From Acanthacorydalis orientalis (lineage: Eukaryota > Arthropoda > Insecta > Megaloptera > Corydalidae), in contig CM068315.1 in assembly GCA_034766995.1 (NCBI GenBank), positions 19,439,010 through 19,503,009 on the forward strand: DNA of 64,000 bases, given 5' to 3'. The notes under the pieces were generated by a model, which was given only the letters and a program-made list of their open reading frames with translations, searched no databases and was not told the origin of the DNA. This document shows positions 1 to 64,000 of this stretch, in pieces; positions within the stretch are counted from its first letter, which is position 1; each line of letters begins with the position of its first letter. The translations under genes and the position numbers were made by a program.

Positions 1-121
1 ATTTTCGTTAAATCACTTCGAAAGATCATTGAAATATGTCTAGTGAATTATTATAAACTAGAAAACGCATGACGCATTCGTACCCTTGTTCAAAATTTTT
101 AATTTGCATTTCATAAAATAC

Positions 122-124
<3 letters not shown>

Positions 125-162
<38 letters not shown>

Positions 163-163
163 C

Positions 164-205
<42 letters not shown>

Positions 206-228
206 ATAGATAGATAGATAGATAGATA
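125..228. repeat. (TA)n plus (GATA)n microsatellite
   Basis: TA repeats with cata interruptions, then a short GATA run ending at the TA target site of the mariner at 229. Confidence 0.95.
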
Positions 229-786
229 TTATGTTGGTAGGAAAATAATTGCAGTCTTTGTTTTTTGAAGTCTAACCTTAATTTTTTTTCGGTTAAAGTG
301 TCATTTCATCCTGTTTATGTTAATATTGTTTTAAAGTGCATTTTTCAGTCTGTATTTTGATAATATCGACTTTGGTGTTATTATTAATTTTTCTCGAAAT
401 TGGACTATCGAATTAAAGATGGAAAAAAGTAAATAAGACGATTTTTGTATGAGTTCAAAATGGATGGTCAAGCAGCAGAAACTGCTCATAAACTAAACGA
501 TGCTTTTGATGTGGGTGCTGTTAAAGAACGTATGGTACAATGATAGTTCAAAAAAGTTCATGCTAGGAACGAAATTCTTGAAGATGAAGAAGGTCGCGAA
601 CGTCCTTCTTCAGTTCATAATGATCAACTGAAGACATGAGTTGAATCAGAACTAAGAACAACAATTAAAAAACTTGTACAAAAGTTAGGCGTTAGTCATT
701 CAACAGTTCTGGACTACTTAAAACTGCTAAGAAAATGTATATAAATTTGAAGATCATAAACCGCAATTATTTTTCTACCAAGCTAA
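229..786 (+). mobile_element. Internally deleted mariner, ~560-bp class
   Basis: It lies between TA dinucleotides and has the TTAGGTTGGTAG-family ends. Plus-strand reading gives the transposase N-terminus only: RFLYEFKMDGQAAETAHKLN, then VGAVKERMVQ with two stops, ERPSSVHNDQLK and KLGVSHSTVLDYLKLLRK. Directly after the HTH it jumps to the 3' end (atgtatataaatttgaagat). It is non-autonomous. Confidence 0.9.
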
Positions 787-1002
787 TATTATTATTTCAT
801 ATCTATATAGAACAAAAGTGAACAATAAAAACATCAAAAATATCTATTGTCAATTTGAGCACTGTTTATATTTAAAAATTAATAAAATGGTATATTGGAC
901 GACAGGAGATTTCAATGAGTGTATGCAATTTTTGTGTACACATATTCAAAGTTGATTATTTGCAAGTAACATTCCGCTTTATAATTAATAGTGTTACAGT
1001 AG

Positions 1003-1037
1003 ATTATATATACACATACATACACACACACATATAT

Positions 1038-1092
<55 letters not shown>
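1003..1092. repeat. (CA)n/(TA)n microsatellite
   Basis: A short CA run grades into about 50 bp of TA. Confidence 0.95.
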
Positions 1093-1094
<2 letters not shown>

Positions 1095-4084
1095 CGCAAA
1101 TCTCTGTTATCTTAAAAAAATCGCATTCTGTTCATTTTTTTAAGAAAAAAAAATAGTTCTAAATTATTATTAATAAATAAATACAAATTATTTTCATAAA
1201 AAAATAGAAATTGTTACAATATATATATTCCACTTATTATGAGTTTAGAAAAGAATCATATGCAACTCATGTCTGAATAAACATTATTTACATCAACTGT
1301 AGATCTATTTATAAAATAGAATGCTACGAAACTAATTTGAAAAAAATCTTTCAAGCGTTGCGCCAGGACGATAGGAGCATTTAAATGCAATATGAATTGT
1401 ATAAAGTAAAACCACTGTAGTGCTGTCAAAGAACATGAAATGTTTATGGGTGCTAAGTATCATGTACAGGTTATCATGACTTATGCTTCAAAAAAGATAT
1501 TTTTGCAACTTTGGTCTGTAAATCGAACGTATACAAGGCTATTGGAATGAGGAGCTCCAAGTGTGAAAACATAGCTTTGTACCAGTCCAGCTAGGAATGG
1601 TTAGCTCAAATATGGTTAGTCTTGAAATTAGCAACAAATAGATTCGGACGCTTATACTGATAATACAGATTCACAAAGACATAATTTTCAAGTGAGTGAG
1701 TTTTGTGTTGGTGTGATGGAAACTTTTTTTTTTCAAAAAAAAAACACAAATGGAGTTTATTGCAAATTTACGTATATGTTACTCTATAAACGTAATTATA
1801 ACAAATATGGTTAAATTTAAATACGTATTTCTTTATATAGGTTCTCGATATCGCTATTTGATGGGAACATTCCATTCAGTTTTTCATAGAACTGGTCTGA
1901 TGTTGTCTAGTCTGGATCTTCATGTTTATTAATTATTGATGGGAACTATCTGTCAGCTTCTCCTAGACCTTAGCTGGCTTATGTGAAGATATAACCCGTG
2001 TATTGGCACGTTCGTACTACTCTTTGTGTATCTGAACAAAACAAATGTCTGTTGCTTGACAAGCTCCTGAGTTATGAAGATATAGGTTTGATTTATAGTG
2101 TGCTGTTCAAAACAAAGTAGTGCGTATAAGTGTTGAGGTGCGGTGTCTTGTTATGGAACACCTGCATTTGTTTCATTGATGTGGGCATAAATTTTCAATC
2201 TGACATCGTGTACGTGAATATCGGCCGCACTAGACTAATGTAAAACATGTGGTTCATACGTAACAATAATTGCAACCATCTGTTCAGAAATGAAAACAAC
2301 CTGATAATTGTCTTTGGACCTTACTCAGCACTTTAGTCCTATGGCTATGAAAAAAGAGAATACGGTAGAGAGTGGAACCTAAATACTTAACTCACTCAAC
2401 CGATGGGTGTATTGATTAAGGTAAAGGTCATCATTCGCGCTAGTATGTTGACAATATCGTCTCTCATTTCTTAGCATTTACCCTCACTTTCAGGTTATCA
2501 AAATGATTGAAGAGATCATCGAGCTATTGCTAAAGATGGGCCTACATGCTCTTCGACTTACGCTACTAAGAAATGATAGCAGTTGTCATTAGTATAAAGT
2601 GCTATAGGTTATTTCATCAATTTGTCATTGATATAAAAACTAAACAGAATCAGACTAATCCTACTTCTCTGTAGAATACCATCTTAAATGAGACGAACCT
2701 TTGATGTCATTCCTCTATATTTACTTAGAAGAAACATCCTAGTAATAAAAACCGTCCAGGCGAATCATTCACTCGATGAAAACCAGATACACAAGTATAT
2801 AAAGAATATCGACATGGTAGATCTAGTCAAATATTTTTTAAGTGTTAAGAAGCATGACAGCAGTTGGTACTTTTCTCATTTAATTCGCTATTTATGAGAC
2901 TGTATTAGCCGCAAAACTCACTAGGCACTACTTTACTCTTGCCGGTAGATCAGAAATCCACAAAGAGATACCATATCGACAATCCCCTTTTTGAGAATTC
3001 AATTGAACACTTTAGATAAGCAGAACAGCAGATTTATTGAGTAACAGTTCACAGAATAACGCAGCAGCTTTTCAGAACTTAAACAGTTTTGTCAACTTTT
3101 CAGCTGGGAGTTAAGTACTTGATAGGTACGTCAAGATAATAATCATCGTAACACGTACACTCTGACCGTCATGCGTACACGTGCGGGTAGATTCTTCAAG
3201 GTATCAGTGCTACTTTCCGATATTCAAAACTTGACAGGATCTTAGCGACCTCATTGAGAATAGCTATCAAAGTCAGGTAGAAGTCTGCATGACGAGGTAT
3301 TGTTCAACGAAATCCTCAACATACCCACTGTACTTTTCATTCTCCGTAAGATTAGAGAATAAAATTGATCCTCTATAGAATTTACAAGTACTTCCGCTTT
3401 CCCCGTATACATAATGTTCAAAACGACACGATTATCGAGAAGCGCAGAGCAATGAAATTGGCTTCTGGTAAAATGACGGGTACATTGCCACAGGGTTAAT
3501 CGACAGTCATCCTAATTCATTACAATTATTGTGTCATACCTAACGCGATTCCATTCTTAACTATCTATTCCTTGACCTCATGAAAAAGATAGTTATGAAA
3601 AATATTCATAATTTTTTATGTACCATAGCGTTCTCCAAATGCGTCCTCGCCTAAATTTTACAAAACAACTTCAGAGCACTAAGTTAAGAGAAAAAAATCT
3701 GTACTTGTCTGTAAAAAATAATGCTGTCGCAATACATATGACCAATAATAAATAATTAAGCAGTTTTGCTCAGAAAAATGTTTATAAATTTTGTAAAAAT
3801 GCATAATTCGTTTGTGATTTTTTAAATGACATTGAATTTCAAGAATTTAACCATTCGTTGTCATCTCTTAATAATAATAAAATATATTATTTCTATTTCT
3901 GATTCCTATTCGAATTGTTTTATTCACAAAATCGTATGTAAAAAAGCCTAAAAATAACTTTTTTGAAATCTTGACGGCTTAAAAGATCATTGAGCACTTA
4001 ATTATAAAAATTCCAAAATAAGATCCTTATAATATTAAATGTAAAAAATAATCAAAGAGACAAGAAACTACAATATCCACACTA
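1093..4084. other. No recognised gene; moderately complex DNA
   Basis: From about 1400 to 3600 the composition is more balanced than in the flanks. Short open stretches occur on the plus strand (for example IKNIDMVDLVKYFLSVKKHD near 2800, RAGRFFKVSVLLSDIQNLTG near 3185), but they are broken by many stops and I recognise no family. It may be an old mobile or viral-type insertion; I could not classify it. Confidence 0.4.
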
Positions 4085-4658
4085 TTAGATTGTTAGAAAA
4101 ATAATTGCGGCTTATGACCTTCAAATTCGTATACATTTTTTTCTTTTTTGATTTTCCTAGCTGTTCTAAGTGCTCCGGGACTGTTGGATGACTAACGCCT
4201 AAGTTTTATATAAGCTTTCGAATTATTGGACGTAGTCTGATTCAACCTATACCTTCAGTTGGTCGTTATGAACTGAATAAGTACGCCTGTGAACTTCTTC
4301 ATCTTTAAGGCTCTCGCCTTCAGCACGAAATTTTTGGAAACACAATTGCACTGTATACTCCTTAATAGTTCCTACACTAAAAGCATCGATTAGTTTACGA
4401 ACAGTCTCTGATACTTTACCACCAGTTTTGAACTCATACAAAAAAGTGTTCTCATTTGTTTCTTTTCCATCTTTAATTCAGTACCCTAATTTGAAGCAAA
4501 ATTAACAATAAAACCAAAGTCGATGTTACCAAAATACAGAACGAAAAATACCTTTTAAAATGATATTAATATGAACACGATGAAATCACACTTTCATTGA
4601 AAAAATTAAAGTTACAATTCAGAAAACAGAAACCACAATTGTTTTCTTACCAACCTAA
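4085..4658 (-). mobile_element. Internally deleted mariner, ~574-bp copy of the same class
   Basis: TA duplications flank both ends. The minus strand reads the same N-terminal HTH piece (MYEFKTGGKVSETVRKLIDA, 4247-4441), then LGVSHPTVPEHLEQL-type sequence, and joins the 3' terminal region at an A-rich junction (aaaatcaaaaaagaaaaaaa). The structure matches the copies at 229 and 5437. Confidence 0.9.
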
Positions 4659-5370
4659 TAGAACTAATATTTTGCCGTGACAAGCAATGTTGAGAATTAT
4701 AAATGGAGTTTTTTGCGAATTTCACACAACAATTTTATGACGATAGACGTGTTAGCATTAAATCACTGCATTAAACACTATTTTAGAACGTAATGCCCCT
4801 GAAATAATCAACAAACGACGAGTAATACTCCAGTATATAATAAGTTTTCCAAAAAATAAGATTGAATTGGAGAATTTAATGCTGCATCAACCATATTCAT
4901 CAAATATTGTTTCATGTGCTTTTCATCAATTTATTTTTTTATTGGCATACATGTAAAACATGACGACTAACTAAAAATATGTTTTTTTAAGTAGTTAGTG
5001 AATATTATTTAGTCAGTTGGGTAAAATTAAATTATGTCTGGTTTCTGGTATGTTTCCTTGAATTTTACATTTGGATATTACATATTATATTCGAAAAATA
5101 AAGTTGAAGGTAAATTTTGAAACAGAATAAAATAATGTCTTATTTCCTTTCAATTATAATTTTTTTTCATATATATTTATAGCATTTTCAAAAAAATGAA
5201 AAATTTAATAATTACAAGTAAATGGCAATGTTTTGATAAACATGTGCCTCGACTAAAAACAAATAGTTCGTCTAATATAATTTCCATTTATGCAAGGACG
5301 TCAAGTCAATGAATACGTCAACTATAAATAGTTCATTGATATACACAATAATACATTCGTCGCAATATAA

Positions 5371-5397
5371 ACATATATATATATATATATATATATA
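5371..5397. repeat. (AT)n microsatellite
   Basis: A short, pure TA run. Confidence 0.95.
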
Positions 5398-5436
5398 CTA
5401 GCCGTAACATATATTTTCAAATTTTAAATTTATGTA

Positions 5437-6006
5437 TTTGATTGATAGAAAAATAAATGCGGTTTTTGTTTTCTGAACTCTAACATTATTTTTTTGCAAT
5501 GAAAGTGTCATTTCATCGTGTTCAAGTTAATATCATTTCAAATTGCGTTATTCTGTCTGTATTTTGGTAACATCGACTTTGGTTTTATTATTAATTTTGC
5601 TTCAAATTGGGCTATTAAATTAAAGATAGAAAAGAAGCAAATAAGAACATTTTTTTTGTATAAGTTCAAAACGGGTGGTAAAGCAACAGAAATTGCTTGT
5701 AAAGTAAACGATGTTTTTGATATGGGTACTGTTAAGGAACGTGCGGTACATTGGTGGTTCCAAAAATTTCGTGCTGTGAACGAAATCCTTGAATATGAAG
5801 TTCATGAGCGTCCTTCTTCAGTTCATAACGACAAACTGAAGGCGTTAATTGAATCAGAACCACGCACAAGAATTCAAGAGCATGCACACAAGTTAGGTTT
5901 TTGTCATACACCAGTTCTGGGTCACTTAAAACAGATAGGAAAATCAAAAAGAGGAAAATATATATGAATTTGAAGGTCATAAACTGCAATTATTTTTCTA
6001 ACTTAA
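5437..6006 (+). mobile_element. Internally deleted mariner, ~570-bp copy, longest open frame of the class
   Basis: The N-terminal frame remains open from before the normal start to 5967, covering FFLYKFKTGGKATEIACKVN, WWFQKFRAVNEI, ERPSSVHNDKLKALIESEPR and KLGFCHTPVLGHLKQIGKSK. After the second helix-turn-helix it runs into the 3' terminal region. A protein made from it could bind ends but has no catalytic domain. The left end (tttgattgatagaaaaataa) has drifted. Confidence 0.9.
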
Positions 6007-6111
6007 TGAATACCGTTTGACATTTTATTTTTTGCGTCTCAAAAGACTTATTAAAATCTTAAGATAATCTAATAATTTAAATGTTTGACTTGAACGTAAA
6101 TTTGGAAAAAA

Positions 6112-6352
6112 ATCAAGCCAGTAGGATATTCACTTAGTCGGAGATTTGTTAATTGGATACTAGAACAACAACGCAGTTTTTCTGGAAAAAAAATCTTTAG
6201 CGATGAGGCTCATTTCGAACTCTCTGGCTACGTTAACAAGCAAAGCTACCTAATCTGGGATGAAGAAAATTCGAGAGTGATCGTTGAGAAATCACTGCAT
6301 ACAAAAAAGTGACTGTTTAGTGCGCACCTTTATCCAGTGGAGTCATTGGTTC
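6112..6352 (+). mobile_element. Short fragment of the same YVNKQ-type transposon
   Basis: It encodes RRFVNWILEQQRSFSGKKIF and SDEAHFELSGYVNKQSYLIW, then DEENSRVIVEKSLH. It aligns with 49120-49345 and stops abruptly after ggagtcattggt. Unlike the longer copy, the SDEAHF catalytic motif is intact here. Confidence 0.8.
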
Positions 6353-6394
6353 AAAATACCTAGTTAAATCATTTCTGTCCAGCCAATATCCCCG

Positions 6395-6460
6395 TCACCC
6401 AAATTCAGGTGACATGGGCCATTGGAAACTTCATGTATCACCCGAATTCGGGTAACATGT
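6395..6460. repeat. Two related near-palindromes
   Basis: tcacccaaattcaggtga (6395-6412) and tcacccgaattcgggtaa (6438-6455) are each almost self-complementary, are alike, and are both followed by catg. They lie just past the broken end of the transposase fragment at 6112-6352 and may be from a transposon end. Confidence 0.5.
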
Positions 6461-7699
6461 CAGTCAGTGTTAAATGAGCAAACGCGGTAACTGTCAAAAG
6501 TTACAATGCAAATGTGGTTATGAAAAACACAAATATATGTTTTAGTTATAAAATTAATGTTTAGTATTTGACTTTTTTCATCTTATATGTAACAATTATT
6601 ATAATACAGTTTTGTTATACAATTTAAAAGTAGTTTAAATAGTATGTATAATAGTTTAGGAAAGTATTTATCAATTTTGGAAATTAGATTTGCTCATTTT
6701 TCATTTAAAAACTAAAACACTTACAAAAATGTAAAAATTACATAAGAATAGAACAACATAATTAGTATTTTCAACGAATAGTAGTCTTTCGACGGTCTAC
6801 ATTAAATATTGTATAATAAGTAAAATATATGATACATAAGCAAACATTTCGACATATATCTATATATGAAGAGAAAGAGAGACACTTCTGAATTATAATA
6901 TAGAAGAATAATATATATGCATAAAGTGAGTATTGTATAAGTTTTTAATATGATTTATGATTTAGTTTGGCGAACAGATTCCATTTTCGGATTAATGTTA
7001 AATTACTATGTGTATCGTTCAAAATACTGTGGGAAACAATCAAATCAAAGCTATGTCAAAATACTGAATACCTTCATTATTAAATATTAGTGGTCAAATT
7101 ACTGCTACTCTGCTATATTTTTTTATTTATTAAAGATTCTATCCAAATTTATTTTCTCATAAAAAAATATATTAATAATCATTATAAATTTTAAACAGTT
7201 CTGCAAAATAAAATGTCATTTACAATCATTTGTCTCTGAAATATATTTATAAAATGAATTCAAATTGAGAAAATTTAATAAATAAACATATTTTATACAA
7301 ATATCTTGTTATATAAAGGGAATAAATTCATAATACGTATAAATTTATGGTTAAAAAAACACACACACACACAAAACGTTTAAAATAAAAGCGTATACGC
7401 ATACACGGCATGAAATAACCTATATTTTAACTTCATCTTAGATAAATTGGAAAGTTAATTTCTAACAGGATTCCAACTGGTCTTCTGTCGTGAACAGTGG
7501 TTATATATTTATGAAAATGAAAAGTAACAGACTATCACCGTACCTAACTGGAAGCTGGTCCGGTCCTTATAATCCACAGTTGTGAACGAGAACTCACCAA
7601 TCAAAAAAAATAAAAGCACATATGTACGTGATACTCAAAAATTCAGAAACACAACGAGTATGTATTTACATTCATATATTTCATGTACCGATAAACACA
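6461..7699. other. AT-rich intergenic stretch
   Basis: Nothing recognised before the CpG-rich island at 7700. Confidence 0.5.
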
Positions 7700-8216
7700 A
7701 ACAACAATCACACGGAAGCCATTTTGTCTCTCATTGTTGTTAAATAACGTTCGTGGATTTCAACAGACTGTCCTGTTTGTATATATAAATATACGATTTG
7801 TTTTTATTCGTATTATTCGTGCGCGGACGAGACGTAAAATCAGTACGATTAGGCGTTCGGCGGACCTCACACTTGCACTGAACTAACTCTAACTACAACA
7901 TAAACGACGACGACACCCGTAACTTGTGACGAACATCAGCCATGTTGGACTACCTGTGTGAATACGTCACGGTTTGAACACTTGTTGTGCTCGGCCGGGT
8001 ATGTCGATGGGGGTAACCCCGCTCGTTCGTTCGCCACATCGTGAATGTACCACCAACGTAACTGGTGCTCCGTAGGTGGACGCAGAGCGTTGAAGGTTCA
8101 CGTTTAGCGCCACTCGATCGCACGAGGAAATTCGACTGTTTCTTTTTTCTCTCTATTGTTAAAATAACGTTTCTGAATAACGTATCGCCGCCGATTTTAA
8201 AGATACATTTTATCAT
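7700..8216. promoter_or_regulatory. CpG-rich island, candidate promoter
   Basis: This half kilobase is much richer in CG dinucleotides than anything around it (cgtgcgcggacgagacgta, ggcgttcggcggacctc, cgacgacgacacccgt). It has two GCCAT(T/G)TTG motifs at 7718 and 7939, which resemble YY1/Pho sites. It contains no convincing protein frame; an 88-codon minus frame (7950-8216) has no recognisable motif. The gene it might serve is not visible. Confidence 0.35.
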
Positions 8217-8745
8217 TTTCGATCATAGGTAACATCCGTATAAAACAGCGATTAGTTCCTTTAAAAAATGCCGTTTTATTCAAAATCATCTTATACGGGA
8301 CTAAGAATTAGTATAAAAAAACAGAGTTTGGTTCCAAAGATTAACAAAAATACATGACTAACAGAAATATGTTTATCAAAAATATCATTAATTGGTTAAA
8401 CGTATTATACATCCATGATAAATAATGTACGCTATTTTTTTCTTCTTCCTCGCCTCTTAGCACAATTAAACGAAAAAAAATTCTGTGTTGCAAAATATCT
8501 TCATCTTCGGAAAATTCTTCTACAGCATCTCAATGTTTCGATTCTGTGTTTTTTTTTTAAAAAAATTGTTATTTTCTTTTGCTTGCTTTTTCTTGGCAGA
8601 TCCTAAATATTTATAAAGTTCTCTTGAATTTTTCGCTTCATTCAGTGGAAGGATGTCTATTCAAAAAATATAATTCCAAATTTAGGACTAAATTTATGCC
8701 TTCCTGTATGCTTTGTACTTTTCTTGAGAGGAATATGTTATATGA

Positions 8746-10028
8746 TTAGGTTGGTAGAAAAATAATTACGGTTTATGATCTTCAAATTCATATACATTTT
8801 TCAGCTAATAATTTACTTTATTAATCGAAATAAGCACCATTATGATCGATAAAATTTTACCAATTAATTACATGTTTATTTATTCCGGTGGTGTGCAATT
8901 CCAGAATTCTGAAGTTGATAAAATCTCCAAGTGCACTTTCGGAGAACGATTAGTTGTTGAAGACCTTACCTTGTAAGACGTTGTCGAAATACTTATACAA
9001 GTGATAATCTGTTGGCGAGATGTCTACTGAGTATAGTGGATGAGACAATACGAGTATTTCTTAGCCCGATTCATTCAACTTTCGGAGAGTTAATCGTACG
9101 ATGTATGGTCATGCATTGTCGTGCAGCAGGATTGGATCTTTTCGATTGTCCAGTACAGGGACCAGACTTCGCAGTTCTTGGTACATTTTGTCGATTTATT
9201 GACAATAACTCTCAACTGTAATGGGTTCGCCAAGATTTGAAAAATTGTAGTGGATTATATCGAACGCAGACCATCGAAAAGTCACCATGATTTTCTCTTG
9301 GTGTAATTTCAGTTTCGCGAAAGGCTTTAGGACTTCGTTTTTGTTCGATTATTTTGCAGATTGCTTTCTGATGTCATAAGGGACTCACTTTTCGTTGGAC
9401 GTTACAATATGATCAAGAAATGGATCATTTCTGTTGCGTAAAAGAAACAGTACAAACTTCGTTACGGCGATTTTTTCATTTTCATTTAATTCGTGCGGCA
9501 TCCGTTTATCAGGTTTTTTGATTTTACTACCTGTTTTAAGTGATCCAGAACTGTATTATGACTAACGCCTAATTTTTGTGCAAGCTCTCGAATTGTTGTG
9601 TGTGGTTCTGATTCAACTAACCTCTTCAGTTGGTCGTTATGAACTGAAGAAAGACGCCTGTGAACTTCTTCATCTTCAAAGCTTTCGTCTCAAAAACGAA
9701 ATTTTTGGAATCACCATTGTATCATACGTTATTTAACAGTACCCACACCAGAAGCATCGTTTAGTTTACGAACAGTTTTTGCTGCTCTACCACCCGTTTT
9801 CAACCCATATTAAAAAAATGCTCTTACTTGTTTTTTCTATCTTTAATTCAATAGCCCAATTTGAAGCAAAATTAATAATAAAATCAAAGTCGATGTGATC
9901 AAAATACAGGCCAAATAATACACTCTAAAATGATATCAACATGACCACGATGAAATTATACCTTCATTAAAAAAAATAAGGTTAGAATTCAGAAAACAAA
10001 AACCGCAATTATTTTCCTATCAACCTAA
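8746..10028 (-). mobile_element. Full-length but decayed mariner (TTAGGTTGGTAG family)
   Basis: A 1283-bp copy with ends ttaggttggtagaaaaataa and its complement (ttttcctatcaacctaa); TA follows the right end. Minus-strand translation has recognisable mariner pieces separated by stops: the HTH region, MPHELNENEKIAVTKF, RNRNDPFLDHIVTSNEK, an LLHDNA-PYIVRLTLRKLNES segment and HPLYSVDISPTDYHLYKYFD. The motifs place it in the irritans-like mariners. It is the only full-length relative in the window of the short derivatives at 229, 4085, 5437, 35113, 40891 and 63676. Confidence 0.88.
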
Positions 10029-10060
10029 TATTTTAAGATATTATCCTCATTAAAATAAGA

Positions 10061-10099
10061 TTATATACCATAAATGAAATGGACATTTATGGTATATAA
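10061..10099. repeat. Perfect 16-bp hairpin
   Basis: ttatataccataaatg (10061-10076) and its exact complement (10084-10099) are separated by 7 bases, just right of the mariner at 8746-10028. Confidence 0.8.
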
Positions 10100-10159
10100 T
10101 GGAAACAAATGGACATTATACGCATTTAAATGATCAGAAAATCTATATAATAAGAACCC

Positions 10160-10211
10160 ACATTTCTCGTCACTTTGTCCTCAGGATAAAGTCTATGGTG
10201 ACAAGAAATGT
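10160..10211. repeat. Imperfect hairpin
   Basis: acatttctcgtcac (10160-10173) pairs with gtgacaagaaatgt (10198-10211) with one mismatch; the interior (tttgtcctcaggataaag) can pair further with wobble pairs. Confidence 0.6.
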
Positions 10212-11299
10212 TTGCTTTGTCAGCTCATAGGTTTCAAGTTTTATTCATTAAGTTTTGTTCTTAGGTATTTTTTATGTTTAAATACATTATGTTGTAAGAA
10301 CCAATAAACTGTTTTTTTTCTTTCTATGTTTCTTTCTATTTTCCTGTCAATTTTGACGGGTTATATGCTAGTTTTATAATAGAAACCATTCAATCGTTTA
10401 CACACGAATGTTGACATACGAATAATATCTGGAAATTAAATTGTCCGTGTATTATTCTTTCTACTTAAATACTTACTCAAACTATTATGCATTATTTTTA
10501 ATGATTGCTTCAATTTTATCGATATTATAATTCATATTCGTTTTAGAAACAAATTTCACTAAAATATGATCGTTAATATTAATTTGAAAATTGTCAGAAT
10601 TATCTTCATCCATCATATAAATAAAAGGTCTTGTGTCAAACAAAAAAAAATATTATTTTAAATTTAGACCTATAAAAATGACCAGAAAAAGTATTTGCAT
10701 ATACAAAATGAATACTCAACAAAACGAATAGAAGTAAATATTATAAAATTTCGAACCAAAAAGATTATAATTAAAATATATCAAAAAGTGTTTGAAATGA
10801 CGAAGAAACATTTATAACTTAATGAGAGTGATTTATTTTTTACAAATTAGTATTCTTTTCACATTTTTAATAATATTGGACATATATATGGCTCAATAAA
10901 TAAAAATGCGTCAGTGTCAAATTTTTACAGACGTTTAATCGATACACAGCCATACCTTCAAAAGTATTCGATCGTTTAGTTTGCTTTAATGGGAATCTAA
11001 ATGCAATTGGATATGCAATGGAAATCTGGTAAATTTGTTATTATGCTAAAAAATAGATACACTATTCGAAAGGAAATATTCGAAGATGTCGTCCATTTTT
11101 GTTTTATCCCAATATCTTAAACCCTTAAAGAATTATGAATCTTATACACAACTTTTCAACCCTCTTTTATATTTAAGTGTAATATTTCAATCATCGATAT
11201 AACGAAAGAACATTATAAAGAGGAAATATAGTCAAATGTATCGCACCTGCTATGGCAGAATTGGATTATATTTATAATTATTAAATAAAATTGTTTTTA
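10212..11299. other. AT-rich intergenic stretch
   Basis: It contains a lone ttcctgtcaattttgacggg (about 10341-10360) resembling the subterminal palindromes of the piggyBac at 23361; nothing else was recognised. Confidence 0.5.
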
Positions 11300-13103
11300 T
11301 TAGGTTGGTATACAAATAATTGCGGTTTTTACGTATCCAGTATAAAGACATATATCAATTAAAAATTATATTTATTAATCAAAATAAAGACCATTGGCCT
11401 ACATACATTTCTCCCAACGGGAAACAAGTTTGTTTATTCCTTCAAGATAGAATATTGGAGTCCTGGAATTAACTAATTCATCGAAAACGATTTGAGATGA
11501 AAACTTGATATTTGAAAACCTTCTCTCGTAGGAAAGTATTCAAATGTTTTTAAAAAAATGATAATCTATCGGAGACAAGTCCGGAGAATAAGGTGGATGA
11601 GGGGTAAGGTTCATAATCCAATTCATTTAATTTTTTTTAAAGTCATTTGTGAAACGTGTAATCGGGCGTTGTTATGACAAAGGATCGGTCCTCTTCAATT
11701 TACTTATGCTGACCGTAAACGATGCAACTTTTCATGATTTTTTTAATTTCGTGATAATATTTTTCTGATGTTATTGTTACACCCAGATGTAAGAAGTTGT
11801 AGTGAATGATGCCACTTGCCGATCACAAAACAGTGACCATAAACTTTTTTTCATGAAGCTTCGGCCTAGGAAACTGTTTCGGTGCTTCTCTTCGGTCTAT
11901 CCACTGTGATAAACGTTTCCAATTGTTGTAGAGAATTTACTTGTAATCACATGTGACAATGTGATCAAGAAAGGGATCATATTTGTTACGCAGAAGAAGC
12001 GCAGAGCAGACTTCGTATGGCCGAATTGCTTGATGTTCGTTTAATTCATATGGCACCCATTTATCCAGCTTTTTTGTTTTTGCAATTTGACTCAAATGTC
12101 GAACAACTATTGAATGATCAACATTGAGTTCTTGTACCACCTCTTGAGTTGTTTTAAGTGGGTCCACTTAAATAATGGTTCTTAAATCATTATTATCTAT
12201 AATTGAAGGACGTTCATAATCCTCATCATCATCAAAACTTTCGTTTCCATCATGAAATTTTTGGAAGTAATGTTGAGCTTTACGTTCACTAAGTAACTCT
12301 TCGCCAGAAACACATTTAATATTTCGAGCAGTTTCTGTTGCTACGTCCTATTTTAAACTCATACAACAAAATCGCGCGAATTTGTTTTTTTTCATGACTA
12401 ATTTAAAAGTTTATATCCACGGTCTTACACAAACAGGTCTGGCAACGAATACCAATTTCAGTAGCGAAAACGGTATCGATTATTGGTCAAGCTTTTAATA
12501 AATATTTCTGTTACTACGTACACCGCCCGTAAAAGGATACACTTCTACATAACCATACCTTACTTGTCACCGCTCTCAAAATAATAGCATAATTTTAATA
12601 ATAGCATTTTCTACTAATCGAATTTTCATGGAAATTGAGTATTAAAAGATAATAAAATATCATAGATTATTAAAAGATGATAAATGTCGCGCACTTGCAC
12701 ACATTTAACAATTTTGTCTCTTTTAATACATATTTTAATTTATCGCTATACTGTGAAAAATAAGGGAGGGAATGTATCCCTTTACGAATGGAGTCGCGTA
12801 TTGGTAGAGATCGTTGTTAAAAAGGTCGACCAACAATCGGTACCGTTTTCAATACTGTCGTTGCCAGACGTGTATTTACATACAGGTCTGGCAACGACAG
12901 TGGATATAATCATGGTGTTATACCATGATTATATCCAACAATGCTAAATAATGAAAACAATAGACATAAGTTGAAATCAGTACTGCTAATTTCATTGTTT
13001 ACAATTATGTATCACATGACTATAACAAATAATAACGGTAACGAGAAAAATCCGCGCCAAACTTAAAATGATAAAAACAGCAATTGTTTTTGCACCAATC
13101 TAA
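11300..13103 (-). mobile_element. Decayed mariner (TTAGGTTGGTRCAAAAATAAT family) with an internal rearrangement
   Basis: The left end is ttaggttggtatacaaataa and the right end closes gcaattgtttttgcaccaat. Minus-strand transposase: MDPLKTTQEVVQELNVDHSI through LRNKYDPFLDHIVTCDYK (11937-12167), then RLSQWIDRREAPKQFPRPKL, SASGIIHYNFLHLGVTITSE and KHLNTFLREKVF-like pieces; these are irritans-type sequences. The element is about 500 bp longer than normal because the 5' untranslated part (about 12410-13040) is expanded by an inverted duplication. Confidence 0.82.
12417..12909. repeat. Imperfect inverted duplication inside a mariner, with two adjacent hairpins
   Basis: The tract at 12417-12505 (ttatatccac ... 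caggtctggcaacga ... gaaaacggtatcgattattg) recurs inverted at about 12808-12909. Within and beside the second arm are two perfect hairpins in tandem: arms 12854-12869/12886-12901 (actgtcgttgccagac) and arms 12902-12916/12922-12936 (ggatataatcatggt). Confidence 0.75.
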
Positions 13104-13516
13104 TAAATAAAAAAAATAGTTTTCTGTCTCTTCCAAAAATGATCAAACTTGTTGATCCATCTGATGTGAATGAAAATTAAAACGAATAAAATAAAATACA
13201 GTGATTTGCAAATTACACAAGAATTCTAGATTCATTCATTATTTTCATCTTATAACCTTTGACAAATAATCTGCGGATCAATTTATAAAAAATCTAAGAT
13301 TTTATTAGTGGAGAACTTAATATTACGATTGAAATTGAAACAATAAATCTGTCCAAATGCAAAATAATAATAATTATAACCGCATGCGAAAAAATATATA
13401 ATAAAAATGAAAGATATAAGAAAATATAAAAAATGTGTTCAGCTTTAATAACATTTCTGAATAGAAATTAAATGCCTTTTTAATTTCATAAATTTATTGA
13501 ATTTTTGAATAAATAT

Positions 13517-13522
<6 letters not shown>

Positions 13523-13588
<66 letters not shown>
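13523..13588. repeat. (AT)n microsatellite
   Basis: About 65 bp of pure TA. Confidence 0.95.
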
Positions 13589-13590
<2 letters not shown>

Positions 13591-13803
13591 AAAACCTTAC
13601 AACACTAACAATTTTTATTATTAAATAAGATTGTGATATATTTCTGCGCTCAATAAGAATTTTTTGTATAAAATTTAATTTCTTGCCAAAATACGCAATT
13701 TAAAACACTCATTGCAATATGTATATTGAATGACATGCTTTGATGAAATATTATACCATGCAGTTGTATACAATGAGTCATGACCTAATTAAAACCAGAA
13801 TCA

Positions 13804-13834
13804 CTATATATATATATATATATATATTTATACA

Positions 13835-13886
<52 letters not shown>

Positions 13887-13888
13887 CA

Positions 13889-13925
<37 letters not shown>

Positions 13926-13994
13926 GTGTATATATATATACATACATACATATATATATATATATAGAGAGAGAGAGAGGAAGAGAGAGAAAGA
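13804..13994. repeat. Composite (TA)n array with tttatacaaaca spacers and (GA)n end
   Basis: Two copies of tatttatacaaacata (about 13825 and 13879) divide the TA run, which ends in GA repeats. Confidence 0.95.
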
Positions 13995-14539
13995 TTTTAA
14001 TTTCTTTCATAAAATTTTTTATTCCAAACGATTATTTTATTTAAATTTCATTCGAGTCTTACATAAATTAACAAATTTAGAAAACGAAATCGTTAATGAT
14101 CTACGACCGAAATCTCATATAATAATGTACGATCGACACGTTTGTATTATGTAACTGCTACCTACCTACAAGCGTTTACTATTTACAATTTGTAATTCGA
14201 TTCAGAAGAAAATATATAAGTACACTTGTGTCCGGTACGTATATTTTGGAGACATCAACGGTTGTGTAACACACATGCCTGTAACGAAGAAATCATTTCA
14301 ACGAATGGATAGATATAAAGACCGTAAAATTCCACCTGTATTGTTTGTTGACGTAGCAGTACACGATTGTGACTGCAGTAAGACGCTGGAATTCAGTATA
14401 TCGGTGGCACGTACACTGCCCGAAGCTACAATACACAATAAACAGGCCACGATAGATAAATAGAAGTGAATGCAGTGGAAGAAGATATAACTTACGATTT
14501 TATATATATTTGACAAAGATGAATATATTATTCATAAAC
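13995..14539. other. Complex spacer between microsatellites
   Basis: 14090-14470 has balanced composition and a 62-codon plus frame (MPVTKKSFQRMDRYKDRKIP ..., 14275-14463) matched by a frame on the other strand. There is no recognisable motif. It could be conserved non-coding DNA. Confidence 0.35.
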
Positions 14540-14553
14540 ATACACACGCATAC

Positions 14554-14632
<79 letters not shown>
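14540..14632. repeat. (TA)n microsatellite
   Basis: A short CA-rich lead followed by about 75 bp of TA. Confidence 0.95.
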
Positions 14633-14637
<5 letters not shown>

Positions 14638-14789
14638 CTTTCAATCTCCCCTCTGCGCGTACAAAAAGAATTGTATCCTTGTCCCAATGCCGTTCAGTAC
14701 ACGTATTGTACTAATTTCAAAGATAGTATTCGATGTCTCGAGAATGAAGTCCGATTTTATTACCATATTTACTAGTATCATTCAAAAGA

Positions 14790-14913
<124 letters not shown>

Positions 14914-15082
14914 GTAAGATATGTGTGTTTGTACAGATGATTCAATTTAAACGTCCACTTGAAAGTATTAAAAAAATGTTGTTTTTTATTTAGTATTTTA
15001 ATTCAATTCAATACAAAATGTATGAAAAATTATGTTTCAAATAGCCGTCTCGCCATTTTTTTGAATTTTTACGCTTTTTAAA

Positions 15083-16189
15083 TACGAGTGATGTTTGATA
15101 AGTATGGTGAAAAGCAAGTTAAACACCGTTTTTTGGAAAAAATCGATTTTATTTTTCAACGTAGTCTCCATTGGCTATACACTTGGTCCTACGAGTTTCA
15201 AATTTTTTCATCACATCGGAAAAGTTGCTTTTCTCAAAGTTTGCAAACTACGCATTGACGGCGGCGATGATATCCTCATTTCAAGAAAATTTCTTTTCGC
15301 CGAACCAAATTTTCAAGTTTGAGAAGAGAAAGAACTCGCACGGGATGAATTCTGTAGAATAGGGTGAATGAGGAATCAATTTGAAACCTAATTCGTGCAA
15401 TTTAATCATTGGGGAGGTCGATTTGTTGGACAGCGCGTTGTTTTTGTGAAAGAGCACTTTTTTGTGCGCAAATAATGACCGTTTTTGTTTCAAATCTTTT
15501 TTCAAACGGTTCTATAATATTGTATAATAGGCTCTTGTTATCGTTTTTTCTTTCGTTAAATAGCCAAAAAACCAGTAGTATCACCTTTCCAGCTGACAAA
15601 AAGATTTTCGCCTTCTTCGGTGCAATTTCACCAGTCGTTGTCCACTGCTTTGGATGCTGATTCGACTCAGGTGTGTAGTGGTGTATCCATTCTTCATCCA
15701 CGATGGCGAGTCGACGTAAAAAGACCTACGGTTTATGATTAAACGCCACTAAACTCTGGGTTGAAACGTCCTTTCATTTGCGTTTTTGGTCGATAGTCAA
15801 CAATCGTGGCACCCACACAGTTTTTTCATGTAAAATTTTTTGTTGCGTACAGTCTCGGTAATGTCGCACATTTTCACACGGTGATCTTCTATAACGATAC
15901 TATGAACTTTTTCAATAATATCCATCGTGGTAGCCACAGCTGGACGTGCGCTTTATCACCAGTGCATGTTCTGCCACGTTTAAATTATTTTATTCGAAAA
16001 TAAATAGTTTTCAACGCTGGTTTAGAGTTCACATGAATTTCATCCAACTCCGCTTTGATCTGAGAATGTGTATAAAGTGAACAACTCGTCGCTTCTGGTT
16101 GAAATTACACCTATGCTAGTTTGAAAAATGACACTTGATAGCCCACCATTCTCATAGAAATTTACCAAACTTATGAAACGACCCTCGTA
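15083..16189 (-). mobile_element. Decayed mariner, TACGAGGGTCG family, minus orientation
   Basis: The ends are tacgagtgatgtttgataag and its counterpart cttatgaaacgaccctcgta. Minus-strand remnants include MDEEWIHHYTPESNQHPKQW (15402-15701) and KLHELGFKLIPHSPYSTEFI (15281-15505). At 1107 bp it is shorter than its relatives at 45874 and 54873, so some internal sequence is lost, and the frame is shifted several times. Confidence 0.88.
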
Positions 16190-16611
16190 CTTTCATGCGG
16201 AATCCTAAATTTAATCATCATCATCATCATCATATATATATATAATATGGTCCATGAATTGACTAAATTTTTCACTAATTTATTTATATAAAAATGTCTT
16301 TTTTCTTCTTTCTTTGTTATTATCACGCCAATTGCATTATATTGGCTGTTATTTTACCAATCTCATTCGTAAATTTCGGTTACTTCCCAAATGTTAAATT
16401 TTATAATTTTGCGATTTTTCGACAGTCGATATTGTTTGTATTAATTATGATTTGTTTTGAAATAGTGGATAATATAATTATACATTTCGTTAGGATTAAT
16501 TAGTAAACGAATTTAAAATTTACTAATCACTTAATTAAAAACCTAACGGGTGCAAACATGTGCTACTGTCGAATATTTGTTTCACTCCATTAAAAAAATG
16601 TCATACATACA

Positions 16612-16614
<3 letters not shown>

Positions 16615-16681
<67 letters not shown>
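16615..16681. repeat. (AT)n microsatellite at the edge of the chimeric mini-element
   Basis: Pure TA directly abutting the element at 16682. Confidence 0.95.
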
Positions 16682-16685
<4 letters not shown>

Positions 16686-16826
16686 GTGTTCAAATAAATT
16701 CGGTGCCTTTTTATAGAAAATGAATATTTACGGAAAAATGGAACACATTTCAATCTTTAAAATATCCCCAACGTCGGCGCCAAACTTAAAATGATAAAAA
16801 CCACAATTATTTTTGCACCAACCTAA
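16682..16826. mobile_element. Chimeric mini-element with ends from two mariner families
   Basis: The left ~90 bp (ttaggtgttcaaataaattc ... aaaatatccccaac) match the inverted right end of the mariner at 26345-27601. From about 16774 the sequence (cggcgccaaacttaaaatga ... ttgcaccaacctaa) matches the right terminal sequence of the mariner at 11300-13103. TA follows the right end. There is no coding sequence. Confidence 0.8.
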
Positions 16827-17446
16827 TATTTCTAGAATACATTGCACAACTACTATATTTAACATGCGATTTATATAAAAATAAATAATTTATAAATACC
16901 TATATAGATAAACAGTATATATTACAATGCTAAATATACAAAATTTAGAGAAAAATGACATTAAAAAAAGAGAACACTGAATCAGTGACGTAATTTAAAA
17001 TTAAAGAACTAAACAATAATAACATCGATCGCGGTAAAAAAAAGTATAAATATGTGCAAAAACGTCGAAAAAAGAATCAAACGAAAAACTGTCATTGCAG
17101 AAAATATATTTTAAACATTTATATTGTCTTCATTACAGAACCATCACTCGATTTGGTAACAACTGTTACACAAGAAATTAATTTGTATTATGTGTTTATT
17201 TACAGTTTGAATATATGTTCGAAAGCGTAATAGTGTCCTCTGTGCCAAATATGGTATCACGGTCGATGTTAGGCGTGGAACTCTGTGTCGATATCAAGTT
17301 TTGTCATTTTAGGGTTGCGCTAGAAGAATCATATTAGATATAAAGGATAGAAGCGTGTCAAATGCAAGATTAGAAACAGACGATTCACATCTCATATCAA
17401 TGATACATATAGACATCCCACACTGTTATAAACTTGTATACCAGTG

Positions 17447-17520
17447 GTGTTCAATTTTTGCACTATGCGAGCTACTTTTTTATCCCAAGTTATTCGACGA
17501 TCTACTCTTTTAAACGAGTG
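17447..17520. other. Possible hAT-type transposon end
   Basis: ccagtggtgttcaatttttg followed by gcgagctacttttttatccc resembles the terminal sequence of hAT elements (CAGTGGT... with GAGCTACTT). No matching inverted end was found nearby. Confidence 0.2.
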
Positions 17521-18747
17521 GGTTTAGGTTTCGCCTAGGCCCACAATTATGAACTATTTCATATATTTAGAAAATTTTTCATGTTAAATTTTTTATGTTA
17601 ATATTTGGGGCCCACAAATCCCTCAGTAAGCTCTGTTCTTTAAAAATATATTTCAATTAATACAAATCAATGAAACTACCACAGTCCCTTGGTATTTTTC
17701 AGGTAATTTGGAACTGGTTATATATACTGCTCAATCAGTCACGGATCTGATGTAAAATTGGTATATAGGTATTTTTCACATTTTTTTTTATTTATTCGGT
17801 ATGGCTCTCCCTTTCTCCCATGTGAAAAATTTATTAAATCTTCTTATATTGTTGTTTTAAAATTATTGTCGTGGTTTTTGAATAAATTACCACTGAAACA
17901 GATAAATCGAAACAAATAAGTTGACACAAAACATTTCTTAACCATTTAAGAACAATAATTATAGAAAATTACAAAAAAAGTTGGGGAATAGCGCGACAGT
18001 AATATGAATAAATTGATCGGAAATATTTATTAATAATTATAAGAAACGAATTCCAAAAATAATAACACAGAAAAAAATATTAATGTAAAATTTGGCATTG
18101 TCGAGACCTCGCAATACTTTCATAGCAGTATGATGATGTAGCCATTACAGGCATTGATCCAAATGATCATTTTTATTTAAGTTTTTATATTCATACTTGA
18201 AAATGCAGATTCTGATAAATAAGTCGATCCGAAATAGGCCAGAATTTATTATGTAACGTTTGTAAAAATGAAATTTTCTCGTTTGTGTATTTTCAGTTGA
18301 TTTCTCGATTTAAAATGTGATTTATTTTGAATGTGGAATATTTGAAATGGATTACTGATAAAAGAAGCAATCAGTTCAGTTTTATTAAAATATTTAAACC
18401 TTGAATTAATTTCATTTTAAATTATTTCTATTTCATTTATGGATTCTTTTAAGTCACATTGAACTATTTCTGGATTTTCATTAAAAAAATTTAACAAATA
18501 TAGAAAATATAGCAAATGTGAAATTTTTGGAACCATCATTTTTTGATGGTGGAGAATTGCCATTATTCCATTACTTTGATTGTTGTTTTGACTTTTCAGT
18601 GTAATAATGAACTCAAATCCCATCTGTAGTCACAAATCGTCGGATAAATTCAGTCATATCCCTCTTAAATTAATCCAAACAGTATTGGGAAATGTGTATT
18701 TGTATCTATTTTAACACATTAATGGATATTTAATTTGTCTTAACTAT

Positions 18748-18802
<55 letters not shown>
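18748..18802. repeat. (AT)n microsatellite
   Basis: TA run with one tg interruption. Confidence 0.95.
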
Positions 18803-18804
<2 letters not shown>

Positions 18805-19369
18805 ACTATGCTTTTCAGCAAACTTCTGTTGAGAATAGTTAATTATTCAATAATATTACATTTCGTATTTCTATCTTTGTTTTATTTGTGTATCCTTTTA
18901 TGGATGTAGATCTATATAGATAATCTATATAAAACCACTAATATCCCCTATTAGAAATTTTAGAGTGAAATCATCAATCTATATTTCTTATGGCTATATA
19001 GTTATCATTTCTTTTTTAAAAAAAGTCGAAAATAAAAAATATAATATATTATATTACATTTATAGATTTTAACATACATTTAATTTAATTGACTGATATT
19101 ATAATTATAATTTTAAAATAAACAATTTCAGATACAGAGGAGTTAAATTTACTTATTATCAGCGAGAAATAATTTTTATTTTAAAAAACCTTAATTTGCA
19201 ATCAAACAGTTATTTAAATTTCTAATACGGTTTCCTTTTAAAAAAGCACAAAATTGAACATAATGGAATAATACTATACAGCATACTTGTTACTTTGAAT
19301 AATCAGGTCTAATATTCGAGAACATTGTTATTACAATGATATCTAGTGATCTGCAATGTTTGCATCGAG

Positions 19370-19500
19370 GTCGCGCGTCGAAATCGAGGAGGAGCACAAC
19401 AGCTGAGCCGTGTGAACGTATGGGAGGACGTGGAGGCGAACATCTGTTGAGGAGGTGACGGCGGAGGCCACTTGTGGGCAGAATCTTTTACGGCTAGTTA
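19370..19500. other. GC-rich island of unknown origin
   Basis: About 130 bp (gaggtcgcgcgtcgaaatcg ... ggaggtgacggcggaggcca) stand out from AT-rich flanks, followed at once by an (AT)n tract. A short open frame (MTAEATCGQNLLRLVKDL) runs into the repeat and is not convincing. It may be a transposon remnant or regulatory DNA. Confidence 0.3.
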
Positions 19501-19503
19501 AGG

Positions 19504-19504
<1 letters not shown>

Positions 19505-19567
<63 letters not shown>
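19505..19567. repeat. (AT)n microsatellite
   Basis: Pure TA following the GC-rich island at 19370-19500. Confidence 0.95.
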
Positions 19568-19569
<2 letters not shown>

Positions 19570-20169
19570 CGTACTCGGTTATAGTAAGTAGTGCGAAATC
19601 GATTATATTACTTGTTAAATCGTTACTTGCTAAATCGGTGGTAGGTAAATTCCACTTAGATATGATATTTTTTTATCAACCTTAATAATATAATTGTTAG
19701 TTGCGTTAGATAGTAATACAGGTATTAAATAACAAAAAAATGTACAATACGCATATACCTAAAAATAACTAAATGTGGAATTATAGGCGAAACATCTCGC
19801 GTATCATTCTCTACATTTATAGCATCGAAAATCGATACATTTTTATTGAGGTCTTCTTTTTTTTGATTAAATATAATGTAAGATTTTTTTGAAAAAACAT
19901 TTGAAACTTTTGATATCACTTAGGTCCATTGGTTGTAATATTAAAGATATACTGAGAAGCAGAAACACAATCTTTATATTCGATAAAATATATATTTAGA
20001 AGTCCACATGATCTTTTAACAGTTCTAAAAAATATAATTTGCCAACAATTAAGAAATGGATAAACTTCTTTGAGCAAATAAAAATTTGTTCAATGAAGCA
20101 AATAAAAATTCTTGTGACCATTAGCACGCTATATACGTTATTTCTATGTCTGCTATAATCGATTTAGTC

Positions 20170-20229
<60 letters not shown>
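20170..20229. repeat. (AT)n microsatellite
   Basis: A TA run ending at the left end of the mariner at 20230. Confidence 0.95.
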
Positions 20230-21408
20230 CAATCAGTGCAAAAGTTCGTATACGACTTTAAATTGAAAATCAGATAATTTTTTTTGCAGAAAACGCTTTT
20301 ATTAATCAATTATATATTCATCATCGTTTTCTACAATCATTTTCCAACGGTCAGGCAGTTTCTGGATTCTTCATTCGTAAAAGCTGCGGGATTTTTCGTT
20401 CAAAAAGGTGGTGAGTTAGATTTTGACGGGCCACACGGTGTCAATTTTTTTATTGTTTAAATTGTTCTGCAACGACGGGAACAAATAATAATCCGAGATG
20501 CAATTCCCGATAAATACGGTGGATGCGACATGATTTCCTATTTCAACTGCTTCAGTTTTTGCAATCAGTTTTGTTGTATGTGGTTTTGCGTTGTCATGGT
20601 AGAAGATGACCGACTTCTGATTGATCAAAATCGGACACTTTTCTTTAATTTTCTGCGTTCAGTTTGGTTTCTTGTTAACAGGACTTCTCTTTAGTAATCG
20701 TTTCGCCCTGTGGGAGCAGCACAAAATAAACATCTTTGAAATCCCTCCAAACACACAGCAACACCTTCAACGGATGCAATCCAGCTTTGGCGACTGGTTC
20801 TGCCCCTTCATTCGATTGTTTTCACGTTTGTATGCGTTGGACGTTATTGTACAGAATCCATTTCTCATCGTGTCACCAATCGATCCAAAAAAGGTTCTCT
20901 GTTGAGAAGTCTAAGCAAAGAAACTGCCGAAGAGAGGCGATCAAACTTGTTTTTTTCATACAACGAGTGCATCACCCACATATCAAGCTTCAACGTGAAC
21001 CTCAGCTTCTTTAAATGCCGAAATGCAGTCTATATGTCAACGTTGAGTGTCTCGACAACCTCTTCCGTCGAAATTCGTGAGTTATTGTTAACTAAAGCGC
21101 ACTCAACATCGTTGTCAATCTCGAGACCAGAGTTGATCTTCAAGGTTAAAATCACCAAGTCGAAATTAAGCAAACCATTTCTTCACAGTTGAAAGTGATG
21201 GTACATAGTCCAAATAAACCTCCCGAATATGTTTCATTGCCGCGCCAACACATCAAATCAAAACAAATGCGTCTGATACTCAAATGACAGATTTGACTAT
21301 CACCTTTCAAACAATATATAACATGAATAAATTTCAATCACGAACGCCGCCATCTGGTACTCTTAACACCACCTACTGAATCGTATACGAACTTACACAC
21401 TGGTTCAA
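20230..21408 (-). mobile_element. Decayed mariner (CAGTG...TTCGTATACGA ends)
   Basis: Both ends carry gttcgtatacga next to a CAGTG (left) or its complement cactg (right). Minus-strand remnants include KSVIFYHDNAKPHTTKLIAK and CISDYYLFPSLQNNLNN (20416-20628), corresponding to the second and third catalytic motifs of mariner transposases, here out of context after several frame changes. It was probably TA-flanked. Confidence 0.8.
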
Positions 21409-21449
21409 TATATATAAAGAGTGGTGTATACTAAAACGAACTTTCCTTC

Positions 21450-21665
21450 CGGTTTTTTGAAAAAAAATTCAGGACCTCTTCAGGATCTCTTCAAACCATC
21501 TTCTATACTCACTTTCTGAAAGACGAATCTCCTATCAAAACTGGTTTTAAAGCCCCGGGTAAGACCCTGAACCAAACACCAACTTCCATCCAACGCATAG
21601 TAATACGACGTTGAAATGTACAAACTCATCACAATAAAATTCTTTTTGATTTTGATTTTTTAGAA
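21450..21665 (+). mobile_element. Possible 3' end of a non-LTR retrotransposon
   Basis: A tract of balanced composition begins ccggttttttgaaaaaaaat, runs through aaagccccgggtaagaccct and ends cacaataaaattctttttga plus a T-rich tail. A second tract at 60023-60240 starts with nearly the same sequence and also ends at an aataaaattc. The class is inferred from the tail only. Confidence 0.3.
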
Positions 21666-23356
21666 CGAACGTAGTTCGTTCTAGAACCTCGTTCGTTATA
21701 GAATCTGTTCGTTCTAGCATACATTGAAATATAAGTATTTAGGGGAAATCCATTCCAGACTCTGATCTTAGAGCAAAGTTACTATTTATCATAATCATTT
21801 TAACAAGAAAAATATAATAGAATATAAAGAACATAACTGTAAATATAATATAAAATTAATTTATTTAACTTTTATAAAATAAACCATCTTTCATTAGGGA
21901 AAATACAAACAAAACTAATAAAAATCATAAAAAAATCACATAGAGGTGGAAAGAAAAGAATCATCATCCTTATTCCTTTTGCGTGATTGTCCTGTGGGAG
22001 GTTCAACAGTTAGAGGCCGGTTATCTCCAGAACTTATAAATAAAATTTAGCAGCATTAAGCTATTCACTTACCTTGTATTTTTTTTATTATTTTCACAAC
22101 TGATTGAATACAGTCGACTGTCATTTTATTTAATCCTGGACTCTTGTTTAAATATTTTTTCTAAGTCAACATTATATTATATAACACTACGTTGTACGGT
22201 CCTTGTATTTTCGGTTTTACCAATATTCAGAATGACGGAATGATTAGAGAAAAAACATTTTATTATTTTTCAATGTAATCACCTTTTATTTAAAAAAACT
22301 TTTCAGTTTTTTGTATTAATGCTGTTGTATTATTATAAAAATATATATCCTTGTCTGAAAAATAGTCTAAGACGGGGAGTTGAAGTTTTCCATCGATGTT
22401 ATTTTTTTTGCTTTGAGGTTAGTTTTTTACTTTGAGAATCAATAATAATCACTGTGAGCAAGATCAATATTATAAGGAATATAGTGGATTATTTTAAGCC
22501 CCATTCCCTAATAGTATTTTCTGATACAAGGATACAAACGAATATATTATAGTGAAAAAAGAAGATTCTTATAACTAGCTTTCTATGTTTTTTTTAAAAA
22601 AAATATATATGCAGTTATTAAGAGTAACAGTCTGTGTTCAAAATATTTAATTCCTTGAAATCTGTTAAAATATTTTTCTTACATTCACAATAAATGATAA
22701 CCTTAATGTATTTAATGCTTTTGTCAACTTTTATCTACTTTGTGCCGAATATTTCGCCAATGTAACTGATTGAGAATAAACTTGTAGATAAATTCTTCGA
22801 AAGACAATTATTTGAAAGCATAATTCATGAAAACCATTCTTCGAAAATTACTTGTTCTTATCTTATCTGATTTAAAAGACTTGCCTTGACAAGACATAAT
22901 CAAAGAAAAATATTTTAGGAGAAATATCTTTAGAAAAAGGTTCTTTTAAAAAATGTATTCAATGAAATTTTTATCTTATATCTGACTAAAGTAGATCAAT
23001 TCGATCTGATCTGATTTCAAAAATTAATGTGCCAGTGAGCTTATGAAATGAAATATGGTGACAGATTTAAAAAACGCACAAATAAGTTTTATAAACTCTC
23101 TTATTTTTGTAAATACAGAGTCACTATTTAAATTTTATTTTTTAATATGTTAATATTTATAAGAACATTTTTAAATTATTAGAAAAATATAACTTAATTC
23201 TGTAGAAAAAACAGGAGGATAATTAATCTCCTTATCTCTTCCGCTGACACAAAACTTGATTCTGATTGATTAAACCAGATTTGACATGACCATATTTCAG
23301 CAAATATGATCTAAATTAATTAGATTTGCACGCAAACAAATTTTCAAAAAGTCTTC
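21666..23356. other. AT-rich intergenic stretch
   Basis: It begins with short inverted agaacgaac/gttcgttct motifs (about 21661-21715) and then shows nothing recognisable. Confidence 0.5.
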
Positions 23357-23476
23357 TTAACACTAGATTTACGGAACCCGTCAATTTGACGGATTTCAGA
23401 TTTCATGCTTGAAAATAAATAAAACATAAATGTTATTTTTTGAAATATTATATTGACTTTTATTTGTATAATGATA

Positions 23477-23478
<2 letters not shown>

Positions 23479-23535
<57 letters not shown>
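23479..23535. repeat. (AT)n microsatellite inside piggyBac
   Basis: Pure TA within the left part of the piggyBac-like element. Confidence 0.95.
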
Positions 23536-23537
<2 letters not shown>

Positions 23538-23582
23538 ATTCAATTTATCCACCGGCTTTCTACTTTCGTGCAACTGTATATA

Positions 23583-24504
23583 CGAGGTCAGACAATTAAG
23601 TAATGCGACAAAATTCAAAAATCGAGTATATTTAAAAATTAAGGTACATCGCTGCGATCCCCTTCAAAGTAGTCCCCTCCCGCATCTATACACTTATTCC
23701 AGCGAGTTTTCCAGTTTTCGTAACAATTCTGGAACACTTCTTGTGGGACCTCTCCGAGTACCCTCGTCACAGATTCTTGGATATCTTCAACGGAGTCAAA
23801 ATGTCGACCTTTGACGAATTTTTTCATATGGGGGAATAGGAAAAAGTCGCAGGGTGACATGTCCGGTGAATAGGGTGGTTGTGGTAACGTTGCGATGCCT
23901 TTAGACGCCAAAAACTGAGAGACACTGAACGCACTGTGTCAGGGAGCATTGTCGTGATGCAGAACCCAAGTCTTCGCGATCTCTGGACGCACTCTGAGCA
24001 CCCTTTTTCGTAATTTTTCGAGAACATTGCGGTAGAATACTTGATTTACGGTTTGTCCAGGTGGTACGAACTCTTTGTGAACCACCCCTTTGCTGTCGAA
24101 GAAGCAAATCAACATGATTTTCACTTTGGACTTGCTCATTCTCGCCTTCTTTGGCCTTGGTGCTCCAGGGGACAGCCACTGTTGGCTTTGTCGTTTAGTT
24201 TCGGGGTCATATTGAAAGAACCAACTTTCATCACCAGTAATAACTCGATCGAGAAGAGTAGGATCACTTTCAACCTGCTCGAGACAATCTTGAGCGATGT
24301 TCATTCGATGATTTTCGTGACATGCACTACTCACGCGTTGTTACAAAACACTAAACAGCTGGCGAAGAAATGATCGTACGAGGGTGGTCAAGGTCTCAAT
24401 CGAGAGAGTAGGGATCTGCTATTACGGTGGCGGAGTTACAGGTTCGCAGTGTTACCACAGGCCGAGAAAAAGAATCGGTCGCATTACTTAATTGTCTGAC
24501 CTCG
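23583..24504 (-). mobile_element. Mariner nested in piggyBac (CGAGGTCAGACAATTAAG ends), N-terminus deleted
   Basis: It is flanked by TA (23581-23582 and 24505-24506) with near-perfect ends CGAGGTCAGACAATTAAGTA. The minus-strand frame covers the catalytic part only: DRVITGDESWFFQYDPETKR, VVHKEFVPPGQTVNQVFYRN, WVLHHDNAP, a single TGA at 23939-23941, then LPQPPYSPDMSPCDFFLF and the C-terminus, with 34 positions between the last two aspartates (DD34D). Sequence coding for the DNA-binding half is absent (element 922 bp). The stop could have come from a CGA codon by CpG decay. Confidence 0.9.
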
Positions 24505-25618
24505 TAGTACACCTATTTATCCGAACACCTGTCAAATTGACGGGTTAACAAATTTTGTGTTAAGAGTCTTAAGAGTCTCTATACATCAAATTATAACTAA
24601 AACCATTAAGTGATCTGATACTGTAGACAATAAAGAAAATGAGAATACGAAAGCGAATGCCGTATTTCTTCTCTCAGGAAATCAAATAGCGTATATGCCA
24701 TACCATTTTCGGTCGAATGGGAAGAACTGAGCTTACAGACTTTTCTTCGTCTTTCTAGTTATTTACAATTGGAATTCTATTTTTGCATACAATTAGAATT
24801 TATTTGCGAAAAAGTTACTTGCAAAAAAAACTCTAATTGGGACTATAAGTGAAAATAAAAAAGTAATACCAAAAACTGCAAAATCTAAGAAAGATAATAA
24901 GGTCCGGTTTTCCACACGACTTTATAAATCAAAAAATGATATTCTAACAATTTATAAAAGCAAGTCAAAGAAAAAGGTACTATTACTCAATTCATGATAT
25001 AAATTTGTAAAAATAGGAAACGATAATAAACGTACCCTGGAAATAATTATATTCTACAAGACGAATTTTGGAGTGGATATGGTAGATCAAATGGCACGAA
25101 AATGTAGTGTCAAAGCAGGGTCCCATAGATGGCCGTAGTATTTTATAACATCTTAGATTTAGCAGCTATCAATGCGTGGATATTGCAAAAGGAGACTATT
25201 GGACTAGATATATCGAGAAAAAAAATATTTTTCAATTGTCTGAAGAATTAGCGAGAGACTACAGAGATGAATTAGAGAGGGATTACAGAGATGATCGTAA
25301 GACTACTTCCAAACAGTCGTCGGATATAGGAAATTCCAAAATAACAATCTGAAGTCCTGCCAAATAGGATTTTGTAAAAAAAATAGATGAAATAATATTT
25401 TCCGTGAGTGCAAAAAGTTTGTGTACAGAAAATGTACCCTCAAAATAGAATTTATATGTAAAAAATATACTCTTAGTATCTATTAAGAAAAATGTAGTGA
25501 TATAAAATAAAATTGTTATTATCAAAAAATTGTATTTTAATGTATTCGTCAAAATGACGAATTTCAGTAAAAATAGGTATATAATAAATGCCCGTAAATC
25601 TAGTGTTAAATATGCTTT

Positions 25619-25768
25619 CAAAAATTGTTTTTTTCGAAGAATTGTTTTTCAAGGATTGTTTTTCGAAAGATTTTCTCTCAAAGAATCGTTTCTCAAATAA
25701 TCGTTTTTTTTAAAAAAAAAAAACGTCTTTCAAAGAGTTGCCTTTCCAAGAACCGTCTTTCGATAAGC
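25619..25768. repeat. Degenerate ~15-bp minisatellite
   Basis: About nine units of the form attgtttttcaaaga follow one another (for example attgtttttcgaaag, attttctctcaaaga, atcgtttctcaaata), interrupted by a T/A run. The array abuts the right end of the piggyBac at 23361-25605. Related motifs in the opposite orientation occur at about 22795-22860, left of it. Confidence 0.65.
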
Positions 25769-26344
25769 TAAACTATTTGTCATATTTAAAAAAAAATAGT
25801 TAAAGAATTTTCGCACTACGAAAGAACAATCTCCAGAAATAGCATTGGATCACTGTTTTATTTAACTCGATGTCTATCCTTCGACAGTTAAGAATTTAAT
25901 AATATATTAAATTCCATCACACTACACATTGTAGTTAAATTAATTTTCACAAATCAATTTTTTTTAACTTCCAAACCATAAAAAAACCAAAAATGTTTAA
26001 ATAGAAGATTCTTAGAATTAACTTTTAATAGAAGTTTAAAAAATGATCAATAAATGATTTAAGATAATTTTTGATTATTATTTATACGCAATTCGATTCC
26101 ATCATTTTTAAAACGCCAAAGCAAGGAAAATTTTTATACTTTATTAAAGACGATCAACAATCATTTATTGAAAAATTTGATCAGAAATGTTTTTATGATT
26201 TATGAAGAAAAAGAATCTATTTTTGAAAATAAAATTTCCTGTGTGATATTTCTTTAAAACTCACTCTTGTTTACCCTTATGACATGTTTTTAAATGTGAA
26301 CTTTTTGTATGTTATCTTTCAGAACCATTAAATATGAAGAAAAT

Positions 26345-27601
26345 ATTACGTGTACAAATTAATTCGGTGCCTTTAAATTGAATCAATCATAACTCTGTTT
26401 TAAATTAAAATATTTTCTCATCGTTTTAGAATTTTGAAATTCCAATCATAAAATTTAAAAATACTACATATCTTAGCCAAGTAGTTAATACACCTCACAA
26501 AACAAGGGTAAACATGATGGCGTCTGAAAAGCAGCATATTAAGCATTGCATACTTTTCGCATTTCAGTTGAAAAAAATGCTTCCGAAGCCGCGGAAATGA
26601 TTGGTTTAGCTTTGTAGGAAGCTGTTATGACGGATAAAATATGCATTTTATGACTTTAAAGATTTTGGGGTGTTGATTTTACGCTTTCCTATCGAAAGCG
26701 TATGGAAAAACACGAAAAATTTGATGATGCGGAGCTTGAGCAGCTGTTAAATGACAATTCCGTTTACATTGAACAGGAACTCGCTCAATGACTCGAAGTT
26801 ACCCAGCAAGCAATTTTCTGTCTACATCGGCTGGAATAAATTCAAAAGCTAGGTCGATGGATTCCACATGAGCTCAGCCCGGAAAGCAGAGAAAGAAGAT
26901 GCGACACATCTATGTCCTCGATCGCAAGTTTCAAAATGAATAATTTTTTGCATAAAATCATAACCGGGGATGAAAAATGGGTTTTGTACAATACCAAGCG
27001 CCGAAAATCATGGGTTACTTCTGGTGAAACGTCAACATCGATTTCGAAACAAAATATCTATGCCAAAAAAATGATATTGTGTATTTGGTGGAGCATTAAG
27101 GGTGTGGTGTATTATGAGTTGCTGAAACCTAATCAAACTGAAAATTCAGAACGTTACTGACAACAACTCACCCTTTTCAGTAACGAATTAGAGAAAAAGA
27201 TATTTTTCACTGGCGAGGGAACGAAGAAAATCATTTTATAGCACGACAACGCTCGGCCGCATATCGTAAAAGTAACCAAAGATGTTATTTGTTCGTTTGG
27301 CCGGAAAGTTCTCCCTTATGGGGGAGGGGGTATTCATTACAACTATTATTATCACCTGTTCCACTCGCTCTAGCATCCTCAGGCTGATGCCCATTTTAAA
27401 ACAATAAGGGGTCCGAAAATGGATTGACGACTTCGTAAACTCAAAGCCGCCATATTTTTTTCAACAAGGAATTCTTCAGTTACTCGAAAGATAGAGCAAA
27501 ATTTTACAAAATAATGGGGGATATTTTCAGGATTAAAATGTATTTCATTTTCCCGCAAATAAACATTCAAAAAAAGGCACTGAATTAATTTGTACACCTA
27601 A
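26345..27601 (+). mobile_element. Decayed mariner (TTAGGTGTACAAATTAATTC family)
   Basis: The ends are ttacgtgtacaaattaattc and its counterpart (gaattaatttgtacacctaa). The plus-strand transposase starts near 26517 (MASEKQHIKHCILFAFQLKK) and includes LGRWIPHELSPESRERR, FLHKIITGDEKWVLYNTKRR, IWWSIKGVVYYELLKPNQTE (in 26912-27160) and HDNARPHIVKVTKDV near 27240. The third catalytic region is lost near 27310. It has multiple stops and is inactive. Confidence 0.88.
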
Positions 27602-27898
27602 TATTTCATTAATCATTTAATAATTTCATTTTTTTTGTATTATATTTTATTTGTCTTTGAATATATTTTCTCAAATTGATTGTAAGAAAGTCTTCATTCC
27701 TTTCGTCACACACTCGTTTAATACATTAGTTTTTCGAAATTTATGAAGTAATTTTTTGACAAAAATTAATTTACTTACATTTTCTTTTATTTTTCTTCCC
27801 TCTTAACCTATTTAAAAAATTAAAAGATCATACACAGACAGCTCTAAAATCATTAATCATCATTAATCATTAAAATCATTAACAATTATGTCCGTACA

Positions 27899-29300
27899 AC
27901 TCTATTATTTATATAGTATAGCTATTTTTTCTATTAAAACATATTTTTATTATAAATTGTATTTTAGTTTATGTTGAATTAATAATTCCAAAACCAAAAT
28001 TATAAAAAAATAAAGAGATTATCATAAATAAATGAAGTTATATTAAATTAAAATTGTTTTTATTTGTGCAACATTTCTGTACATACATTCCACGATATAT
28101 TTTATTATAGCTGCGTATCTCATTAATATAGAAAATCAATTGGAGGCTAATGAGAAAATAATAAACTGTTTATTGTTTTGACTCATGTCACGTATTTATT
28201 TTTTATTTTAGAAATTAATATCCTATTTTTGAATAAAGAAAACATCCCGATATTGATTTAGAAAATTAATAATAAAACTTGTTCTAGAAAGTAAATCTCT
28301 CCATCTTATAGTAACAATTGTTTGTAAAACTCATCTCATTATACAATATACTGTAGATAAATTTGAAAATGACGGTACATGGGAAAATTGCCAAAAAAAT
28401 CAAAAAAAGATAAGTAATAGAAAGAAGCCCCCTATTTTATAAAATATCTGTGAAAATCTTACGCACAGTCCTCCATAAATTTGTCAGATAGTTCAAAACA
28501 ACTGTGGAAAAAAGTAAGTGATCAAATAGTTGGCAGAGTATTGTCGAGACAAATATAATTGGAGATTTTTCAGATAAAACATTACATAAGAAAAATCGAT
28601 CTTTAAGAATGCAATTTGCTGAATAGCATGAAAATAAAAACCAAGAATTTTGGAATTTACTAATTTACTCAAACGGAACATAAATATTTTTGGATTCAAT
28701 AAAATTCAATAGGTTTGTAGAAAATCAAATACGTATCTAAAAACTAAAAATATACTTCATTGTGAAATATCAAGATGTTTGTTCAATATTTTTGGGCTGT
28801 ATATCTGTAAATAAAGTGAGAAATATTTATTTTCTGTGGATGGTATGTGGATAAATGGGTCTATTTGAACATTCTTAAAAATAATTTGAAAGGAAGTCTC
28901 ATAAAAATGAAAATGTTTTGCAATTAAAAATCCAATAACGATATCAAATATACAACAGATGTTAAAAATCAGCTTTTTTATAAATTTCAACAGCTTCATA
29001 CCCCTCCAAAAGTTGAAATACGAATCCTATTGAAACATTTATGGGTGATTTTAAAATAGCCCATCTATAGACAATGGATTTCTTCCAAAGAAGAGTAGAA
29101 GAAAACAAATGAGTAGGAAATAAATGACATAAATAGTAAAAAATGTAGGTTCAGTCCATGAAAAGCCATCTCATTGAGGACATCAAAGCTAAAGGATACT
29201 CTACTAAATATTAATAACAACAAAACGTTTTCCTCAAATAATAATTTTCACTATAAATTTAAAATGTAAATAAAGTAATGTCATACAATTAAATGTATAT
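27899..29300 (+). mobile_element. Tc1-like (DD34E) relic, copy 1
   Basis: It aligns over its length with the copy at 42003. Plus-strand traces of a Tc1-type transposase: KNRSLRMQFAE then NQEFWNLLIYSNGTKIF-like sequence near 28600 (equivalent to the WSDE region), NNDIKYTTDVKNQLFYKFQQ near 28945 (equivalent to D-N-D-P-K-H), a following ETFMGDFKIAHL-like piece (equivalent to NPIEHLW), and the C-terminus SHLIEDIKAKGYSTKY with stop at 29212-29214. The boundaries are approximate. Confidence 0.7.
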
Positions 29301-29883
29301 AAAGCCACATTTTTAAATATCATTTCTTTTAACTATACAATGACATTCATATTCTATCATGTTATACTTTATTCTTGGATAATTGATCAATCATAAATTA
29401 AAACCAATTTTAAAATGAAAATCTGTTTTTAAAATATACTGATAAAAAAATATCGTGGGTGTACTGACAGAAGTTAATATATTTGTATAAAGAAATCGAT
29501 ATACTAGTAAAATGATTAACAAATATACTTACATACATAAATATACATACAGGGATGTGCACATATAGATCTAGTAGCATCAATTTGATTGGTCAATGTA
29601 AATACTGACTTGAATCATACAAATATATATCAAACTTTTTAATAAATTAGTTAATATGTAATATTTATTATTTTTTTTTAATATACACCACTTTATTTAA
29701 TATTTATTGATGAGAATTTAATGTAATATACATTTTAGTGTACAAAAGGTTTTTAAATAATTAAAAAATAAGATTAATTATATATTGAAAATAAATATAA
29801 ATACATGAACCATGGTACATAGCATAAAAAAATAAATTTTACATAAAACTAACCTTTTTCTACTTTTAATAATACATATACAT

Positions 29884-29918
29884 TATATGTATGTATGTAT
29901 GTGTATATATATATGCAT

Positions 29919-30000
<82 letters not shown>
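29884..30000. repeat. (GTAT)n/(AT)n microsatellite
   Basis: A few GTAT units, then about 70 bp of TA. Confidence 0.95.
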
Positions 30001-30742
30001 TCATACATAGTTACATACACATTGTTAGAAAGGAGTATGTAAATATAGTTAGTTTTAATTCTCTGCATTAAATATTTTAATAAATTACAAAAAGTAAATT
30101 TTCCAATAAATACATTAAAATATTATATTTTATACATTAACTTTCTAAATTTTATTCACTCTTTATAATTTTCTATAAAATCTTTTTAATACAGAAAGAC
30201 TGAAAATTGTTAGAAACGACAGTAAAATTGTTGTTGACTTTTAGTCATTGTAAAATGTTTCATTTGTTAATTGTACTATTCTTATTACTAAAAGAATTAA
30301 ATAGATCAACATCAAAGTTATATATCATTGTAAATATTAAATATTTATAAAATATCTATTTAAATAATCAGTCTCCAAACATGCTACAAAACTGCCTAAA
30401 AATATTTATCTTTTTGCTTCTACTCTCAAACAAGTGCTGGTTTCTAAACAATAATACTGTTTATTTTAATAATTTGTGATCAAATACATTCAAAATTAGT
30501 TTTTTTTCAATCGTAAACATTTTTAAATTACAATAATTATATTATCATTCATGATGCTTAAGAACATTGTGTGAATTTATTTTCAAAACCATCTAGTCAG
30601 TTATTATTAAAATGAAGATTTCTGTACTCAAAATATTAAAATATAGTAAGGAAACAAGTAACACATTTTTTTAGAATCTAAGATTGTTGTTTATATCAAT
30701 AAGACTGCATATTCTACAACTATTAGTTAGTGAACAGTTTAA

Positions 30743-31023
30743 TTAGTCAGAATAGTAATCCTTCTGGTGTATTGTGTAACTGGATCCTTGAGTCATCCAT
30801 AAAATAATTTCTGAGCATTGAGGCTGACAACTTTCACACTTCGAATATATTGATAGTCACATGAATCATGGTTGTTACATGGTGATAGAGCATTTTTTGA
30901 CTCACTGATAGGGCAACATCTTGCGCTAGCCAAAGGAGCTCCAAAAGGTTTATGAAAATGCCCTACTACTGGCCTAAAATCTATGGAAATATATGGTACT
31001 ACACATACATTATTTGATCGAAA
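30743..31023 (-). pseudogene. Cysteine-rich coding-like relic with a frameshift, identity uncertain
   Basis: One minus-strand frame (31023 down to 30793) reads PYISIDFRPVVGHFHKPFGA, then PLASARCCPISESKNALSPC and NNHDSCDYQYIRSVKVV. The last part looks shifted, because the neighbouring frame (30856 down to 30743) continues with SKCESCQPQCSEIILWMTQG and SSYTIHQKDYYSD. Joining them conceptually gives a cysteine-rich extracellular-type segment with a C-x2-C-x-P-x-C motif, reminiscent of the ectodomain of DEG/ENaC (pickpocket) channels, but I cannot name the family with assurance. Amino-acid composition differs sharply from the surrounding AT-rich DNA. It may be a decayed exon of a gene or a transposon protein. 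Confidence 0.35.
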
Positions 31024-32486
31024 TCATTCAACTTATTCTGGAAGGAAAAATTTATTCTGGATTTTATAGATGTTCGACTGGTTATTTACATAAATATTTA
31101 TTATTATTTTTACATTGAGTACCTTTAAATTTATTAATTTTAAAAAGAGATTTATGTATATCATAATTGTAATTTTTAAAAGAAACTTATGTATGTTTTT
31201 TTGACATGAACCATAGTGACTGGATTGAGAATTTCATTATGAAGTATTTTAGCAAGTAATAAGAGTGTCAATTAACCATATTGGTATATCAAACATATCA
31301 TTCATTCAATGTGAAACATAACACAAGTTATTTTACATTATAATCGTAAATCCTTATGTTACTTTCCTTGTTTTTTAAGAAAAAAAACATTGTACTAAAT
31401 ATTTCAGTAATTCGGAATATTATTAATTTTGTTATTTATAATAACATAAAAAATGTTTCAGATTGGTTTTATGTTATTACTAACGTACACTCCATTCATC
31501 AAATTACTAATATTCATTCTTATTTGAAAAAAATTTTCGGTACGCTCATAAATTCTTGTATAATTTATAAAATTGGCTGTTTGACGAACATTTGTGTGTA
31601 ATAAAATTACATAATATTGTTTTCTGTATCTATTTTTTGTTTTATTTTACAGTAAATATACAAATACTAACTGCTTTTAAACAATGATTTTTAAACTGAT
31701 AGACAATTAATTTGCCAGTTGATAAGTAAATGATCATATCAACTAGTCAAGATTTTATCAGGATAGTGCTCAGACAGACATTTTAAACCAACTAAACTGT
31801 TAACTAACTCAAAGTTATATGTCTAGCCATACACTTTGTATTAATTTTTTTAATACAAATTGACCAAACCATAAAATACATGATTACATTTGCTGACTTA
31901 TGAAAATATAATTTCATAAAATGTTTAAAAGCATGCTAAATTTTTAAAAGAGGTCACCTTAAATACCAGTCACCAAATATTGACGTAATTTTATTTTCAT
32001 TGGCAAAACATCAATTACATCAAACATCAATTAGTATGATATTCGTATGTGAAATAAGTCACAGGGTGATAAAATGGTGTATCATTCACAGTTAACAAGT
32101 TAAATGTTGATTTTTAAATTTTTAACATACAAAATGAACATGGCCTGCATTTTAATACACAAATAAATCAATACAGATAAAAAAAAATGAATGAAACTAT
32201 ATAAAAGAGTATTATTTTATATTTTGAGTAAACAAAATCTCATTTAAATATTAACAACATACATTTAAATCTTTTTATTAAAACATTAATGTTTCCTTAA
32301 AATAACAGTATTTCTAATATATAACATTTCAATTTATAAAATAAAAAACATTGTTATCATCTTAAATATATTTCAAAAAGAAAAAACAATGAAAATTGTT
32401 ATTTACGTAATACTGCATAAATATTAAACATCTATTTTTTCCTTTAATAAATATTTTAAGATTGAGTTCTGAATACACATTTCTCG

Positions 32487-32487
<1 letters not shown>

Positions 32488-32556
<69 letters not shown>
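32488..32556. repeat. (AT)n microsatellite
   Basis: Pure TA. Confidence 0.95.
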
Positions 32557-32558
<2 letters not shown>

Positions 32559-33182
32559 CAATCACATATGTTCAAAAATATTTTTATATTTCAATACACT
32601 TTACTGAAACAGGAATTAAGTTTGTCAGTTCAAAAGATTAACGCATGAAAGATATTATACATTGGTAAAATTTTAATCGACCAATTTAATTGGCAAAGTA
32701 AGAATATTGACCCTTATAGAATTATGCACACATGCAACTATTTAGTTATCTGATTAAACAGTGTGTCATTCAATACAATCTCAGCCAACTCAATAGATGG
32801 TTAGCTTCAATATAAAACCAAATACCATATTATTATAATATTGGAAATTCTTGACATTTATCATACAAATGAAAAGCAGCATATTATTAGTCTCATCTAT
32901 TGATTTAAGTTAATATTTATATGAAATCCATAATTTTAAATTAACCATTGCATTAAACACAATGCTATTTAATTTCATGCTTGGTAATAAAATAATAATT
33001 CACAACAAAAATATATTTTGTAACAAGTACACTAGGAAAGTTTTATAAAACCCATTATATATTTTACTCTATATTTTTATTTTGAATTACAATTATTTAT
33101 TATTACTGCAATAGAAAATTGAGAACTTAAATGAGTTACTTGTTCTCAATTTTATGTTATTTACAGATAATATAAAATTATC

Positions 33183-33323
<141 letters not shown>

Positions 33324-35112
33324 CTTCTTCTTTATATAGTTTTTTAATAATAATATAGTTCTGATTTTGTATATTATTATTATATCTATATATTTTAGTT
33401 TATTGCCAGATTAACATAATTAATTAATAAATAATCTTCATTAAATGAAAAACAATCTTTAATAGGCAGGTTACGTAAAAACCGTATAAAAGTGAATATG
33501 TTTAGCTAACCATACCGCCATATTAACTCAAGCCAACAGGGGTACTAGTGTTATATATGATATAATTTTATATGAGTTTCTAGTATTATAATTCAAAATT
33601 GATGTAATAAATAGATCTAAGCCTGTTAGCATGCATTAGCATCAACTGCCAGATATTTTTTTTCACTTCTATCAGTTATATGTACACATGAATCTCAGTT
33701 AATCAGTGTGTGCAGTCTACTTGTCAGGCTGATTAATTAATTGATTGATTAAAAATTACTAACGCATGCTTAGCCTTAAACATGATGTAATATCATCTTT
33801 AATTATTTATAAATTTCTGTCTAGAAATTTTCAATAATAATAAAATTATCACACAATGTGTTGAGAATGACACTAAACATAAAGATAACTAATTTTGTAA
33901 ACATGCAAATAAAATTATTAATACAACTTCAAAGTAAATACATGACAAGCGGTCGTGATCCGACTTTTTTAGCTTAAGAATTGTCATATAATCTCGAAAA
34001 TTATGTATTCCATTGTTCAAAATAAGGTGCGGATTGTACTCAAGATATTTAAATACATATAAATAATAACATGGGTTTAAGCCAATTCACACTAATTAGA
34101 AATATTTTACAATTTAAAAATACATGAACGGGATTGAAAATTATTAAACAATATTTCTTTCACTTACATCTGTTTTACATTAAGAAATATACACATTTGA
34201 ATAAATTTAACAAAATCCGATCAAAATGACTGTTATTAAATTATTACATAGATGTTAAAATTTAAATCGATACTGTTAATTTTAAAATTTAATTCTTATC
34301 GATATTAACATAAAAACTGATTATTTTCTTACATATTTGCCATATTACAGAAACAAAAAAAATAAGTTATACAAAAATTCATATGGTATTCTAGATTTTA
34401 TTATTAAATTAATTTGAAAACTGGATAAAACCTAACTTTAAAAAAATAACTTATTAAAAATCAAATGTCTTCTTCATTCTTTGATTAATATTTTAAAACT
34501 AATTTAAAATCAAATCAATTACTGAACTCTTCATAAACTTTGCAAGGACCCATAAATAATTTTGATATGGAAAAGTTATTTATGAACAGTTTACGAACAT
34601 AAATATTACAGCAAATTATAATCAAAATGACAACGTATTTGTTAACGTTATAACTCCAAAATCAAGGAACCTAGTAAGTTGTAATTTAGTACAAGTATTT
34701 AAGAACAACATTTTGCATCTAAGACATCTTTTTTTTACTTTTTCATATAAATAGTTGTTTTTACCCTATTTTTCTATCATATGAAAAGCATACTAAAGTA
34801 AATTCAATTGATGCAGAATTTATACAACTGGATTTATAAATTATTTAAAACAAATATACAAACTCGAACTTCAACAGTTTATGTAAAAGAGAATAATGTT
34901 TATAAAAATATAAGTAACACTGAATAACTTAAGTTTTACCGTTCTACTCAACTTTATCTCCTACTATATTGTTTAGAACAAAGTATTTAAGTGAATATTC
35001 TTGTTCTGTCTATTACTTTAAAAGGCATAAAAATACCGTATTTGCATTTGTCGATAAATACGATTTTTTGAAAACATTTATTATTTCTCTTTGCGCAACC
35101 AAACACGTAATA

Positions 35113-35189
35113 TTAGGTTGGCAGAATAATTGCAGAAATGTATATGAATTTGACGATCACAAATCGCAATTATTTTTCTACCAACCTAA
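35113..35189. mobile_element. 77-bp micro-copy of the TTAGGTTGGTAG mariner
   Basis: TA duplications on both sides. Only about 25 bp of the left end (ttaggttggcagaataattg) and about 50 bp of the right end (tgtatatgaatttgacgatc ... ctaccaacctaa) remain. There is no coding sequence. Confidence 0.9.
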
Positions 35190-36490
35190 TAACTTACTGC
35201 ATTAAAAAACGTTTAGTCAGCATGTGACATCATTACAACTATTACGTTGTACTGTCAAATTGCAATATACAAATACTTTTTTCTAGAAAACTTTTCATGC
35301 ACTAACTTGATGCAAGCCATTTTCTTATTAGTTTTGTATTGAATCACGGTTGTTGTTGAACATAACTTGACTCTTCTAAGTACACATACATTTCTTGCAA
35401 TATTTAAATAACTATTATCAAGTCTCAAAATTTTGTTAATTTTTAACACCATTTCAATTTCATAATATAAAAAAATTACTTTAAAAAAACAAGACTGAGA
35501 CTTAAAAATGTTATTTACATCAAGCTGCATAAGAAGATAGGTTAAAAAATAAAAAGTAGTATATAATTAGTCAGTTTTGTTTAGAAGTATAGTACTGACT
35601 TAATAGTTTATAAGCTGTAAACAATTTAAAAATTATAAAATATATATTCTTTTGTAAATTATTTGGATATTGATAAATACTGGATGTTTATGAGTATTCC
35701 CTCATATAATAGCATATTTATATCTAATAATTTATACATTCAAGATATTTTATATTATCAACGAATGAATGTGGATTTTCTAACTTTACTGGTCTCACTA
35801 AATAAGAATATAATTTATCTTTCATCGTCAATAGTGAGGATAAATATAAATTCAAAGAAATGTACAGCATTATGAAGAAAGATGATTGAACCTTATCAAT
35901 ATATATGAATTTGGTTTCTTTACAATTGAGCGATATTACTACCTTGTATTTCTTTTCAGAGTACATAACGCAAAAATATTTGAAACATTCAACACAAAAT
36001 ATTACTTATTTTAACACAACTTAGATGTTGTTTTGTAATTTTAAAATTGGTAATATTTTTTTTTTTACTAATTATGGATTTTAATACAAAAATCTATTTC
36101 TATGAATTTTTACTGTTCTCCATTTTTTAATACCTTTATTAAGAAAATTTAACGTCAAAAATCTTAATTTTCTTAAGTTATGAGTTGTTATCAATCAATA
36201 AAAGAATTTACAGTAATGCTACAATATTTTATAAACTACTTACAAATTAATATTATAACCATATTAGTAAATTAAATTATTCATAAAAATTCAAATATTA
36301 AATATGTATCAGCTGAATATTTCAAAATATATGTATGAACATATACATCCAATTTTATTATATAAATTATATAAGGCAGATTTATACTAATTCAAAAAAT
36401 TCTAGTTACTTAATTTTAAAATTTTATTACTTTATATTTTATTATTTTTATGATTTTATATTATTTAAATATATTATATTTTTTAATGTT

Positions 36491-36496
<6 letters not shown>

Positions 36497-36553
<57 letters not shown>
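36497..36553. repeat. (AT)n microsatellite
   Basis: Pure TA. Confidence 0.95.
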
Positions 36554-36556
<3 letters not shown>

Positions 36557-37029
36557 CATTATGAGTACAAAGTTCAAAGTACATTGAGAAATACAGTACT
36601 GTAGTTATAAGTCACTAGTTGTTAGTTATATTTAAAATGCAATGTATTTTACTTAATCCGTATAAAACAAATAGTATTTAATTATATTTCCACTTTACAC
36701 AAATACATACACATAATAATTAACAAAACACCATAATGAATCTTTTTGAATTTATAGAATTTAAAAATAGATGAAAAAATTTTTATTTGTGATAAAGTAT
36801 AATAACGAAACAAAAGAATGGCACAAAAAAAGCAACTAAATTTAAAATTAGTATAGTAAATTTACTTGAACTCAGTTTTGCACTAACAAGGTTCAACACG
36901 ATTAACTACTAAGACATACACTTTCAACCAGTTTTATTATTACAAAATGAGATATTTTGTTACAGTATTCAAATTTTTTAAAGTGAGTGTTGTCACAGTA
37001 CAATTTTAGCACTGAAACACTAAATTTCA

Positions 37030-37812
37030 TAAATAAATTTTTCACTCACCTTAAAGAACAAAAAGATCTAATAATTGATTATTGAACATTTTTGGTTACA
37101 AAAATGTCTGTGATGTGTATATGTCAGAAAAGGTAAACAAAAAATAATTTGTGAAAATAACTATTATTTTAATGTTTACTAGTTCATTAATAAATACTTG
37201 TTACCACTAACCTTTCTTATACAATTAATTTGGAAACAAAATCAATTTGAATTATTATTAAAACAAACATACTTTCCCTAGTTTAATACAGATTTTGAAC
37301 AAGATAAGCTCCAAGATAATGTCAATCGCTTATACAAAAATTATGAAACTATATGATAATTTGCCCACATCTCAGATCGACCAAAATTAACTTTACTTTA
37401 GATAAAAGAAAATGAGTATATTTAAAAAGACAAAGTATCAACAACATATATAGTGATGAATATTAATAAATTTAGAAGATGAAAATCTATTATCAGCTGG
37501 ATAATAATGAGATCATAATATTCTGCATTGTGGCTAAATTCACTTTTACAAATGAATACAAAATCAGAAAAAAAAACTAATAAATATGTTCAATAATCGA
37601 TTATTGATCATTTAAGAATGAGGATTATGTGCATTTTGATGAAGGTGTCATCTTCCACGAAGAACTAATGTACAAAAAAAAAACTATATTAAAAAGATGT
37701 TTCGGTCCCTTAGTACTCTGAAGATAATGACATCACCATAGAAATGAATTATTGAAAATAATCAATTATTGAACATTTTTGATGGGATTTTTTTTATGTG
37801 GGTGAATGAAAA
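37030..37812. repeat. Unclassified repeat related to 44776-45190
   Basis: It starts tttttcactcacc and ends with the near complement ggtgaatgaaaaa. The interior contains several attgattattgaacattttt-type palindromic segments and tggctaaattcacttttaca. The stretch at 44776-45190 starts tttttcattcac and shares tcaata-tgattattgatcat and tggctaaattcactttcaca. There is no coding sequence. Confidence 0.4.
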
Positions 37813-38400
37813 ATACATAGTAAAACAATTATGCAATCTTTAAAAGATGGACAATACCTAAGTAATAAAAAGAAGTTGAAGTGTATGCCAACAAAGAAAG
37901 ATTAAGAACTATTTCAATTTAATGAAAAAATGTAAGAAAAGAACAAAGGAAGCACATTATTCATGAAATTACTAATGAGACCTTCAATGTACTGAGTTTT
38001 TTTGGGAGACTTGAGAGATGTGAAACTTAAAACATTAAAATATTTATATAAAAATATTAATTAAAATTATCATCAATAAAAATATCATCAATTTTACAGT
38101 ATAATATAACTGGTATACCTTTTCGGCTGCTTTTTATTTCTGCCTAAATTATTCTTAGTTTAATTAAAGTCTTTTAAAAATTACTTGTATATTAGATAAA
38201 TATTGTTTTTAGGTATGTATGCATATATTATTTAAAATTTATACTTGTTATTTAATGTATTAGTGTATTACTTTCTAGAATAACTTTTATACTAGTTCCT
38301 GGTATAAACTGACATTTTACTAAAAATAAATAAATAAATAGGTTGAGATTACTTTTCAATTACATAACAAGTAACAGTTATAACAGGAAAGTCCTGCATA

Positions 38401-38405
38401 TGTAT

Positions 38406-38473
<68 letters not shown>

Positions 38474-38495
38474 CTACACATACATACATATATAC

Positions 38496-38547
<52 letters not shown>

Positions 38548-38551
38548 CTAC

Positions 38552-38611
<60 letters not shown>

Positions 38612-38615
38612 CTAC

Positions 38616-38660
<45 letters not shown>
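38401..38660. repeat. Composite microsatellite array
   Basis: (CA)n and (TA)n tracts are punctuated by three copies of a ~26-bp spacer beginning tgtacacatctacacataca at 38465, 38539 and 38603, so a higher-order unit of 64-74 bp has been duplicated. Frames through it are only I-Y-I-Y repeats. Confidence 0.9.
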
Positions 38661-38661
<1 letters not shown>

Positions 38662-39136
38662 TGTCCTATATTGTACTTGTAGGATCAGTTTAATGTATCA
38701 TATTATAATGAAAAGATAAAATTATAAATATTATGTTGAAGCAATTATAATTTTTAATATTCTTTTCAAATAATCTACTTAAATTTATTTTTTGGCCATA
38801 AAAACTGACAATTCACAGAAATTGTGTTTAAGGTTTATGGCAGCGGTATGATGGTGATAATCTCTTCCATCAGTCGCTTTTTATTTAGTATAAGCATTTT
38901 ATTTATAATTCAGTACAGACATATTGCATTTGCGTATTTTTCAAATAGTTCTTAATTGGATATTGTTCTTATTATGCGGTGCAGTAAAAATAGTGCTAAA
39001 TATAAGGCCTGAACTGCACCTAATTATTATAACATTCCTACATTATGTTATTTAACAAAATTGTTTTAAGGTTCGGAGTTGGCTTTTTTATAACACTTAT
39101 ATCCCATATTTGGTTTTCTAAAATCTGGCAACCCTA

Positions 39137-39172
39137 ATATATATATATATATATGTGTATGTATGTATGTAT
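39137..39172. repeat. (AT)n/(GTAT)n microsatellite at the LINE 5' break
   Basis: It borders the truncated start of the RTE-like LINE. Confidence 0.9.
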
Positions 39173-39877
39173 TGTTGTTCAAAGCGTTTGTCTGCTTGAA
39201 GAAAATTGAAATAAAAGGAACAGAAATAGAAGAAGTCACGAAGTATATCTATGTAGGCCAGATTATTAACAACGATGGCTCATTTATTGAAGAAAAAAAC
39301 AAGAATAAAGAAGAAGATAATACAAGAAGAAGAAGAGAGAATAAAAATGGGATGGAACTCATTTAGACGAAACGCCTTGATATTTAAATCAACAATCCCA
39401 CTCTGTTTGAAGAAAAAAATATTTGATCCATGTATATTACCATGTATACTACCAGTCCTTACCTACGGCAGCGAAACATAGGTGCTTAATGCTAAAATCA
39501 TTCAGACTCCAAACAACACAGAGAAGTATGGAAAGATGCATGCTAGGAATAACAAGAACAGATAGGAAAAGAATAGAATGGGTACGAAAACAAACAGGAG
39601 TCACAGATATAATAAGAAGAGTAAAGAGTCTGAAATGGAAATGGGCGGGACATATCGCAAGAAGAGAGGACAACCGATGGACAAGAGAAATTATTGATTG
39701 GAACCAAGGAATATGAAAAGACCCAGAAAGAGACCAATGAACAGATGGGATAAGGATATTAAAAACTTTCTTGGAAAACTGTGGAAAAGAGAGGCACTGA
39801 ATCGAACAAAATGGAAAATCATGGAAGAGTCCTTTATCCAGCAGTGGATTAACAGGGGCTGAAGATGATGATGATGA

Positions 39878-39880
<3 letters not shown>
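39163..39880 (+). mobile_element. 5'-truncated RTE-like LINE, C-terminus of reverse transcriptase protein
   Basis: Three overlapping frames encode the typical C-terminal end of RTE-like endonuclease/reverse transcriptases: TKYIYVGQIINNDGSF, MGWNSFRRNALIFKSTIPLC, LKKKIFDPCILPCILPVLTY, RSMERCMLGITRTDRKRIEW, VRKQTGVTDIIRRVKSLKWK and WAGHIARREDNRWTREIIDW. The frame changes twice. The element ends in a GAT tandem tail (gatgatgatgatgatga at 39861-39880), as RTE elements do. It is truncated at its 5' side near an (AT)n tract. Confidence 0.88.
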
Positions 39881-39923
<43 letters not shown>

Positions 39924-39930
39924 CACGCAC
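39881..39930. repeat. (AT)n microsatellite following the LINE GAT tail
   Basis: TA repeats run directly on from the GAT tail, then tacacgcacacacag. Confidence 0.9.
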
Positions 39931-40126
39931 ACACAGTTAAATAAAAATTATTATATAGATGCAAGAATTAAAAAGGATAACCCTGTTGAAATTCACTTCA
40001 CTTGGCATAAAATTAATAGCTATAGTGCTGTTTATATACTAAGCTAAAATAATAATTTATACTATTTTAAACTGATAGTTATATTTTACAAGATTTCACA
40101 AAGTTTCAGTATTAATAAGAAAAGGT

Positions 40127-40161
40127 TTTTTTTTAAATAAGAAAAGGTTTTTTTTAAATAA
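40127..40161. repeat. Short tandem duplication
   Basis: aataagaaaaggtttttttt occurs twice head to tail. Confidence 0.6.
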
Positions 40162-40494
40162 AAATCATACTACAAATCAATAGTTCAGTTTAAGGATGAC
40201 ACTCAATTAATTAATATAAATTTGAATTATATTAAACATGAAATTACTTTATCTTGAAATGACAGATTTATTATGTAATACTGAGTCCGTTTTAATATTC
40301 TGATTTTAGTTTTCTCTTGAATAGTACATTTGAAAATAAAAATAGTAATTCAACGAATTAAGTCATAAATTTTTATAAAAACTTATATTCTCTTAGTTAC
40401 TACACTGATTTCGTTTTTTACGCTTCACATTATATAACATTAATATGATAATGAAATTTTTGTATGTAAAATACTTACTTCTTTTCACAAATAA

Positions 40495-40529
40495 TCTCTC
40501 TCTCTCTCCCATTATCTCTCTCTCTCTCG

Positions 40530-40608
<79 letters not shown>

Positions 40609-40630
40609 CACACACACACACACACATATA
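40495..40630. repeat. (CT)n-(TA)n-(CA)n compound microsatellite
   Basis: Two CT blocks, about 70 bp of TA, then about ten CA units. Confidence 0.95.
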
Positions 40631-40890
40631 TATAAACAAACACGCATGTTGGTACCATTTTTATAGTCGTTTAAAAAATAATAAATCTTCTAATCGAATA
40701 AAAAAATTAAGTACTGCAATTTTAAAAATAAAAAAATATATTCGTTACTATTTTTAATGTTTTGTCATTAAAGCTAAAATAAAAAAAATAATCTCAAGAA
40801 TCTAGCTGCATTAAGGGTAATTCATGTGCTATAGAAAGAATAATTTCTAAGTATTAGTATATAAACACCATGGTACTGTCATGAAATATA

Positions 40891-40970
40891 TTAGGTTGGT
40901 AGAAAAATAATTGCGGTATTGTATATAAATTTGAAGCTCATAAACCACAATTATTTTTCTATCAACCTAA
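40891..40970. mobile_element. 80-bp micro-copy of the TTAGGTTGGTAG mariner, next to the phosphatase gene's 3' end
   Basis: The left end is ttaggttggtagaaaaataa and the right end closes with ttatttttctatcaacctaa; TA precedes and TG follows. Layout is the same as in the copies at 35113 and 63676. It begins 75 bp past the stop codon of last exon B, so it probably lies in the 3' untranslated region. Confidence 0.9.
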
Positions 40971-41044
40971 TGAAATGAAAATTAAATGTTTAAATCAATG
41001 ACAGATAAATTATTTAGCTGCTAACTGGATTGATTCTCAAATGA

Positions 41045-41164
41045 TCACACGTTTTTCATTCCATTCGATGACATCTGTTGAGTTGCCAATTCGGTATCCA
41101 TATCAGAGGCTGTTGGAAGGTATGATTGTTGCTGACGTGTAAATAAATTTGATACGTATTTCGA
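41045..41164 (-). CDS. Lipid phosphate phosphatase, alternative last exon B
   Basis: On the minus strand an acceptor (aacaacattgcag) is followed in phase 0 by 39 codons and TGA. The peptide begins SKYVSNLFTRQQQSYLP and continues with TASDMDTELATQQMSSNG and MKNV. The start (hydrophobic-YVSNLF) closely resembles the usual junction after the last helix in lipid phosphate phosphatases, and the rest is a serine/threonine-rich polar tail. With this exon the part of the protein seen in the window is about 267 residues, which with a missing first exon of about 30 residues gives the usual family length of about 280-310. Which of the two last exons is used, and where, cannot be told from sequence. Confidence 0.75.
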   Translation of the reverse strand, partial: SKYVSNLFTRQQQSYLPTASDMDTELATQQMSSNGMKNV

Positions 41165-41325
41165 CTGCAATGTTGTTTATTATCATACATATTTTTATTT
41201 TGAAAAAAATAAATATAAGACTGTATAATGTTAGTATTCATTGTATATACATATATTTAATAGAGTTATTAATGATGAATAGAATCAAATGAAAGTTAAA
41301 AAAAAGTAAAAACAACCATTATGTT

Positions 41326-41415
41326 TTACGGTAGCAAAGGCGAGTGTTCTTCATGTGACAATGATTCAAATTCATTATTATATTGCTTATAGGTAGAAAA
41401 ATCTGCAATTTTAGC
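41326..41415 (-). CDS. Lipid phosphate phosphatase, alternative last exon A
   Basis: On the minus strand an acceptor (aaaattttcag) is followed in phase 0 by 29 codons and a TAA stop: AKIADFSTYKQ, then YNNEFESLSHEEHSPLLP. It continues the reading frame of the exon at 44549-44725 as the cytoplasmic tail after the last membrane helix. The tail is acidic and polar and ends in a dileucine-like SPLLP. Its codons look like coding sequence against an otherwise very AT-rich background. A second possible last exon with its own acceptor and stop lies 161 bp further on, so this is probably one of two alternative 3' ends. Transcript evidence is lacking. Confidence 0.7.
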   Translation of the reverse strand, partial: AKIADFSTYKQYNNEFESLSHEEHSPLLP

Positions 41416-42002
41416 CTGAAAATTTTATTTTATAACATTTTTTAAGAATTTTTAACTTATCGGTAAATGAAATAATTTATGAAATTACTTTATACAAATT
41501 ATCTATCTATCAATTTTGAAAATTGATTATTTTTAATTAGATAGAAAAGTTCTAAGATGAAATATGGATGTATAAGACTCATACGTATATAGAAAAAAAT
41601 TTAGAATATAATTAAAATTATTTTAATGATGTTTTCTGATAGGAGTTTAAAAACAATAAAATTATAAAATTTGGAACATTATACACAAACTTACAGTTCA
41701 AATTGAACATTAATAAATCGAATTAATTTCATGCAGTGATCAGTTAACAAGTCTTAATAATTCATACACAGAAATTAGATATAGAATAGTAAACATTAAA
41801 AAATGTAACTTTTTTTCAAAACTAAACTTTTTTGCAAAGAAAACACTATGAAATAATTTAATTTTGAAATGAAAAAGTGATTGCATAAGATTGGACAACG
41901 ATATAGTTATGTAGATGTTTAGACAGTTGTACTCTCAACATATAAACAAAAATACAGCATGAATGATATTCGGCCAATCGCAATATGTAATATTTATATC
42001 CA

Positions 42003-43300
42003 TACACCTCCATTATTTACACAGATCGCTACTTTTTGTATTAGAAAATATTTTTATTACGATTGCATTTCAGTTTATGATGAAGTAATAATTCAAGAAA
42101 AAAAATTACAAAAAAGAAATAAAGAGATTATCACATAAATAAATAAATTATATTAAGGTGAAATTCTATTTTTATTCATGCAGGACTGCTGTTCGTAATT
42201 TCCATGATATTTTTAATATATCTGCGTATCTCATTGATATCGAAAATTATTTGAGGGCTATTGAGAAAACTTTCAACTATTTGATGTTTCGACTTAATGT
42301 CACGTATTCATTTTTATTTTATAAATTAATACCAAACTTCTTGTTGAACAAGATTGAGAAAGAAAGCATTTTGAAATTAATTTACAAAAAATGATAATAA
42401 AACTTACTTTAAAAGGTAATCTCTTTGTCAAATAGCAACAATTGACAAAATTGTTATTGTAAACTTTATTCTTCTGTATAATATACTGTGGATAAATCTA
42501 AAAATAGAGGTATGTGGGAAAAGCTGCCTAAAATATCAAGCAAAATAATTTTGTGACAGAAATAAGCACTATATTTTAAACAAAATCGTAGAAAAACTTA
42601 AAATCAGTACTTTAAAACTTAATCATTATAGCAACATGAACATAATGGCAGAATTCCCAGAAAAAACCTTACATCTGTAAGAAAAATCAGACTCAGAAAA
42701 TGCAATTTACCAAATTGTAGGGAAAGAAAGACCAGAATTTTTGAATTCAGTAATTTGGTCATAAAAGTTAAAGATAAATATTTTTGGCGTTGATCAAATT
42801 CAACATGTCTGGAGAAATTCAAATACTGATCTTAAATTTAAAATATGTTTTGTAATGCCAACTATAATGGTGAAAGTTGAATGACTTGGGAGTTATATAT
42901 TGGCAAATAGTGTGCAACATTCACTTTATCAATGGTATTATAGATAAATAGGTCTATCTGAACATTGTTAAAAATAATTTGAAAGATGTTTTGAAAATAC
43001 ATTACAATTAAAAGTTCCAGTAGGGTAATAATAACACACCTTCAACAGATATTGTTAAAAGTTGGCTTATATGGAACGTTGCATAATAGCTCTATACCCT
43101 TCCAAACACGAAATAAAATCGATTAAAAATTTATGAGAAATTTCTTTAAAAATTTATGAGAAATTTCTTTAAAAATTAATTTAAAAAATGGTGTATTCTA
43201 AAAAGATTTGAAGAAAAGACTAATGAAAGAGTTGGAAGCAAGTGATTCGCTGTTTATTTAGGTATATAAAAGGAGTTTAGCTCCAATTACCTACAATAAA
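42003..43300 (+). mobile_element. Tc1-like (DD34E) relic, copy 2, in an intron of the phosphatase gene
   Basis: It parallels the copy at 27899 (for example tctgcgtatctcatt in both, at about 28114 and 42225). Plus-strand traces read GRIPRKNLTSVRKI, frame-shifted KDQNF pieces and NMSGEIQI, corresponding to the Tc1 region GR-ARKKP...LEFAK...WSDESKF. It contains a 24-bp tandem duplication (attatgagaaatttcttta-type, about 43123-43172). It is heavily decayed. Confidence 0.68.
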
Positions 43301-43620
43301 CTAGTACAGTTTAAACTTGACAAAATTAACAACGACATGTTTTTCATAAATTCATTGCCTTCATAAATGTATAAAATAGTTAAAAATATGTACTCTAATT
43401 TTATGTGGAAAATACTAATTATTTTAATTTTAGAATATACTTTTCCACTGAAAATAATATTTTGTTGCTTTTTATCTATTTTATATACTACCCATCACTG
43501 ACATTTAAATAAAAACATGCCATAAAAACATGCCATCAAAACACCGATGTACTAAATGCATCGAATGCAAAACATCAATTTAAAAACATTAAACAGTAAC
43601 ATTAACACATCCATGTTTAA

Positions 43621-44402
43621 CCGTTTGAGTGCTAGAAGAGCGCAATCGCACTCCTCTCGTGTTTTGTCAAAAATGCGGAGAGCGCAATCGCGCTGTTGTT
43701 TGTTAGTATAATTTTTGCATTCATTATGAGCAATTGTGTTTGCGACAATCGTGATTTTTATTAGATTTAATACTATAAAAATTAAAAATTATTACTGCAT
43801 ATACAACATATCTAACTGGCAGCATTGAATCTGTATAGGAAAAACCTGCTGTCATTCATAATTATAACAGATTTATTTATGGATGGAGTTGACGAATCCG
43901 ACAAAACGTTATATGCATACCTCAATGAAAGAAGAATGCTTAAATATTGAAAAAAGTTTTCGATATTGTTGGAGGAATGGTGTTGAACGTATATATAATC
44001 TAAAAATTGTCTTGGTAAAAAATTAACTAGGTTGCAATTTACTTCGTGTTCATAATCATTGATGCCACAGAGAATGAATGGCTGGAATTCAAAAATACTT
44101 AAGAAAGGCCACTTACATCATTCATGTCAAGCAAAAGTTTTGATTTAGAAAAGCTGGCTGAGAGTAATTTGCGGTAGTGTGTTCTATGCAGTAATAAAAA
44201 AGGACTTCACGGACTGTATGTAGCAAACAACACTTGTAATAAAAAATAAAAAATATTTTTACTTGTAACAATTACTTGTTATACCATATACCCAATTTAA
44301 GTAAATTATTGCTGTTTTTATTATTTTTCTAAACAATAAAAATGCGTATTTTACTCCGCATTTTTAGCATATATCAAAGAAAATTGTTCAGCACTCAAAC
44401 GG
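43621..44402 (+). mobile_element. Short piggyBac-like element with TTAA duplication
   Basis: TTAA at 43617-43620 and 44403-44406 flank perfect inverted ends CCGTTTGAGTGCT. Near the left end gagcgcaatcgc occurs twice. The 782-bp element keeps the C-terminal coding part of a piggyBac transposase on the plus strand: MDGVDESDKTLYAYLNERRM, LGKKLTRLQFTSC-like sequence, and a cysteine-rich tail (CVLCSNKKGLHGLYVANNTC). The tail is in another frame, after a stop. It is a deletion derivative and inactive. It lies between the penultimate and last exons of the phosphatase gene. Confidence 0.88.
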
Positions 44403-44548
44403 TTAATAAAACTATATTCCATGTCCATCTTTAGCTCGCATTTAATTAGTTAAGAAATAAATGGTAGTTAATAATTAAAAAGAATGAAAATGGTTCTACT
44501 AAAAAAATAATATTTGTGAAAAAAAATTAAATATATTAGTTGACTTAC

Positions 44549-44725
44549 AATAAGGAAAGCAACAATAATACCCAATACGCCACCAGACAATACATCACTC
44601 CAATGATGTTTGTAATCTGATATGCGTGTCAACGCTGTGTACCAAGAGAGCATCACTAAAATGTATTGGATGAAATGCCTCAGCAATTTTGAACCTTTCC
44701 AAGTCATACGAGATTGCAGATAGAT
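44549..44725 (-). CDS. Lipid phosphate phosphatase, exon with catalytic motif 3
   Basis: A 177-bp exon of 59 whole codons, bounded by a long T-rich acceptor ending tttcag and by the donor GTAAGT. It encodes IYLQSRM, a hydrophobic segment (FIQYILVMLSWYTAL), then TRISDYKHHWSDVLSG, which is PAP2 motif 3 (R-x5-H-x3-D) with the nucleophilic histidine, and a last membrane helix (GGVLGIIVAFLI). All catalytic residues of the family are therefore intact across this exon and the two before it. Because it leaves in phase 0, it can be spliced in frame to either of the two candidate last exons further along the minus strand. Confidence 0.92.
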
Positions 44726-44775
44726 CTGAAAAAAAAATTATTTATACACATTAAGTTTTACATATAAATTTTTCA

Positions 44776-45190
44776 TTCACTCCACAAACTACAAAATAAT
44801 TTCTGTTAAAAAAGAGAATAACAATAATATAAAAAAATTCTGTTCAATGTTCAATAAATGATTATTGATCATTTGATTATTGTTTATGCGCACTTCAATA
44901 GCAATGCCATTATTCTCAAAGCACTACACTGTAAGATCCATAAATATGTTTAGTAAAACAATGAGACAAAAAAATATATAAAAAGAAATTTATTCAAACA
45001 TTTTTTTTTTGATTTTTACTAATATGATAATTTTGTTTTATTATATAATAAAAATAAATAAAATAATACAATTCTGACACTGGCTAAATTCACTTTCACA
45101 AATTAATTTTTTTCGCCCCACAAAGCACAAAAAATGTTTCCACTAAAAATGTTTGCGATTTGTGGATTAAAAAATAATTCATTTTTGAAA
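44776..45190. repeat. Unclassified repeat, second copy
   Basis: It shares its start, an internal ttgatcattt palindromic segment and tggctaaattcactt with the copy at 37030. It lies in the intron just upstream of exon 44549-44725, beyond its acceptor. The right boundary is unclear. Confidence 0.35.
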
Positions 45191-45873
45191 ATAAACATAT
45201 CTATAACACAAAAAAAACTATTTTGCTGATGTAAAACAATTATAAGGAAATTTATTTATTTTAAATTTTATTTAGACAAACAACGCTACATATAATTTTG
45301 CTTTCAAGCAGTTTTGTAGAATTTCGGTCCAGACAATATAAAGAGCAGTCCAAAATAATTACACAATTTTTGTTTATTCACTTTTTTAAACGTCGGAAGA
45401 TATATTTTAAGTTTTAATCATTTTGAAATACTAACAAAGTCTCTTCTATACACAAAAGGATTCCATTTTCAAGTAACTCGGCATATTTTTGCCCATGATC
45501 ACAAAAATCCTGCTTAATGGAGCTATTCTATGCTCCATATGTAACCCTAGAAAAAATGTAACTTTCGGCATATTTTAATCATTTGTCATAGTTTTGAGTA
45601 ATTCCATACTTTTATCTAACACAATCATAAAATGTTTTTTGAATTTTTAACAAGTTACTGCGAATGTACTTGCTTAAATGGAAATTCCGTCCATGAAAAG
45701 GCTGTGTTCGTTGTTTCAATTTTTTATTTCGAACATTTATCAGGTAAACATGATTAATAAATGAGAATTTTCTGAAAATATTAGACAAATTTAAATACAC
45801 TTAAAAACGTGTCAATTATATGCCCAAAAATAAGTACATACTATTATGGACATTATAGGTGCTATAGCACATA

Positions 45874-47128
45874 TATTAAGGCCATTTGATAAGTTTGGTA
45901 AATTTTTATGAGATGGCGCCACTTTACCTATGACGCCACCATTTATTTGGTAACGTCACGGCTATTAAGTGTCACTTTACAAACTAGCATAGGTATAATT
46001 GCAACCACAAGCAACATGTTGTTCACGTTCTACAGATGATTCAAGCGAGCATTGTAGCAGTAGCCTCAAAAATGAAAAAAAACGTGTTCCGTGCAGTGAT
46101 AAAACATTTTTATTTGAAACGTGGACGGCCGCCCAGATCAAAGCGGAGTTGGATGAAGTTGATGGGGACTCTGCATCAGCGTTGAAGACTTTATTTCTGG
46201 ATAAATGAGTATAACAGTGGCCGAACAAGCACTGAAGTTGAAGCGCGGTCTGAAAGCCCAGTTGAGGTCACCACGACGGATATCGTTGAAAAAATCCATA
46301 GTATCGTTATGGAAGAGCGTCGAATAAAAATGAGCGAGACTGCTGAGAATGTAGGCATCTCAACTGAACAAGTGGACAATATTCTGCATGAAAAATTGCA
46401 CACAAAACAGTTGTGTGCCCGGTGGGTGCCACAATTATTGACTGTTGATCAAAAATGCACACGAAACGACACTTCAACCCAGTGTTTGGCGATGTTTAAT
46501 CGAAATTCGCAGCCCTCTTGCATCGATTCGTCACCGTGAATGAAACATGGATCCATCACTATACACATGATTCGAAGAAGCAGTCAAAGCAATGGACAAC
46601 GATTGGTGAAAAAGCGCCGACGAAAGGAAAGACCGTTTTGTCTACTGGGAAGGTGATGGCCACTGTTTTATGGAATTCCCAAAGAGTCATCCTGATCGAT
46701 TACTTAACGAAGGGAAAACGATAACAGGAGCCTATTATGCAATATTATTGAATCATTTGAAAGAAAAGCTTAAACAAAAATGGCCAAGATTGGCGCACAA
46801 AAAAGTGCTCTTTCACCAAGACAACGCGCCGTCCCATAAATTAACCATCGCAATGGTAAAGTTGCACGAATTAGGATTCGAATTGATTTCTTATCCACCC
46901 TATTCTTCGGACATGACCCCGTACGACTTCTTCCTCTTCCCAAAATTGAAAATTTGTCTCGGTGCGAACAAATTCTCGTCGAATGAGGATGTCACTGTCG
47001 CCGTCAATGCGTATTTCACAGACTCGCTGTATGACCCTCAATGGGAACTATGTTAAGAAATAAAATCTTTTTTTAAAAAAACGGTGTTTACCTTACTTTT
47101 TTACCATACTTATCAAACGACCCTCGTA
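45874..47128 (+). mobile_element. Decayed mariner, same TACGAGGGTCG family, plus orientation
   Basis: A 1255-bp copy whose right end (ttatcaaacgaccctcgta) matches the family exactly and whose left end (tattaaggccatttgataag) has drifted. Transposase pieces in three frames: TWTAAQIKAELDEVDGDSAS (from 45999), a second HTH-like piece (46309-46539), VNETWIHHYTHDSKKQSKQW (46518-46724), and HKKVLFHQDNAPSHK through YDFFLFPKLK (46670-47056). The first catalytic aspartate (D-E-T-W) is asparagine. It lies in the intron between exons 44549-44725 and 47542-47599 of the phosphatase gene, on the other strand. Confidence 0.9.
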
Positions 47129-47282
47129 TACTTGCACTAAGAAATCGAGTCACAAATGCGCCGGGCACAATATAATGCGTGCAAATTTACCTCAAGATTT
47201 CGAAGTATGAAAAAGCAAATGGGTAATAAAATTTAAATAAAAATATTTGTTAGTCTATTAAAAAAGACGTATGATAAAAATA

Positions 47283-47283
47283 T

Positions 47284-47337
<54 letters not shown>
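47283..47337. repeat. (AT)n microsatellite in a phosphatase intron
   Basis: Pure TA. Confidence 0.95.
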
Positions 47338-47339
<2 letters not shown>

Positions 47340-47541
47340 GTTGGTCCATATTTGGTGTCAGCGATTTATACTTCATCGTTGTTGACTTACAAATTAATAA
47401 CTTCAATATTTTGAGAAAAAATTCCAAAATACAAATTTTGTCTACACAATGGAGTGATAAACATATGATTCCAAAATGTTATTACGCCTGTAAATTTTAG
47501 ATATACTTAATTATATAATTTTATTTAATATCATAACTCAC

Positions 47542-47599
47542 CGATAAATAAATCATTGTATAAGCTGAAAAGGATGTATGCCCTGACGGAAATGATAGC
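47542..47599 (-). CDS. Lipid phosphate phosphatase, short exon with PSGH motif
   Basis: A 58-bp exon too short to stand out as an open frame. It follows an acceptor reading tttgtttcag and ends at TTATCG followed by GTGAGT. Using the two bases carried over from the preceding exon, it reads R-LSFPSGHTSFSAYTMIYLS. FPSGH(T/A)SFS is PAP2 motif 2, whose histidine takes part in the phosphatase reaction; the segment is also the start of a membrane helix. Both its phases (in: one base needed; out: phase 0) agree exactly with the neighbouring exons, which is strong evidence that it is real. Confidence 0.9.
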
Positions 47600-47630
47600 C
47601 TGAAACAAATATAAATAAGTTTACATATAC

Positions 47631-47636
47631 ATACAT

Positions 47637-47699
<63 letters not shown>

Positions 47700-47700
47700 C
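47631..47700. repeat. (AT)n microsatellite close to the PSGH exon
   Basis: TA repeats starting about 30 bp upstream (in gene direction) of the acceptor of exon 47542-47599. Confidence 0.95.
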
Positions 47701-48071
47701 ACAACGTTTGGTAATTTAGCTCTCTAACAGACTTATTTTTCTCAATTATAACTGTACAATCGTAACAGACCAGAACTCTAGAAGAGATTACACCTTTTTC
47801 TAAAGCTAGATCATATAAAGAAAAGATTGGAGGCAGAAAGAAATATAAAGGACACGGACATAATATATCAAGAAAATAAAATAGAGATGTTGAATGGCAA
47901 AGAAGAAAAAATGAAATTTTAAAATGTGAAAATTCAATAAAATTCATTAGATGATTATAAAATTTTATTTAAAGAGTAAAATTAGGTTTTCTTTTCTTTT
48001 TATAAAGCTCTTGAATTACTTCAGTCGTGGTACCATTAATCTCTCTGTGTATATAGGAGTATTTTCACGCG

Positions 48072-48305
48072 ATGATTTTGTTTTGTTTTCTAGTGTTTTT
48101 TCCCTTTTCATTTGGAGGATGTCAGGGTCCTTTCCCCCCTCTATGTGCACTACTGGATTCAAAAGAAGATGGCAATGGTACAGTAGTAAAGTTGATGTAA
48201 AAATATGGTTACTTAACGGATGAAGATAATTTCAACAACTCTCAAATCAATATTGATGATCACATTTTAATAAAATCCTTCCAAACACAAACTGAATTAT
48301 TATGA
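48072..48305 (+). pseudogene. Fragment resembling matrix metalloproteinase leader and prodomain, one in-frame stop
   Basis: From the ATG at 48072 the frame reads a signal-peptide-like start (MILFCFLVFFPFSFGGCQG), then a hydrophilic stretch (LLDSKEDGNGTVVKLM), a TAA stop, and in the same frame KYGYLTDEDNFNNSQINIDD and HILIKSFQTQTEL before a TGA. L-x-x-YGYL followed about 20 residues later by KSFQ is the pattern of the start of MMP prodomains. The peptidase domain is not seen. It lies antisense within an intron of the phosphatase gene. The single stop interrupts an otherwise readable 77-residue frame, so it is probably a dead partial copy. Recognition is by pattern only; another secreted protein is possible. 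Confidence 0.4.
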
Positions 48306-48814
48306 CAATAAAATTAAAGCAAAAATGTGTTAAGTTTAGTGTTAAGTTTATAGACAAAAAACATAATACATAGATATTTTACTATTCAAACACTTCATAT
48401 GTGAACTGTTAACGTTTAAAAGACAATTCTGAAATTATAACTAGAAAATATGGTAAAGAAAAATGCTCGAGTAATCTCTTTTATACACTTTTCTGTTATT
48501 TTAAACGTATATAATGTATATTAAAAATGTGTTCAAATATACCTCCAGTAGTGTTAAAACTTATCGCTGCAGGGGCAGCTTTGAATAAATTTGTGCATAA
48601 TACTATTTTATTTTTTTTCTTTCTTCACTTACCAAATATAATGTTATTTTTAGTATGTAAAGGTTTTCCAATAGGAACGGATTTTTTTTAAGAAGTCATA
48701 TACAGATGTTAAACTGATAGCTGTATTTTTTGACATTTATTAAGTTTGGACATTGCCATTTTTGGTTATGGTTTCGTATACAATAAAACAAAGCATTAAA
48801 ATAATACAACTGTA

Positions 48815-49870
48815 TTATGAAAACTGTCGTTCAATAAAAAATACATTTCATAAATTACGCGGTACTTATTCTTGACATACTCGTCCATCTTAATCAACAA
48901 TTCTTCGATTAGTGAGTAAATTTGAAAAGACCGGATCGGTTAAAAAAGAATAAACACCATCTAGTTATCGAAAGAGACAGGAATATCAATTCCACAACGT
49001 TTACAGCAATTGGGCCTTCCATAAATGACCATATGGCGTATTTTGCATAAAGATTTATTGCCGAAGGCTTACAAGATTCACACAGAAAATATGAAACATG
49101 AACACAAAAATGAAGCCAGGAAACCGTTCACTGCGTCGGAAATTTGTTAATTGGATACTGAAACAACAACACGGTTGTTTTTAAAAAGTCATTTTTAGCG
49201 ATAAGATTCATTTCGAACTCTCTGGCTACGTTAACAAGCAAAAATGCTGAATCTAGAATGAGGAAAATTCGAGGGTGATTGTTGAGAAGCCACTGCATAT
49301 AGAAAGAGTGATTATTCGATGAGCACTTTGCTCCGATGGAGTCATTGGTCCTTACTTTTTTGAGAATCGGGCTGGTAAAACGATTATTGTGAATGGAGGA
49401 AGATACCGAAACACGATAACCAATTTTTTGTGGATAAAATTGATTGATCTAGAGGACATGTGGTTCCAGCAGAATAGTGCAACAAGCCACAGCTGGCGAA
49501 ACAATTGAAGACATTAATTGTCCACCCAGATTCTGCGATTTAACACCGTCGGGCTACTTTCTTTAGTGTCACGTTAAAGGATAGGTGTACGCCAATAATC
49601 CTAAAACGATTTTCGACCTAAAAGATGAAATATGAAGAGAAATTGGTGAGACAGGGCCCCAGTTGTGTAGGGATGTTATTGGAAATTTTAACAAAAAAAA
49701 AATGGTTACCTGTAAGAAAGAACACGGCGGTCACTCACACGATATTGTCTTTCATTTACAAAATTCATACCACCAACTATCACTTATAATAAAGAAACTT
49801 CAAACTTTAGCGAAAATTCTGTTTTATTTCAAATTAAAAAAAATGCGTCCTTATTGGAAAACCTGCAAAT
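48815..49870 (+). mobile_element. Decayed Tc1/IS630-type transposase relic (YVNKQ family)
   Basis: Plus-strand remains in order: SIKNTFHKLRGTYS then LVSKFEKTGSVKK (DNA-binding part), RRKFVNWILKQQHG, HFELSGYVNKQ (first catalytic region, aspartate context damaged), CSDGVIGPYFFENRAGKTII, VNGGRYRNTITNFLWIKLID, LEDMWFQQNSATSH (second region, D to N) and HGGHSHDIVFH near the end. This is a common insect transposase type. There are many stops, and I could not fix its inverted repeats. Confidence 0.75.
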
Positions 49871-50182
49871 CGTAATGTATTGTAGTGAATTTTTTTTTCA
49901 AGAAAGTTATATTTTTTATCTAATTGACTTATTTCATAAAAAATAAAAAATATTCAAAGTACCCCCTTTTCTCTACGTTATAATAACTAGATATAAATCC
50001 ACAAGTTGTATGCTTTTTTTTTGTTCTTTGTCTATGTGCACTGAATAATTATTTTATATTCATTAGAGTAGAACATTGTAGTACATAGTGATTCACTGTA
50101 TAATTACCTTACAATTTAAAACTAATTAATTACAAAAAAACACATGTACTTTACAGACAATTTATTGCTAAAAAAAACTTAC

Positions 50183-50478
50183 CTCATCTCCCTAATTTGG
50201 TTAGAATTGGTACCTAAACAAGTAAAATCTTCAATATATCTGTTTTGATTCTCTGCCAGTGAACAATTTACATTCGGTTGACAAACAGCGAAAAAGTGTG
50301 GCCGCAGGCGTCCAACATTGTACTTTGCGATATCAGTTGTTAACTGTGAACAAGCTGCTCCAAAACCGAATACGCCTATACTACAATATGCGCACCATAC
50401 CCATTCTGGCAGTGATAAACCGAAGATATAGAAAGTCTTTTGCGAATCTCTATTCAGAACAAATTCTGTCGAGAGCAT
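50183..50478 (-). CDS. Lipid phosphate phosphatase, exon with catalytic motif 1
   Basis: The exon starts after an acceptor reading ttgcag and ends at AG followed by GTAAGT; it is 296 bp, entering in phase 0 and leaving after two bases of a codon. It encodes a third hydrophobic segment and then KYNVGRLRPHFFAVC, which contains PAP2 motif 1 (K-x6-RP). The following extracellular loop has an N-C-S sequence that could be glycosylated, and cysteines in QPNVNC and DFTC, as in the equivalent loop of animal enzymes. The reading continues without a stop from the preceding exon (GLPVIT then MLSTEFVLNRD). The internal ATG at the exon start is not the initiator because the upstream exon continues the protein. 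Assignment to the family is firm; the substrate is inferred from the family. Confidence 0.9.
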
Positions 50479-51919
50479 CTGCAACAAAAAAGATTACTTT
50501 TTTAGTTTATATTCATCTGGTAATAATAGTAAACTGTAAGGTGAAAATCTCATGAAAATCGATTGTGTAATTTTGAGTTTTTGTGTTGCATATGAATGAA
50601 GAGCAGACAATTAAAATTCTTTATATATAAAAACTGCGACCACACGTTCAATAATTTCTATTAATTGTATTGACAAAATAACATATTATAAACACTTTTT
50701 TAATTGTATTCTTGGACTCAGTTTTATTAAGTTGTACTGACCTATGATCAGTTTCGGTTTTTAAATAATGTATTATGTTAGTTATATGATACTCATTATC
50801 ACAAATTACCGAAACAGAATTTAATAGCCTCAATCGGATATAATAAAACATTTCAGAAACAAATTCAATATGAACAAAGACACGAATTCGTTCCATATCT
50901 GCATAATTTTAAAAATAAAATGGACAGCAATTAAAATATTTGTTTTGGGATTCATCGTGAGAATATTCGTATTGTGTTCGTTATTTACAACGGCAAACCA
51001 TTTCATATATTTTGAAACAGTATAATCCATATCGTGCTGGCGTTAATTATTTTACTTCTAAAGAAACCGTAACTAAATCATTATTGTAATTTTGTATGTT
51101 TGTTTTTTTAATTTGATAACATAAAATTGTTCATCACTTAAAAGATCTTTAAGCAAATATGGTGTTAGTTGCCGAGGTTTAATCATGACATGCCCAAAAT
51201 CACAACAGGAGTCGATTTTTTTGTTCTTCAATTTCTTCACTATTAAAATAAAATGCACGACAGTGCACACACCCACAAACATAGTAATCTGTTATTAAAC
51301 TTTCTTGTTAACTTTTGAAAAATCTTAATGATACACAATTGTTTTGCACGTGTATTCCTGGCATGTCAGAGTTTGATAATTTTGTCGATCATATTAATTC
51401 ATATTTGAAGTTATCGGTTCTATGTTCAAAATCGTAAGAAATCATATACAGGAACTTCATTTCACAGCCATCATTTCTAGGTCAGATAATTAAAAAATAC
51501 CACTCTGTGAAGTAGAAAAATTGTAACACTAAAAAAATATGTGTAGCAGTTTACAGAATCCGCAGGTTTGAAGTAAAACTTTTTTTGTTTGGTAGCATTA
51601 TGACTTAAATTTAGGTTTATTTTTTTTCACAATTGAAAGGTGCATACATGAATTTATCGGTAAAAAGTATAATTGAATTAAAAGAATTAATTTATAAAAT
51701 TTAAGAATGCAATTTTATATTGTCAATGTGCGTATTATGTATTCGATTTAAATATTTTCATTATTACTTTTTATGTCATTGTCATTTCGTTCATTACCAA
51801 TTACAACATTTAGAGGAGATTTAGAGAATTCGTTAAAAATGAAACAATAGCTTTGTGATAGCTTAAATAAGTTAAAAATAACTTCGATTATAATTTATCT
51901 AGATATATTTGGAAGGTAG

Positions 51920-52095
51920 TATCGATAGTAGTTCCATATTTTGTCGTCGGATCGTTTGTGCGTTATGCGTCACTTTCGTTGCACGTTCGTCATGGATAAA
52001 ATTATCGTTCGGCTTTCGCATTTTTTTACTTCCTCATTGTGTTACTTCCGTTGCACGTTAGTCACAAAGGAAATTGTAACTCGGGTTTCGTGACG
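51920..52095. promoter_or_regulatory. CpG-rich patch with DRE motif and a 72-bp tandem repeat in a phosphatase intron
   Basis: TATCGATA at 51920-51927 equals the insect DRE promoter element. Just downstream, cactttcgttgcacgttcgt (51971) recurs as tacttccgttgcacgttagt (52043), so two diverged ~72-bp units lie in tandem, both CG-rich. It could be an internal promoter of the phosphatase gene; unproven. Confidence 0.3.
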
Positions 52096-52399
52096 CACAA
52101 CAATTTAAGAATTTTCACATCAAGAATAGAAATACAATAGCTATGCTAAGACGACTGAACACTCACTACTACTCATTCTCTTTTTATCAGAATTAAACGA
52201 TCAGTTTCGAATGAATAACTGTGCTCATTTTCCGATTTGACACTTGTTTTATTCCCGAAGTCCAAAATGTAGTAATGTATCAAGTTCGTGTACGTGTTAT
52301 CTCATACACATTTTTTTATAATCTTCATTTAATAACATTTTAATGTTAAAAACAATGTGCTTTGTCAGCCACAATACTTTCTAAGTGGTGCAGTATTCT

Positions 52400-54176
52400 T
52401 GTTAAAATCCGAACTGCTCATCGATAAGGAGTGCGTGAGCAGATACCAGATCGATTATCTATTAATCTTGTGATTGGGTGGCATAAAAAATTCTGGACAG
52501 GTTCTGGACTCTCAGAAATCCGTCCCACTCAAAACAACAAACAATTGTTGAAAACATCAAAAACGTTCGAAATTTGTTGCAAAGTATAAGCTATTTGACT
52601 ATTTAAATGATGCTAAACAATAATAAATATTTAATTTGCATGATTTTGATCAGGATTTGGACGTGAAGAATATGTATATGAAGATGGTGCCTGAACTTCT
52701 TACTCACATTGAACATCCTCACGATCAAAAATAAAAAAAATAGCAAGTCTCCTCTAATATTCTTGAACAAATTGGAAAAGAACAGTATTTTATGATCAAC
52801 ATAATCACAGGTGAATGATCTTCAGTATTTTCATACGACACTGAAATTAAAAAAGAAAAACAACGCCTTCAGTAGACAACGATCATTTCTTCCCAACTGA
52901 GGAAAACAAGAATATCATGGTCCAAGGTGAAAACAATTTTGTTTGTATTTATTGATACCAGAAGTATCGCGCATTATGAATACATTACAGATAAATATAC
53001 ATTACACTAATCTAGATCAGTAAGAGGTTACTTTCGCGGACACACTGGAGGAGCTCCGCTGATCTAACAGAAAATGCGACCCTCTCTGGGGTCATGAAAA
53101 AATATTTCATATCTTCGCAATGAATATCCGTAACTGCAATTCTTCCTCCAATGATTTATGTTGCGTGATTATCATGAGACCTCGTTGTCGGTTTTCAAAA
53201 TCGCGAGAGGGCCTCAGGCCTTTCAGCTTCTTGCGACTGTTAGATCAACCAAAACATTTATAAGATTGTTAAAGGGTAATTAAAACATACAGTTCGTTGT
53301 AAATTTTCTAAATTTTGGTTTCATAACTCGACTCTTTATCATAACATTGTTCTTTTTCATTCACTATTAACAGGGAAACAATTTTTGACCCAAAAGCAAA
53401 TTACAATAATATAACACTCACCCCGATCGTTCAATCTCATAAACTATAACTTTTTCCAGATTCTATAACTAAAAAGTTGAAAGGATAGCATTTTAACTGT
53501 ACAGAACACAAAGAAATGTACGAGAAACTCTCTAATATAACCGCTATAACAGCATCCTTTAAGATGCTTTTCAAACTTGTTTCTAAGTGTAAAGAGAAAA
53601 TACTTTGAGGCACAACTTTAAAGGAAATACTTTGAATTCGTTATTTGTCTATAATAAAAGTTTTCTTAAAACAGTTTCTTTTCCTTTATGTTACTTGTAT
53701 GAAATGAAAATAAATGTATAACGTAGTTGTGGTGAGGGCAATTTGAAGAATTCGCAACCTAGCATATGAAATAAAACGGTAACGGGAGAGTACTATGCTA
53801 ACCTTTTAGACAAACTGAATCTGAAAATTCGCAAAAAAGAGAAAACGTATCAAACAAACAAACGATCTCCAGAATAACGAGTATAATTTGTTTCTCCATC
53901 CATCGTATTTATCTGACTTAGCTTCGTATGACTTCCTTCTATTTTTAAACCCCAAAAATCTTTGGTGGCAATCGATTTTATTCAAATAATGAGATGAAAA
54001 TGGTAGTAAACGGTTATTTTAAGGAATCTGACGAATCGGGATGACAAGATGGGATAAAGGCACTGGAGTATCTCTGGACAAAAGATATTTAACTTCTAAA
54101 AGATTACACTGAAAAATAAAAAATAATTCCAAAAAGATAACTGGAGGCCACGAACTTTTCAAACTGTCCTGGTATG
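52400..54176 (+). mobile_element. Old mariner relic interrupted by about 750 bp
   Basis: The left part reads WHKKFWTGSGLSEIRPTQ, DLDVKNMYMKMVPELLTHIE, IITGE-SSVFSYDTEIKKEK and WSKVKTILFVFIDTRSIAHY up to about 53005. The right part resumes at about 53768 with TVTGEYYANLLDKLNLKIRK, then LHPSYLSDLASYDFLLFL and the C-terminus, ending in ggccacgaacttttcaaact followed by gtcctggta. The two parts belong to one transposase in the right order, so 53005-53768 is probably a later insertion. Confidence 0.65.
53060..53247. repeat. 188-bp segment bounded by 11-bp inverted repeats, possible MITE
   Basis: TGATCTAACAG at 53060-53070 and its complement at 53237-53247. The interior is clearly richer in GC than its surroundings. 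It lies in the stretch that splits the mariner relic at 52400-54176. No flanking duplication was recognised. Confidence 0.4.
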
Positions 54177-54414
54177 AATGAATGTAATACTAATTTTATT
54201 TATTTATTTCTAAAAACTATTTTAATAAGAAATCCGTACAACGATATACACGAAAAAGATCATTGTTTTTGGATGAATTCTTAAAATAATCAAACCATCG
54301 TAAAAATTAAACATAAATGTTACACAAAATATTTTACTTAGACTATACTTTCAACAATACTGTTCGAAACATTTTCCGGCTATATGTTTATATATAAATA
54401 ATAATAAAACTTAC

Positions 54415-54566
54415 CGTAATAACAGGTAAACCGATCCCAACGATGTACAGCCATATATTAGCAACTGTGGAATCATGGAATGGATGACGGAGAGATTCAT
54501 CATCGCAGAAGAAACCACGTTTTACTGGCTTTCCCCATAAAAAGAAAAATAAAATGGGGAAGCCAA
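54415..54566 (-). CDS. Lipid phosphate phosphatase (wunen/PLPP-like), first exon visible in window
   Basis: This exon encodes the end of the first membrane segment (GFPILFFFLWG), a loop reading PVKRGFFCDDESLRHPFHD, and a second hydrophobic segment ending GIGLPVIT. The loop with a basic residue, GFFC-D-ES and a downstream HPF/YPY is typical of the lipid phosphate phosphatase family, integral membrane enzymes that remove phosphate from phosphatidate, lysophosphatidate and related lipids at the outer face. On the minus strand it is preceded by a pyrimidine-rich acceptor (tttttcag) and followed by GTAAGT. The exon begins with the last two bases of a codon, so an upstream coding exon with the start codon must exist. 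I did not find it between 54567 and 64000. Length is 152 bp and it ends in phase 0, matching the next exon. Confidence 0.85.
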
Positions 54567-54609
54567 CTGAAAAAGAAAATACTGTTAAATAATATTTAAA
54601 TTCATACAA

Positions 54610-54613
<4 letters not shown>

Positions 54614-54669
<56 letters not shown>
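54614..54669. repeat. (AT)n microsatellite near the first visible exon
   Basis: TA run ending about 48 bp upstream (in gene direction) of exon 54415-54566. Confidence 0.95.
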
Positions 54670-54671
<2 letters not shown>

Positions 54672-55711
54672 AATAACGTGTCGATACTCGTGTTGTATAG
54701 CGTTTGCGCTAAACACGAAATTATTATAGTGTAGATCTACTCAAGTATAATTTTAATCTTTTCATTTTTTTAAAAAAAGAAAAACTAGTATTCTAAATAG
54801 TCAAAAAATTTCGAAAATTAGTCAAAATTCACTCATTTTAACTATTAAAAATTATGACAAGAATTTATCTTATACGAAGGTCGTTTGATAAGTATGGTAA
54901 TAAAGCAAATTAAACGCTGTTTTTTGAAAAAAAATGATTTTATTTAACATAGTCTCCATTAAAGGCTATACACTCGGCCCAGTAAATTTCCAATTATTTC
55001 ATTCCATCGGAAAAGTATCTTTTTCCAAAGTCTGCAAAATACACATTGACGACGGCGATGACATCCTCATTCGACGAGAATTCCTTCTTATCGAACCAAA
55101 TTTTCAAATTTGGGAAGACAAAAAAATTCGCACGAGACAAAGTCCGAAGAATATGGTGGATAAGGAATCAATTCAAAGGCTAATTCGTGAAATTTTGCCA
55201 TTGCAACTGTCGATTTGTGGGATGGCGCATTGTGCTGATGAAAGAGTACATTTTTGTGCGCCAATCTTGGCCGTTTTTGTTTAAGCTCTTCTTTCAAACG
55301 GTTTAATAATGTTGCATAATATGCTCCTTTTATCGTTTTTCCCCTCACTAAGTAGTCGATCAGAATGATTTCTTGAGAATCCCAAAAAAACAGTGGCCAT
55401 CACCTTCCTAGCCAAAAAAACAGTCTTCACCTTCTTCGGTGCATTTTCACCGGTCGTTGTCCATTGCTTTGACTGCTGCTTTGACTCAGATGTAGTGAAT
55501 GGACCATGTTTCATCCACGGTGACGAATCGACGTAAGAAGGCATGCGGATTGAGATCAAACAAGTTAGGTTAAAATGTCCTTTTGTGTGTTAAACAGGTT
55601 AAGTTAAAATGTCGTTTTTGGTTGACAATCAACAATCGCGACACCTATCACACACAGCTTTTCATGTGCAATTTTTCGTGCAGGATATTGTGCACTCGTT
55701 CAGTTGAGATA

Positions 55712-57004
55712 ACAGGTGGGCTGAAAAGTTCGTAGGCTGACACATATATGGCGCTACTAGTATCAAATCCATATGATTTTTAGTTAGCCCTAACCTTCAA
55801 AAGACGCGTGTATAAATTTGACAGCTGCTGCACTATTAGTATCTGAGTTATAGCCTTTTTAGTGAAAGAACTTTTGTTACCTTGAAAAAATGGATAAAAA
55901 GGAATTTCGTGTGTTAATAAAGCATTGCTTTTTGGTGAAAAAAAATACTGTTGAAACCAAGGCTTGGCTTAATAAACATTATTCGGACTCTGCACCAGGA
56001 AAATCAACCGTAGAGAAGTGGTTTGCTAAATTTAAACGAGGCGAAATGAGCACCGAGGACGATGCACGCAGTGGACGCCCCAAAGACGCTGTTACCGACG
56101 AAAACATCAAAAAAGTCCACAAAATAATTTTTGATAACCGTAAAGTGAAGTTGATTGAGATAGCTGAGACACTAAAGATATCAAAGGAACGTGTTGGTCA
56201 TATCGTGCATGAATATTTGGATATGCGAAAGCTCTGTTCAAAGTGGGTGCCGCGCGAGCTCACAATCGACCAAAAACAACAACGAATCGATGATTCTAAG
56301 GAGTGTTTGGAGCTGTTCAATCGTAATAAATCCGAATTTTTGTGTCGATATGTGACGATAGATGAAACATGGCTCCATCATTTCACACCGGAGTCCAATC
56401 GACAGTCAGCCGAGTGGACTGCACGTGATGAACCGACTCCAAAGCGTGGAAAGACGCAAAAGTCGGCTGGCAAGGTTCTGGCATCAGTATTCTGGGATAC
56501 TCATGGTATAATATTCATTGACTATCTTAAAAAGGGAAAAACCATAAACAGCGACTATTACGTAGCGTTATTGGAGCGTTTAAAAGACGAAATCGCGAAA
56601 AAGCGGCCTCATTTGAAGAAGAAGAAAGTGCTGTTTCATCAAGACAATGCACCGTGTCACAAATCAATGAAATCGATGGCGAAATTGCAAGAATTGGGCT
56701 TCGAATTGCTTCCGCATCCACCGTACTCTCCAAATCTGGCCCCCAGCGACTTTTTTCTGTTCTCAGACCTCAAGAGGATGCTCGCTGGACGGAAATTTTG
56801 CTCCGATGAAGAGGTAATCGCCGAAACTGAAGCCTATTTTGAGGTTAAAGACAAATCGTATTATAAAAATGGTATCGAAAAATTGTATGACCGCTATAAT
56901 CGTTGTATCGCCCTCGAAGGGAACTATATTGAATAATAAAATCAAATTCTATCAAAAAAAAAATTTTTTTCTATGCAAGCCTACGAACTTTTCAGCCCAC
57001 CTGT
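55712..57004 (+). mobile_element. Complete, apparently intact mariner (Himar1/irritans type)
   Basis: A 1293-bp element flanked by TA on both sides (55710-55711 and 57005-57006). Its ends are perfect 27-bp inverted repeats beginning ACAGGTGGGCTGAAAAGTTC. It contains one uninterrupted transposase frame (55890-56933 plus stop). It sits inside, and on the opposite strand from, the decayed mariner at 54873-57478, so it is the younger insertion. Its length, end sequence and protein all match the irritans subfamily that includes Himar1 of the horn fly. No damage is visible. Confidence 0.95.
55890..56936 (+). CDS. Mariner transposase, 348 aa, DD34D triad intact
   Basis: The protein cuts and pastes its own mariner at TA sites. 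It has two N-terminal helix-turn-helix regions that bind the inverted repeats (residues about 1-110, including ALKISKERVGHI-like ETLKISKERVGHIVH), the linker WVPREL at 119-124, and the DDE domain. By my count the catalytic aspartates are D158 (VTIDETW), D252 (HQDNAPCH) and D287 (APSDFFLF), with 34 residues between the last two, the mariner hallmark. The conserved YSPDLAPSD reads YSPNLAPSD here, one change at a usually conserved but non-catalytic residue. The length of 348 residues equals that of Himar1 transposase. The start is the first ATG (aaaaatgg), 178 bp into the element. There is no stop or frameshift, so it could be functional. Confidence 0.95.
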   Translation: MDKKEFRVLIKHCFLVKKNTVETKAWLNKHYSDSAPGKSTVEKWFAKFKRGEMSTEDDARSGRPKDAVTDENIKKVHKIIFDNRKVKLIEIAETLKISKERVGHIVHEYLDMRKLCSKWVPRELTIDQKQQRIDDSKECLELFNRNKSEFLCRYVTIDETWLHHFTPESNRQSAEWTARDEPTPKRGKTQKSAGKVLASVFWDTHGIIFIDYLKKGKTINSDYYVALLERLKDEIAKKRPHLKKKKVLFHQDNAPCHKSMKSMAKLQELGFELLPHPPYSPNLAPSDFFLFSDLKRMLAGRKFCSDEEVIAETEAYFEVKDKSYYKNGIEKLYDRYNRCIALEGNYIE

Positions 57005-57862
57005 TACCTACAGTCTGAGAAATCTCGCGCATTTTCACTCAGCGGTCTTCCATAACGATACCATGGATTCTTTCAACAATATCCGTCGTGATGATTTAAA
57101 ATGGGCGTTCAGAACGCGTTTCATCTTCAGTGCATATTCGGCCACGTTTAAACTCATTTATCGAGAAATACACAGCCTTCAACGCTGATGCAGAGTCACC
57201 ATGAACTTCATCCAACTCCGCTTTGATCTGGGTGGCCGTCCACATTTTCAAATAAAAATGTTTTATCACTGCATGTAACTCGTTTTTTTTTCATTTTTGC
57301 GACAACTGTTATAATTATCGCTTCAAACATATGTAGAACATGAATAACGCGTCGCTTCTGGCTGAAATTTCGCCTATACTTATGATTGCAAAAGCGACAC
57401 TTGATATCCGTGACGTTACCAAATGAATAGTGACGCCATATCATAGAAATTTACCAAAATTATCAAGCGACCCTCGCACTAATTTAAACAAATACGATAG
57501 ACAAAGTCAAAAATAATCATGACTTTAAAGACTTAAATATAAGTTTATCTTTTTATAAGCACATATAAATTTCAATTTTTGATAATTTCCACATTTACTT
57601 TCTCTATTTTTACATAATTGTGGCTACTTGTACATTTTTACTCAATTATCAACGATAAATGGTGTGTAAAAATAGATGTATTACAAATATATATTATAAA
57701 ATAGATGTATTACAAACGTAATCAACGGTCAGGTTAAAACATCATTAAACATGTATGTATAAATAAAAATATTTTTTAGAAAATGTGATTTAAGTGTATG
57801 TAATCGTGATTTCAGTAATATATTTTGATAGAACAAGAAATAATGTACATACACATTAGCAT

Positions 57863-57873
57863 ACACACACACA

Positions 57874-57965
<92 letters not shown>
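57863..57965. repeat. (CA)n-(TA)n microsatellite
   Basis: About 50 bp of CA followed by about 50 bp of TA. Confidence 0.95.
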
Positions 57966-57969
<4 letters not shown>

Positions 57970-57970
<1 letters not shown>

Positions 57971-58107
57971 GTCGTGGGGGTACAAGGCTAAGTACCTAAC
58001 TATCATGCTTGATAACTATCTGAAATTCAAAAGCAATACTTTCGGGCGCAAATGACCTCAGCTATCAAAGCGCCCTAAAACCTTAATAACCAACCAACCA
58101 ACCAAAA
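57970..58107 (+). mobile_element. Possible LINE/SINE 3' tail with (CCAA)n
   Basis: Non-AT tract beginning gtcgtgggggtacaaggcta, with a potential GGGCGC/GCGCCC stem (cgggcgcaaatgacctcagc ... aaagcgccctaaaacc) and ending in aaccaaccaaccaaccaaaa. Short-repeat tails of this kind are common in insect non-LTR elements. No coding part is present. Confidence 0.35.
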
Positions 58108-58290
58108 GCCATACTTAATATATGCTTACGAATCATCTGATACTATTGTGTAGATCAGAATACGGCTATTAAATAGGAAGTCAAAATTATCACTGACAGG
58201 TAAGAGTGTACTCTATGTAACCTACATTTAGTAGATTATAACACACGTGAGTCTGGCATAGGCTCACAACTCCATATGAAGAGACTACTG

Positions 58291-58352
58291 ATGTTTAACA
58301 CCGGTGCATGCGTCTTGTTTCATTGCGGCATACACTTCCTGGTGTTAAACAT
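58291..58352. repeat. Inverted repeat, 12-bp arms
   Basis: atgtttaacacc (58291-58302) and ggtgttaaacat (58341-58352) flank about 38 bases of fairly GC-rich sequence. Confidence 0.7.
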
Positions 58353-58668
58353 TATACTATACCACAAATTCCGGCCTCTTAAAAGATAATTTGACCGACG
58401 ACATGCGCGTCGATTGTACGATGCGTTCGAAAACAGCAAGAACGTGCACATTTGTGCGCTACTGAAGAGGATTGACAAGGAAATTGCCAAGTTGCCTATA
58501 TTATCCGGTACATAAATGTTAGTAAAAAAAAGTGTACCTTCATGAGAACTCTCGAGCTCCGCTAACTGAACTGCAAGATAAACCGTGTTGGAGGGCCACG
58601 AAAACTGTTCCAAGGATCACAAAGGTGCACAACAAAATATATATGTATCCACATATGTATTATATATG

Positions 58669-58673
<5 letters not shown>

Positions 58674-58714
<41 letters not shown>
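58674..58714. repeat. (AT)n microsatellite abutting the fold-back mariner
   Basis: A pure TA run that ends at the element's left terminus. Confidence 0.95.
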
Positions 58715-58719
<5 letters not shown>

Positions 58720-59661
58720 ATCAAATAAGGTTCTGCGATTTTTTAATATGCGATAATTAAACAATTGCAAAATTTGTCATAATTTTTTTTATTCATTAAA
58801 ATTAGCACCTTCAAAATCTACAACCTTTTCCAAACGAGAAACAAGTATGTAAATCGCGTGTTTTTAGAAGTAAAAAACCTACCAACTTGCTGCAATCTCT
58901 GTTTTGTTGTGGAACTGTCTATTTCGCAAGTGATTATCAAGCACCAAGAAAAGGTCATAATCGCTTGAAGAACTTTGAAGAGAATATAGAGCATGACGCA
59001 GTATCTCCCATTCCAAACCATGAATCTTCTTCTCACGTATAAGTATTACAGTATGAGGTCTTGCATTGTCCTGCAAGAATAAGGTTTTGCAGTACCGCAA
59101 ACTTCAAAGGCACCACTTTACTCATAGAAGTGTATGCTTTGTGTATGGTGAACTCCAGCCAGGATTGTTCACTACGAGTTTCTCGCTACAGGCCAAACAA
59201 TTACGGTCGAGATCTATTGTATGTAACTCGAGCGTGTGAAGGATTCGTTACTTAAGAAACAGTCAACACTAGTTAATCGAAAGCAAATGCTATCTTGCAG
59301 GACAATACAAAACCTCATACTGCAATATTTGAGAAGATGCGTGCTTTAAAATGAGAGATACTGCCTCATCCTCCATATTCTCCTGAAATGTCTCCAAGCA
59401 ATTATCACCTTTTCTTGGCGTTAGACAATCACACACGAAATAGACAATTCTACAATAAAACAAATTAAAGCGGAGGTTGGTAGGTTTTTTACTTCTAGAC
59501 GAAACGTTTTATAAAAACGGAATTTACAAACTTGTATCTCATTGAAAAAAGATTGTAGATTGTGAGGGTGCTTATTTTAATGAATAAAAGGTTTTATGAA
59601 AATTTTTGCACTTATTTAATTTTTATTATAAAACCCCGCACGAATTTTTTTAGTTGCCTAA
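58713..59661. mobile_element. Fold-back mariner: two C-terminal halves in inverted orientation
   Basis: The ends (taaggtaatcaaataaggtt; complement of tttttttagttgcctaa) are mariner-like and TA follows on the right. The left arm (58713 to about 59090) encodes, on the minus strand, LFLQDNARPHTVILIREKKI and LVLDNHLRNRQFHNKTEI. The right arm (about 59285-59661) encodes the same region on the plus strand: LQDNTKPHTAIFEKMRALK, LPHPPYSPEMSPSNYHLFL and LDNHTRNRQFYNKT. About 190 bp of unrelated sequence lies between. Neither arm has a DNA-binding domain. Confidence 0.8.
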
Positions 59662-60022
59662 TATATATACACTGTAAAAAAATGGAGCCAACGATGCGAG
59701 GTAGTTGACCGACACGTATTAGTATTAAAGAAATTGTATTTAAGATAAATATACACTGCCATTATAACAACCAAGTGAAAAAAATATATTCTGTTGAGCC
59801 AACTACAACGTAGCTCAGTTTTAGTTGATAACATGCGTGTACAAATTGATATCTCGCAATCGAACTATAAAAAAATTTGTTAGATAAAACAAATCGTACA
59901 ACTGATATCGGCGCCTAGTCGCTACGCGCACCGCCTGCGCTCGCCCGCTCACATCGGATATACTGCTGATTATCATAATATATAAATATATTATAGTTGT
60001 CCTACATAATTACTCACGTAGT

Positions 60023-60240
60023 CCGGTTTTTTGAAAAATTTTCCCGGAACCCAAGCAGAGACACTAATAAAAAATCACCAAAACACAACACACAAGCTAC
60101 ACTCCACAAATGCGGTTAAATACCAAATTTGGTAAGGGCACCGCACTAATGTCCGCAACATAAGGCCAAACCCGGCCCTGTATGATTTTATTATCAATAA
60201 AATTCATTTTTATTTTTATTTTATTTATTATATCACGTAG
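60023..60240 (+). mobile_element. Possible 3' end of a non-LTR retrotransposon, second copy
   Basis: It starts gtccggttttttgaaaaatt, contains taaggccaaacccggccctg, and ends atcaataaaattcattttta with a low-complexity tail. It resembles 21450-21665 at its start and its end. There is no coding sequence. Confidence 0.3.
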
Positions 60241-60347
60241 TAAGACTGGATACATCGTTTCATGAAGTCGTTACGTTTCATTAAAAGTATTCCGTAATAT
60301 TTCAAAAATGTACCAAAGCATACTAATAATTAACATATATATAGAGT

Positions 60348-60409
<62 letters not shown>
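60348..60409. repeat. (AT)n microsatellite
   Basis: Pure TA. Confidence 0.95.
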
Positions 60410-60412
<3 letters not shown>

Positions 60413-62027
60413 TTATTTAAGGTTATCACTACTTGACAAATTTGGATATAACAATTACATTGAAAGATACAATGGACTATAATTAAAAAAAATCCAAAAG
60501 GACACAAAATTTAGCAAAAATTACTTACATTGCATTTATATGAAATACACATTGTCAATTTTTATAGCTTACCTAAGGAATTATTGAAACAGTTTTTATG
60601 TAACAGCAATTTTCTATGATTCAGTGTATGTAATATTGTACTTTATTAACATCATAATATAAAAAAAATATCCTTTGGAATAGTTTAATCACTAAAGAAG
60701 CAAACATGGACAATAACAGGCACAGTACAGCAATTAATAGCAAATAAGTTTGGGAAACCTCTCGAAAGAAAAGTTTATTATATCAAGAATTAAAATAAAT
60801 ACTGATTTAGCACAAGTAGAAAATTATCTTTGGACAAATGTCCAGAGATGAAGTGACTTAATTGACTGGCTTCAGTGATCGAAAATAAGAGAACGATACA
60901 AAGTAAGTAAATTTACACTTGATTAACCTTTTATATTTAAAGGATCAACATTGTTATCTCAAAATGACATTTAAAGTACGATATATTTTATTTTTTTAAA
61001 CTCTATACATGCACTAAGTAACAGAACGAATTGGTTCCCTGACCAATAGGGAATTTATTTTTGAACCCATTAATTCTATGTTCAGTTTCAACTTTTGTGT
61101 CTTATTTATAATTTGTGATGCTGTCATTGCTACCATAAAGCTGCCAAAAAAATGTTTCAAGAATCAATTCCGATTATAGTGGAACAGATTAATAGCTCAT
61201 TAACAATTCAAGTCAATTAAAAAGTATACATTTTTTTAATGCAATAGGTATCAAATATTAACATTAACACACTTTTTTCGAGCGACTACTAGTTGCTATA
61301 AATTGTATCTAGTATAATGTTCTTAACACACTATATATGCCACACACATTGAACTTATTAATTAATATCCAAACACCGATGTATTTCATACGATACGTAA
61401 AATTAATCTTCAAAGAAGTGTTAAATACCGCATTATAATATGATTAACGTCACACACTTCGAGGAAAATAAATATAAAAAAAATTTATTACTCTAATTAC
61501 TTGAAATATAATAAAATATAAATGTCCAGTACATGTTTATGTGGCGAAGGCTATAAAAAATTATACATAAAAGATAAACAAGGTCGAACGATATCGAAAG
61601 TGATCCTGCATTTTAACGTGACCTGCAGTCTAGGATTAAAAATGAAATAGGTTAAAATGCGTGAGTGACGCAGAATGTTTTCATTTCGAATATAATTTTA
61701 TAATAATTCCTAAAAAGTATAAAAAAAAGTTTCAAATACGAAAATAGTATTAAACGTCAGTCTTTCTATATAAAAAAAAAATAATTCCATCGTAAAATTT
61801 CCAGAGAATAAAATTTTTTTTTTCGTATAAATACGATTTCAGTGTAAAACTAATAAAACATTTATTCAAAATTATTGTATTCACTGAAGCTTTCGAGTAA
61901 AAAAAATGTTACATATTTTTACATTGTATTTTGTTGTTAATTTTTATAAAATTTTCCAATAAAAATTTTACGACTTACATTTTACGGAGATTATTTGTGC
62001 ATATAATTTGTTAATTTATGTTATTTA

Positions 62028-62125
62028 TTAAGGGAGAGTGACAATCAGAGAGAAGGGAGGGAAAACATCACTCTCCCGGGGGTCGGCGAGAGTAGCGAGT
62101 AGGGTGCAGAGCTTTCTGGTTAGTA
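62028..62125. other. GC-rich patch with a 10-bp inverted repeat
   Basis: gggagagtga (62032-62041) and tcactctccc (about 62068-62077) flank a purine-rich tract, followed by gggggtcggcgagagtagcg. It is isolated in AT-rich sequence. A minus-strand frame through it has no recognisable motif. On the minus strand an aaccag acceptor-like sequence precedes it, so an untranslated exon is possible. Confidence 0.25.
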
Positions 62126-62956
62126 TTAAAAAATACTTTACCATCAAAAAATAAAAGAAAATTTTGTAGAATTTTATATAACAGATGCATATTTCTTGTA
62201 TATTAAATGTCAATCTAAATCTTTGATACAAAAAAAAAAAAACATTTATGAACATTTTGATATTGATAATTCTGCAGATAATTTTTGAGTGTTTTCTCAT
62301 CGATGCAACAAATATCATCTTTAAAGTACCAAGGTACATGAAAATCTTTCTTGATCGCTCTGAAGTAAAATGGCGTTTCCAACGAAATGCATATAAACAA
62401 TAATCAAAAAGTATCAATAATGATTTATTAAACAAATTTAACCAAGAAAAAATGTTCTGATTTCCAAAGGTGAAAAAAGAATTCATTTGCGAGAGTAAAA
62501 ACAAGTTTTTTTCTGTGACTAATAATGTATAACCTAGCTTATAATATAATTTTCAACTATGAAAACATTGTCACATGTGTTTCAAAGAAATGAAAGGTAA
62601 TCAAATCAGAATTTCTATAAAATAAAACAATAACTAAATGTAATTAAAATTTAAATACTTTAATTAAAATTAATATTAACTGTTATCGTTATTAAAGTTA
62701 TCATCACAGTTTACTTATATTTTTATTGCCTCACGCAAATAAAATAATCAAATGTAAAAGGTTTTTTTAGAAATAATGTTTCTTGACAAACACATATTTT
62801 TTAATTTATATTGATAAGATTGTATGTGTGTATACATACATGTATGAAAGTAAGTGGAGATTTTTTTGAAAAAATATCATACATTTTTCGTGTTAGTTGA
62901 ATTGTGTTTCTTTCATTGTGCTACTGTGCTATCCAGAAATTAAATTTCTAAATCTC

Positions 62957-62988
<32 letters not shown>
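62957..62988. repeat. (AT)n microsatellite
   Basis: A short TA run. Confidence 0.95.
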
Positions 62989-62989
<1 letters not shown>

Positions 62990-63675
62990 TTCGTATACTT
63001 TTTTTGAATAGAAAATCAAGTAAAAACAAACATTCTATGTTTTGTCTATCTCACTTAGAATGTAAAAGGTTGCCAATACATATGTAAACAATTATCTTTA
63101 AGGAACAGTTTAATGAATCCATTATTAAATAGTTTTATCTTTTTCAATCTAATATATATGTAAATAAGTTCATGAGCAATGAAATTCAAATAAATGCAGC
63201 ATGGCATATACAAACAGTTTATTTAAGATGGAAAGCGAAATTTAACTTTCATAAAAATGTCAAATATCCATCTAGTTCATGGACAAAAAAATTAGTCTTT
63301 TACTAGTTCAATTGTCATTATAACACCATTATAAAATACTGAATTTGCCCTTATTTACTTGCATGCACCAACTAAAATTTTCAATAGATTTCTGATAAAG
63401 ATAATTAATTATTCAAAAACATTACATGTCTTATTAACATCATTGTTGTACAATATTTTTTTTGTAATTTCTAATCGTTTGTACACTATAGGAAAAAATA
63501 TTTGCAATTCATTTCAAAAACATTTGTGAAATCATCAATTAGTATGAGTAAGTCTTCAACATCATTTATAATACAACTCTCTGTTCAACAATTAATATTT
63601 ACGTTAGAAATAGGAAATTTGCTTTTCCATGTAGGTTTAACGTCTTTTTACTATCACATTTATATCTCTAAAATA

Positions 63676-63750
63676 TTAGGTTGATAGAAAAATAATTGCA
63701 GTTTTTTATATTGAAGGTCATAAACCGCTATTAGTTTTCGACTGACCTAA
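63676..63750. mobile_element. 75-bp micro-copy of the TTAGGTTGGTAG mariner
   Basis: TA duplications on both sides; ends ttaggttgatagaaaaataa and agttttcgactgacctaa. It keeps the 3' piece tattgaaggtcataaaccgc. Confidence 0.88.
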
Positions 63751-64000
63751 TAATAAACTGATAACGTTAAAAAAAATTATGAGAAACTAGTTTACAATGA
63801 AACAGCGTATTCATTGAACATACTCGACGCAATACCACCTAATTGGATATTATTGGATAATTAAAATTACTGAATTTTCACTCGACTTTTCAATATTAAT
63901 ATTTATTTTGTAAAGTGGTTTTTGTATATGACTACTTTCATAACCCTTAAATAAACTTATCAAATACATACACTAAATTAATGAAGAATTAAATATATGG

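What the first reader, a model, noticed from the sequence alone, without database searches (positions are those of the whole stretch)
55712..57004. Apparently intact, potentially active Himar1-type mariner
The ends are perfect 27-bp inverted repeats, TA duplications are on both sides, and a 348-codon transposase has no stop or frameshift, with D158, D252 and D287 in the mariner DD34D spacing. Every other transposon in the window is visibly broken. It must have inserted recently relative to its decayed host element. Strong resemblance to a mariner first described from a fly suggests horizontal arrival.
Basis: partly seen in the sequence, partly recalled or inferred. Interest (0 to 1): 0.75.

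Follow-up and report, generated by a model that had tools for sequence, protein, structure and literature searches.

The report
Himar1-like mariner from a past burst
This is an ordinary full-length jumping gene of the mariner type, one of many nearly alike copies that seem to have spread through this animal's genome in one past wave; this copy can still be read in full but carries a change in a part of its enzyme that its relatives keep unchanged, so it is probably no longer able to move itself.

Summary
Window 55712-57004 is a 1293-bp mariner with perfect 27-bp terminal inverted repeats, TA on both sides, an unbroken 348-codon transposase and a correct DD34D triad (D158, D252, D287). It sits at one TA of an old, decayed mariner. 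"Potentially active, recent" is only partly supported. In the window's own genome (548 Mb) the searches returned 75 distinct places with near-identical copies, out of several hundred or more unscored candidates. In the less biased sample 23 near-full-length copies differ from the majority by 1.0% per free site with variance equal to the mean, as one short pulse would give (older copies are under-sampled). Changes after insertion look neutral (N/S 2.34; 2.66 expected). No copy with fewer than 4 changes from the majority was seen, and no identical copies at separate sites, so there is no sign of ongoing transposition. The window copy is typical, not specially young. It alone has Asn for the Asp of the YSPDLAP motif: Asp in 120 of 120 relatives with a residue there, GAT in 45 of 47 readable genomic copies. 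Horizontal arrival is plausible but untested. A new member of a well-known kind; low interest.

The parts
55710..55711 (.). TA target-site copy, left
   Evidence: read directly; empty-site alignment
55712..55738 (+). left terminal inverted repeat, 27 bp
   Evidence: 27 of 27 complementary to the right end
55890..56936 (+). transposase ORF, 348 codons plus stop; HTH_48 at residues 3-52, Transposase_1 and DDE_3 domains
   Evidence: Mos1 alignment E 6.5e-54
56361..56363 (+). catalytic D158 (Mos1 D156)
   Evidence: Mos1 residue names from a passage of PMC4344528
56643..56645 (+). catalytic D252 (Mos1 D249)
56733..56735 (+). N282 codon (AAT): Asn where relatives have the Asp of YSPDLAP
   Evidence: D in 120 of 121 other rows, one gap; private to the window among 51 distinct genomic copies: GAT 45, GAG 1, AAT 1, gap 4
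56748..56750 (+). catalytic D287 (Mos1 D284)
56978..57004 (-). right terminal inverted repeat, 27 bp
57005..57006 (.). TA target-site copy, right
   Evidence: read directly
54873..57478 (-). old, decayed mariner that received the insertion, split by it; its own imperfect ends at 54873-54900 and 57451-57478
   Evidence: tblastn pieces with stops and frame changes; 79% DNA identity to the copy at 46 kb across the junction; end search

Best explanation
An irritans-subfamily (Himar1-like, DD34D) mariner that moves by ordinary cut and paste into TA: transposase binds the 27-bp ends, cuts, and inserts with TA duplication. The family multiplied in this genome in one short pulse, when a working copy (or several) supplied transposase. 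After insertion the copies decayed without detectable selection. The copy at 55712-57004 is a typical product of that pulse, caught before a stop or frameshift arose, but it is probably a defective source of transposase because of D282N and other private changes, while its perfect ends could still be moved in trans. Shown: anatomy, clean insertion, family, mostly star-like divergence, near-neutral decay, private D282N. Inferred: loss of activity, cut-and-paste route, a single pulse and its end.
For: Anatomy. Clean TA insertion into a decayed mariner. Genome search: 2050 candidate places, 40 scored, all 40 matching (nearly) full length at 98-100%, the window itself included. In 30 of these loci, TA on both sides in 24 of 30, an open 348-codon frame in 14 of 30, mean pairwise difference 1.41%; no shared flank of 150 bases or more reaches the same junction except in one duplicated pair, L013/L014. 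Private changes among 29 copies: 103 nonsynonymous, 44 synonymous, 8 stops; N/S 2.34 against 2.66 expected if neutral. Less biased sample: 23 copies with more than 1200 aligned bases, 5 to 19 changes, variance/mean 1.00. Tree: the window lies in a 37-row clade, support 97, that also holds the Himar1-like P0017.
Against: The effect of D282N was not measured, and none of the passages I saw tests this position. Copies were chosen by score or by a 70-base match, which strongly under-samples older copies, so the missing old tail and part of the tight spread may be due to sampling. Among 29 copies, 28 columns have a minor state in two or more copies, so the family is not a perfect star. By overall conservation the copy is no more damaged than most relatives. 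One assembly cannot show insertion polymorphism. The full copy number is unknown: 369, 1681 and 2050 candidates, of which 40 were scored each time.
Confidence: 0.9

Rival explanations
1. The copy is a currently active, autonomous mariner.
For: Unbroken frame, intact triad, perfect ends, TA on both sides. It departs from strongly conserved columns (97% or more) only once; 74 of 109 full-length rows, itself included, have one departure or none.
Against: That one departure is at a column that is Asp in 107 of 107 other full-length rows with a residue there. Five of its six private coding changes alter the protein. No close twin among the copies scored. It is not among the youngest: 9 of 23 sampled copies have as few or fewer changes.
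Confidence: 0.07
2. The family came by recent horizontal transfer from another arthropod and burst on arrival (compatible with the best explanation).
For: Only young copies among those seen. Closest proteins are 94% identical in unnamed sources, and 89% over 295 residues in the spider Trichonephila clavipes. Such transfers and bursts are described for other mariners (PMC4678618, abstract and passages; PMC6307670, passages including the abstract's).
Against: Host species unknown here. No comparison with host genes at silent sites was possible. The searches favour young copies, so older relatives in the genome are not excluded. A vertical lineage with one surviving master could also burst.
Confidence: 0.6
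3. The 348-codon frame is kept because the host uses the protein.
For: Open frame of 348 codons or more in 18 of 51 distinct copies.
Against: N/S of private changes is near neutral. Neutral simulation keeps the frame free of stops in 68% of cases at 1% divergence, indels not counted.
Confidence: 0.02

Closest known systems
Himar1 (horn fly, irritans subfamily mariner; the working version is a reconstruction, PMC5490172 passage)
   Same: 348 aa, DD34D, WVPREL, TA target, 27-bp ends (Himar1's details recalled); same supported clade; 80.5% protein identity to letters recalled from memory
   Different: About 20% protein difference; ends match Himar1's recalled end at 19 of 27; YSPNLAP instead of YSPDLAP
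Rpmar5 (Rhodnius prolixus irritans mariner, Table 1 of PMC4678618, passage)
   Same: 1285 bp, irritans, similar end: 25 of 33 positions
   Different: 32 copies, listed there as having no potentially active copy; the protein was not compared here
Rpmar0 of Rhodnius and Mariner-2_DF of the fire ant (passages)
   Same: One mariner family with hundreds to thousands of copies from a recent expansion; horizontal transfer proposed
   Different: The fire-ant family has sets of identical copies and is polymorphic; here no identical copies with separate flanks were seen
Mos1 (solved structures 3hos, 5hoo)
   Same: Aligned end to end by sequence, HTH and catalytic triad included
   Different: mauritiana subfamily (recalled), distant in sequence

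Membership tests
mariner (DD34D, Tc1/mariner) | Asp triad with 34 residues between the second and third | tested here: met
   D158, D252, D287
mariner (DD34D, Tc1/mariner) | short terminal inverted repeats and TA duplication | tested here: met
   27 of 27; TA on both sides
mariner (DD34D, Tc1/mariner) | Mos1-type HTH and transposase domains | tested here: met
   PF17906, PF01359, PF13358 above cut-off
mariner (DD34D, Tc1/mariner) | YSPDLAP motif (signature, not a strict criterion) | tested here: not met
   YSPNLAP in this copy; GAT at codon 282 in 45 of 47 readable genomic copies, so it is a decay change within the family
irritans subfamily, Himar1 lineage | groups with Himar1 in a protein tree | tested here: met
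   37-row clade, support 97, with P0017; the Himar1 label of P0017 rests on recalled letters
currently active transposon | identical copies at different sites | tested here: not met
   nearest scored copy to L004, the least changed one, is 51 bits below its self score (40 of 1681 candidates scored); only L013/L014 are identical and their flanks are duplicated too
currently active transposon | excision or insertion in an assay | not testable with these tools
   bench test needed
horizontally acquired element | silent-site divergence between hosts lower than that of host genes | not tested
   host unnamed; DNA of relatives not held

The most novel reading that the evidence does not exclude
A mariner family that entered or awoke once, inserted nearly all its copies in one sharp pulse (change counts indistinguishable from a single Poisson) and was then shut off, with the surviving young copies confined to about one zone per chromosome. 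It would be a clean natural clock of a complete transposon invasion and its silencing.
Probability: 0.3. Interest if true: 0.3.

Novelty: new member of a known kind. Interest (0 to 1): 0.15.

Why it matters
It corrects a natural reading error: an open frame, perfect ends and an intact triad do not make a mariner active. The copy is a good example of decay after a burst, and the family could date an invasion once the species and its mutation rate are known. Otherwise mariner bursts of this sort are documented in insects.

Tried and rejected
Considered and dropped: that the third catalytic Asp was the one changed to Asn. The Mos1 alignment, with the Mos1 residues named in a passage of PMC4344528, puts the third catalytic Asp at D287, which is intact.

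Searches elsewhere: the protein in viral and prokaryote contigs gave 3 and 28 pattern matches, none confirmed as a relative; the 27-bp end in viral contigs and its inner 25 bases in prokaryote contigs gave none; phages gave none; plasmids gave two hits, one split in two pieces, one covering 20%. The window has no Rfam match at gathering scores and no tRNA.

Host identification: nuclear copies of mitochondrial COX1 read with the invertebrate code gave mixed named matches: a true bug at 85%, a fly at 91% over 95% of the query, and a record labelled Octopus at 84%. The order is unresolved. Stretches around two RNA polymerase hits were read but not searched, because pieces do not find full-length relatives.

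An exact count of TA plus TIR sites in the genome could not be had: searches did not complete.

Rows dropped: of 1169 protein hits only the 120 listed were used. L014 (same as L013, flanks duplicated) was left out. In some searches, eight repeats of an element already present were removed to give 51 distinct copies; for the dispersion test 23 of the 29 cut-out copies other than the window were kept, the six with 1200 or fewer aligned bases dropped. In the placement test 44 of 46 places were used; two lie on contigs whose length I did not have, and the duplicated pair L013/L014 counts twice.

Full report
What is there. The window holds a complete mariner at 55712-57004 (1293 bp). The two ends are 27-bp inverted repeats that match at 27 of 27 positions and then diverge. 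TA flanks both ends. The ORF 55890-56936 encodes 348 residues. Pfam finds the Mos1-type HTH, Transposase_1 and DDE_3, all above cut-off. Against Mos1 the protein aligns from residue 3 to 348 (E 6.5e-54), and D158, D252 and D287 fall on the catalytic triad with 34 residues between the last two.

The insertion site. The flanks belong to an older mariner on the minus strand. Taking out the element and one TA leaves a sequence that aligns without a gap at the junction to a second old copy at 46 kb, at 79% identity. Its worn ends lie at 54873-54900 and 57451-57478. So the element arrived by a clean TA insertion, long after the host element's lineage had begun to diverge.

Residue 282 is Asn in the motif YSPDLAP. 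Among 121 other rows (120 listed database proteins of 1169 hits, and the recalled Himar1) the column is Asp in 120 and a gap in one. Mos1 and SETMAR also have Asp there. Among 51 distinct copies of the family in this genome, codon 282 is GAT in 45, GAG in 1, AAT in the window copy alone, and missing in 4. The change is therefore private to this copy among those seen. Its effect is inferred, not measured: the residue lies five positions before the third catalytic Asp, and the motif is described as a mariner signature (passages of PMC5490172, and PMC4777549). Other private protein changes are A16V, R152C, M157I and A319V. On the other side, the copy is no more damaged overall than most relatives: one departure at columns conserved at 97% or more, where 74 of 109 rows, itself included, have one or none.

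The family in its own genome. The window lies in G000, 548 Mb in 27 contigs, at C3:19439010-19503009. A search with the element gave 2050 candidate places; 40 were scored and all 40 match over (nearly) the full length at 98-100%, the window itself being the 100%. together name 75 distinct places (counted from the lists typed into; some of them matched over the 70-base query only). In the 30 loci cut out, TA stands on both sides in 24, the 348-codon frame is open in 14, and the mean pairwise difference is 1.41%. No shared flank of 150 bases or more reaches the same junction in two loci, except for L013 and L014, which are one duplicated stretch. So these are independent insertions, not satellite copies.

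Age and tempo. The first set was ranked by similarity, which favours little-changed copies. A second set was taken with a 70-base internal query: 369 candidates, 40 scored, 37 of them equal in score and listed by place; 30 were cut out, the window among them. Seven of the other 29 were already in the first set. Of the 29, 23 have more than 1200 aligned bases; they carry 5 to 19 changes from the majority, mean 12.3, variance 12.3, ratio 1.00; that is 1.0% per site outside the 70 bases. This is what one short pulse followed by random decay gives. Two cautions: a 70-base match is rarer in older copies, so an old tail would be largely missed, and among 29 copies of the first set 28 columns show a minor state in two or more copies, so there is some substructure. 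The window copy has 10 changes; 9 of 23 have as few or fewer, so it is typical. The fewest changes seen in a full-length copy is 4 (L004). A search with L004 found its nearest relative 51 bits below its own score, with 40 of 1681 candidates scored, so no near-ancestral or identical copy came up although the ranking favours such copies. With a mutation rate of about 3e-9 per site and generation (recalled, not from a call), 1% is some three million generations. Private changes in 29 copies count 103 nonsynonymous, 44 synonymous and 8 stops; N/S 2.34 against 2.66 expected from the same mutation spectrum, and stops per synonymous change 0.18 against 0.19. No selection on these frames is visible. 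A simulation shows that at 1% divergence 68% of copies would still be free of stops, indels not counted, so an open frame here says little about activity.

Relatives. In a tree of 120 proteins the window falls with P0002/P0003 (94% identity, sources unnamed) and P0079 at a support of only 80, near two Trichonephila spider proteins (84), within a 37-row clade of support 97 that also holds the Himar1-like P0017. The term 'Himar1-type' is thus fair at subfamily level, with about 20% protein difference. The ends match the recalled Himar1 end at 19 of 27 and the published Rpmar5 end at 25 of 33 positions. Horizontal transfer is reported for such elements (passages; abstract), but the host here was not identified and no silent-site test was possible.

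Place in the chromosomes. Of 46 copies found by the full-length queries, the 44 that lie in eight contigs of known length are far closer together within each contig than uniform placement would give: summed distance to the median 74 Mb against 415 Mb, 0 of 5000 simulations. Examples are C9 0.2-3.5 of 37.9 Mb and C11 2.4-6.5 of 29.7 Mb; one copy at C8 0.2 Mb lies apart from the others at 11.9-14.1 Mb. Low-recombination regions around centromeres would explain this, but no centromere was mapped, and the selection of best-scoring copies may add to it.

Verdict. A real, complete, ordinary mariner of the irritans subfamily, one of many from what looks like a finished pulse; probably not autonomous today. 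Confirmed as an observation, partly supported as an interpretation, low in interest.

Noticed in passing
window, e.g. 9507-8959, 12275-11378, 15952-15155, 24406-23663, 26732-27319, 46072-47017, 59298-59575: Many decayed mariner remnants, some close to and some far from this element in sequence (tblastn), as in a graveyard region.
   Followed up: partly
G000, eight large contigs: Young copies of this family lie mostly in one zone per chromosome; possibly pericentromeric retention.
   Followed up: partly
G000, whole genome; L032-L035: 88 matches to COX1 in the nuclear contigs, most with in-frame TGA, several alike on C13: many nuclear mitochondrial copies, some perhaps amplified.
   Followed up: no
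L018, 2810-3341: A truncated second copy (element positions 761-1293, 98%) lies in opposite orientation, 17 bases from a full copy.
   Followed up: no
L013 and L014 (C9:265953-267245 and 237639-238931): Identical copies with 99.87% identical flanks in opposite orientation: a recent inverted local duplication or an assembly artefact.
   Followed up: no
L001 3551-4592 (NZ_CP135988.1, Proteus mirabilis plasmid pRM2023): A mariner-type transposase match in two pieces, 60.8% identity, in a plasmid record that also lists predicted resistance genes. Described only.
   Followed up: no
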